Of a stretch of 37,267 bases of DNA, positions 1 through 37,267 are shown one piece after another; positions within the stretch are counted from its first letter, which is position 1; every line of letters begins with the position of its first letter. The notes under the pieces were generated by a model that saw only the letters and a list, made by a program, of their open reading frames with translations, searched no databases and was not told where the DNA came from. Where the stretch lies: the IMG/VR virus record IMGVR_UViG_3300022693_000766, positions 1-37,267 of that record, one strand, 5' to 3'. The stretch comes from a virus. Made by a program: the position numbers and the translations under genes.

Positions 1-36
1 GTATTGGAAGATCAATTCACAGCTATCCCATTAAGA
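1..36. repeat. Terminal direct repeat, left copy (assembly overlap)
   Basis: Bases 1-36 are identical to 37232-37267. The capsid reading frame stays open across the join: 100 codons from 36932 to 37231 continue in frame at base 1. The simplest reading is the overlap of a circular contig, as expected for a circularly permuted, headful-packaged genome. A 36-bp repeat inside a coding sequence is unlikely to be a true packaged terminal repeat, but sequence alone cannot exclude it. Confidence 0.9.
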
Positions 37-792
37 AACGCCGGTCAAGATGCGTTAATGAATTGGGAAATGGAATTAACCCGTGACAAAGTCATCACAG
101 CCATGAATTCAATTTTGGGCGTTCCTTACGGCTCGGCATCAGAAGCTAATAAAGATATTTGGCTAGTGGATAACGCTGATCGTGTACTATTTGGCGCTCT
201 AAAGTCGAATGCTGGTGTTGACCATTCAGCGGCTTTGGCTAATATCGACAATACGGCGGATAAGCTAACGTCAGCCGCATTAACATTAATGAAGCGTATT
301 GCTAAAACCGCATCCCCTAAAATCGGGCCTATCAAGCCCCGTCAAGGTGGAATGACGAGTGATAGCTATGTTCTCTTTGTTCCTTCTCTGTTGTTAAGAG
401 ATTTAACCAATGAAGCGGCATTTCTTCAAGCTAACCGAGAAGCGAGAAATCGCGGAAAGTTAAACCCCATCTTTGCGGGTGCTGACTATATCTTTGATAA
501 TATCGCTATTATCGAAGTGGAAGACATTGAAGTCGATGCGGGTGCGGGTGCGGCTGCTATTGATGTGGCTCCTTGCTTCTTGTGTGGAGCGGGTGCGGTT
601 GCTATGGCATGGGCTAAACGTCCCCAGTCAATCGAAGAAGAATTCGATTATGGTGACAAGCAAGGTATCGCTATTCGTCAATGGTACGAAATCGTCAAAA
701 TGACTTTCGGAACTGATGGCGCTAGTGATACCGGTGATTTAAAAGATCACGGTATTGTCACGGGCTGGTTTGCCGCAGTAGGCGATGTTTAA
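1..792 (+). CDS. Major capsid protein, C-terminal part (N4-gp56/DUF4043-like)
   Basis: This is the continuation of the capsid gene that starts at 36932. Joined across the circular junction it encodes about 363 residues, of which 263 are here, starting in frame at base 1. The sequence has the soluble alpha/beta look of HK97-fold coat proteins. It resembles the N4-gp56/DUF4043 capsid family in its N-terminal opening, in a central Pro- and Arg-rich stretch before the 'SYVLFVPS' segment, and in its 'QGIAIRQWYEI' C-terminal region. It builds the procapsid shell with the scaffold encoded just upstream. A strong terminator follows 15 bases after the stop, consistent with very high expression. Family membership rests on recognition of sequence and context, not on a search. 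Confidence 0.85.
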   Translation, partial: VLEDQFTAIPLRNAGQDALMNWEMELTRDKVITAMNSILGVPYGSASEANKDIWLVDNADRVLFGALKSNAGVDHSAALANIDNTADKLTSAALTLMKRIAKTASPKIGPIKPRQGGMTSDSYVLFVPSLLLRDLTNEAAFLQANREARNRGKLNPIFAGADYIFDNIAIIEVEDIEVDAGAGAAAIDVAPCFLCGAGAVAMAWAKRPQSIEEEFDYGDKQGIAIRQWYEIVKMTFGTDGASDTGDLKDHGIVTGWFAAVGDV

Positions 793-806
793 GAGTTAAT
801 CCCATT

Positions 807-832
807 GGGGGCGTAAAAAACCCCCTTTTTTT
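807..832 (+). terminator. Rho-independent terminator after the capsid gene
   Basis: A GGGGG/CCCCC stem (807-811 with 821-825) and a 9-base loop are followed directly by seven T residues. It lies between the capsid stop and the next ribosome binding site, so it probably sets capsid mRNA above connector and tail mRNA by partial termination. Confidence 0.88.
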
Positions 833-843
833 CAGGTGAGATC

Positions 844-1047
844 ATGAAATATCGATATACAGGGGATTGTAACGGCTTTACGTTTAGAGGCATATCATTC
901 CCAATCAATGAACCTGTTGAAGTTACTGATCAGGACGCATTGAAGAAAATACAAAATAACTCTCATTTCTCAATTGTTAAATCCAGAAATACCAAGAAGG
1001 TGAAAGATGGCAACAGCGGCGGAAATAAGGGACAAGGCAGCTTTTAA
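844..1047 (+). CDS. Small head/connector-region protein, unknown function
   Basis: A 67-residue protein starting at ATG 844 with AGGTGAG seven bases upstream. Residues 1-45 form a compact domain of short strands ('FRGISFPINEPVEV' followed by a helix ending in 'FSIVK'). A Lys/Gly/Asn-rich, probably disordered tail follows. Small proteins of this pattern commonly sit between capsid and connector genes in podoviruses and siphoviruses and are thought to be head-associated. The last 41 bases overlap the start of the next gene in another frame. Function is inferred from position only. Confidence 0.75.
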   Translation: MKYRYTGDCNGFTFRGISFPINEPVEVTDQDALKKIQNNSHFSIVKSRNTKKVKDGNSGGNKGQGSF

Positions 1048-1357
1048 GCTAGGCGTTAAGGCATTAGGTCAAGCTTTAGAGAATTCAGTCTCTAGCGACC
1101 TGGACAATGCTTATATTGAGGTTTATGACCGACTAAGAGCTGAAGATCTTGTTAATTGGGATTCAACAGCAGACGTGCCCAACGATGTAGTTGATCCGGT
1201 CGTTTTCCTAGTGGCTTTTGCTCGTACTGTTGAGTATGGCGTGGCTGGTGAAAGATACCAGCGTATTGCATTAGGGGCCAGTCAATCGGAAACCCGAATT
1301 AGACGATCCCTCCAAGATGATTATTTCACGGATGAAAATGAGGCTTATTACTACTAA
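1007..1357 (+). CDS. Head-tail connector / tail accessory factor (P22 gp4-like)
   Basis: A 116-residue, mainly helical acidic protein beginning at ATG 1007, with an AAGAAGGTG ribosome binding site inside the end of the preceding gene. Its size, the helical segment near 'AAFKLGVKALGQ', the 'NAYIEVYDRLR' helix and the acidic aromatic C-terminus ('NEAYYY') match tail accessory factor gp4 of P22-like phages. That protein binds the portal ring after packaging and begins closing the head. Its stop overlaps the start of the gp10-like gene (TAATG), the order seen in P22 (gp4 then gp10). Assignment rests on residue pattern and synteny. Confidence 0.72.
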   Translation: MATAAEIRDKAAFKLGVKALGQALENSVSSDLDNAYIEVYDRLRAEDLVNWDSTADVPNDVVDPVVFLVAFARTVEYGVAGERYQRIALGASQSETRIRRSLQDDYFTDENEAYYY

Positions 1358-2757
1358 TGGCTATCGTTGCACTCCCATTGATTGGGCCAACTTATACCAA
1401 TCGATCCTTGCCTGTTGGCGCTCAAATTACTCGAAACTTTTATGCGACTCTTAACCAACAAGGTGGTGAATTAGTATCCTTTCAACCATTCCCTGGATTA
1501 AAGCCTTTCGCAACTGGTTTTGGTGAGTCTAGAGGAACAGGTGAGCGTAAAAAGGTTTTATACGAGGTTATGGGTGATTCTCTTTATAAAATAGACTCTA
1601 ACGGCGTAGTCACATTGCTTGGAGAAATTGAAGGGTCTAATCGATGTGTGTTAGTCGAAGATCAGGCAGGTAATCTCATTATTACTACCGGATTCGGCAA
1701 ACCTTATCAATATGACGGTACAGACTTAACGCAAGGGACAGATGTTGATTTGCCTAATGCGAATACAGTCGCTTATATTAATCGGCGGGTGGTTTATGAC
1801 GGAATAGACGGCGATGTGGCTTTTGCTAATTTAAGCGACCCCGATAATGTGAATAGTCTCAATGTGGCGATTGCAGAAGCGAAAGCCGATGATAGTAAGG
1901 CGGTATACGCTTATAAACAACAGCTTTTAGTCTTTGGTGATGATTCAATCCAGCCCATGTATAACAGCGGACAAGGTAATCCGCCTTATTCTTTTATTTT
2001 AAATGCGACTCATGAGATCGGAACGGCGGCGGTTCATTCAATTAATTCAAATAACAACTTTTTATACTTCTTAGGCAGTGATTTAGTGGTTTATCAAATG
2101 GCGGGTTTAGGCTTAAGACCGATTGGCAACCCTGCGATTGGTCAAGCCATCGAAAACTATGAAGATGTATCCAATGCTTTCGGCGTGTGTTTTACTTTAG
2201 ACAACATGAATTTTTACTTACTTTCCTTTCCAATCGGGAATGAAACATGGTTATACAACGAAACAGCCGGTATCTGGACCAATCTGGCTTTTGGCACGAA
2301 TGGCGCTCAACATCTTATATCGAGCTATAATTTAATTTATGGCAAACACCTTGTAACTGATAGACGAAATGGTAACGTCTACGAGTTAGATTTTGAAACT
2401 CATACCGACAATGGGGAGACTATCCAGAGAAGGCGCGATACCCTTTCGATTGACGGTGAAACCTTTGGAACGCCAGGGGTTGACATCTTTATGAACTTCC
2501 TGAAACTCGAAATAGAATCAGGCACCAGTTTAGTGACAGAAGCTTCACAAATTATCATGCAATATTCTGATGATAACGGGCGGTCATGGAGTTCTGAGCG
2601 ATTTTTAACCATTGGCGATCAAGGTGAATACCGGCATGAATTAGTATGGTGGGGATTAGGGACGTTCAAGAAAAGAATGTTCCGATTTACGATGACCGAT
2701 GCGATTAAATGGGTGCTTATTAAGCTTTCCGCTGACGTGGAGTTATCCAGTGGCTAA
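1357..2757 (+). CDS. Packaged DNA stabilization protein (P22 gp10-like)
   Basis: A 466-residue beta-rich protein. The N-terminus ('LPLIGPTYTNRSLPVGAQ', then 'RNFYATLN' and a 'PFPGLKPFATG' segment) is characteristic of the Phage_stabilise/gp10 family. Length is close to P22 gp10 (about 472 residues). Gp10 forms the hexameric tail hub below the gp4 ring and keeps packaged DNA from leaking out. The repeated short strands with Gly/Asp turns fit a beta-propeller-like hub. It starts within the stop of the gp4-like gene, and the next gene begins inside its last codons. Confidence 0.88.
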   Translation: MAIVALPLIGPTYTNRSLPVGAQITRNFYATLNQQGGELVSFQPFPGLKPFATGFGESRGTGERKKVLYEVMGDSLYKIDSNGVVTLLGEIEGSNRCVLVEDQAGNLIITTGFGKPYQYDGTDLTQGTDVDLPNANTVAYINRRVVYDGIDGDVAFANLSDPDNVNSLNVAIAEAKADDSKAVYAYKQQLLVFGDDSIQPMYNSGQGNPPYSFILNATHEIGTAAVHSINSNNNFLYFLGSDLVVYQMAGLGLRPIGNPAIGQAIENYEDVSNAFGVCFTLDNMNFYLLSFPIGNETWLYNETAGIWTNLAFGTNGAQHLISSYNLIYGKHLVTDRRNGNVYELDFETHTDNGETIQRRRDTLSIDGETFGTPGVDIFMNFLKLEIESGTSLVTEASQIIMQYSDDNGRSWSSERFLTIGDQGEYRHELVWWGLGTFKKRMFRFTMTDAIKWVLIKLSADVELSSG

Positions 2758-3220
2758 AGTCGATCCCTTTGTTATCCAATGGCCTGAAAAGTGGACAAGC
2801 GATCCAGAAATTAACCCGGTGATTAATTATTTAAACCGGTTCTTGCATGATCTATTTATTCGATCAGGTGGTGGGGAAGATTTACTCGATTCGACTGAGC
2901 AAGCGTTAACGAGTTCAAATTCCAGGGTATCAAGAAACGCGGCCAAGATTAACGCCTTAGAAAAGGTTGATTTTGAAGTTGAGCCTATTACGGCCGACTT
3001 TACGACCTTTAGGAATCAGATCATTATTTGTAAGAATACATCGAGCATCAATGTGACTTTAGACCCTCAAGCTTTACAAGATGATATTGTCACTATAAAA
3101 CGGAGAGGGGCGAAAGTAACCATTATAGGAACTATTAACGGGAAAACTGATTTAGTGATTAATGTTAAACAAAACGCACCAAAGCTAGCCTTCGATGGCG
3201 TTGACTGGAGTACTGTGTGA
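2750..3220 (+). CDS. Tail-associated structural protein, unknown role
   Basis: A 156-residue protein. I chose the GTG at 2750, not the upstream ATG at 2699. The GTG has GGAG (2739-2742) at good spacing and overlaps the gp10 stop by only eight bases, and the peptide encoded upstream of it is a shadow of the gp10 gene. The N-terminal part ('IQWPEKWTSDPEINPVINYL') is followed by a helix, a Gly-Gly-Gly hinge and a Ser/Asn-rich helix. Residues from about 75 on form a beta domain that ends in the 'KLAFDGVDWSTV' type motif common at the ends of phage tail domains. It sits where P22 encodes its tail needle, but I see no trimeric coiled-coil needle. Confidence 0.75.
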   Translation: MAKVDPFVIQWPEKWTSDPEINPVINYLNRFLHDLFIRSGGGEDLLDSTEQALTSSNSRVSRNAAKINALEKVDFEVEPITADFTTFRNQIIICKNTSSINVTLDPQALQDDIVTIKRRGAKVTIIGTINGKTDLVINVKQNAPKLAFDGVDWSTV

Positions 3221-4695
3221 GCGAAAATGTCTCTAGAGAGCTATTGACGACCGCATTTGGCGAAATAAAGGCCGAACAGTCTAACCCTATTTCACAAATC
3301 AGCGCTGAATATGGATTGTTTGATCAAACTCTCACAGTAATAGATTCGGGTGCGAGTGGCACAAATACTATCGTTGATAACAAGTTTACTTGTCAAACTG
3401 GCACTGATTCAGCAGGATTAGCCAGTATATTGTCATTAGCGCAATTAAAATACCGACCAGGGCAAGGCGCTTTAGCTCGATTTACCTCAGTTTTTACCGC
3501 TGGAGTCGCTGATTCTCAGCAGGTCGCGGGACTCATAACCGCAGAAAATGTATTCGGATTTGGTTATATTGGCGCAGCTTTTGGAGTGATTCATGCCTTT
3601 AATGGTGAAGCGGAAACCCAAGAATTAACCATTACAACCCCCGCAGCCGGTGGAGAGGATGCTACAATTACGGTAGACGGTACTGGCTTTACAGTGCCTT
3701 TAACAGCGGGAACGGTGCAACATAACGCCTTTGAAATAGCGTTGAGTTTAGATTCTCAAGTAGTGAATTATAATTTTACCTCCAATGATGACGTTGTTGT
3801 GTCGCAAGCTTTAATCTCTGGACCGATGGGGAGTTTTGCCTTCTCAAGTAGTACGGCGGTCGCGGCATGGGTGCAAGAAACAGCCGGAGTCGATCCCACT
3901 ATTAACTTTACGCCTCAAGCAAGTTGGAATGTCGATCCAAGAATAAACCCTGGATTAGATCCCGAGGATATACTCGAAAATTTAGACCCCACTAAAGGCA
4001 ATGTTTATCAAATCCAATACCAATATTTGGGCTTTGGCGCGATTAAATTCTTTTTAGAGGATAATGATACTGGTGAATTTGTGCTAGTTCATATGATTAA
4101 ATTTACTAATACGTCAACTTTGCCTAGTGTGAATAATCCCACTTTCAGAATAGGTTGGTTATGCAGGAATTTAGGCAATACCAGTAATTTAACCACAGCA
4201 GGATCAAGTGCGGGTATTTTTATTGAAGGACTAGCGAGAAGGGATACACCGGCACGATCAGATTTTAATGACCAATTATCGGTTGGTACGACGTTGACCA
4301 ATATTGCAAGTTTTAGAAACCGGATCAGCTTTGGCGGTAAAGTCAACCGAATCCCTATTTTTCCGTCACTGGTGTCTGCATCCACACAAGCAAATAAATC
4401 AGCCTTTTTCCAATTATTAGCCAATCCTACTTATGGCGGAGACTTAGATTTCTCTTACATTGATAAAAACTCATCCGTGATGGAAGTAGCGAAAGATAGT
4501 GTATCAGTAACGGGCGGCGTTGTAGTGGGCACTGTCACGGTTGTTAATGGTAGCTCATTACTATTAAGGTTGAATTCAGGCGCTTCACAAAGTACAGTAT
4601 TAAATCCAGGGAATACGCTTTGTATAGCTTCTCAAGTCTCAAGCGGGGCGGCGGGTGATATGCAAGCGAGTCTAACATGGCAGGAGGATATTTAA
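3217..4695 (+). CDS. Tail or appendage structural protein, beta-rich
   Basis: A 492-residue protein starting at GTG 3217, which overlaps the previous stop (GTGA) and has GGAG (3207-3210) upstream. The protein is rich in Ala, Gly, Thr, Ser and Asn, with few charged residues and many predicted strands. It includes a 'QELTITTPAAGGEDATITVDG' segment near residues 137-157, a motif seen in modular phage appendage domains. No enzyme signature is visible. A clean GGAGG then leads to the next gene. Likely a fibre or baseplate-like component of the short tail. Confidence 0.7.
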   Translation: MSENVSRELLTTAFGEIKAEQSNPISQISAEYGLFDQTLTVIDSGASGTNTIVDNKFTCQTGTDSAGLASILSLAQLKYRPGQGALARFTSVFTAGVADSQQVAGLITAENVFGFGYIGAAFGVIHAFNGEAETQELTITTPAAGGEDATITVDGTGFTVPLTAGTVQHNAFEIALSLDSQVVNYNFTSNDDVVVSQALISGPMGSFAFSSSTAVAAWVQETAGVDPTINFTPQASWNVDPRINPGLDPEDILENLDPTKGNVYQIQYQYLGFGAIKFFLEDNDTGEFVLVHMIKFTNTSTLPSVNNPTFRIGWLCRNLGNTSNLTTAGSSAGIFIEGLARRDTPARSDFNDQLSVGTTLTNIASFRNRISFGGKVNRIPIFPSLVSASTQANKSAFFQLLANPTYGGDLDFSYIDKNSSVMEVAKDSVSVTGGVVVGTVTVVNGSSLLLRLNSGASQSTVLNPGNTLCIASQVSSGAAGDMQASLTWQEDI

Positions 4696-5016
4696 ATGGC
4701 TATTCAAGAGGCATCGGTTGCCAATGCTCTATCTTTATCAAATAAACCCCCAGAAGGGCCAGTATACGATTCATTAGCAATCACTGAGATTGACGACCAA
4801 ATAACCACCAGAGCCACTAACGGAAAATTTACAGCAAAAGTCGTATTTGACACAAGACTAAGGCCGAAGGGTTTACAAGTTCAACAGTCAGATAATAGCT
4901 GGATACTTCTCAACAACGTCACAGAGGCTTTAGCTGAAAGAAGTTACCGAGTGAAGCGAGATGATAAACCTAACAAAGATAAAACAACCATAGAGGTGGC
5001 CTGGGATAATGGCTAG
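4696..5016 (+). CDS. Hypothetical structural-region protein
   Basis: A 106-residue protein beginning one base after the preceding stop with a CAGGAGG ribosome binding site. It has an N-terminal Ala/Ser/Leu stretch, a Pro-containing linker and a C-terminal beta region with alternating hydrophobic residues. No family is recognised. Its place among tail genes suggests a small virion or assembly protein. Confidence 0.65.
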   Translation: MAIQEASVANALSLSNKPPEGPVYDSLAITEIDDQITTRATNGKFTAKVVFDTRLRPKGLQVQQSDNSWILLNNVTEALAERSYRVKRDDKPNKDKTTIEVAWDNG

Positions 5017-5362
5017 CAATCCACTCATACCAATTTCAGACGAAGGCAACGGGTTTAATTTAACCACCAGCTTTCAAACGATTTATACTGTGCCTGGTGA
5101 TATATTAAGGGCGGGTATTGATGCGATTGTGTTTAACAACTATTCGTCTAGCAATACGACGATTACTATCAGGCTATCTCAAACGGGATCAACCGATCTA
5201 TTTGACGAAGTGGTGACAGAGAGAGTAATTAGGAAAAAGGACAGCTTTCTAGCCCCTGGTATCATCGGACAAGCTATTTTATCCGGTGGTACAATACAGG
5301 TCAAAGTTGGTAATGATGATCGCGTCAATGGAAAACTAACCGTGACAGAGATAAGTTCATGA
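5009..5362 (+). CDS. Hypothetical beta-sandwich virion protein
   Basis: A 117-residue protein overlapping the previous gene by eight bases. The pattern is short strands with Thr/Ser/Asn turns ('SFQTIYTVPGDILRAGIDAI', 'SSSNTTITIRL', 'TIQVKVGNDDRVNG'), typical of small jelly-roll or Ig-like phage capsid or tail decoration proteins. The stop codon overlaps the next start (ATGA). No family is recognised, and a virion role is inferred from composition and neighbours. Confidence 0.65.
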   Translation: MASNPLIPISDEGNGFNLTTSFQTIYTVPGDILRAGIDAIVFNNYSSSNTTITIRLSQTGSTDLFDEVVTERVIRKKDSFLAPGIIGQAILSGGTIQVKVGNDDRVNGKLTVTEISS

Positions 5363-6219
5363 ATTTAACTGCACAACTAGATATTAACGGAACCTTTAAC
5401 ACAGAGTTAAAACCGAGTTTTGATAAACTTCCTGTCGAGAAGTGCCGAGAGATGTTTGATAACCTGGAAAATGCACTATTAAAACTTCCTCAAATATCTG
5501 ACGAAGAATATCAATTAAAAGAATCTTATTCCGGTGGAATTTATTGCAGACAATTCACTATACCGGCCGGAGCTTTGGTAACAGGCCGAATCTATAAACG
5601 GGACCATATCGAGATCATGATTAGCGGTAATGTGTTGATCGTTTCAGCCGATGGGCCAAAGAAACACTATATAGGGTATAATATGATTGAGGCTAAGGCT
5701 GGCAAGCGTCAAGCGGGTCTAGCAGTAGAAGATACAATCTGGATGACGGTTTACAAAGTACCCGAAAGCGTACCCTCCGATAAACGGTTAGATTATGCCA
5801 CAGTGGGTAGTTTTGATGAATATAATAAGTTTATTAACCAGGAAGATTACGACAATTTATTACTTGAATTGGGCATGAATCAAGATCAGATGGATGAAAT
5901 AGTAAAAACTGATGACGTTGTGAACATGGACCCAACGTATAACCATATTTATGTCGAAGATTCAGACGTACAAGGGAAAGGGTTATTTACCAAAGAGCCT
6001 ATTGATCAAGGTGAGATTATTTGCCCATCGAGAATAGGCAATAAAAGAACCATAGCGGGAAGGTATTCAAATCATTCATTATCCGCTAATAGCTCGCCCT
6101 ATACTGAAAATGGAAAGTTTTATTTTATAGCAAAAAAAGATATTAAAGCGGGTGAAGAGATTACATCTAATTATCGCGAAATACTTAAGTTTAGAAGCAT
6201 AAAAGGTGATTTATCATGA
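5359..6219 (+). CDS. Cupin-like plus SET-domain protein in the tail operon
   Basis: A 286-residue protein. Residues about 58-135 look like a small cupin-type beta barrel ('IPAGALVTGRIYKRDHIEIMISG', with H83 and E85, then Trp128). A linker of about 60 residues follows. Residues 196-274 match the SET fold: GKGLF (206-210), RYSNHS (235-240, the Asn-His-Ser motif that contacts S-adenosylmethionine) and GEEITSNYRE (265-274, containing the SET Asn-Tyr motif). SET enzymes transfer methyl groups from S-adenosylmethionine to protein lysines. Lying between tail genes and the DNA-ejection proteins, it may be a virion component or modify one. The post-SET cysteines of eukaryotic enzymes are absent. The domain call is based on visible motifs; activity and target are unknown. 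Confidence 0.78.
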   Translation: MNLTAQLDINGTFNTELKPSFDKLPVEKCREMFDNLENALLKLPQISDEEYQLKESYSGGIYCRQFTIPAGALVTGRIYKRDHIEIMISGNVLIVSADGPKKHYIGYNMIEAKAGKRQAGLAVEDTIWMTVYKVPESVPSDKRLDYATVGSFDEYNKFINQEDYDNLLLELGMNQDQMDEIVKTDDVVNMDPTYNHIYVEDSDVQGKGLFTKEPIDQGEIICPSRIGNKRTIAGRYSNHSLSANSSPYTENGKFYFIAKKDIKAGEEITSNYREILKFRSIKGDLS

Positions 6220-6872
6220 GTGGATGGGTGGCTGGTGCAGTCGTTGTTGGTAGTGTCATACAAAGCCGATCAGCATCGTCGGCATCAAGAAGGCAGCAAG
6301 CGGGTGATAACGCCGCAATAGACGAGCAAAGAGCCGCTAGAGAGCAGTTCACGGAATTACTAGCGCCTTTTAGAGAGTTCGGCTTAGAGTCGATGGAAGG
6401 TTTAAGGGAATTATTATTTAATCCTGAAGCCGGTCTAGAGCAAATTGCGCCGGTGGTTGATTTTCTGCGTAGAGAAGGATTTGAAGATATCCAAGAGTCA
6501 GCGGCGGCGGGTGGTCGTTTGGGTGCGGGTGGTACTCTTAAAGACTTAACCCAATTTAACACTGATTTAACGTCTACTATTATTCCGCAGCTACAAAATC
6601 AGCGTTTTAATCAATTATTCAATGTTTTATCATTGGGTCAGAATGCTGCGGCGGGAACAGGTACAGGAATATTAAACACCGCTAATAACATTTCAGGTTT
6701 TCAAAGCAATATAGGCCGGACCAGGGGTGATGAATCAATTAACCGTTCCAACGCATTAACAACCGGCATCAGTAATTTTGCTCAATTAATCGGTAGTCAA
6801 CCACAAGGCGGGAGTATCCCAATTTCAACAAGTAGTCCACCGCCGGTAGACGCTTCGAGGGTTCCATTCTAA
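6216..6872 (+). CDS. DNA ejection protein (P22 gp7-like)
   Basis: A 218-residue protein with a hydrophobic Gly/Val/Ala N-terminus ('WVAGAVVVGSVIQ'), then a Ser/Arg/Gln-rich helical region, and a C-terminal half rich in Gly, Asn and Thr. This is the layout of P22 gp7-type transfer proteins, which leave the virion with the DNA and help build the trans-envelope channel. It starts in the stop of the SET gene and is followed without a gap by two larger ejection-type genes, matching the P22 gp7-gp20-gp16 order. Mature gp7 is N-terminally processed in P22; whether that holds here cannot be seen. Confidence 0.75.
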   Translation: MSGWVAGAVVVGSVIQSRSASSASRRQQAGDNAAIDEQRAAREQFTELLAPFREFGLESMEGLRELLFNPEAGLEQIAPVVDFLRREGFEDIQESAAAGGRLGAGGTLKDLTQFNTDLTSTIIPQLQNQRFNQLFNVLSLGQNAAAGTGTGILNTANNISGFQSNIGRTRGDESINRSNALTTGISNFAQLIGSQPQGGSIPISTSSPPPVDASRVPF

Positions 6873-8116
6873 TGAGACATTTTACCCCATTTAATCCAGT
6901 TCAAGCCTTTCAAGTAGGACGACAAAACGCCTTATCCATTCAAGGCCAAGAGCAAGGCATCGCTAGAGAGACCGCGGCGGCTCCTATTAGAAACCAGGCG
7001 AAAGAATTAGGCTTGCAAACCCAGCAGCGAAGTTTTGAAAGAACGGGCGTACAAAATGAGCAAAGTGACGCCGTTCAGAAAGCCACTATTTTAAATAATG
7101 TAGCCAGGTCTTTAGCGACTATTCCCGAAAACCAGAGAGCGGCCGCATTTAGTCAGATAGAGCCTAAGTTAGCAACCTTTGGCATTGAAACCAATAATAT
7201 TAAAGATCGGGGATTTTCTGATGGTCAGCTACAGCTAGCCATAGCAGGGACCCAAGGCCTCATTAATGATCCCAGTAAACTAGCGCAATTATCATCCGGC
7301 CAAAGAGAGCGCGGTGATTTAAAGGCCGATTTAGAGGGTGCCTTTCTTCCTAATGGACAGTTGAAAGATGTTAATGACATGACAGCCATCCAAAGAGCCG
7401 CAGCTATTGGTTTAAAACTAATACCTGGCGCGGGAACAGCAACCGGTATCGAAAGAATATCATCAAAACAAGAAACGGTTGACCAAGTGGCAGACGCAGA
7501 GAAAGCCATTACCACTAGCAAGGAAGAGGGCAAGCTTGACGCTCAAGGCAGACTAGCGCCTAACATTGAAAAGCAAAAACTTCTTGCCAAAGACGCGGGA
7601 GCGTTATCAACACAATTATTTAAACGGTTAGGTGGATTAGAGAAAAACATCACCAACTTAAGGGAAGGTATCCGATTAATTGATTCAGGCGCGGCTTCCG
7701 GTCCTATTGATAAGTGGTTCCCAAGCTATAACCCTCAAACAATTGCGTTAGACAACCTGAAAAACCGATTAGGGCTTGATGTTATCGGCTCGATCACTTT
7801 CGGTGCATTATCACAGAAAGAACTTGAAGTGGCTTTTGATACGGCTGTTCCTTCTAATTTAAATGAGGGCGCTCTAAAAGACTGGTTTACAGAACGAATT
7901 GAAGCGCAAACAAAACTCTTAACCGCTATTGAAGATGCGGGAATATTCCTGGCTGAAGATGGGGCAACTATCCCTAAATTAATGGCAAAGCGTAGAGCGG
8001 AGAGAAACCAAGGAAACCCACCAGCGCAGCAATTTAAAGAAGGCCAAACAGCGACCAACGCGCAAGGCCAAAGCATAATATTCACTAACGGTAATTGGGT
8101 GGTCAATAATGGCTAA
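6872..8116 (+). CDS. DNA ejection protein (P22 gp20-like)
   Basis: A 414-residue protein, strongly helical and rich in Ala, Gln, Glu and Arg. It has long amphipathic stretches, repeated 'Gln-Gly-Gln' turns near the N-terminus and a short Gly/Asn C-terminus ('TNGNWVVNNG'). The C-terminal 'FKEGQTATNAQGQSIIFTNG' segment is a small repeat-like motif common in phage injection proteins. Position and composition match P22 gp20, which is ejected with the genome. The start overlaps the stop of the gp7-like gene (TAATG). Confidence 0.72.
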   Translation: MRHFTPFNPVQAFQVGRQNALSIQGQEQGIARETAAAPIRNQAKELGLQTQQRSFERTGVQNEQSDAVQKATILNNVARSLATIPENQRAAAFSQIEPKLATFGIETNNIKDRGFSDGQLQLAIAGTQGLINDPSKLAQLSSGQRERGDLKADLEGAFLPNGQLKDVNDMTAIQRAAAIGLKLIPGAGTATGIERISSKQETVDQVADAEKAITTSKEEGKLDAQGRLAPNIEKQKLLAKDAGALSTQLFKRLGGLEKNITNLREGIRLIDSGAASGPIDKWFPSYNPQTIALDNLKNRLGLDVIGSITFGALSQKELEVAFDTAVPSNLNEGALKDWFTERIEAQTKLLTAIEDAGIFLAEDGATIPKLMAKRRAERNQGNPPAQQFKEGQTATNAQGQSIIFTNGNWVVNNG

Positions 8117-10589
8117 TGAATTACCTGAAGGCTTCACACTTGATCAACCGGCACAACCTCAAGGACTTCCAGAGGGGTTTACGCTTGATCAACCTCAACA
8201 ATCTAGCCAATTTGATCCACTAAAAGATATTAGTGTTTTTGGTGTTACTGGCCAGGATGTTGCGGGTGCGGCTAATCTTGGTTTAAACATAGCAACCGGC
8301 ATCCCTGCAAGGTCAGTAGCAGGAATTCAAGCAATCCCCGACATTATACAGGGAGACGCAGAGGCGGGCTTAGAGACGGTCAGACGAGTTGAGGAACAAA
8401 TACAAACACCATTATCAGAAAGCGGCCAAGGTGTTGCGGCTAAAATAGGGGAATTTATCACAGATTTAGGTGATAACCCTGGATTTGCTGGAATTGTCGA
8501 TCAACTAAAAAACGCACAACAAGGATTAACAGAGACTTTGGGCCAAACCTTGTCCTTTGCAGCCGATCCAGTTAGTACGGTTCAAAACATCCAGACGGGC
8601 GACCCATTAAGCGAACGGGCGGAAATTGCTAGAGGTGTTGGTGAGTCGGTAGCAGTCGCAGCCCCACTAACAGCGGCGGAAGTTTTGCCATTTGTTAAAC
8701 CAGCGGCAGGTATAGCAGCGGTTTCTAAATTTAATCCTGCTAACCTGGTGAGTAAATTTGGTAAGAATTTGGCTAAAAAGCAAGAGTTCACCGGAAAGCT
8801 CGTTGAACAGTTATCAGCAAGACAAAAACAGAATTTAATCGCTGCAGAGATAAAAGCGGGAAATACCAATATTGAGAACGTGACTAAATTTGTGACTGAT
8901 AGCGGTAGAATACAAACAAGCAAAGCATCCAATAAGGCGCTTAAAAGTAAATTTTTAGGCAATGAAAATCAAACAGCTAAGACTGTTAGCATCTTTGAAA
9001 GGGCAGATACAGCCACAAAAGAAGGTATTAACAAGATGCTTGACGATATTGTGAAAGGAAGAAACGATCCTAAATTTTTAGGTCGATCATCTGATACGGT
9101 GGGCGATTCTATTGTTAAAAGAGTTCAAGAGGCGTCCAAGTTAAATACAAGCGCAGGAGAGCAGATCGGCGCGGTGGCTAAATCCTTAAAAGGTCAGCAA
9201 GTTAATATCGGCGCAGCTAGAAAGCAGTTTTTTGATGAACTTGAAAAATTAGGCGTGACTTTTAAAACGGGCGAGGATGGTTTTGTGACTCCCGACTTTT
9301 CGCGGTCTAAATTTATCGGCGGCAGTCAAAAGGATATGAATGTATTAGTGAATGACTTGTTAAATGACAGCGTAGGCTTTGAGTTTGCTCACGAATTAAA
9401 AAGAACCATTAGAGAAGGTCTAAATATCGACAAAGGCGGGGCAACCGGCATCGGTAAAGGTCGATCACAAAAGATAATGACTGACTTAGCTAGTGGTATC
9501 GATAAAGTCTTAGATAACACCTCAAAGGCATATGATAACGCCAATATTAAATTTGCTAAGACGGTGGAAATTGTTGAAAAGTTCCAAAAGTTAGCGGGAA
9601 AGGATGTTGATTTATTCAGCGATACCGCAGCCTTGACGCTAGCCAATAAAGCGAAACGGATCACCTCAAACGCTGGAACGGGTCCAATAATTCGAAGAGA
9701 TATTGCTAAAATAGATGAAATACTCAAAGATTTGGGCGTAACGATTGAAGATGACGTACAAAGTTTACTAATAGCTAGTGACGATTTAGAGAGAATATTT
9801 GATTTAGCTAAAGCGAATTCACTGAAAGGTAATATTTTAGATGCGGGTAGAAAGCTAGCTAGAGGCGATATACCAGCGGAAGAGATTGCAGGGTTTGTTA
9901 AAAAAGCTTTTTCACCATCAGAAACAAAAGTATTTAACCAAAAAATAAAAGTATTACGTGATTTGGTCAAACCCAAAGGTGAAGCGCCAAACGTAAAAAA
10001 AAACACCAGTAGCCCAGTAAAACCCGAAAACAAGTTAACCGAGATTTTAAAGGCTGAAAAACCAAGAGATTTGAGCACAACAAAAGATTTTTTACTTGGT
10101 AAGGTTAAGGTTAAAAGGGAATTAAGAAGCGTTAAAAAGCAAACTTTACCGAAAGGAACAGAGGGAGCAGATCAATTTAAGGCTATAAAAAAGATAGATT
10201 CAAAGGCAAAAGTCACAGGTCACAATAAGGACGGTTCTGTTAATGTTGAATTTATAGATCAATACAAACCAAAACAGGTTAATAAAGATAATGATTTTCT
10301 ATTTGAGTTTGATCCTAAAGCGTTAGAAATTACAGAGGGCAAATTTAAAAATATTGATAATTTTAAAGGTGACCCAAACAAAACCATATCAGTGACAAAA
10401 ATTGACGGTGATTATTTTGTTTTAGATGGGCATCATAGGACAAAATTAGCACAAAGGGACGGAAGGAAAATAAAAGCCGTTGTTATCCCAGAAGAAGCAT
10501 ATTTGAAAATGAAAAAGGATGGGATTCATCCGGCAGATATGATGAAAGAATTTGCTTTAACCAAACCGTTAAGAAAAGGTAAAAAATAA
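8109..10589 (+). CDS. Large ejection protein (P22 gp16-like) with C-terminal ParB-like domain
   Basis: An 826-residue protein, the third of the ejection set. It opens with two copies of a 'LPEGFTLDQP' motif (residues 4-13 and 19-28), a tag-like repeat I associate with phage injection proteins. Ala/Gly-rich hydrophobic helices at about 45-75 and 170-205 could insert in membrane. A long Lys-rich helical middle follows. The last 120 residues form a separate domain with 'VTKIDGDYFVLDGHHRTKLA'; DGHHRT at 773-778 matches the Asp-Gly-x-His-Arg box of ParB/Srx nuclease-like domains. The protein probably enters the cell with the DNA. The enzymatic meaning of the ParB-like end is unknown. Confidence 0.78.
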   Translation: MANELPEGFTLDQPAQPQGLPEGFTLDQPQQSSQFDPLKDISVFGVTGQDVAGAANLGLNIATGIPARSVAGIQAIPDIIQGDAEAGLETVRRVEEQIQTPLSESGQGVAAKIGEFITDLGDNPGFAGIVDQLKNAQQGLTETLGQTLSFAADPVSTVQNIQTGDPLSERAEIARGVGESVAVAAPLTAAEVLPFVKPAAGIAAVSKFNPANLVSKFGKNLAKKQEFTGKLVEQLSARQKQNLIAAEIKAGNTNIENVTKFVTDSGRIQTSKASNKALKSKFLGNENQTAKTVSIFERADTATKEGINKMLDDIVKGRNDPKFLGRSSDTVGDSIVKRVQEASKLNTSAGEQIGAVAKSLKGQQVNIGAARKQFFDELEKLGVTFKTGEDGFVTPDFSRSKFIGGSQKDMNVLVNDLLNDSVGFEFAHELKRTIREGLNIDKGGATGIGKGRSQKIMTDLASGIDKVLDNTSKAYDNANIKFAKTVEIVEKFQKLAGKDVDLFSDTAALTLANKAKRITSNAGTGPIIRRDIAKIDEILKDLGVTIEDDVQSLLIASDDLERIFDLAKANSLKGNILDAGRKLARGDIPAEEIAGFVKKAFSPSETKVFNQKIKVLRDLVKPKGEAPNVKKNTSSPVKPENKLTEILKAEKPRDLSTTKDFLLGKVKVKRELRSVKKQTLPKGTEGADQFKAIKKIDSKAKVTGHNKDGSVNVEFIDQYKPKQVNKDNDFLFEFDPKALEITEGKFKNIDNFKGDPNKTISVTKIDGDYFVLDGHHRTKLAQRDGRKIKAVVIPEEAYLKMKKDGIHPADMMKEFALTKPLRKGKK

Positions 10590-12940
10590 TGAGTTTTTCA
10601 GTAATGAGCGATGTACCAAACCCAATCATAGTTGATGCAGCGGGTACAGCGGGTAGTGGGTACGTATTAAAAGCCTTTCTTCCTGGATCTACTACTAATA
10701 CTAGTATTTTTATAGATGCTAACGGTGGTAGCCCACAGGCAACTATAACGGCAAATGCAGAGGGTAAGTGGGAGGTTTCGGGCAATGAAATACTACCCTA
10801 TATCGACAGAAAGCATAAATGGGGAATATTTGCCAACGCTTCAGATGCGACCGCTAACAGTCCTTTTTATATGGGACCGTTTGATAATGTGGATCGGGTT
10901 GCTGTAGGCACAGAGACAAACACAACAACAGCAACGACTACCACAATGACCGCAATATTAGGATTGGCTGTTGGCGCTAATGTCAAAACTGCTGAATTTT
11001 CAACCGGTAACGGAGGCGGCGGGACGTATGACGTTGTTTTAACTTCAGGCGTAACTACTAACACCTTTGATATTATTGTTGGGGTAGCCGATGCTTTAAT
11101 CAGTTTTGTATTAAGAGTGGATAGTGAATTAGACGTTAAACAGCTTGGCGTAGTCGGTGATGGCACAACAGATAATAGTGACGGCATACAAAGAGCCGAG
11201 GCAATCATGGGCGCTAAAGGGGGTGGAACTATCTTATTAACCCCCAATAACGGTGATTATCGTGTATCTAAGCACGCGGGAACCAACGATAAATGGGGCA
11301 TTAAGATTGAAAATAGTAACATTCAATTGATTGCGGTTCGTGGTGCGTCTTTACGTCGATTAGATGCTGATATCAGTACTTTTGTAAAAGCGTTTCCTAT
11401 TTTATTGATCGGGGTTCCTGATGACGATTTGATCGGGTCACAAATTACGGATATTTTAATTGAAGGCATTCATTTTATCGGTGAGGACACGCGCCACGCC
11501 TCAAGCGGTCAAGCGGTCATGGATGGTAGACAGGCTATTTGGGTTAAAAATACCAAAACGTGTAAGATTACCGGAAATAAATTCACGGCCATTGATAGCG
11601 GGGCTATTTATCAACAAGCACCGGTTGAAGCAAACGCTGAAACATCAGGTTTTTACAACAAAACTAAGAATTACAATATCACGATTACTAATAATGATTT
11701 TATCGCTACCTCGCACTCTACTGCAGGAAGGGCGCTGATGCATACGATTAGATCAGAGTCAGATAATAATATCATTTCAGACAATTATTTTGAATGGTGT
11801 GATGTGTGCGCGTCCTTAACAACTACTTATGACGATTATGACGATAAAGAAACAGACACCTATTCTGACAGTAATTTAGGGACCGTCAATCGATCAGGAA
11901 AAGGGTTCGTTCTTAAAGGTAACATGATCTACAACTCATCAGAGCATTGTGTCTATTTAAGCGGAATGGGAATTGTTTTTAATAGTAATGTTATTTCAGT
12001 TGATGATATTACGGTTTGCGATCAAGCCCAAATCCAAATTAGAGGAAGAGGGATTAACGTTACTGGTAATGAGCTTGTTGGCGTCCATAGAGGTATTAAT
12101 ATTAATGTGGGATCAATTGATGTGGTGTGTAGTAGTAACTCTATTCAAGCTTTTGGGGATAGTCCTGGCGGGGTAATCAATATCACATCAAACGGTTTAA
12201 CGGGGTTTCTTGATGCGCGATCAGACTTTTTCGATTCTTCTGTGCTTTATAAGCCTATGAGAAATATCACAGTGAGCGATAATATAATTGAAATGGTGGA
12301 CGCTTCACAAACTAACGGTGTGGCTATTCGGTTATTCACTGACAACGCAGATGCTAACTTTCCAGATGGTCAAATGGTGAATGTTAATATCAAAGGAAAT
12401 ACCATTAGTAGACCAAGAAAGGCCATTTTATTTATTGCTAACCTTATTAGAAATTGCTCTATCACTAACAATATTTTTAATGGGAAAGATTTTATTGAGG
12501 CGGGGTTTAATGGTTCCACAGTTCAAAATAGCGAGTATGTAATAGGTTTGGATGATTCGTTGTTAACCCCATTAATACAAACCGTTTTTAAGGATAATAT
12601 TGTTTATGGGTTTGAAAACATTTTCTTTGATGATGGTGGAGCGGGGGGCGCGGGTACAATGGACCTACCCAGAGGTATGACGAGCAATAAGTTTGAATTT
12701 ATCCAGGTATTTTCAACAGCAGCCTTTAAAAAGCCAACTTATTTAACTCAATTCTCCCATAACACGGGGCGCTTTTTCCTTGATAGAACCCAATGGTTCA
12801 GCTCTCAAGCGGTGTTTAATTCTATGTTTGACGGTGGTGTCACAACGGACTCCGATAAAAAGTCGATGTTAACAATTAACGGTGCGGCGAATGTTAGGGC
12901 GTATATTGACGATGTGGGGACTTTTGTTCAATTAGGGTGA
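10589..12940 (+). CDS. Tailspike with parallel beta-helix (pectate-lyase-like) domain
   Basis: A 783-residue protein. Residues about 1-110 ('SDVPNPIIVDAAGTAGSG' to 'YMGPFDNVDRVA') resemble the head-binding domain of P22-type tailspikes. A linker rich in Thr follows. From about residue 182 the 'VKQLGVVGDGTTDNSDGIQ' motif marks entry into a right-handed beta-helix of the pectate lyase superfamily. Repeated rungs with 'ITGNKF', 'ITNNDF', 'VTGNEL' and 'IKGNTI' type turns continue to about residue 680. Such spikes bind and often cleave surface polysaccharide, so this gene probably sets host range. The substrate cannot be read from sequence. It closes the structural operon. Confidence 0.88.
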   Translation: MSFSVMSDVPNPIIVDAAGTAGSGYVLKAFLPGSTTNTSIFIDANGGSPQATITANAEGKWEVSGNEILPYIDRKHKWGIFANASDATANSPFYMGPFDNVDRVAVGTETNTTTATTTTMTAILGLAVGANVKTAEFSTGNGGGGTYDVVLTSGVTTNTFDIIVGVADALISFVLRVDSELDVKQLGVVGDGTTDNSDGIQRAEAIMGAKGGGTILLTPNNGDYRVSKHAGTNDKWGIKIENSNIQLIAVRGASLRRLDADISTFVKAFPILLIGVPDDDLIGSQITDILIEGIHFIGEDTRHASSGQAVMDGRQAIWVKNTKTCKITGNKFTAIDSGAIYQQAPVEANAETSGFYNKTKNYNITITNNDFIATSHSTAGRALMHTIRSESDNNIISDNYFEWCDVCASLTTTYDDYDDKETDTYSDSNLGTVNRSGKGFVLKGNMIYNSSEHCVYLSGMGIVFNSNVISVDDITVCDQAQIQIRGRGINVTGNELVGVHRGININVGSIDVVCSSNSIQAFGDSPGGVINITSNGLTGFLDARSDFFDSSVLYKPMRNITVSDNIIEMVDASQTNGVAIRLFTDNADANFPDGQMVNVNIKGNTISRPRKAILFIANLIRNCSITNNIFNGKDFIEAGFNGSTVQNSEYVIGLDDSLLTPLIQTVFKDNIVYGFENIFFDDGGAGGAGTMDLPRGMTSNKFEFIQVFSTAAFKKPTYLTQFSHNTGRFFLDRTQWFSSQAVFNSMFDGGVTTDSDKKSMLTINGAANVRAYIDDVGTFVQLG

Positions 12941-12955
12941 TATGATCGACAGCGC

Positions 12956-13036
12956 GGCTAGGTTTAGCGACCGAAAATCTGACTCAGACAGACTGCCCCG
13001 CAACCCTTAAATCTGAGCTATTACACTGAGGTAATT
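12956..13036 (+). promoter_or_regulatory. Candidate cobalamin-riboswitch-like leader
   Basis: The segment ACTGCCCCGCAAC (12992-13004) closely matches the conserved CTGCCCCCGCAAC block of cobalamin riboswitches. Around it I see a possible P3-like stem (TAGC 12965-12968 with GCTA 13017-13020), a purine-rich CGAAAA where J3/4 would lie, and a small hairpin TCTG/CAGA (12978-12988). At the end, hairpin ATTAC/GTAAT (13020-13024 with 13031-13035) holds the start-proximal GAG in its loop ACTGAG. That loop is complementary to CTCAG at 12983-12987, which resembles the L5-L13 kissing contact used by this class to control translation. The GGGAA and GCCACTG blocks are missing or degenerate, so this is at best a variant. 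Confidence 0.35.
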
Positions 13037-14038
13037 ATGAAAATTCTATTATTGTTATTATCCTTTACCGTCTCCGCTGAGAACTATTTACACTTGGGAA
13101 TGTGGTCCTCTCACCCTGGCGACAGCGATTTAAACGAAACCCACAACCTGGTCGGCATTGAATTCGACAGGAAGTTTATCTACAAGTTTGAAAACTCAAT
13201 GGGAGACACAGCCTATTTTGGTGGCTACATTAAGCGTGATATGCTTTGTTATGAACAATTATGTTTAGGCGCTTCAGCCGGTGTTATGTACGGTTACGGC
13301 GACGATCTAGAAGCGATTGGCTTTGGTGTTATCTCCTATGAAAAACACGGTATAGGCTTTGATATCAGCTTCTTACCCGATGTAGTGACCGCCATTCAAT
13401 TTAGATTCAGTGATGAAGCCTTTGATGATCTTGGTATACTTGCGCCGTGGGATGCGAAAGGTTATCTGGAATTATCTCTCGATCATTTCGACCCGGATGG
13501 TAAGGGTTCCTGGGGTTATGATCGCAATAATGGCGCAACCTATGATGTTAAACTCACATCAGACGATTGGTTTATTAAATTAAGTTATACAACGACTAAC
13601 TTTAGCACTCATCCCGATCAAGGATTACTAAAATACACGCAAGCCTGGAGAACATCAAACGCTAGCCAGATAAGCTCCAGAGGGTCGATTCAGATTGGCA
13701 AAGACTATGAATACTTTAGTTTGGGACTATCTACTAATCAAGTGTCCATTCAAGAAAACTATTACGATCATTCTACCGAAGGAATTGGAAAGTTTACATC
13801 GGTCGATAACAAGCATCACAGGGGCTTAGGCGCTCATTTCTCTACAGACTACCAAGTGTCAAGGAATTGGTCGATATACGGCGAGGCGGCGGTTATAAAC
13901 GATTTAATCACTGATTTAAGGCTAACCTTTGAAACACGGTATAAAATCACTGATAACTTTGAGCTAACCTTACGCTGGATTGATTTTGAAAATTGGAATA
14001 TGTCACAAGCTCAATTAGGTTGGCGCTGGAACCTTTAA
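13037..14038 (+). CDS. Secreted outer-membrane-type beta-barrel protein
   Basis: A 333-residue protein with a clear signal peptide ('MKILLLLLSFTVSA', cleavage probably before Glu15-Asn16). The mature chain is beta-rich with alternating aromatic residues and Gly. The N-terminal half carries a 'HPGDSDLNETHNLVGIEFD' type motif found in phage and bacterial envelope proteins of PagP-like size. The second half has many amphipathic strands and the last residues, rich in Trp/Asn, resemble a barrel-closing outer-membrane signal. It stands alone between the tailspike and the early genes, behind the riboswitch-like leader. It may change the infected cell surface, for example by blocking superinfection. 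Function is inferred. Confidence 0.75.
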   Translation: MKILLLLLSFTVSAENYLHLGMWSSHPGDSDLNETHNLVGIEFDRKFIYKFENSMGDTAYFGGYIKRDMLCYEQLCLGASAGVMYGYGDDLEAIGFGVISYEKHGIGFDISFLPDVVTAIQFRFSDEAFDDLGILAPWDAKGYLELSLDHFDPDGKGSWGYDRNNGATYDVKLTSDDWFIKLSYTTTNFSTHPDQGLLKYTQAWRTSNASQISSRGSIQIGKDYEYFSLGLSTNQVSIQENYYDHSTEGIGKFTSVDNKHHRGLGAHFSTDYQVSRNWSIYGEAAVINDLITDLRLTFETRYKITDNFELTLRWIDFENWNMSQAQLGWRWNL

Positions 14039-14056
14039 CCCCATTTAAATTAAAAC

Positions 14057-14085
14057 TTGCAATCCTACCTAATTAAGAATAATAT
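14057..14085 (+). promoter_or_regulatory. Candidate sigma70-type promoter for the early operon
   Basis: TTGCAA (14057-14062) and TAATAT (14080-14085) are spaced by 17 bases. An overlapping TATAAT at 14083-14088 would have a 20-base spacer. It sits in the short gap after the outer-membrane gene and before a run of overlapping small genes, where an early promoter is expected. Confidence 0.4.
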
Positions 14086-14116
14086 AATTGTACCGATAAT
14101 TAAAAGAGTAACTTAT

Positions 14117-14341
14117 ATGTGTTGGTTAGAAGATGAGCCAAAAGGAATCAAGCCAGTAGGACGCCCAAAGAAAGCCGAGAACAAGCGAAGGCACGATATC
14201 CACCCATCCGTATCATTTGACACCAAAGCCTACCTGTACAGCCGCGTTGATAGCGACAACCACGAAATTAAGGCTGGTGTTTATATTGATCAATTGGTGG
14301 AAGCTGACAAAGTGAAATTGAACTATCAATCAGAGGGTTAA
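14117..14341 (+). CDS. Ribbon-helix-helix-like small DNA-binding protein
   Basis: A 74-residue protein. I chose ATG 14117 because sequence upstream in this frame overlaps the candidate promoter and has no ribosome binding site. A basic 'GRPKKAENKRRHDIHPSV' arm is followed by 'SFDTKAYLYSRVDSDNHEIKAGVYIDQLVE', the strand-helix-turn-helix pattern of Arc/MetJ/CopG-type regulators. These bind operators as dimers through the beta-strand. As first gene of the early operon it could be a transcription regulator. No partner toxin is seen nearby. Confidence 0.6.
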   Translation: MCWLEDEPKGIKPVGRPKKAENKRRHDIHPSVSFDTKAYLYSRVDSDNHEIKAGVYIDQLVEADKVKLNYQSEG

Positions 14342-14345
14342 TGAT

Positions 14346-14444
14346 ATGAACAAGCAAGACCTAGCAAGAGACTTATTAGCCACATGTAAATATCTATTCC
14401 TTATCGCCGTAATCATTGGCACTGCTTATGTGGGGTTGTTATGA
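14346..14444 (+). CDS. Tiny single-span membrane protein
   Basis: A 32-residue protein with one hydrophobic span ('YLFLIAVIIGTAYVGLL'). Its TGA overlaps the next ATG (ATGA), making it the first of a chain of four coupled small genes. No family can be assigned; a membrane-acting early protein is likely. Confidence 0.55.
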   Translation: MNKQDLARDLLATCKYLFLIAVIIGTAYVGLL

Positions 14445-14584
14445 AACACTACGACAATATAAAGAATCTCAGACTCAGCGCCAGGACATGGGCATTTATA
14501 GTGATTGGCCTTGTGATTGCAATTACAGCCATTGGCCTGTCTCTTATTTATCTTACAGCTAAATTAGTGGAGTCAGTATTATGA
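14441..14584 (+). CDS. Small single-span membrane protein
   Basis: A 47-residue protein with a basic N-terminus followed by a 23-residue hydrophobic helix ('WAFIVIGLVIAITAIGLSLI'). It overlaps both neighbours by ATGA, so it is probably translated by coupling. No homolog is recognised. Two consecutive one-span proteins suggest a paired or early membrane function. Confidence 0.6.
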   Translation: MKHYDNIKNLRLSARTWAFIVIGLVIAITAIGLSLIYLTAKLVESVL

Positions 14585-14793
14585 ACTACATCGAACATAG
14601 AGCCAATTATTTCCACCTAGACGGGCCAAAACTCCGCTGTCACAAGCAAATAGAGTCTCAACAACTACAGACAGCGGTTGAAGCATATCAAGCCAAGGGC
14701 GGCAAAATAGAGCTAATCCCACAAGGCTATTCAACTTACCTCAATAACCTGGATGATAAGAACAAAGCACGATTTGGGAGTAATCGAAAATGA
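14581..14793 (+). CDS. Hypothetical early protein
   Basis: A 70-residue protein with mixed charge, predicted helix-strand ('QLQTAVEAYQAKGGKIELI') and a Lys/Arg-rich C-terminus. The segment 'YQAKGGKIELIPQG' is of a kind I associate with tiny phage early genes, whose function is generally unknown. Coupled by ATGA overlaps on both sides. Confidence 0.6.
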   Translation: MNYIEHRANYFHLDGPKLRCHKQIESQQLQTAVEAYQAKGGKIELIPQGYSTYLNNLDDKNKARFGSNRK

Positions 14794-15122
14794 CAGACTT
14801 TGAATTGAATAAGGCGATAGCTATGCGAGTTTTAGAGCATGGTGAGCACGGGTTATTTTCAGAAGGCCACAAAGATTCGGCTGATATGTTCTTACCAACG
14901 CTAGACGGCTCTAACCATGTTCACGCTGGAAATTTCGACTTCAACAACTGGTCAGACTTAATGCCTTTAGTGGTTGAGTATGATATTTGGTATCGGTATT
15001 GTTATCTAGCTAAAGCATACAACGCTGTCAACAATGATTACGCTTATTGTGCGAACGTATTTAATAAGGATTTACAACGCGCACTAGCTGAATGCCTTTT
15101 GAAAGTATTGGAGGCAAAATGA
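14790..15122 (+). CDS. DUF2591/NinX-like phage protein
   Basis: A 110-residue protein. The start 'FELNKAIAMRVL', the central 'DFNNWSDLMPLVVEYDI' and the C-terminal 'LQRALAECLLKVLE' follow the pattern of DUF2591 (NinX-type) proteins, which are frequent in the early regions of lambdoid and related phages and are of unknown function. Length is near family size. It overlaps the previous gene by ATGA and its end overlaps the next start. Confidence 0.6.
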   Translation: MTDFELNKAIAMRVLEHGEHGLFSEGHKDSADMFLPTLDGSNHVHAGNFDFNNWSDLMPLVVEYDIWYRYCYLAKAYNAVNNDYAYCANVFNKDLQRALAECLLKVLEAK

Positions 15123-15316
15123 ATCCTAGCCAGAGAATAAGCAGCATAATTGACTATGTACGCTCTAACGGGGCCGACAGTGAAGAGATATGCGGTCTAT
15201 TGGACATTGTGGTCGATGAGTTCAAAGCGGTTGAGCAGCGTGACGAGAAGACGCGCATTCGAATTAAGAAGAACCTTAAAAACATCAGCAAATACTTAGC
15301 AACACAAGCAGGATAG
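15119..15316 (+). CDS. Hypothetical early protein, helical
   Basis: A 65-residue protein. The ATG at 15119 has TTGGAGG upstream and overlaps the previous stop, so it is preferred to the TTG at 15092. It is acidic in the first half and basic in the second ('TRIRIKKNLKNISKYL'), all helical. No family recognised. Confidence 0.58.
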   Translation: MNPSQRISSIIDYVRSNGADSEEICGLLDIVVDEFKAVEQRDEKTRIRIKKNLKNISKYLATQAG

Positions 15317-15324
15317 GGGGATAT

Positions 15325-15657
15325 ATGAAATACGTTGACAAATATTTAAACAATTGTGAAAAAATGTATCTTTGGAAAAGTGACAGCACTCAAGCAATTA
15401 TTGAAGAAGCCGACAAAGAAATAGCCGACCGTCAAGACGCGGAGAATAAAAACACTGACTTAATACTTAAATTAACCGGTGAGTTAGAAGCTAAAGATAA
15501 GTTAATCAGTAAGTTGAGAAACGCGCCTATTGATGGTGAATTCCTTGAATTGGACGCTGTTTGCAAAAGGTTTAATAATGGTGAGTTTGATCTAGCTTCC
15601 CTAATCTGTAAGGTTTGGAATACATCAATCGCCGTTAATAACAAAGGAGAGGGATAA
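15325..15657 (+). CDS. Hypothetical coiled-coil early protein
   Basis: A 110-residue protein with a GGGGG-containing ribosome binding site. Residues about 24-70 form a charged heptad-like helix rich in Glu, Lys and Asp, followed by a small C-terminal domain ('LDAVCKRFNNGEFDLASLIC'). The next start follows the stop directly. No family recognised. Confidence 0.6.
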   Translation: MKYVDKYLNNCEKMYLWKSDSTQAIIEEADKEIADRQDAENKNTDLILKLTGELEAKDKLISKLRNAPIDGEFLELDAVCKRFNNGEFDLASLICKVWNTSIAVNNKGEG

Positions 15658-15726
15658 ATGCTAGGTTCGTATGAAATAGGCCATAGAATGGTAATGAGTA
15701 TGATTAATTATAAGCGGGGTGGGTGA
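15658..15726 (+). CDS. Possible 22-codon micro-ORF
   Basis: A very short ORF with a strong GGAGAGGG ribosome binding site and a stop that overlaps the next ATG (TGATG). It may encode a peptide or only serve to couple translation to the following gene. The peptide is Met-rich and ends in 'YKRGG'. Evidence is limited to signals and spacing. Confidence 0.35.
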   Translation: MLGSYEIGHRMVMSMINYKRGG

Positions 15727-15905
15727 TGAGTAAGAAAATAGATAAAATACGTGAATCGGTAGCCAATTACATAGCAACAGAGGGTTGCAATTGCTGCGAA
15801 CGTCCAGATCACGATCATAAACAAGATGAACTGGCCAAGCTTTTAGGCGTTGAGCGCTACGATGATGATTCTGGTAATGACTTTCCGAAATATCAATCCA
15901 AATAA
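15726..15905 (+). CDS. Hypothetical Cys/His-containing early protein
   Basis: A 59-residue protein. The ATG at 15726 is preferred to the adjacent GTG. Residues near 20-29 read 'GCNCCERPDHDH', a cluster of Cys and His that could bind zinc. It is followed by 'QDELAKLLGVERYDDD'. The overlap with the micro-ORF implies coupled translation. No family recognised. Confidence 0.55.
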   Translation: MSKKIDKIRESVANYIATEGCNCCERPDHDHKQDELAKLLGVERYDDDSGNDFPKYQSK

Positions 15906-15923
15906 CAGGTAGGAGGATTATAG

Positions 15924-16124
15924 ATGAAGCGAGAACTAACACAGATAGCAAAGGTTGATATTTGTTGTCCTGGGCATGACAGCTACCCTTGCGATACTTA
16001 TCGAAACAATCGCAGTAAGAAAGCGCGGGCAAAGGGCAAGACTATAGAGCATAAGCTTGTTCGGACGATTAATAAGAGGAATTTAGCAAAAGAGTTAAAC
16101 AATCTTGATAATAAGAACGAATAG
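15924..16124 (+). CDS. Hypothetical basic early protein
   Basis: A 66-residue, strongly basic protein behind a TAGGAGGATTATAG ribosome binding site. It has a 'CCPGHDSYPCDTYRNNRSKK' segment with three Cys and one His, then Arg/Lys-rich helices, and could contact nucleic acid. The following promoter overlaps its last codons. Confidence 0.58.
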   Translation: MKRELTQIAKVDICCPGHDSYPCDTYRNNRSKKARAKGKTIEHKLVRTINKRNLAKELNNLDNKNE

Positions 16125-16133
16125 ATTTATACT
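16105..16133 (+). promoter_or_regulatory. Sigma70-type promoter reading into the structured intergenic RNA
   Basis: TTGATA (16105-16110) and TATACT (16128-16133) are separated by exactly 17 bases, each with one mismatch to consensus. A start near 16139-16141 would give an RNA beginning GGCTG, whose complement CAGCC lies at 16164-16168. The promoter overlaps the end of the preceding gene and has no gene within 500 bases downstream, which suggests a non-coding transcript. Confidence 0.6.
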
Positions 16134-16138
16134 TGTAG

Positions 16139-16660
16139 GGCTGATTTAATCAGTTAGGTTTCGCAGCCTACATAATATACAGAGTGAAAGAGTTTACACA
16201 TGTCGTTACTAACAAATTTTTCTCTGTAGGTTTATTAGACGCGATGACGACAGTTGTAAGCTCTTTTTTGTGCCTGTCGATAACCTTCCTGGTTAAACTG
16301 ATTTAGTGTTTATATGTGGTGGAGTTGATCGAAAAACCGGTCCGGTCGCGATGGAAGGCAGTTCTTAGCTAGTTCTGGTGTGTTCATCAAATGATTAGCT
16401 CCCCTTCATATAAACACTTCCTCAGATAGATGATATATCTTCCTTTCAGCTTTTCGATCCAGTTTATCGGTGTAACGAATGTTCGACTGGCTAGTTATCA
16501 AACTTTACCTATCGACGTAGGCTTATATAAAAATACTTGACGTTGGTAATAGAAGAGTAAAACAAGTATTGCTACAAATCTCAGCGGTGATCGATGAGGC
16601 TAATAGTGTGAAATACTCAATATTTTGGGTATAGGGCATACTATTATCTAACGGATTTAC
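16139..16660 (+). ncRNA. Candidate large structured non-coding RNA (about 520 nt)
   Basis: The stretch has no credible ORF in a genome otherwise packed with genes. It contains many long complementary arms. The main ones are: AAAGAGTTTACA with TGTAAGCTCTTT (16187-16198/16255-16266), continuing into TGTCGT/ACGACA (16201-16206/16247-16252); TAACC/GGTTA (16281-16295); AGTGTTTATATG with CATATAAACACT (16305-16316/16407-16418), backed by CTGA/TCAG; AATACTTG/CAAGTATT (16532-16539/16563-16570); and TAATAGTGTG with CATACTATTA (16601-16610/16637-16646) enclosing ATACTC/GGGTAT. A 9-bp crossing pair (16327-16335 with 16451-16459) would make a pseudoknot. A promoter precedes it and an HNH gene follows. I do not recognise a known RNA class. 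The 3' end is unknown. Confidence 0.6.
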
Positions 16661-16674
16661 AATAAGGCTAATAT

Positions 16675-17157
16675 ATGAAACATATAACTCAGGAATTAAT
16701 TAAAGAATTATTTACTTATAAACAAGGTAAATTGATTAGAAGAGTTGATAGAGGTAAAAGATATAAAGCTGGTGATATCGCTGGAAATACAGGTTTTAAT
16801 GGGTATAGACGAATTAGAATTAATGGAATTAGTTATTACACCCATCGATTAATTTGGTTATATCATTATGGTTACATGCCTAAATATCTCGATCATAAGT
16901 ACGGAAAGGAAATAGGTGATTATCTTTGGAATTTGAGGCCTAGTAGTCATTGTCAAAATATGGCCAATTCAAAGATGCCTAAAAACAACACATCAGGAAT
17001 AAAAGGAGTTTTCTTTAAACATGGCAGATGGCATGCAAGGATAACTCACGATCATGTTATTTATTATTTAGGCGGGTTTAAGAAAAAACGAGAAGCGGCC
17101 AGTATTGTTGCTAAAAAGAGAACAGAGCTACACGGCAAATTCGCCAATCACGGCTAG
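16675..17157 (+). CDS. HNH homing endonuclease with AP2 DNA-binding domain
   Basis: A 160-residue protein. Residues 57-98 hold the HNH nuclease core: H57 in 'THRLIW', D73-H74 in 'YLDHKYG', N86 in 'WNLRPS' and N95/N98 in 'CQNMAN'. Residues 108-155 ('SGIKGVFFKHGRWHARI', then 'YYLGGFKKKREAA') form an AP2-type DNA-binding domain. This pairing is typical of free-standing phage homing endonucleases, which spread by cutting DNA lacking them. Codon use is very AT-rich (many ATT/TTA/AAA codons) compared with neighbours, suggesting recent arrival. It sits directly behind the structured RNA region. The strand after 'DHK' lacks the usual Asn-Gly-Asp loop, but the key His and Asn residues are present. Confidence 0.85.
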   Translation: MKHITQELIKELFTYKQGKLIRRVDRGKRYKAGDIAGNTGFNGYRRIRINGISYYTHRLIWLYHYGYMPKYLDHKYGKEIGDYLWNLRPSSHCQNMANSKMPKNNTSGIKGVFFKHGRWHARITHDHVIYYLGGFKKKREAASIVAKKRTELHGKFANHG

Positions 17158-17191
17158 ATAGTGACCATTATATTTAAAAAGGAGAGATAAA

Positions 17192-17455
17192 GTGAGTTTA
17201 AGAAGCCACGAAAAGATATTAGAGGAATTGGAGGTTTACCTAGACCTTGATAATACCGAAGTTACAGAGCTTTGTGACGCTTTAAAGGTGGTAGCTTGGT
17301 GATCTGATTACTGTGTTAATAATGAATTAATTAACCATATTATGAACGAGTTGGAAGAGCAATTAACTATATATCAAGATCAATATACCATCGAGACAAA
17401 GATACATAAAACGCCAGACAAGGAATATAAAGAGTTAGTTTGGGTTGGTATTTAA
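17192..17455 (+). pseudogene. Small gene interrupted by one in-frame TGA
   Basis: From GTG 17192 (GGAGAG ribosome binding site) a frame reads 36 codons to TGA at 17300-17302, then stays open in the same frame for 50 more codons to TAA at 17453-17455. The first part is acidic and helical ('KILEELEVYLDLDNTEVTEL'). The second ('NELINHIMNELEEQLTIYQ') continues the same helical style, with an internal ATG at 17342. Possible explanations are a Trp-to-stop mutation after 'VVAW', two separate tiny genes, or readthrough. No family recognised. Confidence 0.5.
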
Positions 17456-17479
17456 TTTTAACCACCAGAGGATAGAAGA

Positions 17480-17668
17480 ATGAGTGAATTAGAGAAAACA
17501 ATCGCTGTTATTGGTATGAAAATTGGCGCTTTAGAAGGTTTGATAGAAGTTTTAATGGTTACGTTCAGTAATTTGTTGCCGCCAGCCTACCAAGAAGATT
17601 TAAAACGTATAGTTGTTGGGTATGAAAAAGCTGTTAATAAATTACAAAAAGAAATTAAAGACCAATGA
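17480..17668 (+). CDS. Hypothetical helical early protein
   Basis: A 62-residue amphipathic helical protein (about 12-30 hydrophobic: 'MKIGALEGLIEVLMVTFSNLL', with a C-terminal charged helix). It overlaps the start of the replication-type gene by ATGA and could be its small partner. No family recognised. Confidence 0.6.
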   Translation: MSELEKTIAVIGMKIGALEGLIEVLMVTFSNLLPPAYQEDLKRIVVGYEKAVNKLQKEIKDQ

Positions 17669-18141
17669 TAGACCTTAAAACCTGCCTAAGAGCTGAATTT
17701 ACCAAGGCTTATCAAATCCTACAAGCTGATAACAAAGACCTTAAACAACGCCTAAAGCAGTATGAGAGCGAACAATCAGACGATGAGAAAGAAAAGGACT
17801 TTCAAAAGTTCCTCACAATGTACGGTAAAAAGACCAATCAGAAGCAAGCAAAGGCGCTCTGGTTTCGATTAAGCAAAAAGAAAATAGCGAAAATATGGGA
17901 GAATTTACCTGGATACGTCAAAGAAACACCGGATAAAAACTTTCGAGTAACGCCAGATAAGTACCTAAGACACGAAAAGTTTGACGATGTATTTGAAACC
18001 GTCCAAGAGCTAAACAGGCCGAAAGGTGGGGCTAGAGAGATTAACCCAATGGCTAGCAGGTTGGATGAGTTAGCGAAAATAAGAGAGTCAAAAAGTAATT
18101 CGGAAGTACATGATTTAGTCGCAAGATTAAAGAAGCAATAA
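17665..18141 (+). CDS. Replication protein, DnaT/primosome-type C-terminal domain
   Basis: A 158-residue protein. Residues 10-45 form a coiled coil with a charged linker. Residues 46-108 follow the pattern of helicase-loader or replication-initiator C-terminal domains: 'FQKFLTMYGKK', 'QAKALWFRL', a helix, 'LPGYVKETPDKNFRVTPDKYL' and 'HEKFDD'. This resembles the 'FW..YP.K..K..A...W' through 'P.T.WLN...W' motif of phage and DnaT-like proteins. It is the only recognisable replication protein in the genome and would recruit the host helicase. It lacks the N-terminal origin-binding domain of full-length initiators. The last 36 bases are duplicated downstream. Confidence 0.6.
   Translation: MIDLKTCLRAEFTKAYQILQADNKDLKQRLKQYESEQSDDEKEKDFQKFLTMYGKKTNQKQAKALWFRLSKKKIAKIWENLPGYVKETPDKNFRVTPDKYLRHEKFDDVFETVQELNRPKGGAREINPMASRLDELAKIRESKSNSEVHDLVARLKKQ
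18106..18141 (+). repeat. 36-bp direct repeat, copy 1 (3' end of the replication gene)
   Basis: Bases 18106-18141 match 18355-18390 at 35 of 36 positions (A18130 in place of G18379). Copy 1 encodes the last 11 residues and stop of the DnaT-like protein. Confidence 0.9.
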
Positions 18142-18156
18142 CTAATGGAGAATGAA

Positions 18157-18318
18157 ATGAGTGATAAAATTATATTAGAAACAAAAGATCATCATGTTCG
18201 AATTAATGTCACGAAAGATAAGGAAGGTTTCCATTTTCATGATCCTGACGATAACGCTGAAATATGGATTTCTAACGAGAATATCAAAGAATTAATAGAT
18301 TTTCTTAAAGGTAGGTAA
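18157..18318 (+). CDS. Hypothetical small protein between duplicated gene ends
   Basis: A 53-residue protein behind a TGGAG ribosome binding site. It is acidic and probably a small beta fold with a final helix ('HVRINVTKDKEGFHFH', 'ENIKELIDFLKG'). It lies wholly between the two 36-bp repeats. Its stop is followed by TAATTTTAACCACC, also present after the stop at 17453-17466. This suggests it was inserted as a cassette. Confidence 0.6.
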   Translation: MSDKIILETKDHHVRINVTKDKEGFHFHDPDDNAEIWISNENIKELIDFLKGR

Positions 18319-18354
18319 TTTTAACCACCGGATCGCACTAACTCAACGGTTAAC

Positions 18355-18390
18355 GTACATGATTTAGTCGCAAGATTGAAGAAGCAATAA
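18355..18390 (+). repeat. 36-bp direct repeat, copy 2 (orphan gene end)
   Basis: This is a second copy of the replication gene's final codons and stop, with one substitution. It stands in an otherwise non-coding stretch and has no start codon of its own. It marks a duplication or an insertion event at the gene end. Confidence 0.88.
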
Positions 18391-18411
18391 ACGCAGATAG
18401 GAGAATAAAGA

Positions 18412-18585
18412 ATGTTAAAAGTAAATATTCCACAGATCAATTTTGATAAGCAAAAAATACCTGTTTGTCTCAGTGATGGAGAGCAGAAGGATTTAAGGCG
18501 GCTTGTTGGTGCGGCTATTGATGGCAGAGCGCCAAAAGTATCCATAATTAAGCTTATTAATTTACGCCATAGACTAGCTAAGTAA
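18412..18585 (+). CDS. Hypothetical early protein
   Basis: A 57-residue protein with an AGGAGAATAAAG leader, similar to leaders at 21964 and 22155. The sequence reads as a beta start ('MLKVNIPQINFDKQKIPVCL') followed by a basic helical end ('IKLINLRHRLAK'). No family recognised; it belongs to the run of tiny early genes. Confidence 0.6.
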   Translation: MLKVNIPQINFDKQKIPVCLSDGEQKDLRRLVGAAIDGRAPKVSIIKLINLRHRLAK

Positions 18586-18602
18586 TTTAGGAGATAGAGA
18601 AG

Positions 18603-18785
18603 ATGAAAACAAATATAACTAACGACGAAATATTAGCCTTTATCGAAGAAAGCATCCATAACGATGTTGAATCCTTTATTAATGATATTGGTTATTTACT
18701 GATACCAGACGATCCAAGACTGAACGATGAAGCCTTATGCAACCTAAAGAAAAGGTTTAGAAAGCATTTTAACCAAGAGGAATAG
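18603..18785 (+). CDS. Hypothetical acidic early protein
   Basis: A 60-residue acidic helical protein ('DEILAFIEESIHNDVESFI', then 'EALCNLKKRFRKHFNQ'). Small acidic helical proteins in phage early regions often mimic nucleic acid or inhibit host factors, but nothing here proves that. Good ribosome binding site (AGGAGATAGAG). Confidence 0.6.
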   Translation: MKTNITNDEILAFIEESIHNDVESFINDIGYLLIPDDPRLNDEALCNLKKRFRKHFNQEE

Positions 18786-18789
18786 AACA

Positions 18790-19005
18790 ATGAAAGAATG
18801 CCAAAAATGCGGATATAACAAAGGCAAGAAAAATCATAGCTGTATAGCTGTTTTAAACACAAAGCTTAAAAACTCAGTCCCCATAAATAAGCTACAAGAG
18901 TTAATACAAGCAGACTTAATAGCTAGAACTATATGCGGTCAAAGCACTAAAGTAATAAAAGTTAGCAAGATTCAAAAATTAATTGACGAGAACAGTAATG
19001 ACTAG
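18790..19005 (+). CDS. Small zinc-ribbon-like protein
   Basis: A 71-residue protein. 'CQKCGYNKGKKNHSC' at residues 4-18 provides Cys-x2-Cys and His-x-Cys ligands for a zinc knuckle. A helical region follows and ends in 'KVSKIQKLIDE'. Probably a nucleic-acid or protein-binding early factor. Its 3' end overlaps the next gene by eight bases. Confidence 0.6.
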   Translation: MKECQKCGYNKGKKNHSCIAVLNTKLKNSVPINKLQELIQADLIARTICGQSTKVIKVSKIQKLIDENSND

Positions 19006-19228
19006 GCTATCAGGCTATCTCATAGTCCTATTCTTCTTCGGTTTATTCCTAGCCCTAGTATCAACGCTAGAACCCTGGATAGATGAGACATTCAGAGAAG
19101 AGAAAATAGATATTGAATCAGATATCGAGAAATGCGGGAAATACCCACCACTACCAAGAGGTGTTAGCGGGATTCTCTATTGCAAATGTAACGATAAGAT
19201 AAGCCAGTTACCCGGTAAGTGTCGATGA
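18998..19228 (+). CDS. Small membrane-anchored protein with C-terminal Cys residues
   Basis: A 76-residue protein from ATG 18998 (chosen over the upstream start because it keeps an eight-base overlap and gives a clean N-terminus). One membrane span near residues 7-24 ('YLIVLFFFGLFLALVSTL') is followed by an acidic segment and a Cys-containing tail ('CGKYPPLPRG', 'LYCKCNDK') likely exposed in the periplasm. ATGA overlap with the methyltransferase. Confidence 0.6.
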   Translation: MTRLSGYLIVLFFFGLFLALVSTLEPWIDETFREEKIDIESDIEKCGKYPPLPRGVSGILYCKCNDKISQLPGKCR

Positions 19229-19839
19229 TTGAATTATTAAACGTAGATTGTATGTCGTACATGAAAACCCTAAAAGATAATGAATTCGACCTAGCAATTG
19301 TCGATCCGCCTTATGGAATAACAACGTGGAGCGCATCGGGTAATCATTCAATATCAAAAGAAGAGATCGACAAGCTGAAAAATTGGGATAATTTACCCGA
19401 TCAAAAGTATTTCGATGAATTGTTTAGAGTCTCAAAAGCTGCAATAGTTTGGGGCGGTAATCATTTCTTTGATTATTTAGGCAAGGCGACAACGGTTATT
19501 ATTTGGGATAAGAAAAACAGAAACTGTCATTTCTCAGATGCAGAGATAGCTTGGACTAACATCAAAAAAGGAAAAGTAACCGTATTTGACGAATATATAA
19601 AAGAATCAAACGGGAAAATACACCCAACACAAAAACCGGTTTGCTTGTATGAATGGTTATTAAATAAGTACTCAAAAGTAGGTGAGCGCATTTTAGACAC
19701 CCATTTGGGTTCAGGTAGTAGCGCCATAGCAGCCCACTATTACGGCGTTGACTTTGTTGGGTGTGAACTAGATAAAAGCTATTTTGAAGCGGCTCAAGCA
19801 AGGTTTAACGATGCTACTCGGCAAAAGGCACTATTCTAA
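19225..19839 (+). CDS. DNA adenine/cytosine-N4 methyltransferase, beta order
   Basis: A 204-residue protein from ATG 19225, which overlaps the upstream stop. Motif IV DPPYG is at residues 27-31, HPTQKP at 133-138, and motif I (S-adenosylmethionine binding) appears late as 'LDTHLGSGSSAIA' near 157-169. This is the beta-class order and points to N6-adenine or N4-cytosine methylation. It is short and has little room for a target-recognition domain. No restriction partner is nearby, so it is probably a solitary methylase that protects phage DNA. In motif I the usual Phe is replaced by His-Leu, a variant I regard as common in phage methylases. Confidence 0.9.
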   Translation: MIELLNVDCMSYMKTLKDNEFDLAIVDPPYGITTWSASGNHSISKEEIDKLKNWDNLPDQKYFDELFRVSKAAIVWGGNHFFDYLGKATTVIIWDKKNRNCHFSDAEIAWTNIKKGKVTVFDEYIKESNGKIHPTQKPVCLYEWLLNKYSKVGERILDTHLGSGSSAIAAHYYGVDFVGCELDKSYFEAAQARFNDATRQKALF

Positions 19840-19901
19840 TGACTGAATCAAAAGCAATAGTTTTGTCGATCGCAGAAGATCATCAGCCAGGGTTGTTTTA
19901 A
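19839..19901 (+). CDS. Possible 20-residue micro-protein
   Basis: A short ORF overlapping the methyltransferase stop (TAATG). It ends with 'HQPGLF' before a gap containing the next promoter. The overlap suggests coupled translation. Reality is uncertain because of its length. Confidence 0.3.
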   Translation: MTESKAIVLSIAEDHQPGLF

Positions 19902-19929
19902 CTTATTTAACCTATTTCATCGAAAGCAC

Positions 19930-19962
19930 TTGTCTTATTAACAGTTATAAACTATTATAAAC
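19930..19962 (+). promoter_or_regulatory. Candidate promoter with repeated operator-like sites
   Basis: TTGTCT (19930-19935) and TATTAT (19953-19958) are spaced by 17 bases. Across the -10 lie two identical TTATAAAC sequences at 19945-19952 and 19955-19962, one helical turn apart. This is the arrangement expected for a cooperative ribbon-helix-helix dimer pair, and the next gene encodes such a protein. Confidence 0.42.
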
Positions 19963-19987
19963 ACTCAAATCAACGGAAGGCCACACA

Positions 19988-20122
19988 ATGAAAGAAGTTA
20001 AAGCATATAACCTAGATAAAAAAGTTATAGAAAAGGTTAAAAAGAACGCAGAGAAACAAGGCCGGTCAAACTCAGATGTTGCCAATAGAGCTTTGGCTGA
20101 GCAGCTAAAGGTGAAAATCTAA
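19988..20122 (+). CDS. CopG/Arc-type ribbon-helix-helix regulator
   Basis: A 44-residue protein that covers almost exactly one ribbon-helix-helix domain: strand 'KEVKAYNLDKK', helix 'VIEKVKKNAEKQG', turn with 'RSNSD' and helix 'VANRALAEQL'. Such dimers bind tandem operators. The tandem TTATAAAC sites just upstream suggest autoregulation of this operon, which leads to RecT. GGAAGG ribosome binding site; TAATG overlap with the next gene. Confidence 0.75.
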   Translation: MKEVKAYNLDKKVIEKVKKNAEKQGRSNSDVANRALAEQLKVKI

Positions 20123-20337
20123 TGAATGACACAATCGCAATAACCATCCTAGTGCCACACAAAGATATCTCGATAGATGCCAGTGTAAAGCATTATCCAG
20201 AATTAGCCGACGAACCAGAGTGGTATCACGCAGAAATTGAAGAGGTTGAGGTTGAAGGCTTGAAATATAAAGTCATTGATTACGATGTCATCGACACTGA
20301 AAACCTAGCCGTTGAACGATATAAGGAAAACCAATGA
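20122..20337 (+). CDS. Hypothetical early protein
   Basis: A 71-residue acidic protein with alternating hydrophobic strands ('IAITILVPHKDISIDASVK', 'YKVIDYDVIDTENLA'). It overlaps both neighbours. No family recognised; it lies in the operon leading to RecT. Confidence 0.6.
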   Translation: MNDTIAITILVPHKDISIDASVKHYPELADEPEWYHAEIEEVEVEGLKYKVIDYDVIDTENLAVERYKENQ

Positions 20338-20435
20338 AAAGACTTCCAATTAAAGAACGAATAGAGGCTTTGTGCTGGTGTCTAGGATTTATCGCAGCAA
20401 TGGCACTAAACGCAATTGTTGAGGTATACGCATGA
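20334..20435 (+). CDS. Tiny putative membrane peptide
   Basis: A 33-residue protein with a basic start and one short hydrophobic segment ('CWCLGFIAAMALNAIVEVYA'). It overlaps the preceding stop (ATGA) and the next start (ATGA), so it is part of the coupled chain. Function unknown. Confidence 0.5.
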   Translation: MKRLPIKERIEALCWCLGFIAAMALNAIVEVYA

Positions 20436-20584
20436 AAGAGTTAAAGCAGCATCAAATCGCATTCCTTCAAGCTTGGGATAAATTCAACTATTCTGACGAG
20501 CAAGCGCAAATCAAAGCAGAAGAAGCGGATTTAAACTATATCGACCTAGCTATACTTAAAAGCGAATTATTGGAGATCAATTAA
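20432..20584 (+). CDS. Hypothetical helical protein preceding RecT
   Basis: A 50-residue helical acidic protein ('HQIAFLQAWDKFNYSDEQA'). Its stop touches the RecT start, with the ribosome binding site of RecT inside its last codons. It may assist RecT or simply couple translation. Confidence 0.58.
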   Translation: MKELKQHQIAFLQAWDKFNYSDEQAQIKAEEADLNYIDLAILKSELLEIN

Positions 20585-21634
20585 ATGAACGCTGAAAAAG
20601 AAGAATCAACCGAGTTAGCGCCAATCAATAATACTCAAGTCTTAGAGCTTGTAAAAGGTGACTTTGCTAGCGTATCAATTGACCAAAAGATAACCTGGAA
20701 AAAAGAATTAAACTTCGCTATCCAGTTATTAGGTAAAAACAAATACCTGGACGATACAGCATGGGCAAACCCTCAGAGCTTAAAGAACGCCATTATCAAT
20801 GTTTCAGCGATTGGTATCAGCCTTAACCCAGCCTTAAAACATGCCTACTTAGTGCCAAGAAGCCCAGGACCAAAGCAGCCAACAGCGATTTGTTTGGATA
20901 TTTCTTATATGGGCTTATTACATTTAGCTTGTATGAGTGGGTCAATCATGTGGGGTCAGGCTAAGATTGTCCGAGGTAATGACACATACATGAGCCAGGG
21001 CATCGACAAAGCGCCAAAGCATGAGTTTAACGCCTTTGGAGACAGAGGGGCTATCGTTGGGGTCTATTGTACGGTAAAAACGTGTGATGGCGATTACTTA
21101 ACGGAAGAGATGAGCCTAGACGCTGTTTACGACATTAGAAACCGATCAATGGCTTATAAGAAGAATTCCGGACCCTGGTTAACTGATCCAGAACAGATGA
21201 TTAGAAAAACAGTCGTTAAGCGAGCCTCAAGTTATTGGCCCAAAGTGGATAGACTAGATACAGCGGTTCACATGCTTAACCTTGAAAACGAAGAAGGGAT
21301 TGATTTTGACAACGATAGACCAGCAGGAAAAAGCGGAAACTGGAAGAAAGGAATGAACCCAGACGCCCTACCATCGGCATTAAGAGAAGTCTTTTTTACA
21401 ATGTATGAATTGTATGAGATGGAAGATTTGCAAGCGTTAAGCGAGATGTTCGGACAGTTCGGAATGATTGAAGAACAGTCAGCAGTTTGGAAGTGTTTTG
21501 CATCAGATGAAAGAACAAAGATAACCAAATTTGCAAAGAGTGAAGATTACACAGAAACCGTCAATCCAGAAAAAGTTGATTACTTAGCTGGCGAAGAGTT
21601 AGAGAAATTCCTTAATACATTCAGCAATCAATAG
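20585..21634 (+). CDS. recT: RecT-family single-strand annealing recombinase
   Basis: A 349-residue protein. The core carries RecT hallmarks: 'AIGISLNPALKHAYLVPR' (75-92), 'CLDISYMGLLHLA' (103-115), a central beta region with 'GAIVGVYCTVKT', and 'DPEQMIRKTVVKRASSYWP'. RecT proteins anneal complementary single strands for phage recombination and repair. They are usually paired with an exonuclease, which I do not find here. The C-terminal 100 residues are an acidic extension, making it longer than the roughly 270-residue prototype. It lies in an operon of tiny genes, upstream of an HNH nuclease and RusA that may act in the same pathway. Confidence 0.92.
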   Translation: MNAEKEESTELAPINNTQVLELVKGDFASVSIDQKITWKKELNFAIQLLGKNKYLDDTAWANPQSLKNAIINVSAIGISLNPALKHAYLVPRSPGPKQPTAICLDISYMGLLHLACMSGSIMWGQAKIVRGNDTYMSQGIDKAPKHEFNAFGDRGAIVGVYCTVKTCDGDYLTEEMSLDAVYDIRNRSMAYKKNSGPWLTDPEQMIRKTVVKRASSYWPKVDRLDTAVHMLNLENEEGIDFDNDRPAGKSGNWKKGMNPDALPSALREVFFTMYELYEMEDLQALSEMFGQFGMIEEQSAVWKCFASDERTKITKFAKSEDYTETVNPEKVDYLAGEELEKFLNTFSNQ

Positions 21635-21642
21635 GCAGGTCA

Positions 21643-21816
21643 ATGGATACTAACGAACTTGAAGAAATAGCATACACAATGGCAGAAGCCTTTGAAAACA
21701 ACACAAACATGAAGGATGATATCAATGAAGTTTTAGATCAACTTCCTCATGCTGAAAGACGAATACTTAACGCCATGTGGCAAGCAATCCACGCATACAA
21801 CGATACAAAAGGGTAA
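21643..21816 (+). CDS. Hypothetical protein after RecT
   Basis: A 57-residue acidic helical protein ('ELEEIAYTMAEAFENNTN', 'ERRILNAMWQAIHAY'). It starts nine bases after the RecT stop with AGGCAGG upstream. No family recognised; possible recombination accessory by position. Confidence 0.58.
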   Translation: MDTNELEEIAYTMAEAFENNTNMKDDINEVLDQLPHAERRILNAMWQAIHAYNDTKG

Positions 21817-21820
21817 AGAC

Positions 21821-21973
21821 ATGAATAAAGATGATCTAGAAACACTAAAGAACGAAGCTAAATGGATGAGCCAATCAACGCTCGAATACAAAAATGTCTT
21901 GATAGCTTTGGAGGTCATTTACAAGATGGGCCAAGAGTCGGCAGAAAGAAAATCACGTTTACCAGGAGAATAA
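21821..21973 (+). CDS. Hypothetical helical early protein
   Basis: A 50-residue protein from ATG 21821, chosen because upstream sequence in this frame lies within the previous gene. Helical, with 'DLETLKNEAKWMSQSTLEY'. It ends in GGAGAATAA, so the ribosome binding site for the next gene lies in its last codons. Confidence 0.55.
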   Translation: MNKDDLETLKNEAKWMSQSTLEYKNVLIALEVIYKMGQESAERKSRLPGE

Positions 21974-21976
21974 GAA

Positions 21977-22147
21977 ATGAAAGTCAGACAAATGATACTT
22001 TTAGCAATGGCAACACATACGCCAATGTTAGCAGAGGCAGCACTAATTCAACATAGTCAAGGTATGAACGGCACAAAAAACGGGCATCGGTCTATGTTCA
22101 AGCAGAATCGAAGGGCGCAAATTAAACGAAATAAGCGCAACAAATAA
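21977..22147 (+). CDS. Small protein with very basic C-terminal tail
   Basis: A 56-residue protein. The first half is hydrophobic and Met-rich. The second ends in an Arg/Lys/Asn tail ('KQNRRAQIKRNKRNK') resembling RNA-binding arginine-rich peptides. In lambdoid phages short arginine-rich proteins such as N act in antitermination, but no boxB-like site was identified here. Behind a GGAGAATAAG leader. Confidence 0.55.
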   Translation: MKVRQMILLAMATHTPMLAEAALIQHSQGMNGTKNGHRSMFKQNRRAQIKRNKRNK

Positions 22148-22169
22148 CCCACAACAGGAGAATAAGAAA

Positions 22170-22448
22170 ATGAACGAAGCAATACAAGCAACAGGAATGG
22201 TCGAAACTTCTGAGGATAAACACACCTCATTAAATAGAGCCATAAAAGACATTCAAAACGTCTTAGACCAAGTTAACGCCATAAAAAGAAGGGTTAGCGG
22301 TGAAGATGGTCCACCAATAGCGGAGGTGGAAAAGATTCGAGATACCACAACACTTCTCGAAGTTCTTAACAGTGGCAGCACTAGGATTAACGATACGGTC
22401 AGCCAAATCCATCAATCATTAAAAGAGTTAGAAGAGGCGCTTTTTTAA
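22170..22448 (+). CDS. Hypothetical coiled-coil protein
   Basis: A 92-residue protein with two helices separated by a Gly/Pro turn ('SGEDGPPIAEVEK'). The C-terminal helix is acidic ('HQSLKELEEALF'). The leader GGAGAATAAGAAA is nearly the same as the one before the previous gene. It is the last gene before a structured intergenic region. Confidence 0.6.
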   Translation: MNEAIQATGMVETSEDKHTSLNRAIKDIQNVLDQVNAIKRRVSGEDGPPIAEVEKIRDTTTLLEVLNSGSTRINDTVSQIHQSLKELEEALF

Positions 22449-22464
22449 CAACCAAATAACCCAC

Positions 22465-22700
22465 AACACCCGCTTAACTGCGGGTAAGGCGGTACTAGCG
22501 TAGTGAGCGACACGCAGGTTACGATAAGAGTAGAGATAAGCTCAAGACCAACAGAGGATAAGCCAATGTAACGCAGGGGTAACGCCCATAGAGATAAACT
22601 AAGCGAGCCACAAACCTGTGAAACCGAAAGGCGGAGAGACCGTGAGCTTAAAGATTCTCCCTTATACCCCTTAATTGGGGTTTTCGGGTGCTACAGGTTG
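22465..22700 (+). ncRNA. Candidate structured intergenic RNA with pseudoknot
   Basis: The 326-base gap 22449-22774 has no gene. It holds ACCCGC/GCGGGT hairpin 22468-22485, CAGGTT/AACCTG (22515-22520/22613-22618), TAAGCTCA/TGAGCTTA (22537-22544/22643-22650, crossing the former), GGG/CCC (22576-22578/22585-22587), GGAGA/TCTCC (22633-22637/22656-22660) and a terminator-like ACCCC-TTAATT-GGGGT hairpin followed by TTT (22666-22684). AACCTGT (22613-22619) can instead pair with ACAGGTT at 22693-22699, giving two alternative folds. I do not recognise the family; it could be an sRNA, an attenuator or an untranslated leader. Confidence 0.45.
22666..22684 (+). terminator. Weak rho-independent terminator
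   Basis: A five-base stem ACCCC/GGGGT with loop TTAATT is followed by only three or four T residues. It lies at the 3' end of the structured region and may end the RecT operon transcript or work as a conditional attenuator. Confidence 0.45.
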
Positions 22701-22728
22701 ATATTTTAGTTACCTTTAGCAAATGCCC

Positions 22729-22756
22729 GGCTAGGCTGTTTTAGGCCAGCCTAGCC
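22729..22756. promoter_or_regulatory. Perfect 10-bp inverted repeat before an HTH gene
   Basis: GGCTAGGCTG (22729-22738) and CAGCCTAGCC (22747-22756) are perfect complements separated by eight bases. No T-run follows, so a terminator is unlikely. Its position 19 bases before a MerR-like DNA-binding gene fits an operator or an mRNA hairpin that limits access to the ribosome binding site. Confidence 0.55.
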
Positions 22757-22774
22757 AACTAAACGAGGGATAGC

Positions 22775-23098
22775 ATGAAACTAATAACAAGAGAGCAAGG
22801 CGCAAAGATCCACGGCGTATCAATCTGGACTTTCTGGCATTACGTGAAGAAAGGTCTCATCAAGTCTCATGTAAGCGATAGAGCCTCAAGAGGACACAGA
22901 ACAAGGTTATGGGATACTCAAGACGTTATTGCAGGGTTAGACGTTGTTAAGGCATACAAGGCAAAGCGGAAGCTAGAAGAGTTATCAAAGCGAGGCCCAA
23001 AGCCTATCAAGTTTCAAATCGAATTTTGGGCGGGAGAGTTAAAAACACATCCTTTTAATATCTACCTTCGCCAACACGTTAAAGCCATCGGAGGCTGA
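22775..23098 (+). CDS. MerR/excisionase-like helix-turn-helix protein
   Basis: A 107-residue protein. The start 'LITREQGAKIHGVSIWTFWHYVKKGLI' is a winged helix-turn-helix of the MerR/Xis type, followed by an Arg-rich wing ('DRASRGHRTRLW', then 'DTQDVIAGLD') and a basic helix ('AYKAKRKLEEL'). With no integrase in the genome, it is more likely a transcription regulator than an excisionase. The inverted repeat just upstream is a candidate binding site. Confidence 0.7.
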   Translation: MKLITREQGAKIHGVSIWTFWHYVKKGLIKSHVSDRASRGHRTRLWDTQDVIAGLDVVKAYKAKRKLEELSKRGPKPIKFQIEFWAGELKTHPFNIYLRQHVKAIGG

Positions 23099-23099
23099 T

Positions 23100-23303
23100 A
23101 TGGGCATCAAAGAGAAAATACTAAAGTACATCCAATCAAATGGCTATGTGACTAAACTCTTGATAGCCAAGACAACCGGATCAACGAACGGAGGCGAATA
23201 TATTTCACGATTAAGAAAGGACCATGTTATTGATTGTATCATGTGTACTAACGCTAACACCGGCAACCTGTACGGCGTTTATATTTACAGGGGCAAGAAG
23301 TGA
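23100..23303 (+). CDS. Small winged-helix-like protein
   Basis: A 67-residue protein in which 'KEKILKYIQSNGYVTKLLIA', 'TGSTNGGEYISRLRKDHVI' and a final beta hairpin ('NLYGVYIYRG') follow the helix-helix-wing pattern of phage replication or regulatory wHTH domains. Starts one base after the previous stop and overlaps the next start. Confidence 0.6.
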   Translation: MGIKEKILKYIQSNGYVTKLLIAKTTGSTNGGEYISRLRKDHVIDCIMCTNANTGNLYGVYIYRGKK

Positions 23304-23746
23304 AAACCAAACAGCAAAATAAATGGACAATTAACTCATCTCAAGGAGTTAAAACCCTTTGTGGATATCTTCCCTCCAGATGGGAAGCTGATAAATATTT
23401 AATAGTAACCATTAAAACAGCGTCTAAATTAGACATCCAAAATCGATGGATTCAACAGTTTTATAATATGGTGTCTGAGCAATCAGGGCAATCTAGAGAA
23501 AGTTTAGAAAATCACTGTAAATACACACACGGAATGCCAATATTATTAATAGATGATCCTGCACAGGCTGCAATCTGGCGCAAACAAATGCTAGTCTTAA
23601 CAGAAGAAGAGAGGCGGCTTGCAATGAAATACACTTCTGTAACAAGGCTATTCGGATTAAAGGAAGCGTCTGAATACATCCAGCAACTAATTAACCATTT
23701 CGACCACCACGAATTACCAAGAAAAGATTGGGATAAACAAAAATGA
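23300..23746 (+). CDS. Recombination-cluster protein (possible NinB-type)
   Basis: A 148-residue protein. A beta segment 'WEADKYLIVTIKTAS' leads to a 'DIQNRWIQQFYNMV' helix, then 'ENHCKYTHGMPILL' and a C-terminal helical region ('SVTRLFGLKEASEYIQQLINHF'). The Q-N-R helix after a strand resembles NinB/Orf-type recombination mediators, which load recombinases on SSB-coated DNA, and related phage proteins that sit next to RusA. The order here (this gene, HNH nuclease, RusA) supports a recombination role. Similarity to NinB is partial. Confidence 0.55.
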   Translation: MKTKQQNKWTINSSQGVKTLCGYLPSRWEADKYLIVTIKTASKLDIQNRWIQQFYNMVSEQSGQSRESLENHCKYTHGMPILLIDDPAQAAIWRKQMLVLTEEERRLAMKYTSVTRLFGLKEASEYIQQLINHFDHHELPRKDWDKQK

Positions 23747-24090
23747 ACGGACAACCAACAGCCGCACAAAAGCGATTCCATCAATGGTGTAGGGATTTTG
23801 GCTGTTTAATCGATAATCAACCAGCGTTAATTCATCATATTAAGGGCGCAAGGATGCGACTAAAGGGTGTTGATGGCTTTGCGGGTGAATGGTATGTTCT
23901 TGGTCTATGTGACGGCCATCACAGTGCGCAAAGTGACGGGGTATCGGTCCACAAGAACAAACGAGACTTTGAATCAAGATGGTCTACTGAAAAGGAGCTA
24001 TGGACTGATTTAATGTCTGAATACCTTGATCAATTCGGAGAATACCCAATGTCAGAAGATGAATATTTAACTATATTGGAGCGAGCATGA
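23743..24090 (+). CDS. HNH-type nuclease (Ref/DUF968-like)
   Basis: A 115-residue protein with an N-terminal Cys16/Cys21 pair, H31-H32 in 'ALIHHIKGA', and C56 with H59-H60 in 'LCDGHH', then H70. This spacing matches small treble-clef HNH nucleases such as the phage P1 Ref and DUF968 types found beside rusA in many phages. Ref-type enzymes cut at RecA-formed joints. It overlaps both neighbours by ATGA, making a tight recombination operon. The exact family is uncertain; the nuclease call rests on the His/Cys pattern. Confidence 0.7.
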   Translation: MNGQPTAAQKRFHQWCRDFGCLIDNQPALIHHIKGARMRLKGVDGFAGEWYVLGLCDGHHSAQSDGVSVHKNKRDFESRWSTEKELWTDLMSEYLDQFGEYPMSEDEYLTILERA

Positions 24091-24449
24091 TATACGACAT
24101 TACGCCAGTACCAAAGCCAAGACAGACTCGTTCGGACAAGTGGAAGAAAAGACCTTGTGTGATGCGTTACAGGGCGTTTGCTGATGAATGCCGGTTAAAG
24201 GGTGTCACGGTTGAGAATGGCGACTCAATCAAGTTCTTCATGCCTATGCCTAAGTCATGGAGTAAGAAAAAGAAAATGGAGCTTAAAGGGAAACCACATA
24301 TACAAACGCCAGATTTAGATAACTTGTTAAAGGCTTTAATGGATGCGGTACTAAAAGAAGATTCAATTATTCACAAGCTAGGCTCAATAGAAAAGGTGTG
24401 GAGTGATGAGGAATACGGCTACATACATAAGATAAGCGGCACATGGTAA
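24087..24449 (+). CDS. rusA: RusA-family Holliday junction resolvase
   Basis: A 120-residue protein of typical RusA length. It shows the N-terminal 'PVPKPRQTRSDKW' strand-loop, a Lys-rich 'SWSKKKKMELKGKPHIQ' segment and the catalytic region 'TPDLDNLLKALMDAV' with D76 and D78, plus D92 in 'KEDSI'. RusA dimers cut Holliday junctions symmetrically. It is the last gene of the recombination operon and is followed by a gap of 195 bases. Confidence 0.92.
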   Translation: MIYDITPVPKPRQTRSDKWKKRPCVMRYRAFADECRLKGVTVENGDSIKFFMPMPKSWSKKKKMELKGKPHIQTPDLDNLLKALMDAVLKEDSIIHKLGSIEKVWSDEEYGYIHKISGTW

Positions 24450-24644
24450 GTGGTCACTAACTAACTGAAATTAGTGGAAATAGTAGTGGACACGTAACAT
24501 TGATTTAATGCTACCCTCTAAAAACAGAGTGACTAAGCGAAGACTTACAAAACGACTCTCACACTACATACCGATACTAGATAGAATTGAGTAACAAGGC
24601 TGACAGTTACTTCTTTATGTTAAACATCTTTAAAAAGGTTAATT

Positions 24645-24899
24645 ATGGAAAACAACTGGACAAGACTTGATTCGATGAAGCCTGATAACTTTACCACCAC
24701 CGCTTACGCTAGATACGGAGGGACATACGAATGCGAGCGGCATGTTAAATCATGGTTATCTAATGGTAAAAATGTTTGGGTTGGTCGTGTTAATTACGGA
24801 TCTGAAACTATAGAAGGTTTCGAGGATGAGAGCGGCGAAATAGTCACTCACTTTATGGACTATATTGAACCAAATTTACCATTACCACCTATTTATTAA
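24645..24899 (+). CDS. Hypothetical protein (DUF551-like features)
   Basis: An 84-residue protein with many Trp, Tyr and Thr residues ('TRYGGTY'-like turns, 'VWVGRVNYGSETI', 'THFMDYIEPNLPLPP'). The start with Trp and the C-terminal 'VTHFMDYIEPNLP' resemble the small DUF551-type phage proteins that end in 'H.....P.P'. Function unknown. A ribosome binding site AAAAAGG precedes it. Confidence 0.6.
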   Translation: MENNWTRLDSMKPDNFTTTAYARYGGTYECERHVKSWLSNGKNVWVGRVNYGSETIEGFEDESGEIVTHFMDYIEPNLPLPPIY

Positions 24900-24932
24900 C
24901 ATCTCTTAACATTAACAATAAAGGAAAACAAA

Positions 24933-25166
24933 ATGATTATATATTTAGCAGCAAGTCTATTGGTGTTGATTGCACTTACACCGTTAATATCAAAGTTTAT
25001 TGAACTGAGCAAATGGTTCAATCGTAAGTCACAGCATTACGTTTTAGGCAATTGGCTAGAATATACCGACCCTACCAGCACTCAGTACTTCAATTACATT
25101 AAAGGATATCCAAAAGCATGGTGCCTGTTTATGTGGTCTTGCCGTAAAGATATTTTATCAGCTTAA
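24933..25166 (+). CDS. Small membrane protein
   Basis: A 77-residue protein with one clear N-terminal membrane span ('IIYLAASLLVLIALTPLI') and a soluble aromatic C-terminal domain (several Trp and Tyr). Behind an AACAATAAAGGAA leader that also precedes the next gene. Confidence 0.62.
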   Translation: MIIYLAASLLVLIALTPLISKFIELSKWFNRKSQHYVLGNWLEYTDPTSTQYFNYIKGYPKAWCLFMWSCRKDILSA

Positions 25167-25187
25167 CAATAAAGGAAGGTAAAGCAA

Positions 25188-25403
25188 ATGACTAAGATCC
25201 ATTTAAAGGTACCTGGTGTTGATTGCAGAAGCCAAGGACAAACAGAATTAGAATATAATCATCAATCAGCTTGTGGGTACGTTCGAGAAAACGTGACCAC
25301 AAACGGAGATAATGTTGATTGTAAGTGGTGTTTAAACTCTGTTCATATGGTTCATTATCACGCAATTAATAAAACATTAACCGACTCCCAAGGTTGCTAT
25401 TAA
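25188..25403 (+). CDS. Small Cys/His-rich protein, possible zinc binding
   Basis: A 71-residue protein with Cys at 13, 29, 46 and 49, several His residues ('VHMVHYHAI') and a final Cys. The 'CGYVRENVT' and 'VDCKWCLNSVHMVH' parts resemble zinc-finger-like small phage proteins found in many metagenomic phages. It uses the same AATAAAGGAA leader as its neighbours. Function unknown. Confidence 0.6.
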   Translation: MTKIHLKVPGVDCRSQGQTELEYNHQSACGYVRENVTTNGDNVDCKWCLNSVHMVHYHAINKTLTDSQGCY

Positions 25404-25427
25404 CCCACCAATAAAGGAAACAAGAAG

Positions 25428-25619
25428 ATGAACTTAGAAGCGACAAAGAAAGAGTTAGCAGATGCTTATGAAAGACTTGATAAATCTGAAAATAGAGTTA
25501 AACGATTGTTAGTAGAGGTTAATCAAAATACTAGAGTAATTGAAATTTTAAAGGCCGCTGGTTTCTTAACTGAAGAAAAGGTAAGAGAAGCTGAGCAGAT
25601 AATTGAATCCCTCAATTAA
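25428..25619 (+). CDS. Hypothetical coiled-coil protein
   Basis: A 63-residue charged helical protein ('KELADAYERLDKSENRVKRL', then 'EEKVREAEQIIESLN'), the third gene with the AATAAAGGAA leader. Its stop is followed within ten bases by a strong promoter. Confidence 0.6.
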   Translation: MNLEATKKELADAYERLDKSENRVKRLLVEVNQNTRVIEILKAAGFLTEEKVREAEQIIESLN

Positions 25620-25627
25620 ACCCTAAT

Positions 25628-25656
25628 TTGAGATAATTCCCTCAATCCCTTATAAT
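25628..25656 (+). promoter_or_regulatory. Strong sigma70 promoter for the lysis/late region
   Basis: TTGAGA (25628-25633) and a perfect TATAAT (25651-25656) are spaced by exactly 17 bases. The start would be near 25663, about 34 bases before the first downstream gene. It is the best promoter I found in the genome. All genes on to the capsid terminator, through lysis, appendage and terminase genes, follow with few gaps. Confidence 0.75.
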
Positions 25657-25696
25657 ACACACTTCACTAATCAAGGTTAAGAATAATGCCAAGACA

Positions 25697-25858
25697 ATGC
25701 TTAAATTCACACTCAAAGATTCTGGGTGGGAAATCACAGAAAAGGGACAGATTATCTTTTCTGAGATCGAGACCATCGAAGAAGCTGTAGCAATTGCTAG
25801 AGTTTACGGCGGAGTGTTGGCAGAATTTCAAGACCTCAACTATTTAAAGGTAGCATAA
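25697..25858 (+). CDS. Hypothetical small protein, first gene after the late promoter
   Basis: A 53-residue protein ('LKFTLKDSGWEITEKGQIIF', then 'EEAVAIARVYGG'), a compact beta-beta-helix shape. I chose the frame from ATG 25697 over the ATG at 25686, whose frame ends after 34 basic residues, because this frame ends in a TAATG overlap with the next gene. Family unknown. Confidence 0.6.
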   Translation: MLKFTLKDSGWEITEKGQIIFSEIETIEEAVAIARVYGGVLAEFQDLNYLKVA

Positions 25859-25962
25859 TGTGTCCACCAACAGAGCAAGACGGCCCTAAACCAAAGAATC
25901 TAACGGCGGCGCAGAAAGCATCCAAAGCCAAAGCAGCAGCTAAAAAGCGAAATAAAAAGTAA
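25858..25962 (+). CDS. Tiny Lys/Ala-rich basic protein
   Basis: A 34-residue protein starting 'MCPPTEQDGPKP' and ending in an Ala/Lys helix ('AQKASKAKAAAKKRNKK'). Overlaps both neighbours by TAATG. Its composition fits nucleic acid binding or packaging with DNA in the virion, but its role is unknown. Confidence 0.5.
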   Translation: MCPPTEQDGPKPKNLTAAQKASKAKAAAKKRNKK

Positions 25963-26483
25963 TGTTTGACGGTATTTGCATATTGTTGGCATTGTTTCTG
26001 TATTACAAAGTCGAAGAAGGTTATAGAGATATAGCCTTTTTCGTTTTATGCTTCTTTGTTGTTAGTAATGTGGTTTATCGTTATTTTTTCCTAGAGTTTA
26101 GAGCTATAGAAGGTAATAGATGGTTTATTTACCAGCTATACAACTGTGTGAATGTGGCGGTGATATGGAAATTATGGAGACTGAAGGAGGCTATATTTGT
26201 TAGGCGAGTTTTGCTAGTTAATGTTTTGTTAAACATTGCTGTCTCTTACTATTTCATCTCGAATATGGTTCATAAATTGATATATACTATATACCCATAC
26301 CCAGCAGCAATTTTGATGCTCTTATGTTTATTTTATCTATGGATGGTCGGCTATGGAATTAGAATGGGAAACAATAAAGTTAATCATACAGGGTTTATCT
26401 GTACTCTTCTTCGCTATTGCGTTTACTCTGGGAGCGGGGATAGGTTGGGCGTTAGGGTTCAAACATCGAGGGTTGAACGATGA
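25962..26483 (+). CDS. Polytopic membrane protein, overprinted at its 3' end
   Basis: A 173-residue protein with about four hydrophobic spans in the first 130 residues ('ICILLALFLYY', 'IAFFVLCFFVVSNVVY', 'VLLVNVLLNIAVSYYFI', 'AAILMLLCLFYLWMV'). The last 45 residues overlap the next gene in another frame and look less natural, being rich in Ser, Gly, Arg and Cys. Position in the lysis region suggests holin, antiholin or membrane-lesion activity, but no family is recognised. Confidence 0.55.
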   Translation: MFDGICILLALFLYYKVEEGYRDIAFFVLCFFVVSNVVYRYFFLEFRAIEGNRWFIYQLYNCVNVAVIWKLWRLKEAIFVRRVLLVNVLLNIAVSYYFISNMVHKLIYTIYPYPAAILMLLCLFYLWMVGYGIRMGNNKVNHTGFICTLLRYCVYSGSGDRLGVRVQTSRVER

Positions 26484-26577
26484 GTCAAGAAAACTCCAAA
26501 AAGAAAAAGACGAGCGTAGAGAGCGTATTGATAGGGGTTTTGAAAGACTCGGCCAATCAAACAAACAAAAGGATTGA
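26353..26577 (+). CDS. Small membrane protein with charged tail (spanin-like layout)
   Basis: A 74-residue protein: one N-terminal span ('LIIQGLSVLFFAIAFTLGAGIGWAL') and a highly charged helical tail ('DESRKLQKEKDERRERIDRG'). This N-in span plus coiled tail is the layout of an inner-membrane spanin subunit (Rz), but no outer lipoprotein partner with a lipobox was found. It overlaps the previous gene by 131 bases and the next by 98 bases in different frames. Confidence 0.55.
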   Translation: MELEWETIKLIIQGLSVLFFAIAFTLGAGIGWALGFKHRGLNDESRKLQKEKDERRERIDRGFERLGQSNKQKD

Positions 26578-26962
26578 TGATTTAGCTAATCATATAGGCG
26601 AGCTAGCCGATCAAACCGGAAAATTAATAGAAGCAGGTATCAGGCGGGAAGAAAGGGACGAGAAACACGCGGATACAGTAAGTCGATTAGGTGACGGTCT
26701 AACGGATTTAAGTAAAGAGTTAAAAGATTACATGAAGGATAGCGATAATAGGTTAAAAGATTATATAAAAGATAATGACAATAGGTCGGCAGAAAATGAA
26801 AAGCAGATATTTTTACTAAAAATCGACTATGAACACAGTAAGGAAGAGAAAGAAAAGAAAGAAAAAAATACCAATATTCGTAAGAATTCCGTTATAGCGG
26901 CACTAATCATCATTGCCATTGTTGCTACCTTTCAAGCGCTAGCACCATTTATAGGTAAATAG
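26480..26962 (+). CDS. Coiled-coil tail-anchored membrane protein (XhlA-like layout)
   Basis: A 160-residue protein with a Lys/Ser start, a long charged coiled coil with repeated 'RLKDYIKDNDNR'-type heptads around residues 85-105, and one C-terminal membrane span ('SVIAALIIIAIVATFQALAPFI'). This is the topology of the XhlA/hemolysin-type proteins that act with holins. It lies directly before the DUF5675 and holin genes, so it is probably part of the lysis cassette. Family placement is by layout only. Confidence 0.62.
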   Translation: MSQENSKKKKTSVESVLIGVLKDSANQTNKRIDDLANHIGELADQTGKLIEAGIRREERDEKHADTVSRLGDGLTDLSKELKDYMKDSDNRLKDYIKDNDNRSAENEKQIFLLKIDYEHSKEEKEKKEKNTNIRKNSVIAALIIIAIVATFQALAPFIGK

Positions 26963-26974
26963 AGAGGCTAATCA

Positions 26975-27352
26975 ATGAAAATTAACCGCTGGCATCACGA
27001 TGATTGCACAATAGGAAGACTGTCAATTAATGGCTTCCAATGTTTTACATTAGAGCTCCCAGATTTAGACAATCAGCAAGACATTTCGTGCATTCCTCCC
27101 GGTAAATACGATTACTATTTTAGAGAAAGCCCTCACAATGGATCTGTATTAGAGCTTCGAGCCGTACCCGATAGAAGTTATATTCAAATTCATGCAGGAA
27201 ATTACACCAGCCAAATACTCGGCTGTATTCTGGTTGGTGATGGGATTAAATGGATAAACCGAGATTCTATTCCTGATGTCAGTAATTCAAAAGCGACACT
27301 CAAGAAACTATTAACCGTTGCCGGTACTTTTGGCACCTTGGAGATAACGTGA
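26975..27352 (+). CDS. DUF5675 lysis-cassette protein
   Basis: A 125-residue protein matching DUF5675: 'CTIGRLSINGFQCFTLELPD', 'CIPPGKYDYYF' (39-49) and 'IQIHAGNYTSQILGCILVG' (70-88). The His-x-Gly and later Leu-Gly-Cys resemble the HG...GC active-site pattern of L,D-transpeptidase-type folds, so an action on peptidoglycan is plausible but unproven. The family typically sits beside holins, as here. GTGA overlap with the holin. Confidence 0.8.
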   Translation: MKINRWHHDDCTIGRLSINGFQCFTLELPDLDNQQDISCIPPGKYDYYFRESPHNGSVLELRAVPDRSYIQIHAGNYTSQILGCILVGDGIKWINRDSIPDVSNSKATLKKLLTVAGTFGTLEIT

Positions 27353-27729
27353 TACCAATACCAATTTTAGGCGGACTTCTCGATATGGGGAAACAATTGT
27401 TTTCCAACTTGTTCCCCGATCCTAAAGACGCTGAAGAAGCTCAAATTAAATTTATAGCTCTCATTCAAAGCGGCAAACTCAAAGAGTTGGAAACGGCGGC
27501 TAATGTGATAATGGCCGAAGCAAACAGCGAGTCATGGCTCACTAGAACCTGGCGACCTATCACTATGCTAGTCTTTGTTGGATTAGTGGCGGCTCACTGG
27601 CTAGGATTCACAGCCCCAAATATCACACCGGAAGAAATAGCCTCATTATTAGATATTGTTAAGGTCGGTTTAGGTGGTTACGTGGTTTCCAGAGGGGCTG
27701 AAAAGGCTATCAGAGAGTGGAAGAAATGA
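27349..27729 (+). CDS. Holin of the 3TM superfamily (PF11351-like)
   Basis: A 126-residue protein from GTG 27349. It has an N-terminal amphipathic helix, a helical Glu/Ala-rich middle and the family signature 'SESWLTRTWRPITMLVFVGL' (59-78), followed by two more hydrophobic helices ('AAHWLGFTAP', 'LLDIVKVGLGGYVVSRGAE'). The family releases gene-transfer agents and phages by permeabilising the inner membrane. It starts in the DUF5675 stop and ends in the start of the next gene. Confidence 0.88.
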   Translation: MIPIPILGGLLDMGKQLFSNLFPDPKDAEEAQIKFIALIQSGKLKELETAANVIMAEANSESWLTRTWRPITMLVFVGLVAAHWLGFTAPNITPEEIASLLDIVKVGLGGYVVSRGAEKAIREWKK

Positions 27730-28205
27730 AATTAATCACCCTTATATTATTAACATTTAGCCTGACATCTTTATCACAAGATTACTGGATGCCCCGCGAA
27801 ACACTAAAGAACAACCTTAATATTTACCAAGAGAAAACATCAAAAAGCAAGGTTGTATGCGCCGTTAGCCAGGGTCGAGCAATGAAGAAAATAAGCACAG
27901 GATTAAACTGGATGTTAGTCTCTATTTCGATGTGTGAGGGCTATGTGTATAAAAAGTCAATCGTACCCTTTAAGACCAAATTAACCTATATGCAGGGGTT
28001 GGTCGCTGATGAAGTTCAAATACACAGGGTGGATAAAATGTTATATATTGATGTGGGTGGATGGTGCTATTTTATTGATGTGGATAACTTAACTGATATT
28101 CCAAGCGGTAAAGACAGCGCGATAACGATTAGAGATCATCTTGATAATAACGGCGGATTCGATAAACTAACCGATGAGATTAAAGAAAATTGCAATTTTC
28201 ACTAG
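27726..28205 (+). CDS. Secreted SH3-like protein of the lysis region
   Basis: A 159-residue protein from ATG 27726, which overlaps the holin stop (ATGA). Signal peptide 'MKLITLILLTFSLTSLSQ' with no lipobox Cys. The mature part starts like a bacterial SH3 domain ('LNIYQEKTSKSKVVCAVSQG', 'WMLVSISMCEGYVYKKSI'), followed by a C-terminal domain with two Cys. SH3 domains of this type bind cell-wall peptides. Likely periplasmic, perhaps aiding lysis or envelope changes. No catalytic motif is visible. Confidence 0.7.
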   Translation: MKLITLILLTFSLTSLSQDYWMPRETLKNNLNIYQEKTSKSKVVCAVSQGRAMKKISTGLNWMLVSISMCEGYVYKKSIVPFKTKLTYMQGLVADEVQIHRVDKMLYIDVGGWCYFIDVDNLTDIPSGKDSAITIRDHLDNNGGFDKLTDEIKENCNFH

Positions 28206-28210
28206 AAAAG

Positions 28211-28360
28211 TTGATCAAAGTCAATGTTATTCCTACCGGTTTAAGCGATAACGACCGAGAAAGACCGCCCTATCTCAATGGTACGGTTGAGATAAAAGAC
28301 AGGGTTAAACGATTTTCTTTGCAGAGATTTATTGATAACTACCCCAGGAAATTGTATTAA
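28211..28360 (+). CDS. Possible small gene with TTG start
   Basis: A 49-codon frame from TTG 28211 that ends in a TAATG overlap with the next gene, the spacing typical of this genome. The peptide ('IKVNVIPTGLSDNDRERPPY', then basic 'KDRVKRFSLQRF') reads like a real protein. No ATG or GTG start and a poor ribosome binding site reduce confidence. It could also be the remains of a gene end. Confidence 0.4.
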   Translation: MIKVNVIPTGLSDNDRERPPYLNGTVEIKDRVKRFSLQRFIDNYPRKLY

Positions 28361-28992
28361 TGGCTACAGGAACACCCACAGCAGTAGGACAAGCTACCAG
28401 AGGAAATGGCTCAGCAAACCTGGTAACAGGGACCATTACATTTACCACAGATTCAAAGTTCTATGTCTTTGGTTTTTGTCGAAATGCTGGAGGCTCTACA
28501 TTCAGTAACTCACAAACATTATCAATGACAGCAATCCTTGATGATGGTACGAGTAGAGTTTATGCCCAGTCTTTTGTTGGTGATGGTAGTTCTGGTACAG
28601 TATTGTTTAATGGTGGGGCTGGACCCGCTGTATTACAGGTTATTGAAGTAACAGGTTGTGATGAAACCCCAGTACAATCAAAAGTAGGTAATGCCTGGGG
28701 TGGCGGAGCTAATAACGCGGGTGTAACTTTTGATAGTACTCCAGCTTCTACGGCCGTTAGTATTGCGGCTGTAGGCTTTGATAGCGGCTCCTTTACCTCT
28801 AGCGATACTGAGATACAGCAAGATCAAGCCGGTGGGGATGGTTTAGCAACAGCCTTCACAACGGGAACGGACGACACAATAGCTTGGACTCATGGAGGAA
28901 CAACTAAATCATCCATAGGGTTTGAATTAGCTGAAGCGTCAGGCGGCGGACCAACTGGAATACCAATATTTAGACGAAGAATAGAGGCTTAA
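28360..28992 (+). CDS. Putative virion appendage protein, Gly/Ser/Thr-rich
   Basis: A 210-residue beta-rich protein with low charge and many Gly, Ser and Thr ('GSANLVTGTITFTTDSKFYV', 'VLQVIEVTGCDETP', 'SIGFELAEASGGGP'). It looks like a jelly-roll or lectin-like appendage domain that ends with a short basic tail 'IFRRRIE'. First of four probable structural genes in this accessory cluster. The specific role is unknown. Confidence 0.65.
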   Translation: MATGTPTAVGQATRGNGSANLVTGTITFTTDSKFYVFGFCRNAGGSTFSNSQTLSMTAILDDGTSRVYAQSFVGDGSSGTVLFNGGAGPAVLQVIEVTGCDETPVQSKVGNAWGGGANNAGVTFDSTPASTAVSIAAVGFDSGSFTSSDTEIQQDQAGGDGLATAFTTGTDDTIAWTHGGTTKSSIGFELAEASGGGPTGIPIFRRRIEA

Positions 28993-28993
28993 A

Positions 28994-29413
28994 ATGGCTA
29001 TTACAGCAGAACTAAAACTAGCAGAAGAGCATAACACCTACTGGAAAATGAAAGTAGAGTATATTGACGATGGTGAGATTAGTGAGGATACTTTTAGATT
29101 TAGGGGTACAACTGCCGCTAGTCTCAAGAAACATGTTCAAGCTAATGTCAAACAGTATGAACAGATAAAGACCTTTGATTTTACAACTCTAGTCGGCACA
29201 ATTATTGATGTTACTCCCGATGTGGTTATACCACCCACAGCGGCAGAAATAGCTAAGGCTGAATGGTTTAAAGATTGGGCGCAGCTTAAAGAAATCAACT
29301 TATTACTTAACCAGGCACCCGCAATATCGACAGCGAGCCGGATCCAATTTAGAGATAGCCTACAGGCTGATGTAGAAGCTGATTGGCTAGACAGTTATTT
29401 AGGGGGTTTATAA
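28994..29413 (+). CDS. Putative tail or appendage protein
   Basis: A 139-residue protein: a beta domain ('YWKMKVEYIDDGEISEDTFR'), a 'TPDVVIPPTAAEIAKAEWFKDW' hinge and a helical C-terminus ending in 'SYLGGL'. The hinge and C-terminal style are common in small phage structural proteins next to appendage genes. Overlaps the next start (TAATG). Confidence 0.62.
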   Translation: MAITAELKLAEEHNTYWKMKVEYIDDGEISEDTFRFRGTTAASLKKHVQANVKQYEQIKTFDFTTLVGTIIDVTPDVVIPPTAAEIAKAEWFKDWAQLKEINLLLNQAPAISTASRIQFRDSLQADVEADWLDSYLGGL

Positions 29414-30495
29414 TGCAAATTAGAGCTAGTCAAAAATACAATCAAGCATACACATTAAACTTTGATCTGCATGAAGTCGATGGAGTGGATATGAGGGTTG
29501 ACGCCACCTTTGCGACTGGTGACATAACCATTATGAAAGATGAAGGAACGGAAACCAATACAAGCAACTTACCAACCGATGAAGGCGGCACATATTCATT
29601 GGTATTAACTGCTGCAGAAATGAGCGCAGCCCGGTTAGTAGTTAAGATAATTGATCAAACAGGTACAAAGGTTTGGTTAGACATTTCAATACAATTCGAT
29701 ACATACGGAAACGCTAGCGCTCAACATGCCTTTGATTTAGATACTGCCAGCGTACCCCAAACCGCAGACCATACCGCAGGAATATCCGCCATCCCAACAA
29801 CTGCTATGAGAGGCACGGACAGCGCAGCCTTGGCGAGTGTGTGTACAGAAACAAGATTAGCTGAGCTTGATGCTGGTAATTTACCGACAGATATTGCAGC
29901 AATACCAACGACAGCAATGCGTGGTACTGATAATGCCGCCACAAGCGCCAAACAAGACACAATGGAAACTACGCTTAATGCTATACCAACTACCGCAATG
30001 CGCGGCACTGACTCAGCAGCCACAGCGGCCAACCTATCAACATTAGATAGTAAAGTGGACGATATCCAAGGCGCTACATTCTCAACCTCAACCGATAGCC
30101 TGGAAGCAATCAGGAATAGAGGGGATTCAGATTGGGTAACTGGTGGAGGCGGAAGTGCCCCAACGGTTGAACAAATAACGGCTGATATGGATGCTAATTC
30201 TACTCAGCTTGCGGCTATTGCGTCTGACGCTAATGATTTACAGGCTAATCAAGGTAACTGGTTAACGGCTACCGGATTTAATGTTGGCAAAACGGGCTAC
30301 ACGCTAACCACCCAAAACTGGAATGTCGGTAAAACGGGATATTCATTAACGACACAAGATTGGAATACAACTACACCGCCGAGCACAGCAGCAATAGCGG
30401 CAGCAGTTGGATTTACAACTAATGTGAATGTAGTAAGTATTAACGGTGGAACAATTACAGGTGACGGTAAAACGACCCCGTTCGATATCGCATGA
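29413..30495 (+). CDS. Repeat-containing appendage protein (BppU-like N-terminus)
   Basis: A 360-residue protein from ATG 29413 (preferred to the upstream TTG because it overlaps the prior stop). Residues 1-100 form a beta domain like the first domain of phage baseplate upper proteins. Three copies of 'IPTTAMRGTDSAA' occur at about 127-139, 164-176 and 191-203, separated by helical linkers. Later come two copies of 'NVGKTGYTLTTQNWN' type. Repeats of this 'AMRGTD' kind are frequent in rod-like phage fibres. The C-terminus is Gly/Thr-rich. A fibre or adhesion role is inferred. Confidence 0.72.
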   Translation: MQIRASQKYNQAYTLNFDLHEVDGVDMRVDATFATGDITIMKDEGTETNTSNLPTDEGGTYSLVLTAAEMSAARLVVKIIDQTGTKVWLDISIQFDTYGNASAQHAFDLDTASVPQTADHTAGISAIPTTAMRGTDSAALASVCTETRLAELDAGNLPTDIAAIPTTAMRGTDNAATSAKQDTMETTLNAIPTTAMRGTDSAATAANLSTLDSKVDDIQGATFSTSTDSLEAIRNRGDSDWVTGGGGSAPTVEQITADMDANSTQLAAIASDANDLQANQGNWLTATGFNVGKTGYTLTTQNWNVGKTGYSLTTQDWNTTTPPSTAAIAAAVGFTTNVNVVSINGGTITGDGKTTPFDIA

Positions 30496-30698
30496 GTTTA
30501 AGTGTTAACGGTGTCTGGAAAACCGGCGTCTGGAATGAAACGGTGTATAGTGATGGCGTATGGCGAGAAGGGGTATATATATCACAAGTGCTGATTGGCA
30601 ATAAAATGTTTGCTCAGTATGTTAAAATAGCAATGACAGTGCGCGGTGATGTGCCGATAATGGTCACTGAATTTAAAACGAGAGACATGATTGCATGA
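30492..30698 (+). CDS. Small appendage-cluster protein
   Basis: A 68-residue protein opening with two 'GVWKTGVW/GVWREGVY' repeats of Trp-Gly-Val, a pattern of short beta hairpins, followed by a hydrophobic beta end. ATGA overlaps with both neighbours. No family recognised. Confidence 0.62.
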   Translation: MSLSVNGVWKTGVWNETVYSDGVWREGVYISQVLIGNKMFAQYVKIAMTVRGDVPIMVTEFKTRDMIA

Positions 30699-31003
30699 AA
30701 GTTCAAAGTTGGCAAGCGTATGAAGGCGAAGCAACTAATTATACGGTTGATTGGTCAGTAAAGGCGGGAAGGTTAGGTACTACGGTTTCTAGCGTTGTAT
30801 GGCTGGTCGATAACGGTAGCGCAACGATAAGTAATGAAAACTTAACAAGCAATGTTGCAACCGCACTCATAACAACAGCTTCAGAAGGTGTTTCGCTTAT
30901 TAAACTCACCGCAGTACTAGCAGACGGGCAAACAGATGTATTCTTTTTTAAAGTGGATGCAAACGATCCAAAAATTACTAAAAGTACCATAGGTCGGTAT
31001 TAA
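30695..31003 (+). CDS. Ig-like small virion protein
   Basis: A 102-residue protein with the alternating strand pattern of an Ig/PKD-type fold: 'NYTVDWSVKAGRLG', 'VVWLVDNGSATISNENL', 'VATALITTASEGVSLIKLTA', 'LADGQTDVFFFKVD'. Ig-like domains are common decorations in tailed phages and bind carbohydrates weakly. It ends at the start of the next gene (TAATG). Confidence 0.68.
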   Translation: MKVQSWQAYEGEATNYTVDWSVKAGRLGTTVSSVVWLVDNGSATISNENLTSNVATALITTASEGVSLIKLTAVLADGQTDVFFFKVDANDPKITKSTIGRY

Positions 31004-31284
31004 TGACTGACAATAGCAACGACAAAAGCAAAACGCCTTTAATAATTGTTATAATTTGTGCCAGTATTAGCATGCTAGTTCAGACTATTGCATCGGCTAT
31101 TTCGGTAATGGGATATGATGACGTCATCCGTGCAGACGCCAAAGCAAGGGCGGAACAAATCCTACAAGGCGGAAAGGTATCGCCAGAGCTACAGGCTAGG
31201 TTAGATTTATTAGAATCCCAAGCCAACAAAAACACATTAATTATTGAATCTTTACTAGAAAACTCACACGCACCAGGAGGTTGA
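31003..31284 (+). CDS. Membrane-anchored helical protein
   Basis: A 93-residue protein with a short polar N-terminus, one membrane span near residues 12-34 ('LIIVIICASISMLVQTIASA') and a helical charged tail ('LQARLDLLESQANKNTLIIES'). Could be an additional lysis or superinfection factor. No family recognised. Confidence 0.6.
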   Translation: MTDNSNDKSKTPLIIVIICASISMLVQTIASAISVMGYDDVIRADAKARAEQILQGGKVSPELQARLDLLESQANKNTLIIESLLENSHAPGG

Positions 31285-31285
31285 A

Positions 31286-31384
31286 ATGACTGACAAGAAA
31301 CCAGGGCGAGGCCAAAGAGCCAAAACAAATAAGAAAACCATGCACAAGCGGAAGACAAGCGGTAATAAGCGTAAAAAGGGATAA
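31286..31384 (+). CDS. Tiny Lys/Arg-rich protein
   Basis: A 32-residue protein, about half Lys, Arg or His ('KTNKKTMHKRKTSGNKRKKG'). Good ribosome binding site (CAGGAGG). Strongly basic and probably nucleic-acid binding. It resembles the other tiny basic gene at 25858 in style, not in sequence. Confidence 0.5.
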   Translation: MTDKKPGRGQRAKTNKKTMHKRKTSGNKRKKG

Positions 31385-31387
31385 ATT

Positions 31388-31669
31388 ATGAATGATATAA
31401 CTAAGCATAAGTGGAGTGATAGTGACGCGGAATCCGTAAACATCACAATCGAAGGCAGTATAGCTATTAACTTAAGCGAGGAAGATGACTCAACCTTCCC
31501 CTTTATTATCCAAAAGCGTGACGCTATAGCAATCGCTAAACACTTTGACTTATCCTTAATGGATATATGTGACAATGCCGTTCAAGCATCAGGTAGTTAC
31601 ATACCCCAATCAGAAATCAACCATATCCACCATATAGGCGAAATAGGGGAGATGAGGCGTAATGACTAA
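31388..31669 (+). CDS. Hypothetical protein before the terminase region
   Basis: A 93-residue acidic protein ('VNITIEGSIAINLSEEDDST', 'IIQKRDAIAIAKHF', ending in a His-rich segment). Looks like a small mixed alpha/beta fold. The stop overlaps the next gene by eight bases. Function unknown. Confidence 0.6.
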   Translation: MNDITKHKWSDSDAESVNITIEGSIAINLSEEDDSTFPFIIQKRDAIAIAKHFDLSLMDICDNAVQASGSYIPQSEINHIHHIGEIGEMRRND

Positions 31670-31820
31670 CATAAAAAAGTTATCAATAATGGTATCGGTT
31701 CTTATTCTGCAAGTATTTATAGTGCTTTATTTTAATATACCAGTTTACATCTTCATGCCTATTATGCTGGCCATCAATTTATATATGCCAAACAGTAAGT
31801 GGGGGCGAATGGATGGATAA
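31662..31820 (+). CDS. Small two-span membrane protein
   Basis: A 52-residue protein with two hydrophobic stretches ('LSIMVSVLILQVFIVLYF' and 'VYIFMPIMLAINLYM'). It overlaps both neighbours by eight bases. A possible extra lysis or membrane protein; family unknown. Confidence 0.58.
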   Translation: MTNIKKLSIMVSVLILQVFIVLYFNIPVYIFMPIMLAINLYMPNSKWGRMDG

Positions 31821-31956
31821 CACAGAGAAGCTAAATCTATTAAGAAACATCAAACGTGAAGTATTAGCTAAAGATAATACCAAAACCATAGGCAGTAAAA
31901 CCACTTATGGCGATTTAGTGTTAGTTCATGGTGTCGGTTTCTATTATGGAAAGTAA
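31813..31956 (+). CDS. Hypothetical small protein
   Basis: A 47-residue protein ('EKLNLLRNIKREVLAKDNTK', then 'GDLVLVHGVGFYYGK'), helix then two strands. Overlaps both neighbours by 8-11 bases. No family recognised. Confidence 0.55.
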   Translation: MDNTEKLNLLRNIKREVLAKDNTKTIGSKTTYGDLVLVHGVGFYYGK

Positions 31957-32176
31957 TCACAAATACCAATTTGCCTCTCCAGTATCTCAATGGCACATAT
32001 GGTTTGCTTGGTTTCCAGTTAAAACGTGGGATAATCGGTTTATCTGGTTAAAAAAGGTTGAACGAAGAATGCTAGCAACTCATAGTTATTTGGATGGACC
32101 TAGTTTTAAATGGTTTGAATATCACTATAATAAAGGGTATAAGTCAATTGAGTTTGGACCGAGTATCTCAAAATGA
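31946..32176 (+). CDS. Hypothetical Trp-rich small protein
   Basis: A 76-residue protein from ATG 31946 (upstream GTG rejected because it would extend deep into the previous gene). Unusually rich in Trp, Phe and Tyr ('HIWFAWFPVKTWDNRFIW', then 'FKWFEYHYNKGYK'). Such small aromatic proteins occur near the ends of many phage early or late blocks. Function unknown. Confidence 0.58.
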   Translation: MESNHKYQFASPVSQWHIWFAWFPVKTWDNRFIWLKKVERRMLATHSYLDGPSFKWFEYHYNKGYKSIEFGPSISK

Positions 32177-32319
32177 TTAAATCAAGTGATATGAAAGACA
32201 TGTTAAATCAAACGAAAGCAAGAGAGATTACAAGTAAGATAAGAAAACAACGGTTTATCCCTCAGTATCAACAAAGAGAGATATTCTTAAACGTGTACAA
32301 TTATCTATGGGTGGATTAG
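32173..32319 (+). CDS. Hypothetical small basic protein
   Basis: A 48-residue basic helical protein ('SDMKDMLNQTKAREITSKIR', ending 'NVYNYLWVD'). ATGA overlap with the previous gene; a 44-base AT-rich gap follows before the terminase genes. Could be a DNA-binding packaging accessory, but that is only position. Confidence 0.5.
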   Translation: MIKSSDMKDMLNQTKAREITSKIRKQRFIPQYQQREIFLNVYNYLWVD

Positions 32320-32363
32320 TAAAGTGTTAACTATATATAACAAAATGTTGGAATTGAATTAAT

Positions 32364-32696
32364 ATGGCTGGTGCACCTAAGGGCAATAACAACGCCTCAA
32401 TAGGCAGACAAGGCCGTAAAGCGCTAGAGATTGCCCTAAAGAACTTCGATGCAACTAAGGACGATCCTTATGAGGGATTAGAGGTTGTAGGGGTCATTAG
32501 AACGCTTATCCTTATGTGGAAACCAATCATAACGAAAGCCTTGGTAGACGGTGATTTAATGGCAATGAAAGAAATCAACGATAGATTAGACGGTAAAGCT
32601 GTTCAACAGATTGACGTTGCAGACAATACAGAAGCGAGGGTAGATGAACTCTCAGACGAAGCACTTACAGATATCGCCACAAACGGCAGCGATTGA
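32364..32696 (+). CDS. Putative small terminase subunit
   Basis: A 110-residue protein starting 'MAGAPKGNNNASIGRQG', a start typical of phage small terminase-like proteins, followed by helices ('ALKNFDATKDDP', 'GVIRTLILMWKPIITKALV', 'DLMAMKEINDRLDGK') and an acidic tail. Small terminases bind the packaging start site and feed DNA to TerL. It is directly upstream of TerL and overlaps it by 53 bases. The helix-turn-helix part is not obvious, so the call rests on start motif and position. Confidence 0.7.
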   Translation: MAGAPKGNNNASIGRQGRKALEIALKNFDATKDDPYEGLEVVGVIRTLILMWKPIITKALVDGDLMAMKEINDRLDGKAVQQIDVADNTEARVDELSDEALTDIATNGSD

Positions 32697-34125
32697 ACTA
32701 TTAAGAAGAAGGGCAGCCCGTAAGAGCTTATTGTCTTTTACTGAATACACAATGCCTAACTTTGAAAGTGGTGAGCATCATCATGTGATAGCTGAAGCCT
32801 TAGAAGAGGTTGAGAGGGGTGAATGCTTACGTTTAATCATAGAAGCTCCACCAAGACACACTAAAAGCGAATTAGGGTCTAGAAGGTTTCCGGCCTGGTA
32901 CTTGGGTAAGAATCCAGACAAACAGATAATTGCTACAACTTACGGGCATGACTTAGCCAGTGACTTTGGACGAGATGTTAGAGGTATAGTCGATAGCCAA
33001 GAGTACGAAAAGTTATTCGACACTCGATTAAGGTTTGACTCTAAAAGCGCGAACAGATGGCACACTAATGAAGATGGGGTTTATATATCAACCGGTGTTG
33101 GTGGTGCGATAACAGGACGAGGTGCACACATAGCCCTAATTGATGATCCTTTTAAAAACAGAGAGGATGCAGATTCACAGATAATACGGGATAAGGTTTG
33201 GAAATGGTACACCTCAACCTTTTATACTAGATTGATGCCAGGTGCAGCAATTATAATCATTTTAACTAGGTGGCATGAAGATGATTTAGCCGGTAGACTT
33301 TTAGAAGAAGAGAAGAAAGGCGGCGATAAGTGGAAGAGAATCAACCTTCAAGCGATTAAGAACGAGGGTACAGACGACGAGCAAGCATTATGGCCTGAAT
33401 GGTACAACCTGGACTACTTAAAGCAAACTAAGCATGTTATTGGGCCTAGAGACTGGTCAGCACTGTATCAACAGAATCCAACACCAGACGAAGGTGTGTT
33501 TTTCTCTAGAGATGATTTTAACTGGTACGACAAACTACCAGACCATTTAACCTATTACGGTGGTGGAGATTACGCAGTCACCAAGAACGATGGTGATTTT
33601 ACTGAATTAGGCGTGTTTGGCGTGGCTCCCAACGATAATATTTACGTTGCTGACTGGTGGGGCGCTCAAGAGAAGACAGACGTTATCATTGAAGCTCAGT
33701 TAGATTTGATACTGAAATGGAATATTTGCATGTGGGGCGCTGAAACCGGCGTTATCAGAAAGGCAATAGAGCCATTTTTAGAAGTGAGGATGAGAAAACG
33801 TCGAGCGTTTACGATACTGGAATGGATACCAACCGTTGCGAACAACAAAGAAGCGGGGGCAAGGACCTTCCAGGCATTAGCAAGTTCAGGTTTAATTTAT
33901 TTGCCAATAGGTGAGCAATGGGCTGAAGACTTAGTGAATCAGCTAGTGAGTTTTCCGGCGGGTGTATTTGATGACAAAGTGGATGCGTGTACTAATTTCG
34001 CAAGAATGATTAACAAGGTTTGGGCATCGGGTCCAAGCACTGAGAAAGATTTAACGAAACCAGACAGATATGACAAAGCATTCGATAACGACGATTACAA
34101 TGAAGATTCATGGAAAGTTGCATAG
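32644..34125 (+). CDS. terL: Terminase large subunit
   Basis: A 493-residue packaging motor. Walker A-type 'APPRHTKS' at 68-75, Walker B 'IALIDDP' at 163-169, coupling motif 'LTRWHEDD' at 207-214, and the RNase H-like nuclease with D309 in 'GGDYAVTKNDGD', E368 region and 'FDDKVDA' at 442-448. The pattern matches Terminase_6-type enzymes of headful-packaging phages, which agrees with the circularly permuted assembly. It pumps DNA through the portal encoded next. The start ATG 32644 lies inside the small subunit gene. Confidence 0.93.
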   Translation: MNSQTKHLQISPQTAAIELLRRRAARKSLLSFTEYTMPNFESGEHHHVIAEALEEVERGECLRLIIEAPPRHTKSELGSRRFPAWYLGKNPDKQIIATTYGHDLASDFGRDVRGIVDSQEYEKLFDTRLRFDSKSANRWHTNEDGVYISTGVGGAITGRGAHIALIDDPFKNREDADSQIIRDKVWKWYTSTFYTRLMPGAAIIIILTRWHEDDLAGRLLEEEKKGGDKWKRINLQAIKNEGTDDEQALWPEWYNLDYLKQTKHVIGPRDWSALYQQNPTPDEGVFFSRDDFNWYDKLPDHLTYYGGGDYAVTKNDGDFTELGVFGVAPNDNIYVADWWGAQEKTDVIIEAQLDLILKWNICMWGAETGVIRKAIEPFLEVRMRKRRAFTILEWIPTVANNKEAGARTFQALASSGLIYLPIGEQWAEDLVNQLVSFPAGVFDDKVDACTNFARMINKVWASGPSTEKDLTKPDRYDKAFDNDDYNEDSWKVA

Positions 34126-34134
34126 GATATTAAA

Positions 34135-36021
34135 ATGGCGATAGATTTAAACGTATTAGTTCAATACTTCGAGGATTCGGCTTCTTCTTCTGACGATGCC
34201 AGGGTCGAGAGTGAACGAGCCAGAGACTATTATGATGGTATTCAGCTTACATCGGAAGAGGTGGCAGAGCTTAACCGCCGCAAACAACCGCCTATCGTAT
34301 TCAACCGTATTCAACCAAAGATTGATTTTCTACTAGGTTCAGAGCGACGACAACGGTCAGACCCTAAAGCATTCCCAAGAACACCCAACCATGACGAGGC
34401 AGCAGACGCGGCCACTGATGGCATTCGATACGTGCAAGATAATAATACTTTCGATGTGATTAGCTCTGATGTGTTTGAAAACGGGTTAATTGAAGGCATT
34501 GGCGGGGTATCGGTTGAGGTTGATCCAAAGACGTTTGAAATAAACATTAAACAGATTGTATGGGACCGTTACTTTTATGATCCTCACTCAAGACGACGAG
34601 ATCATAAGGATAGCCGGTATGATGGTTTAGTGATGTGGATGGACTTTGATGAAGCGAAGCTAAAGTGGGGCGAAAAGAAAGCCGCAGAACTTGACACCCA
34701 AATGGAACATGTTCTTAGTACCGGCCAAACCTACGAAGATAAACCCACCTCCAGACAATGGTTTGACTCTAATCGTAAGCGTGTGATGGTGGTTCAAATC
34801 AACTACATTGAGAAGGGTGAATGGTTTACCGCTATTTACACAAAAGGGGTATTCCTGGAAGATCCAGAAGTATCAACGTATGTGGATGAAATTGGCAAAC
34901 CTGAAAATCCTTTCATTATGATGAGCATGAAGATTGATCGAGAGGGCAACCGATACGGCGCGGTCAAAGGTCTAATTGATATTCAGGACGAAATTAACAA
35001 ACGCCGGTCCAAGGCTTTGCACTTATTAAACGTCAAGCAGACCTTCAGCAAAGAGGGTCACATAAAAGATATTAACCGGTTCAAGCGAGAAGCTAACAAA
35101 CCTGATGGACATTTAGAGTTTCCAGCCAATGGTGAATTTGGTAAAGACTTTGGCATTATTCCCGATAGCGGTTTAGGTCAAGCACAATTTGCCATGTATC
35201 AAGAGTCTATTCAACAAATGGACGCGGTGAGCGCAAACGCTGCATTGGCCGGTAAGACTGAGGGAGGTTTAAGTGGTCGAGCGGTTCAAGCCATGCAACA
35301 AGGCGGTTCCATAGAATTGGCCCCATTATTCGACGTACATCAACAATGGAAGAAACGAGTAGCAAGGGCTATTTGGTCACGTATTAAGCAATTTTGGAAG
35401 GAAGAAAAGTGGTTAAGGGTCACAGATAGTGAGGACAATCTTAAATGGGTCGGACTTAATCAGCCTATTACGATGGCAGAACAAGCGGTCATGCAAAAGA
35501 CTGGTTTAAGCCTTCAAGATGTTAAGGCCCAATTTGGTGAGAAGATTGATCAAGTGGTTGCCGGTGATCCAGAATTAGGTCAAGTCGTAGCAACCGATAA
35601 CGATGTCGCAGAAATAGACGTCGATATTATCCTGGAAGAAGTGCCCGACACTGTGAATCTACAAGGTGAGCAGTTTGATTTATTGGTCAAGATGTACCAG
35701 GCTAACCCCAAATCAGAGCAGAATCCTGATGGTATCCCTTGGGAGGCGGTGGTTGAAATGTCCTCATTGAGAAACAAGGATAAGCTGACAGGTAAAGATT
35801 TATCACCAGAAGACCAGCAAAAACGACAGCAACAGGGCGCAGTATTAGAACAACAAGCACAAGTTCAGAGCGCTTTAGCTGAATTAGAGGCCAACAAAAC
35901 ACAGTCAGAAATTAATAGAAACGATGCGACTACTCAGAAAACCATACACGAAGCCACACAGAAACAAATAGAAAACGCTCTAATATTGGCTAATCCTGAT
36001 AAAACGAGCGTGTCTATTTAA
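34135..36021 (+). CDS. Portal protein (P22-like)
   Basis: A 628-residue protein with the opening 'DARVESERARDYYDGIQLT', then 'RKQPPIVFNRIQPKIDFLLG' and 'DHKDSRYDG' segments, characteristic of P22-type portals. The dodecameric portal is the DNA channel, docks TerL and later the gp4-like ring. The C-terminal 90 residues are Gln-rich and helical ('QQKRQQQGAVLEQQAQVQSA'), like the barrel helix of P22 gp1, though the protein is shorter than P22's 725 residues. Located between TerL and scaffold as expected. Confidence 0.92.
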   Translation: MAIDLNVLVQYFEDSASSSDDARVESERARDYYDGIQLTSEEVAELNRRKQPPIVFNRIQPKIDFLLGSERRQRSDPKAFPRTPNHDEAADAATDGIRYVQDNNTFDVISSDVFENGLIEGIGGVSVEVDPKTFEINIKQIVWDRYFYDPHSRRRDHKDSRYDGLVMWMDFDEAKLKWGEKKAAELDTQMEHVLSTGQTYEDKPTSRQWFDSNRKRVMVVQINYIEKGEWFTAIYTKGVFLEDPEVSTYVDEIGKPENPFIMMSMKIDREGNRYGAVKGLIDIQDEINKRRSKALHLLNVKQTFSKEGHIKDINRFKREANKPDGHLEFPANGEFGKDFGIIPDSGLGQAQFAMYQESIQQMDAVSANAALAGKTEGGLSGRAVQAMQQGGSIELAPLFDVHQQWKKRVARAIWSRIKQFWKEEKWLRVTDSEDNLKWVGLNQPITMAEQAVMQKTGLSLQDVKAQFGEKIDQVVAGDPELGQVVATDNDVAEIDVDIILEEVPDTVNLQGEQFDLLVKMYQANPKSEQNPDGIPWEAVVEMSSLRNKDKLTGKDLSPEDQQKRQQQGAVLEQQAQVQSALAELEANKTQSEINRNDATTQKTIHEATQKQIENALILANPDKTSVSI

Positions 36022-36155
36022 GAAAAACGCACTAATTGGTTATTAAGACTATTTAGTGGTAAAATTGAAAACATGAAGTTCTTACATTAAGTGAGAAAAG
36101 CGCCACCGGCTTACGGGTGATCGAAACGCCATCGAAAGGGCGATAGGAAGCACAA
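36022..36155 (+). promoter_or_regulatory. Structured leader before scaffold and capsid genes
   Basis: A 134-base gap with no ORF. It holds CACTAA/TTAGTG (36030-36035/36053-36058), then two consecutive small hairpins: CACC/GGTG (36104-36107/36116-36119) and CGCC/GGCG (36127-36130/36139-36142), both with eight-base loops. Each is followed by a GA-rich unit (GATCGAAAC; GATAGGAAG), the last being the ribosome binding site of the scaffold gene. It may tune scaffold and capsid translation or mRNA stability. No promoter is clear. Confidence 0.45.
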
Positions 36156-36920
36156 ATGGATAATTTAGCGACAATACTAGATGACGGTGAACCCGAAGCA
36201 ATTGAACAACCTAAAGAGGAAGCGGCTGAAATAGTCGAAGAAGTCGAAAAGGTTGAAGATAAAGCAGAGGCAAAGCCCGAAAAGGTCGAAAAAGAAGATA
36301 AACCGGAAGCGCCGACAGCTCCCGAAGTAAAAGAGCCAGAATCCAAAAGTGTGCCAATACAGGCATTAATGGCAGAACGTGAGAAACGGCAAACTTTAGA
36401 AGGTAAACTGGCAGAGATTACCGCTCAAAAGGCGAAAGAACCTCTCCCTGATATCTTTGAAGACCAGGCAGCCTACACCAAACAATTTCAAGATAAGATT
36501 GATACTGACCGGTTTAATGACCGCGCCAATCAATCAGAGTTTTATGCTCAACGAGAGTTTGGTGCAGAAGCATTGGCTTTGAAGGTTGAAGCTTTTAAAG
36601 AGTTGAAAGCCGCCAATCCAGCTTTGGAAGCTCAAGTATATAACGCAGTCAGTCCATATCATGAAATAGCGGATATTGTGTCCAAACATGAAAAAATGGA
36701 AAAAATGCAAAATATCGACGAGTATGAAAAGAAGACCCGCGCAGAAATTGAGGTGCAGGTTAGAGCAGAAATCAAAGCAGAATTGGAAGGCAAGACAACC
36801 GCCGATAAAAACTTACGTGATTCTATCCCAACTTCGTTGGTAGATGAAACGTCCCAAGGCACGGTTAAACAGCCGACTTGGCAAGGGCCATCTACCTTAA
36901 GTACATTATTTAATGATTAA
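36156..36920 (+). CDS. Capsid scaffolding protein
   Basis: A 254-residue acidic protein located directly before the capsid gene. Residues 1-60 are extremely rich in Glu, Lys and Pro. Residues 66-90 and 130-215 form charged helices and coiled coils ('MAEREKRQTLEGKLAEITAQ', 'KMEKMQNIDEYEKKTRAEIE'). The C-terminus ends in 'QGPSTLSTLFND', a tail typical of N4-gp56/P22-group scaffolds. Scaffolds guide capsid assembly and then leave the head. Confidence 0.85.
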   Translation: MDNLATILDDGEPEAIEQPKEEAAEIVEEVEKVEDKAEAKPEKVEKEDKPEAPTAPEVKEPESKSVPIQALMAEREKRQTLEGKLAEITAQKAKEPLPDIFEDQAAYTKQFQDKIDTDRFNDRANQSEFYAQREFGAEALALKVEAFKELKAANPALEAQVYNAVSPYHEIADIVSKHEKMEKMQNIDEYEKKTRAEIEVQVRAEIKAELEGKTTADKNLRDSIPTSLVDETSQGTVKQPTWQGPSTLSTLFND

Positions 36921-36931
36921 GGTGTAACATC

Positions 36932-37267
36932 ATGGCAGATACAGCAGCAGCGACCGGCTTAACGGTCCAACAGTGGGACGAGAAATTCTTCGTAGATTCT
37001 CTGAACGCTTCGATTTTCAAGCCTTTTATGGGCTCTAAATCCAATTCAGTGATCAATGTTAAGGAAGATTTAACCAAGAAACCTGGCGATTCAGTTACGT
37101 TCTCTTTAGTTAACGCTCTCTCAGGCAATGGTGTAACGGGATCGTCCACACTGGAAGGCAACGAAGAAGCTTTGATTACTCGTAGCCAGAAAGTGACAAT
37201 TGATCAATTTAGAAACGCGGTCCGTATTCCGGTATTGGAAGATCAATTCACAGCTATCCCATTAAGA
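36932..37267 (+). CDS. Major capsid protein, N-terminal part (N4-gp56/DUF4043-like)
   Basis: The first 112 codons of the coat protein, starting at ATG 36932 eleven bases after the scaffold stop. It opens 'ADTAAATGLTVQQWDEKFF' and 'NASIFKPFMGSKSNSVI', followed by 'GDSVTFSLVNALSGNGVTG', all characteristic of the N4-gp56/DUF4043 coat family. The frame runs off the right edge and continues at base 1 (37232 corresponds to 1) for a total near 363 residues. Only one gene copy exists; the two entries are halves of it. Confidence 0.9.
   Translation, partial: MADTAAATGLTVQQWDEKFFVDSLNASIFKPFMGSKSNSVINVKEDLTKKPGDSVTFSLVNALSGNGVTGSSTLEGNEEALITRSQKVTIDQFRNAVRIPVLEDQFTAIPLR
37232..37267. repeat. Terminal direct repeat, right copy (assembly overlap)
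   Basis: Identical to bases 1-36. When the two are merged the genome closes as a circle of about 37,231 bp and the capsid gene becomes intact. Confidence 0.9.

Follow-up and report, generated by a model that had tools for sequence, protein, structure and literature searches.

A structured RNA upstream of a phage HNH endonuclease gene as a probable reduced representative of an undescribed modular RNA family

A non-coding gap between two phage genes

The window, as the whole stretch of DNA analysed is called here, is a virus record of 37,267 bases that encodes a P22-type portal and a Terminase_6-type large terminase. The same VLEDQFTAIPLR stretch is encoded at both ends of the record (1-36 and 37232-37267), which suggests that the genome is complete and terminally redundant. 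A small phrog_5428 gene and a gene for an HNH endonuclease of 160 aa flank a non-coding gap of 550 bases (16125-16674), whose features are collected in Table 1. An earlier note on this DNA had described about 520 bases devoid of any credible ORF, placed behind a 17-spaced sigma70-type promoter and beside a homing endonuclease, and all three parts of that description hold. No credible ORF is found in 16125-16674, where the longest wholly contained sense stop-to-stop frame has 53 aa; the promoter is present, at the same distance as in the homologs treated below; and the HNH gene follows on the 3' side, reached by the RNA without a recognised terminator.

Table 1. Features of the gap in the window and of its two flanking genes
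Feature	Position	Strand	Remarks
Small phrog_5428 gene	15924-16124		5' neighbour of the gap
Promoter TTGATA-17-TATACT	16105-16133	+	sigma70-type, 10/12; predicted start about 16139-16140
Structured non-coding RNA	16139-16674	+	z -3.76 when folded from the predicted TSS; R1 81.8 bits on the + strand; 3' half can be aligned with L208
5' hairpin CUGAU/AUCAG	16141-16153	+	counterpart of GCUGAUCGUACAGC in the homologs
Pseudoknot helix a	16167-16230	+	CCUACA (16167-16172) and ACAGAG (16179-16184) can pair with CUCUGUAGG (16222-16230)
Helix b/c	16186-16269	+	GAAAGAGUUUACA/UGUAAGCUCUUUU, UGUCGUUA/UGACGACA, CUAA/UUAG; U-run at the end
Stalk B	16305-16418	+	AGUGUUUAUAUG/CAUAUAAACACU and GGAGUUGAUC/GAUUAGCUCC; variable tip 16331-16392
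Collapsed stalk C, AGAUGAUAUAUCU	16428-16440	+	window
3' hairpin CCAG/CUGG	16459-16490	+	CUAG/CUAG in L208; one pair changed on both sides
3' pseudoknot	16510-16570	+	UAUCGACGU/ACGUUGGUA crossing AAUACUUG/CAAGUAUU; window and L208
Hairpin AAUAGUGUG/CAUACUAUU	16602-16645	+	inner AUACUC/GGGUAU; shortly upstream of the HNH start; conserved in L208
HNH endonuclease gene, phrog_99	16675-17157	+	homologs HNH_3 and AP2; co-oriented, 3' of the RNA

Read as an RNA of the + strand, 16139-16660 folds at -153.2 kcal/mol, compared with -128.2 +- 6.1 for shuffled sequences (z -4.14, none of 100 shuffles being as good), and its reverse complement, the - strand, has a z of -1.81. Of 81 + strand tiles of 450 nt, the one at 16125-16574 deviates most, with a z of -6.5 (a rough value, from 16 shuffles and with the tiles aligned to start at 16125) and the next tile at -4.7. 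With 40 shuffles, 16129-16569 gives a z of -4.4, and the segment 16575-16674 one of -3.7. In a local scan of 200 nt the RNA region is not extreme, and the folding signal is therefore attributed to long-range pairing. The complementary arms reported earlier were also recovered, and include a 33-nt inverted repeat (16298-16330/16393-16425), TACAGAG/CTCTGTA at 16178/16217 and ATACTTGT/ACAAGTAT, among others. The outermost helix of the minimum-energy fold (16129-16136/16562-16569) probably does not exist: part of it falls within the promoter, and the homolog L208 favours the local pairing 16532-16539/16563-16570 in its place.

Two further stretches of the window fold well. The non-coding gap at 22448-22774 does so on both strands (z about -4), for which reason it is perhaps a DNA-level or symmetric element, and it has a 16-nt exact repeat in common with a stretch near 22141-22156. 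The stretch at 25651-25824, about 68% identical to L117:18521-18694, lies within a well-folding segment of the + strand (200-nt z -4.3) and overlaps a possible ORF of 53 aa (25697-25858).

A search against the 4227 families of Rfam gives no match to the window RNA at the gathering thresholds, and relaxing the limit to E=10 adds nothing meaningful. HNH genes of this type frequently reside in introns, and the element could on that account be a group I or group II intron that carries the HNH gene, or what is left of such an intron. This reading is extremely improbable, as no group I or II model matches even at E up to 10, and the element lies between separate genes, interrupts neither of them and has a promoter of its own. 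HEARO and IscB-type omega RNAs were likewise considered and rejected: Rfam gives no match to them, and the neighbour is a phrog_99 HNH protein where IscB or IsrB would be called for. Rfam int-alpA RNAs (RF02996) are found directly upstream of phrog_99-like HNH genes in L001:588-652, L002:1919-1983, L003:1869-1933 and L004:786-850. They resemble the window element in this position and in being followed by AATAAGGCTA, but have about 65 nt and a simpler structure, and RF02996 gives no match in 16560-16700 at E up to 10.

Relatives, neighbours and the 5' domain

In L117, a related phage found via RecT, a structured gap contains the helix known from the window, AGTGTTTATATG...CATATAAACACTT, which there closes a tRNA-like domain. 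The two arms of this helix with a free gap between them, used as a search pattern, gave matches in seven viral records and two genome contigs, and one of the contig matches (L205), located within a predicted coding region, was taken as chance. The family counts nine members: the window, L206 (G025), L207 (G026), L208 (G024), L209 (G029), L210 (G030), L211 (G027), L201/L117 (G028) and L212 (G031), that is, besides the window, seven phage records and one MAG contig, with metagenomic contigs prevailing. L208 can be aligned with the window along about 620 nt, a stretch that takes in part of the HNH gene; L209 has the promoter and the RNA start in common with it; and L210 is identical to it over 42 nt at the junction of stalks B and C.

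Other searches gave nothing of use: blastn of phages and plasmids with the window RNA as query, a search of phages with the 5' and 3' domains of L210, and pseudo-protein scans of viral contigs, the first of which was ill-suited to the purpose (stops were read as residues and could not be back-translated). None of the INPHARED cultured phages carries the RNA. A gap in L090 was discarded, as it looked like ordinary tRNA sequence. The portal of the window is absent from all seven viral records, some of which may be fragments, and RecT is present in three of them, which makes it probable that phages carrying the RNA differ in their head genes.

Structured gaps were also seen in phages with related portals. 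In G007, whose portal is 78% identical to that of the window, a 665-nt structured gap (L025:17960-18624, - strand, z -3.2) lies directly upstream of an HNH gene and contains a promoter and a U-run helix resembling those of the family, namely TTGAAC-16-TATAAT and a 20-bp helix ending in U7, and then GTGTCC...GGACACACCC. It possibly represents a diverged member of the family; the stalk model R1 does not match it, helix a is not significant there, and direct alignment with the window finds no sequence similarity. In G019, a 501-nt gap (L033:18240-18741) folds strongly on the + strand (z -4.9) and has no R1 match either.

An endonuclease gene follows the RNA on its 3' side in six of the nine members, which extends the association first noticed in the window. 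It is of the HNH_3 or phrog_99 type in the window, L208 and L206 (in the last with one small ORF in between), a T5orf172/MUG113 (GIY-YIG-type) gene in L207 and L210, and an HNH gene in L209. These different families indicate that the RNA does not go together with one particular protein. Among HNH relatives surveyed elsewhere, a long upstream gap is rare and is no general trait of the HNH family.

Taken alone, the promoter of the window is unremarkable, since its neighbourhood contains six such sites where 6.0 are expected. A sigma70-type site matching in 10 or 11 of 12 positions is present, however, in six of the seven members tested, its -10 element ending 4-7 nt before the start of the RNA, and at random positions a site of at least 9/12 occurs at such a distance in 2.4% of cases. 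Hexamers and spacing in L209 are identical to those of the window.

The RNA begins with a small hairpin, at which five other members carry an exact GCTGATCGTACAGCG and the window GCTGATTTAATCAG. It is followed by helix a, which would join an upstream strand to the loop of helix b/c in a pseudoknot. The arms of these helices were picked by eye before testing and were evaluated as hand-chosen segments against shuffled controls, because in a MAFFT alignment the 5' domains of the window and, in part, of L207 were misplaced. Helix a is re-formed with different sequences in seven members (best helix against shuffles, combined p 6.5e-6; the window alone gives p 0.16, and L209 alone is likewise not significant), and its nine-base arms are 100% paired within species compared with 35% between species. 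The longest helix b has 9-27 bp when each arm is given its own partner, with a mean of 20 bp, compared with a mean of 8.8 bp across species; it is strong in the window, and its U-run is kept in the members examined.

A long hairpin with a U-run, located close after a promoter and directly upstream of genes, could also be a 5' leader, in which the pseudoknot strand might switch the hairpin (in the members examined) as an attenuator or antiterminator for the genes downstream. This role is unlikely, given that the downstream genes differ among members, that the U-run can be part of a stem, with no terminator scored in the window, and that the stalks and their tRNA-like tips would be left unexplained.

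Stalks and tRNA modules

The compensatory changes on which the earlier note had made its proposal depend are present in the homologs. In stalk B, with 22 pairs and 97% pairing, nine pairs have changed on both sides (17 cells), a result reached by none of 500 shuffles. The 12 basal pairs are invariant among the primary matches because their exact pattern served to find the members; in L211, a second stalk has two compensatory changes within its basal helix. Compensatory change is seen in the distal helix of stalk B also in members whose tip is something other than a tRNA, and G-U wobbles of the sense strand are kept. The stalk model R1, whose training set includes the window, scores 26.4 bits on the - strand of the window, far below its + strand value. 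No ORF conserved across the relatives was seen, the stalk tips varying in both length and sequence.

Inverted repeats of 12 bp that flank variable contents, with endonuclease genes adjoining in six of nine members, might instead be a feature of the DNA, the stalk arms serving as the ends of mobile cassettes or as recombination sites spread by the neighbouring endonuclease. The sense-strand G-U pairs, the strand bias of both fold and model scores, the compensatory changes, the conserved promoter and the restriction of tRNA modules to the sense strand make this explanation very improbable.

Stalk C, formed by AGATGATAT...ATATCATCT around tRNAs or tRNA-like modules in L207, L209, L210 and L212, is collapsed to AGATGATATATCT in the window. 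In the 3' part, both crossing helices of the pseudoknot are re-formed in L208 with compensating changes, in a comparison of these two sequences only.

The statement that no tRNA is adjacent is correct for the window and does not extend to its homologs, which carry tRNAs or tRNA-like modules within the RNA itself. A strict scan found nine T-arms in six of the nine RNAs (three in L207, two in L212, and one each in L209, L210, L211 and L201), none of them antisense, where at most 0.01 would be expected per RNA; beyond these nine, the insert in L201 contains a further T-arm-like hairpin. The same scan found no recognisable T-arm in the window, L206 and L208, which implies that the core outlives the tRNA modules. 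Rfam, which on the homologs gives tRNA matches only, detects its tRNA model in L117/L201 and L204 (above threshold) and also in L199. Stalk C of L207 holds two canonical tRNA-Arg. With introns allowed, ARAGORN finds tRNAs in L207 (stalk A), L210, L211, L212 and L201 that bear inserts (34-92 nt, positions 32-40), and a weaker insert-bearing tRNA in L209 (position 25), some of these calls needing the pseudogene setting. Judging from their predicted structure, the insert-bearing modules keep acceptor and T arms intact and could hardly function in decoding. In L212 (12485-12601), a perfect T-arm (AGAGGTTCGAGTCCTCT) opens the tip of stalk B shortly behind the 5' stem, which gives the impression of a rearranged or permuted tRNA.

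The presence of ordinary tRNAs raises the alternative that the RNA is a structured precursor for phage tRNAs, in which the stalks are leader-trailer helices of a single transcript and the window carries a decaying member that has lost its tRNAs. The two tRNA-Arg of L207 agree with this, as do the several modules in which CCA is followed by the stalk, and the variable tips could be relics of tRNAs. It is nonetheless a rather unlikely account, because the window, L206 and L208 retain the core (5' domain and stalk B) with no recognised tRNA, because many of the tRNAs have inserts in the anticodon arm, and because the distal helix of stalk B covaries even with a tip that is not a tRNA.

A family of modular RNAs and its possible role

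Comparison of the sequences has shown a conserved promoter, a predicted pseudoknotted 5' domain with a U-run and one or more AU-rich stalks under compensatory change, and, in the relatives, predicted stalk tips that are canonical tRNAs, tRNAs whose anticodon arm carries an insert, or tRNA-like domains in decay, on the sense strand only. In the window, the promoter stands a few bases ahead of the conserved 5' end and stalk B has compensatory pairing; a tRNA or tRNA-like module on a stalk, which is a variable and dispensable mark of the family, is not recognisable there. That the window RNA belongs to a new family of modular phage RNAs is very likely. The suggestion that this might be a new large phage RNA is accordingly supported, with no Rfam family, compensatory changes and no conserved ORF seen; no description of the family was found in open PMC papers, and an earlier description elsewhere is possible.

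Several known RNAs have features in common with the family. In bacterial Y RNA (YrlA), a helix carries a tRNA-like module, as the stalks do here, but the window family is much larger and has several stalks, a phage promoter and a predicted pseudoknotted 5' domain; the comparison was made by Rfam only, and gave no match. Phage tRNA arrays with homing endonucleases also place tRNAs and endonuclease genes side by side; in the window family, in contrast, the tRNA modules form part of a covarying RNA that is retained in their absence. GOLLD is, like the present family, a large structured phage RNA associated with tRNAs, which it sometimes carries in its linker, and its conserved region is the 3' one (PMC12286853), whereas the conserved core here lies on the 5' side and individual stalks bear the tRNAs. 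ROOL is a complex pseudoknotted RNA of phages and prophages found near tRNA islands (PMC12286853); the window family is predicted to be pseudoknotted too, but its tRNA-like modules lie inside the RNA. The earlier judgement that the element is neither GOLLD nor ROOL stands, neither the window (E up to 10) nor its relatives having an Rfam match to them.

The explanation preferred here, which is considered probable, is that 16139-16674 gives rise, from its promoter, to a non-coding RNA that represents this undescribed modular family in reduced form, and that the family provides a scaffold for tRNA mimics. Taken by itself, the scaffold function is a tentative proposal. Based on the relatives, the RNA would present modules with intact acceptor and T arms and often no usable anticodon, and during infection these mimics might engage host factors that bind tRNAs, such as RNase P, EF-Tu, synthetases or the enzymes of defence systems that attack tRNAs. 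In the window, the tip of stalk B would have decayed and stalks A, C and D would have collapsed or be absent, leaving the core fold, and the HNH gene is probably a mobile passenger with the RNA as its 5' UTR. It is possible, if doubtful, that exchangeable stalks display tRNA-derived modules, many with an inserted domain in place of the anticodon loop, as decoys for host tRNA-binding enzymes or as a means of recruiting them, with a fast turnover of tips on a conserved frame. Two observations count against the tRNA-mimic reading: it is derived from the relatives, the window, L206 and L208 having no recognisable T-arm, and the two ordinary tRNA-Arg genes of L207 fit a supply of tRNAs equally well. 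Precursor and attenuator roles could both coexist with that of a scaffold.

To our knowledge, very few classes of large structured RNAs are known, and the roles of phage GOLLD and ROOL are still open. The family described here offers members with and without tRNAs for comparison and makes a direct connection between large phage RNAs and tRNA mimicry. Should the tRNA-like tips be decoys, the RNA would be an RNA-based device for counter-defence or host takeover; should they be cargo, it would represent a novel means for phages to carry tRNAs. The family may open a new view of the use that phages make of big RNAs.
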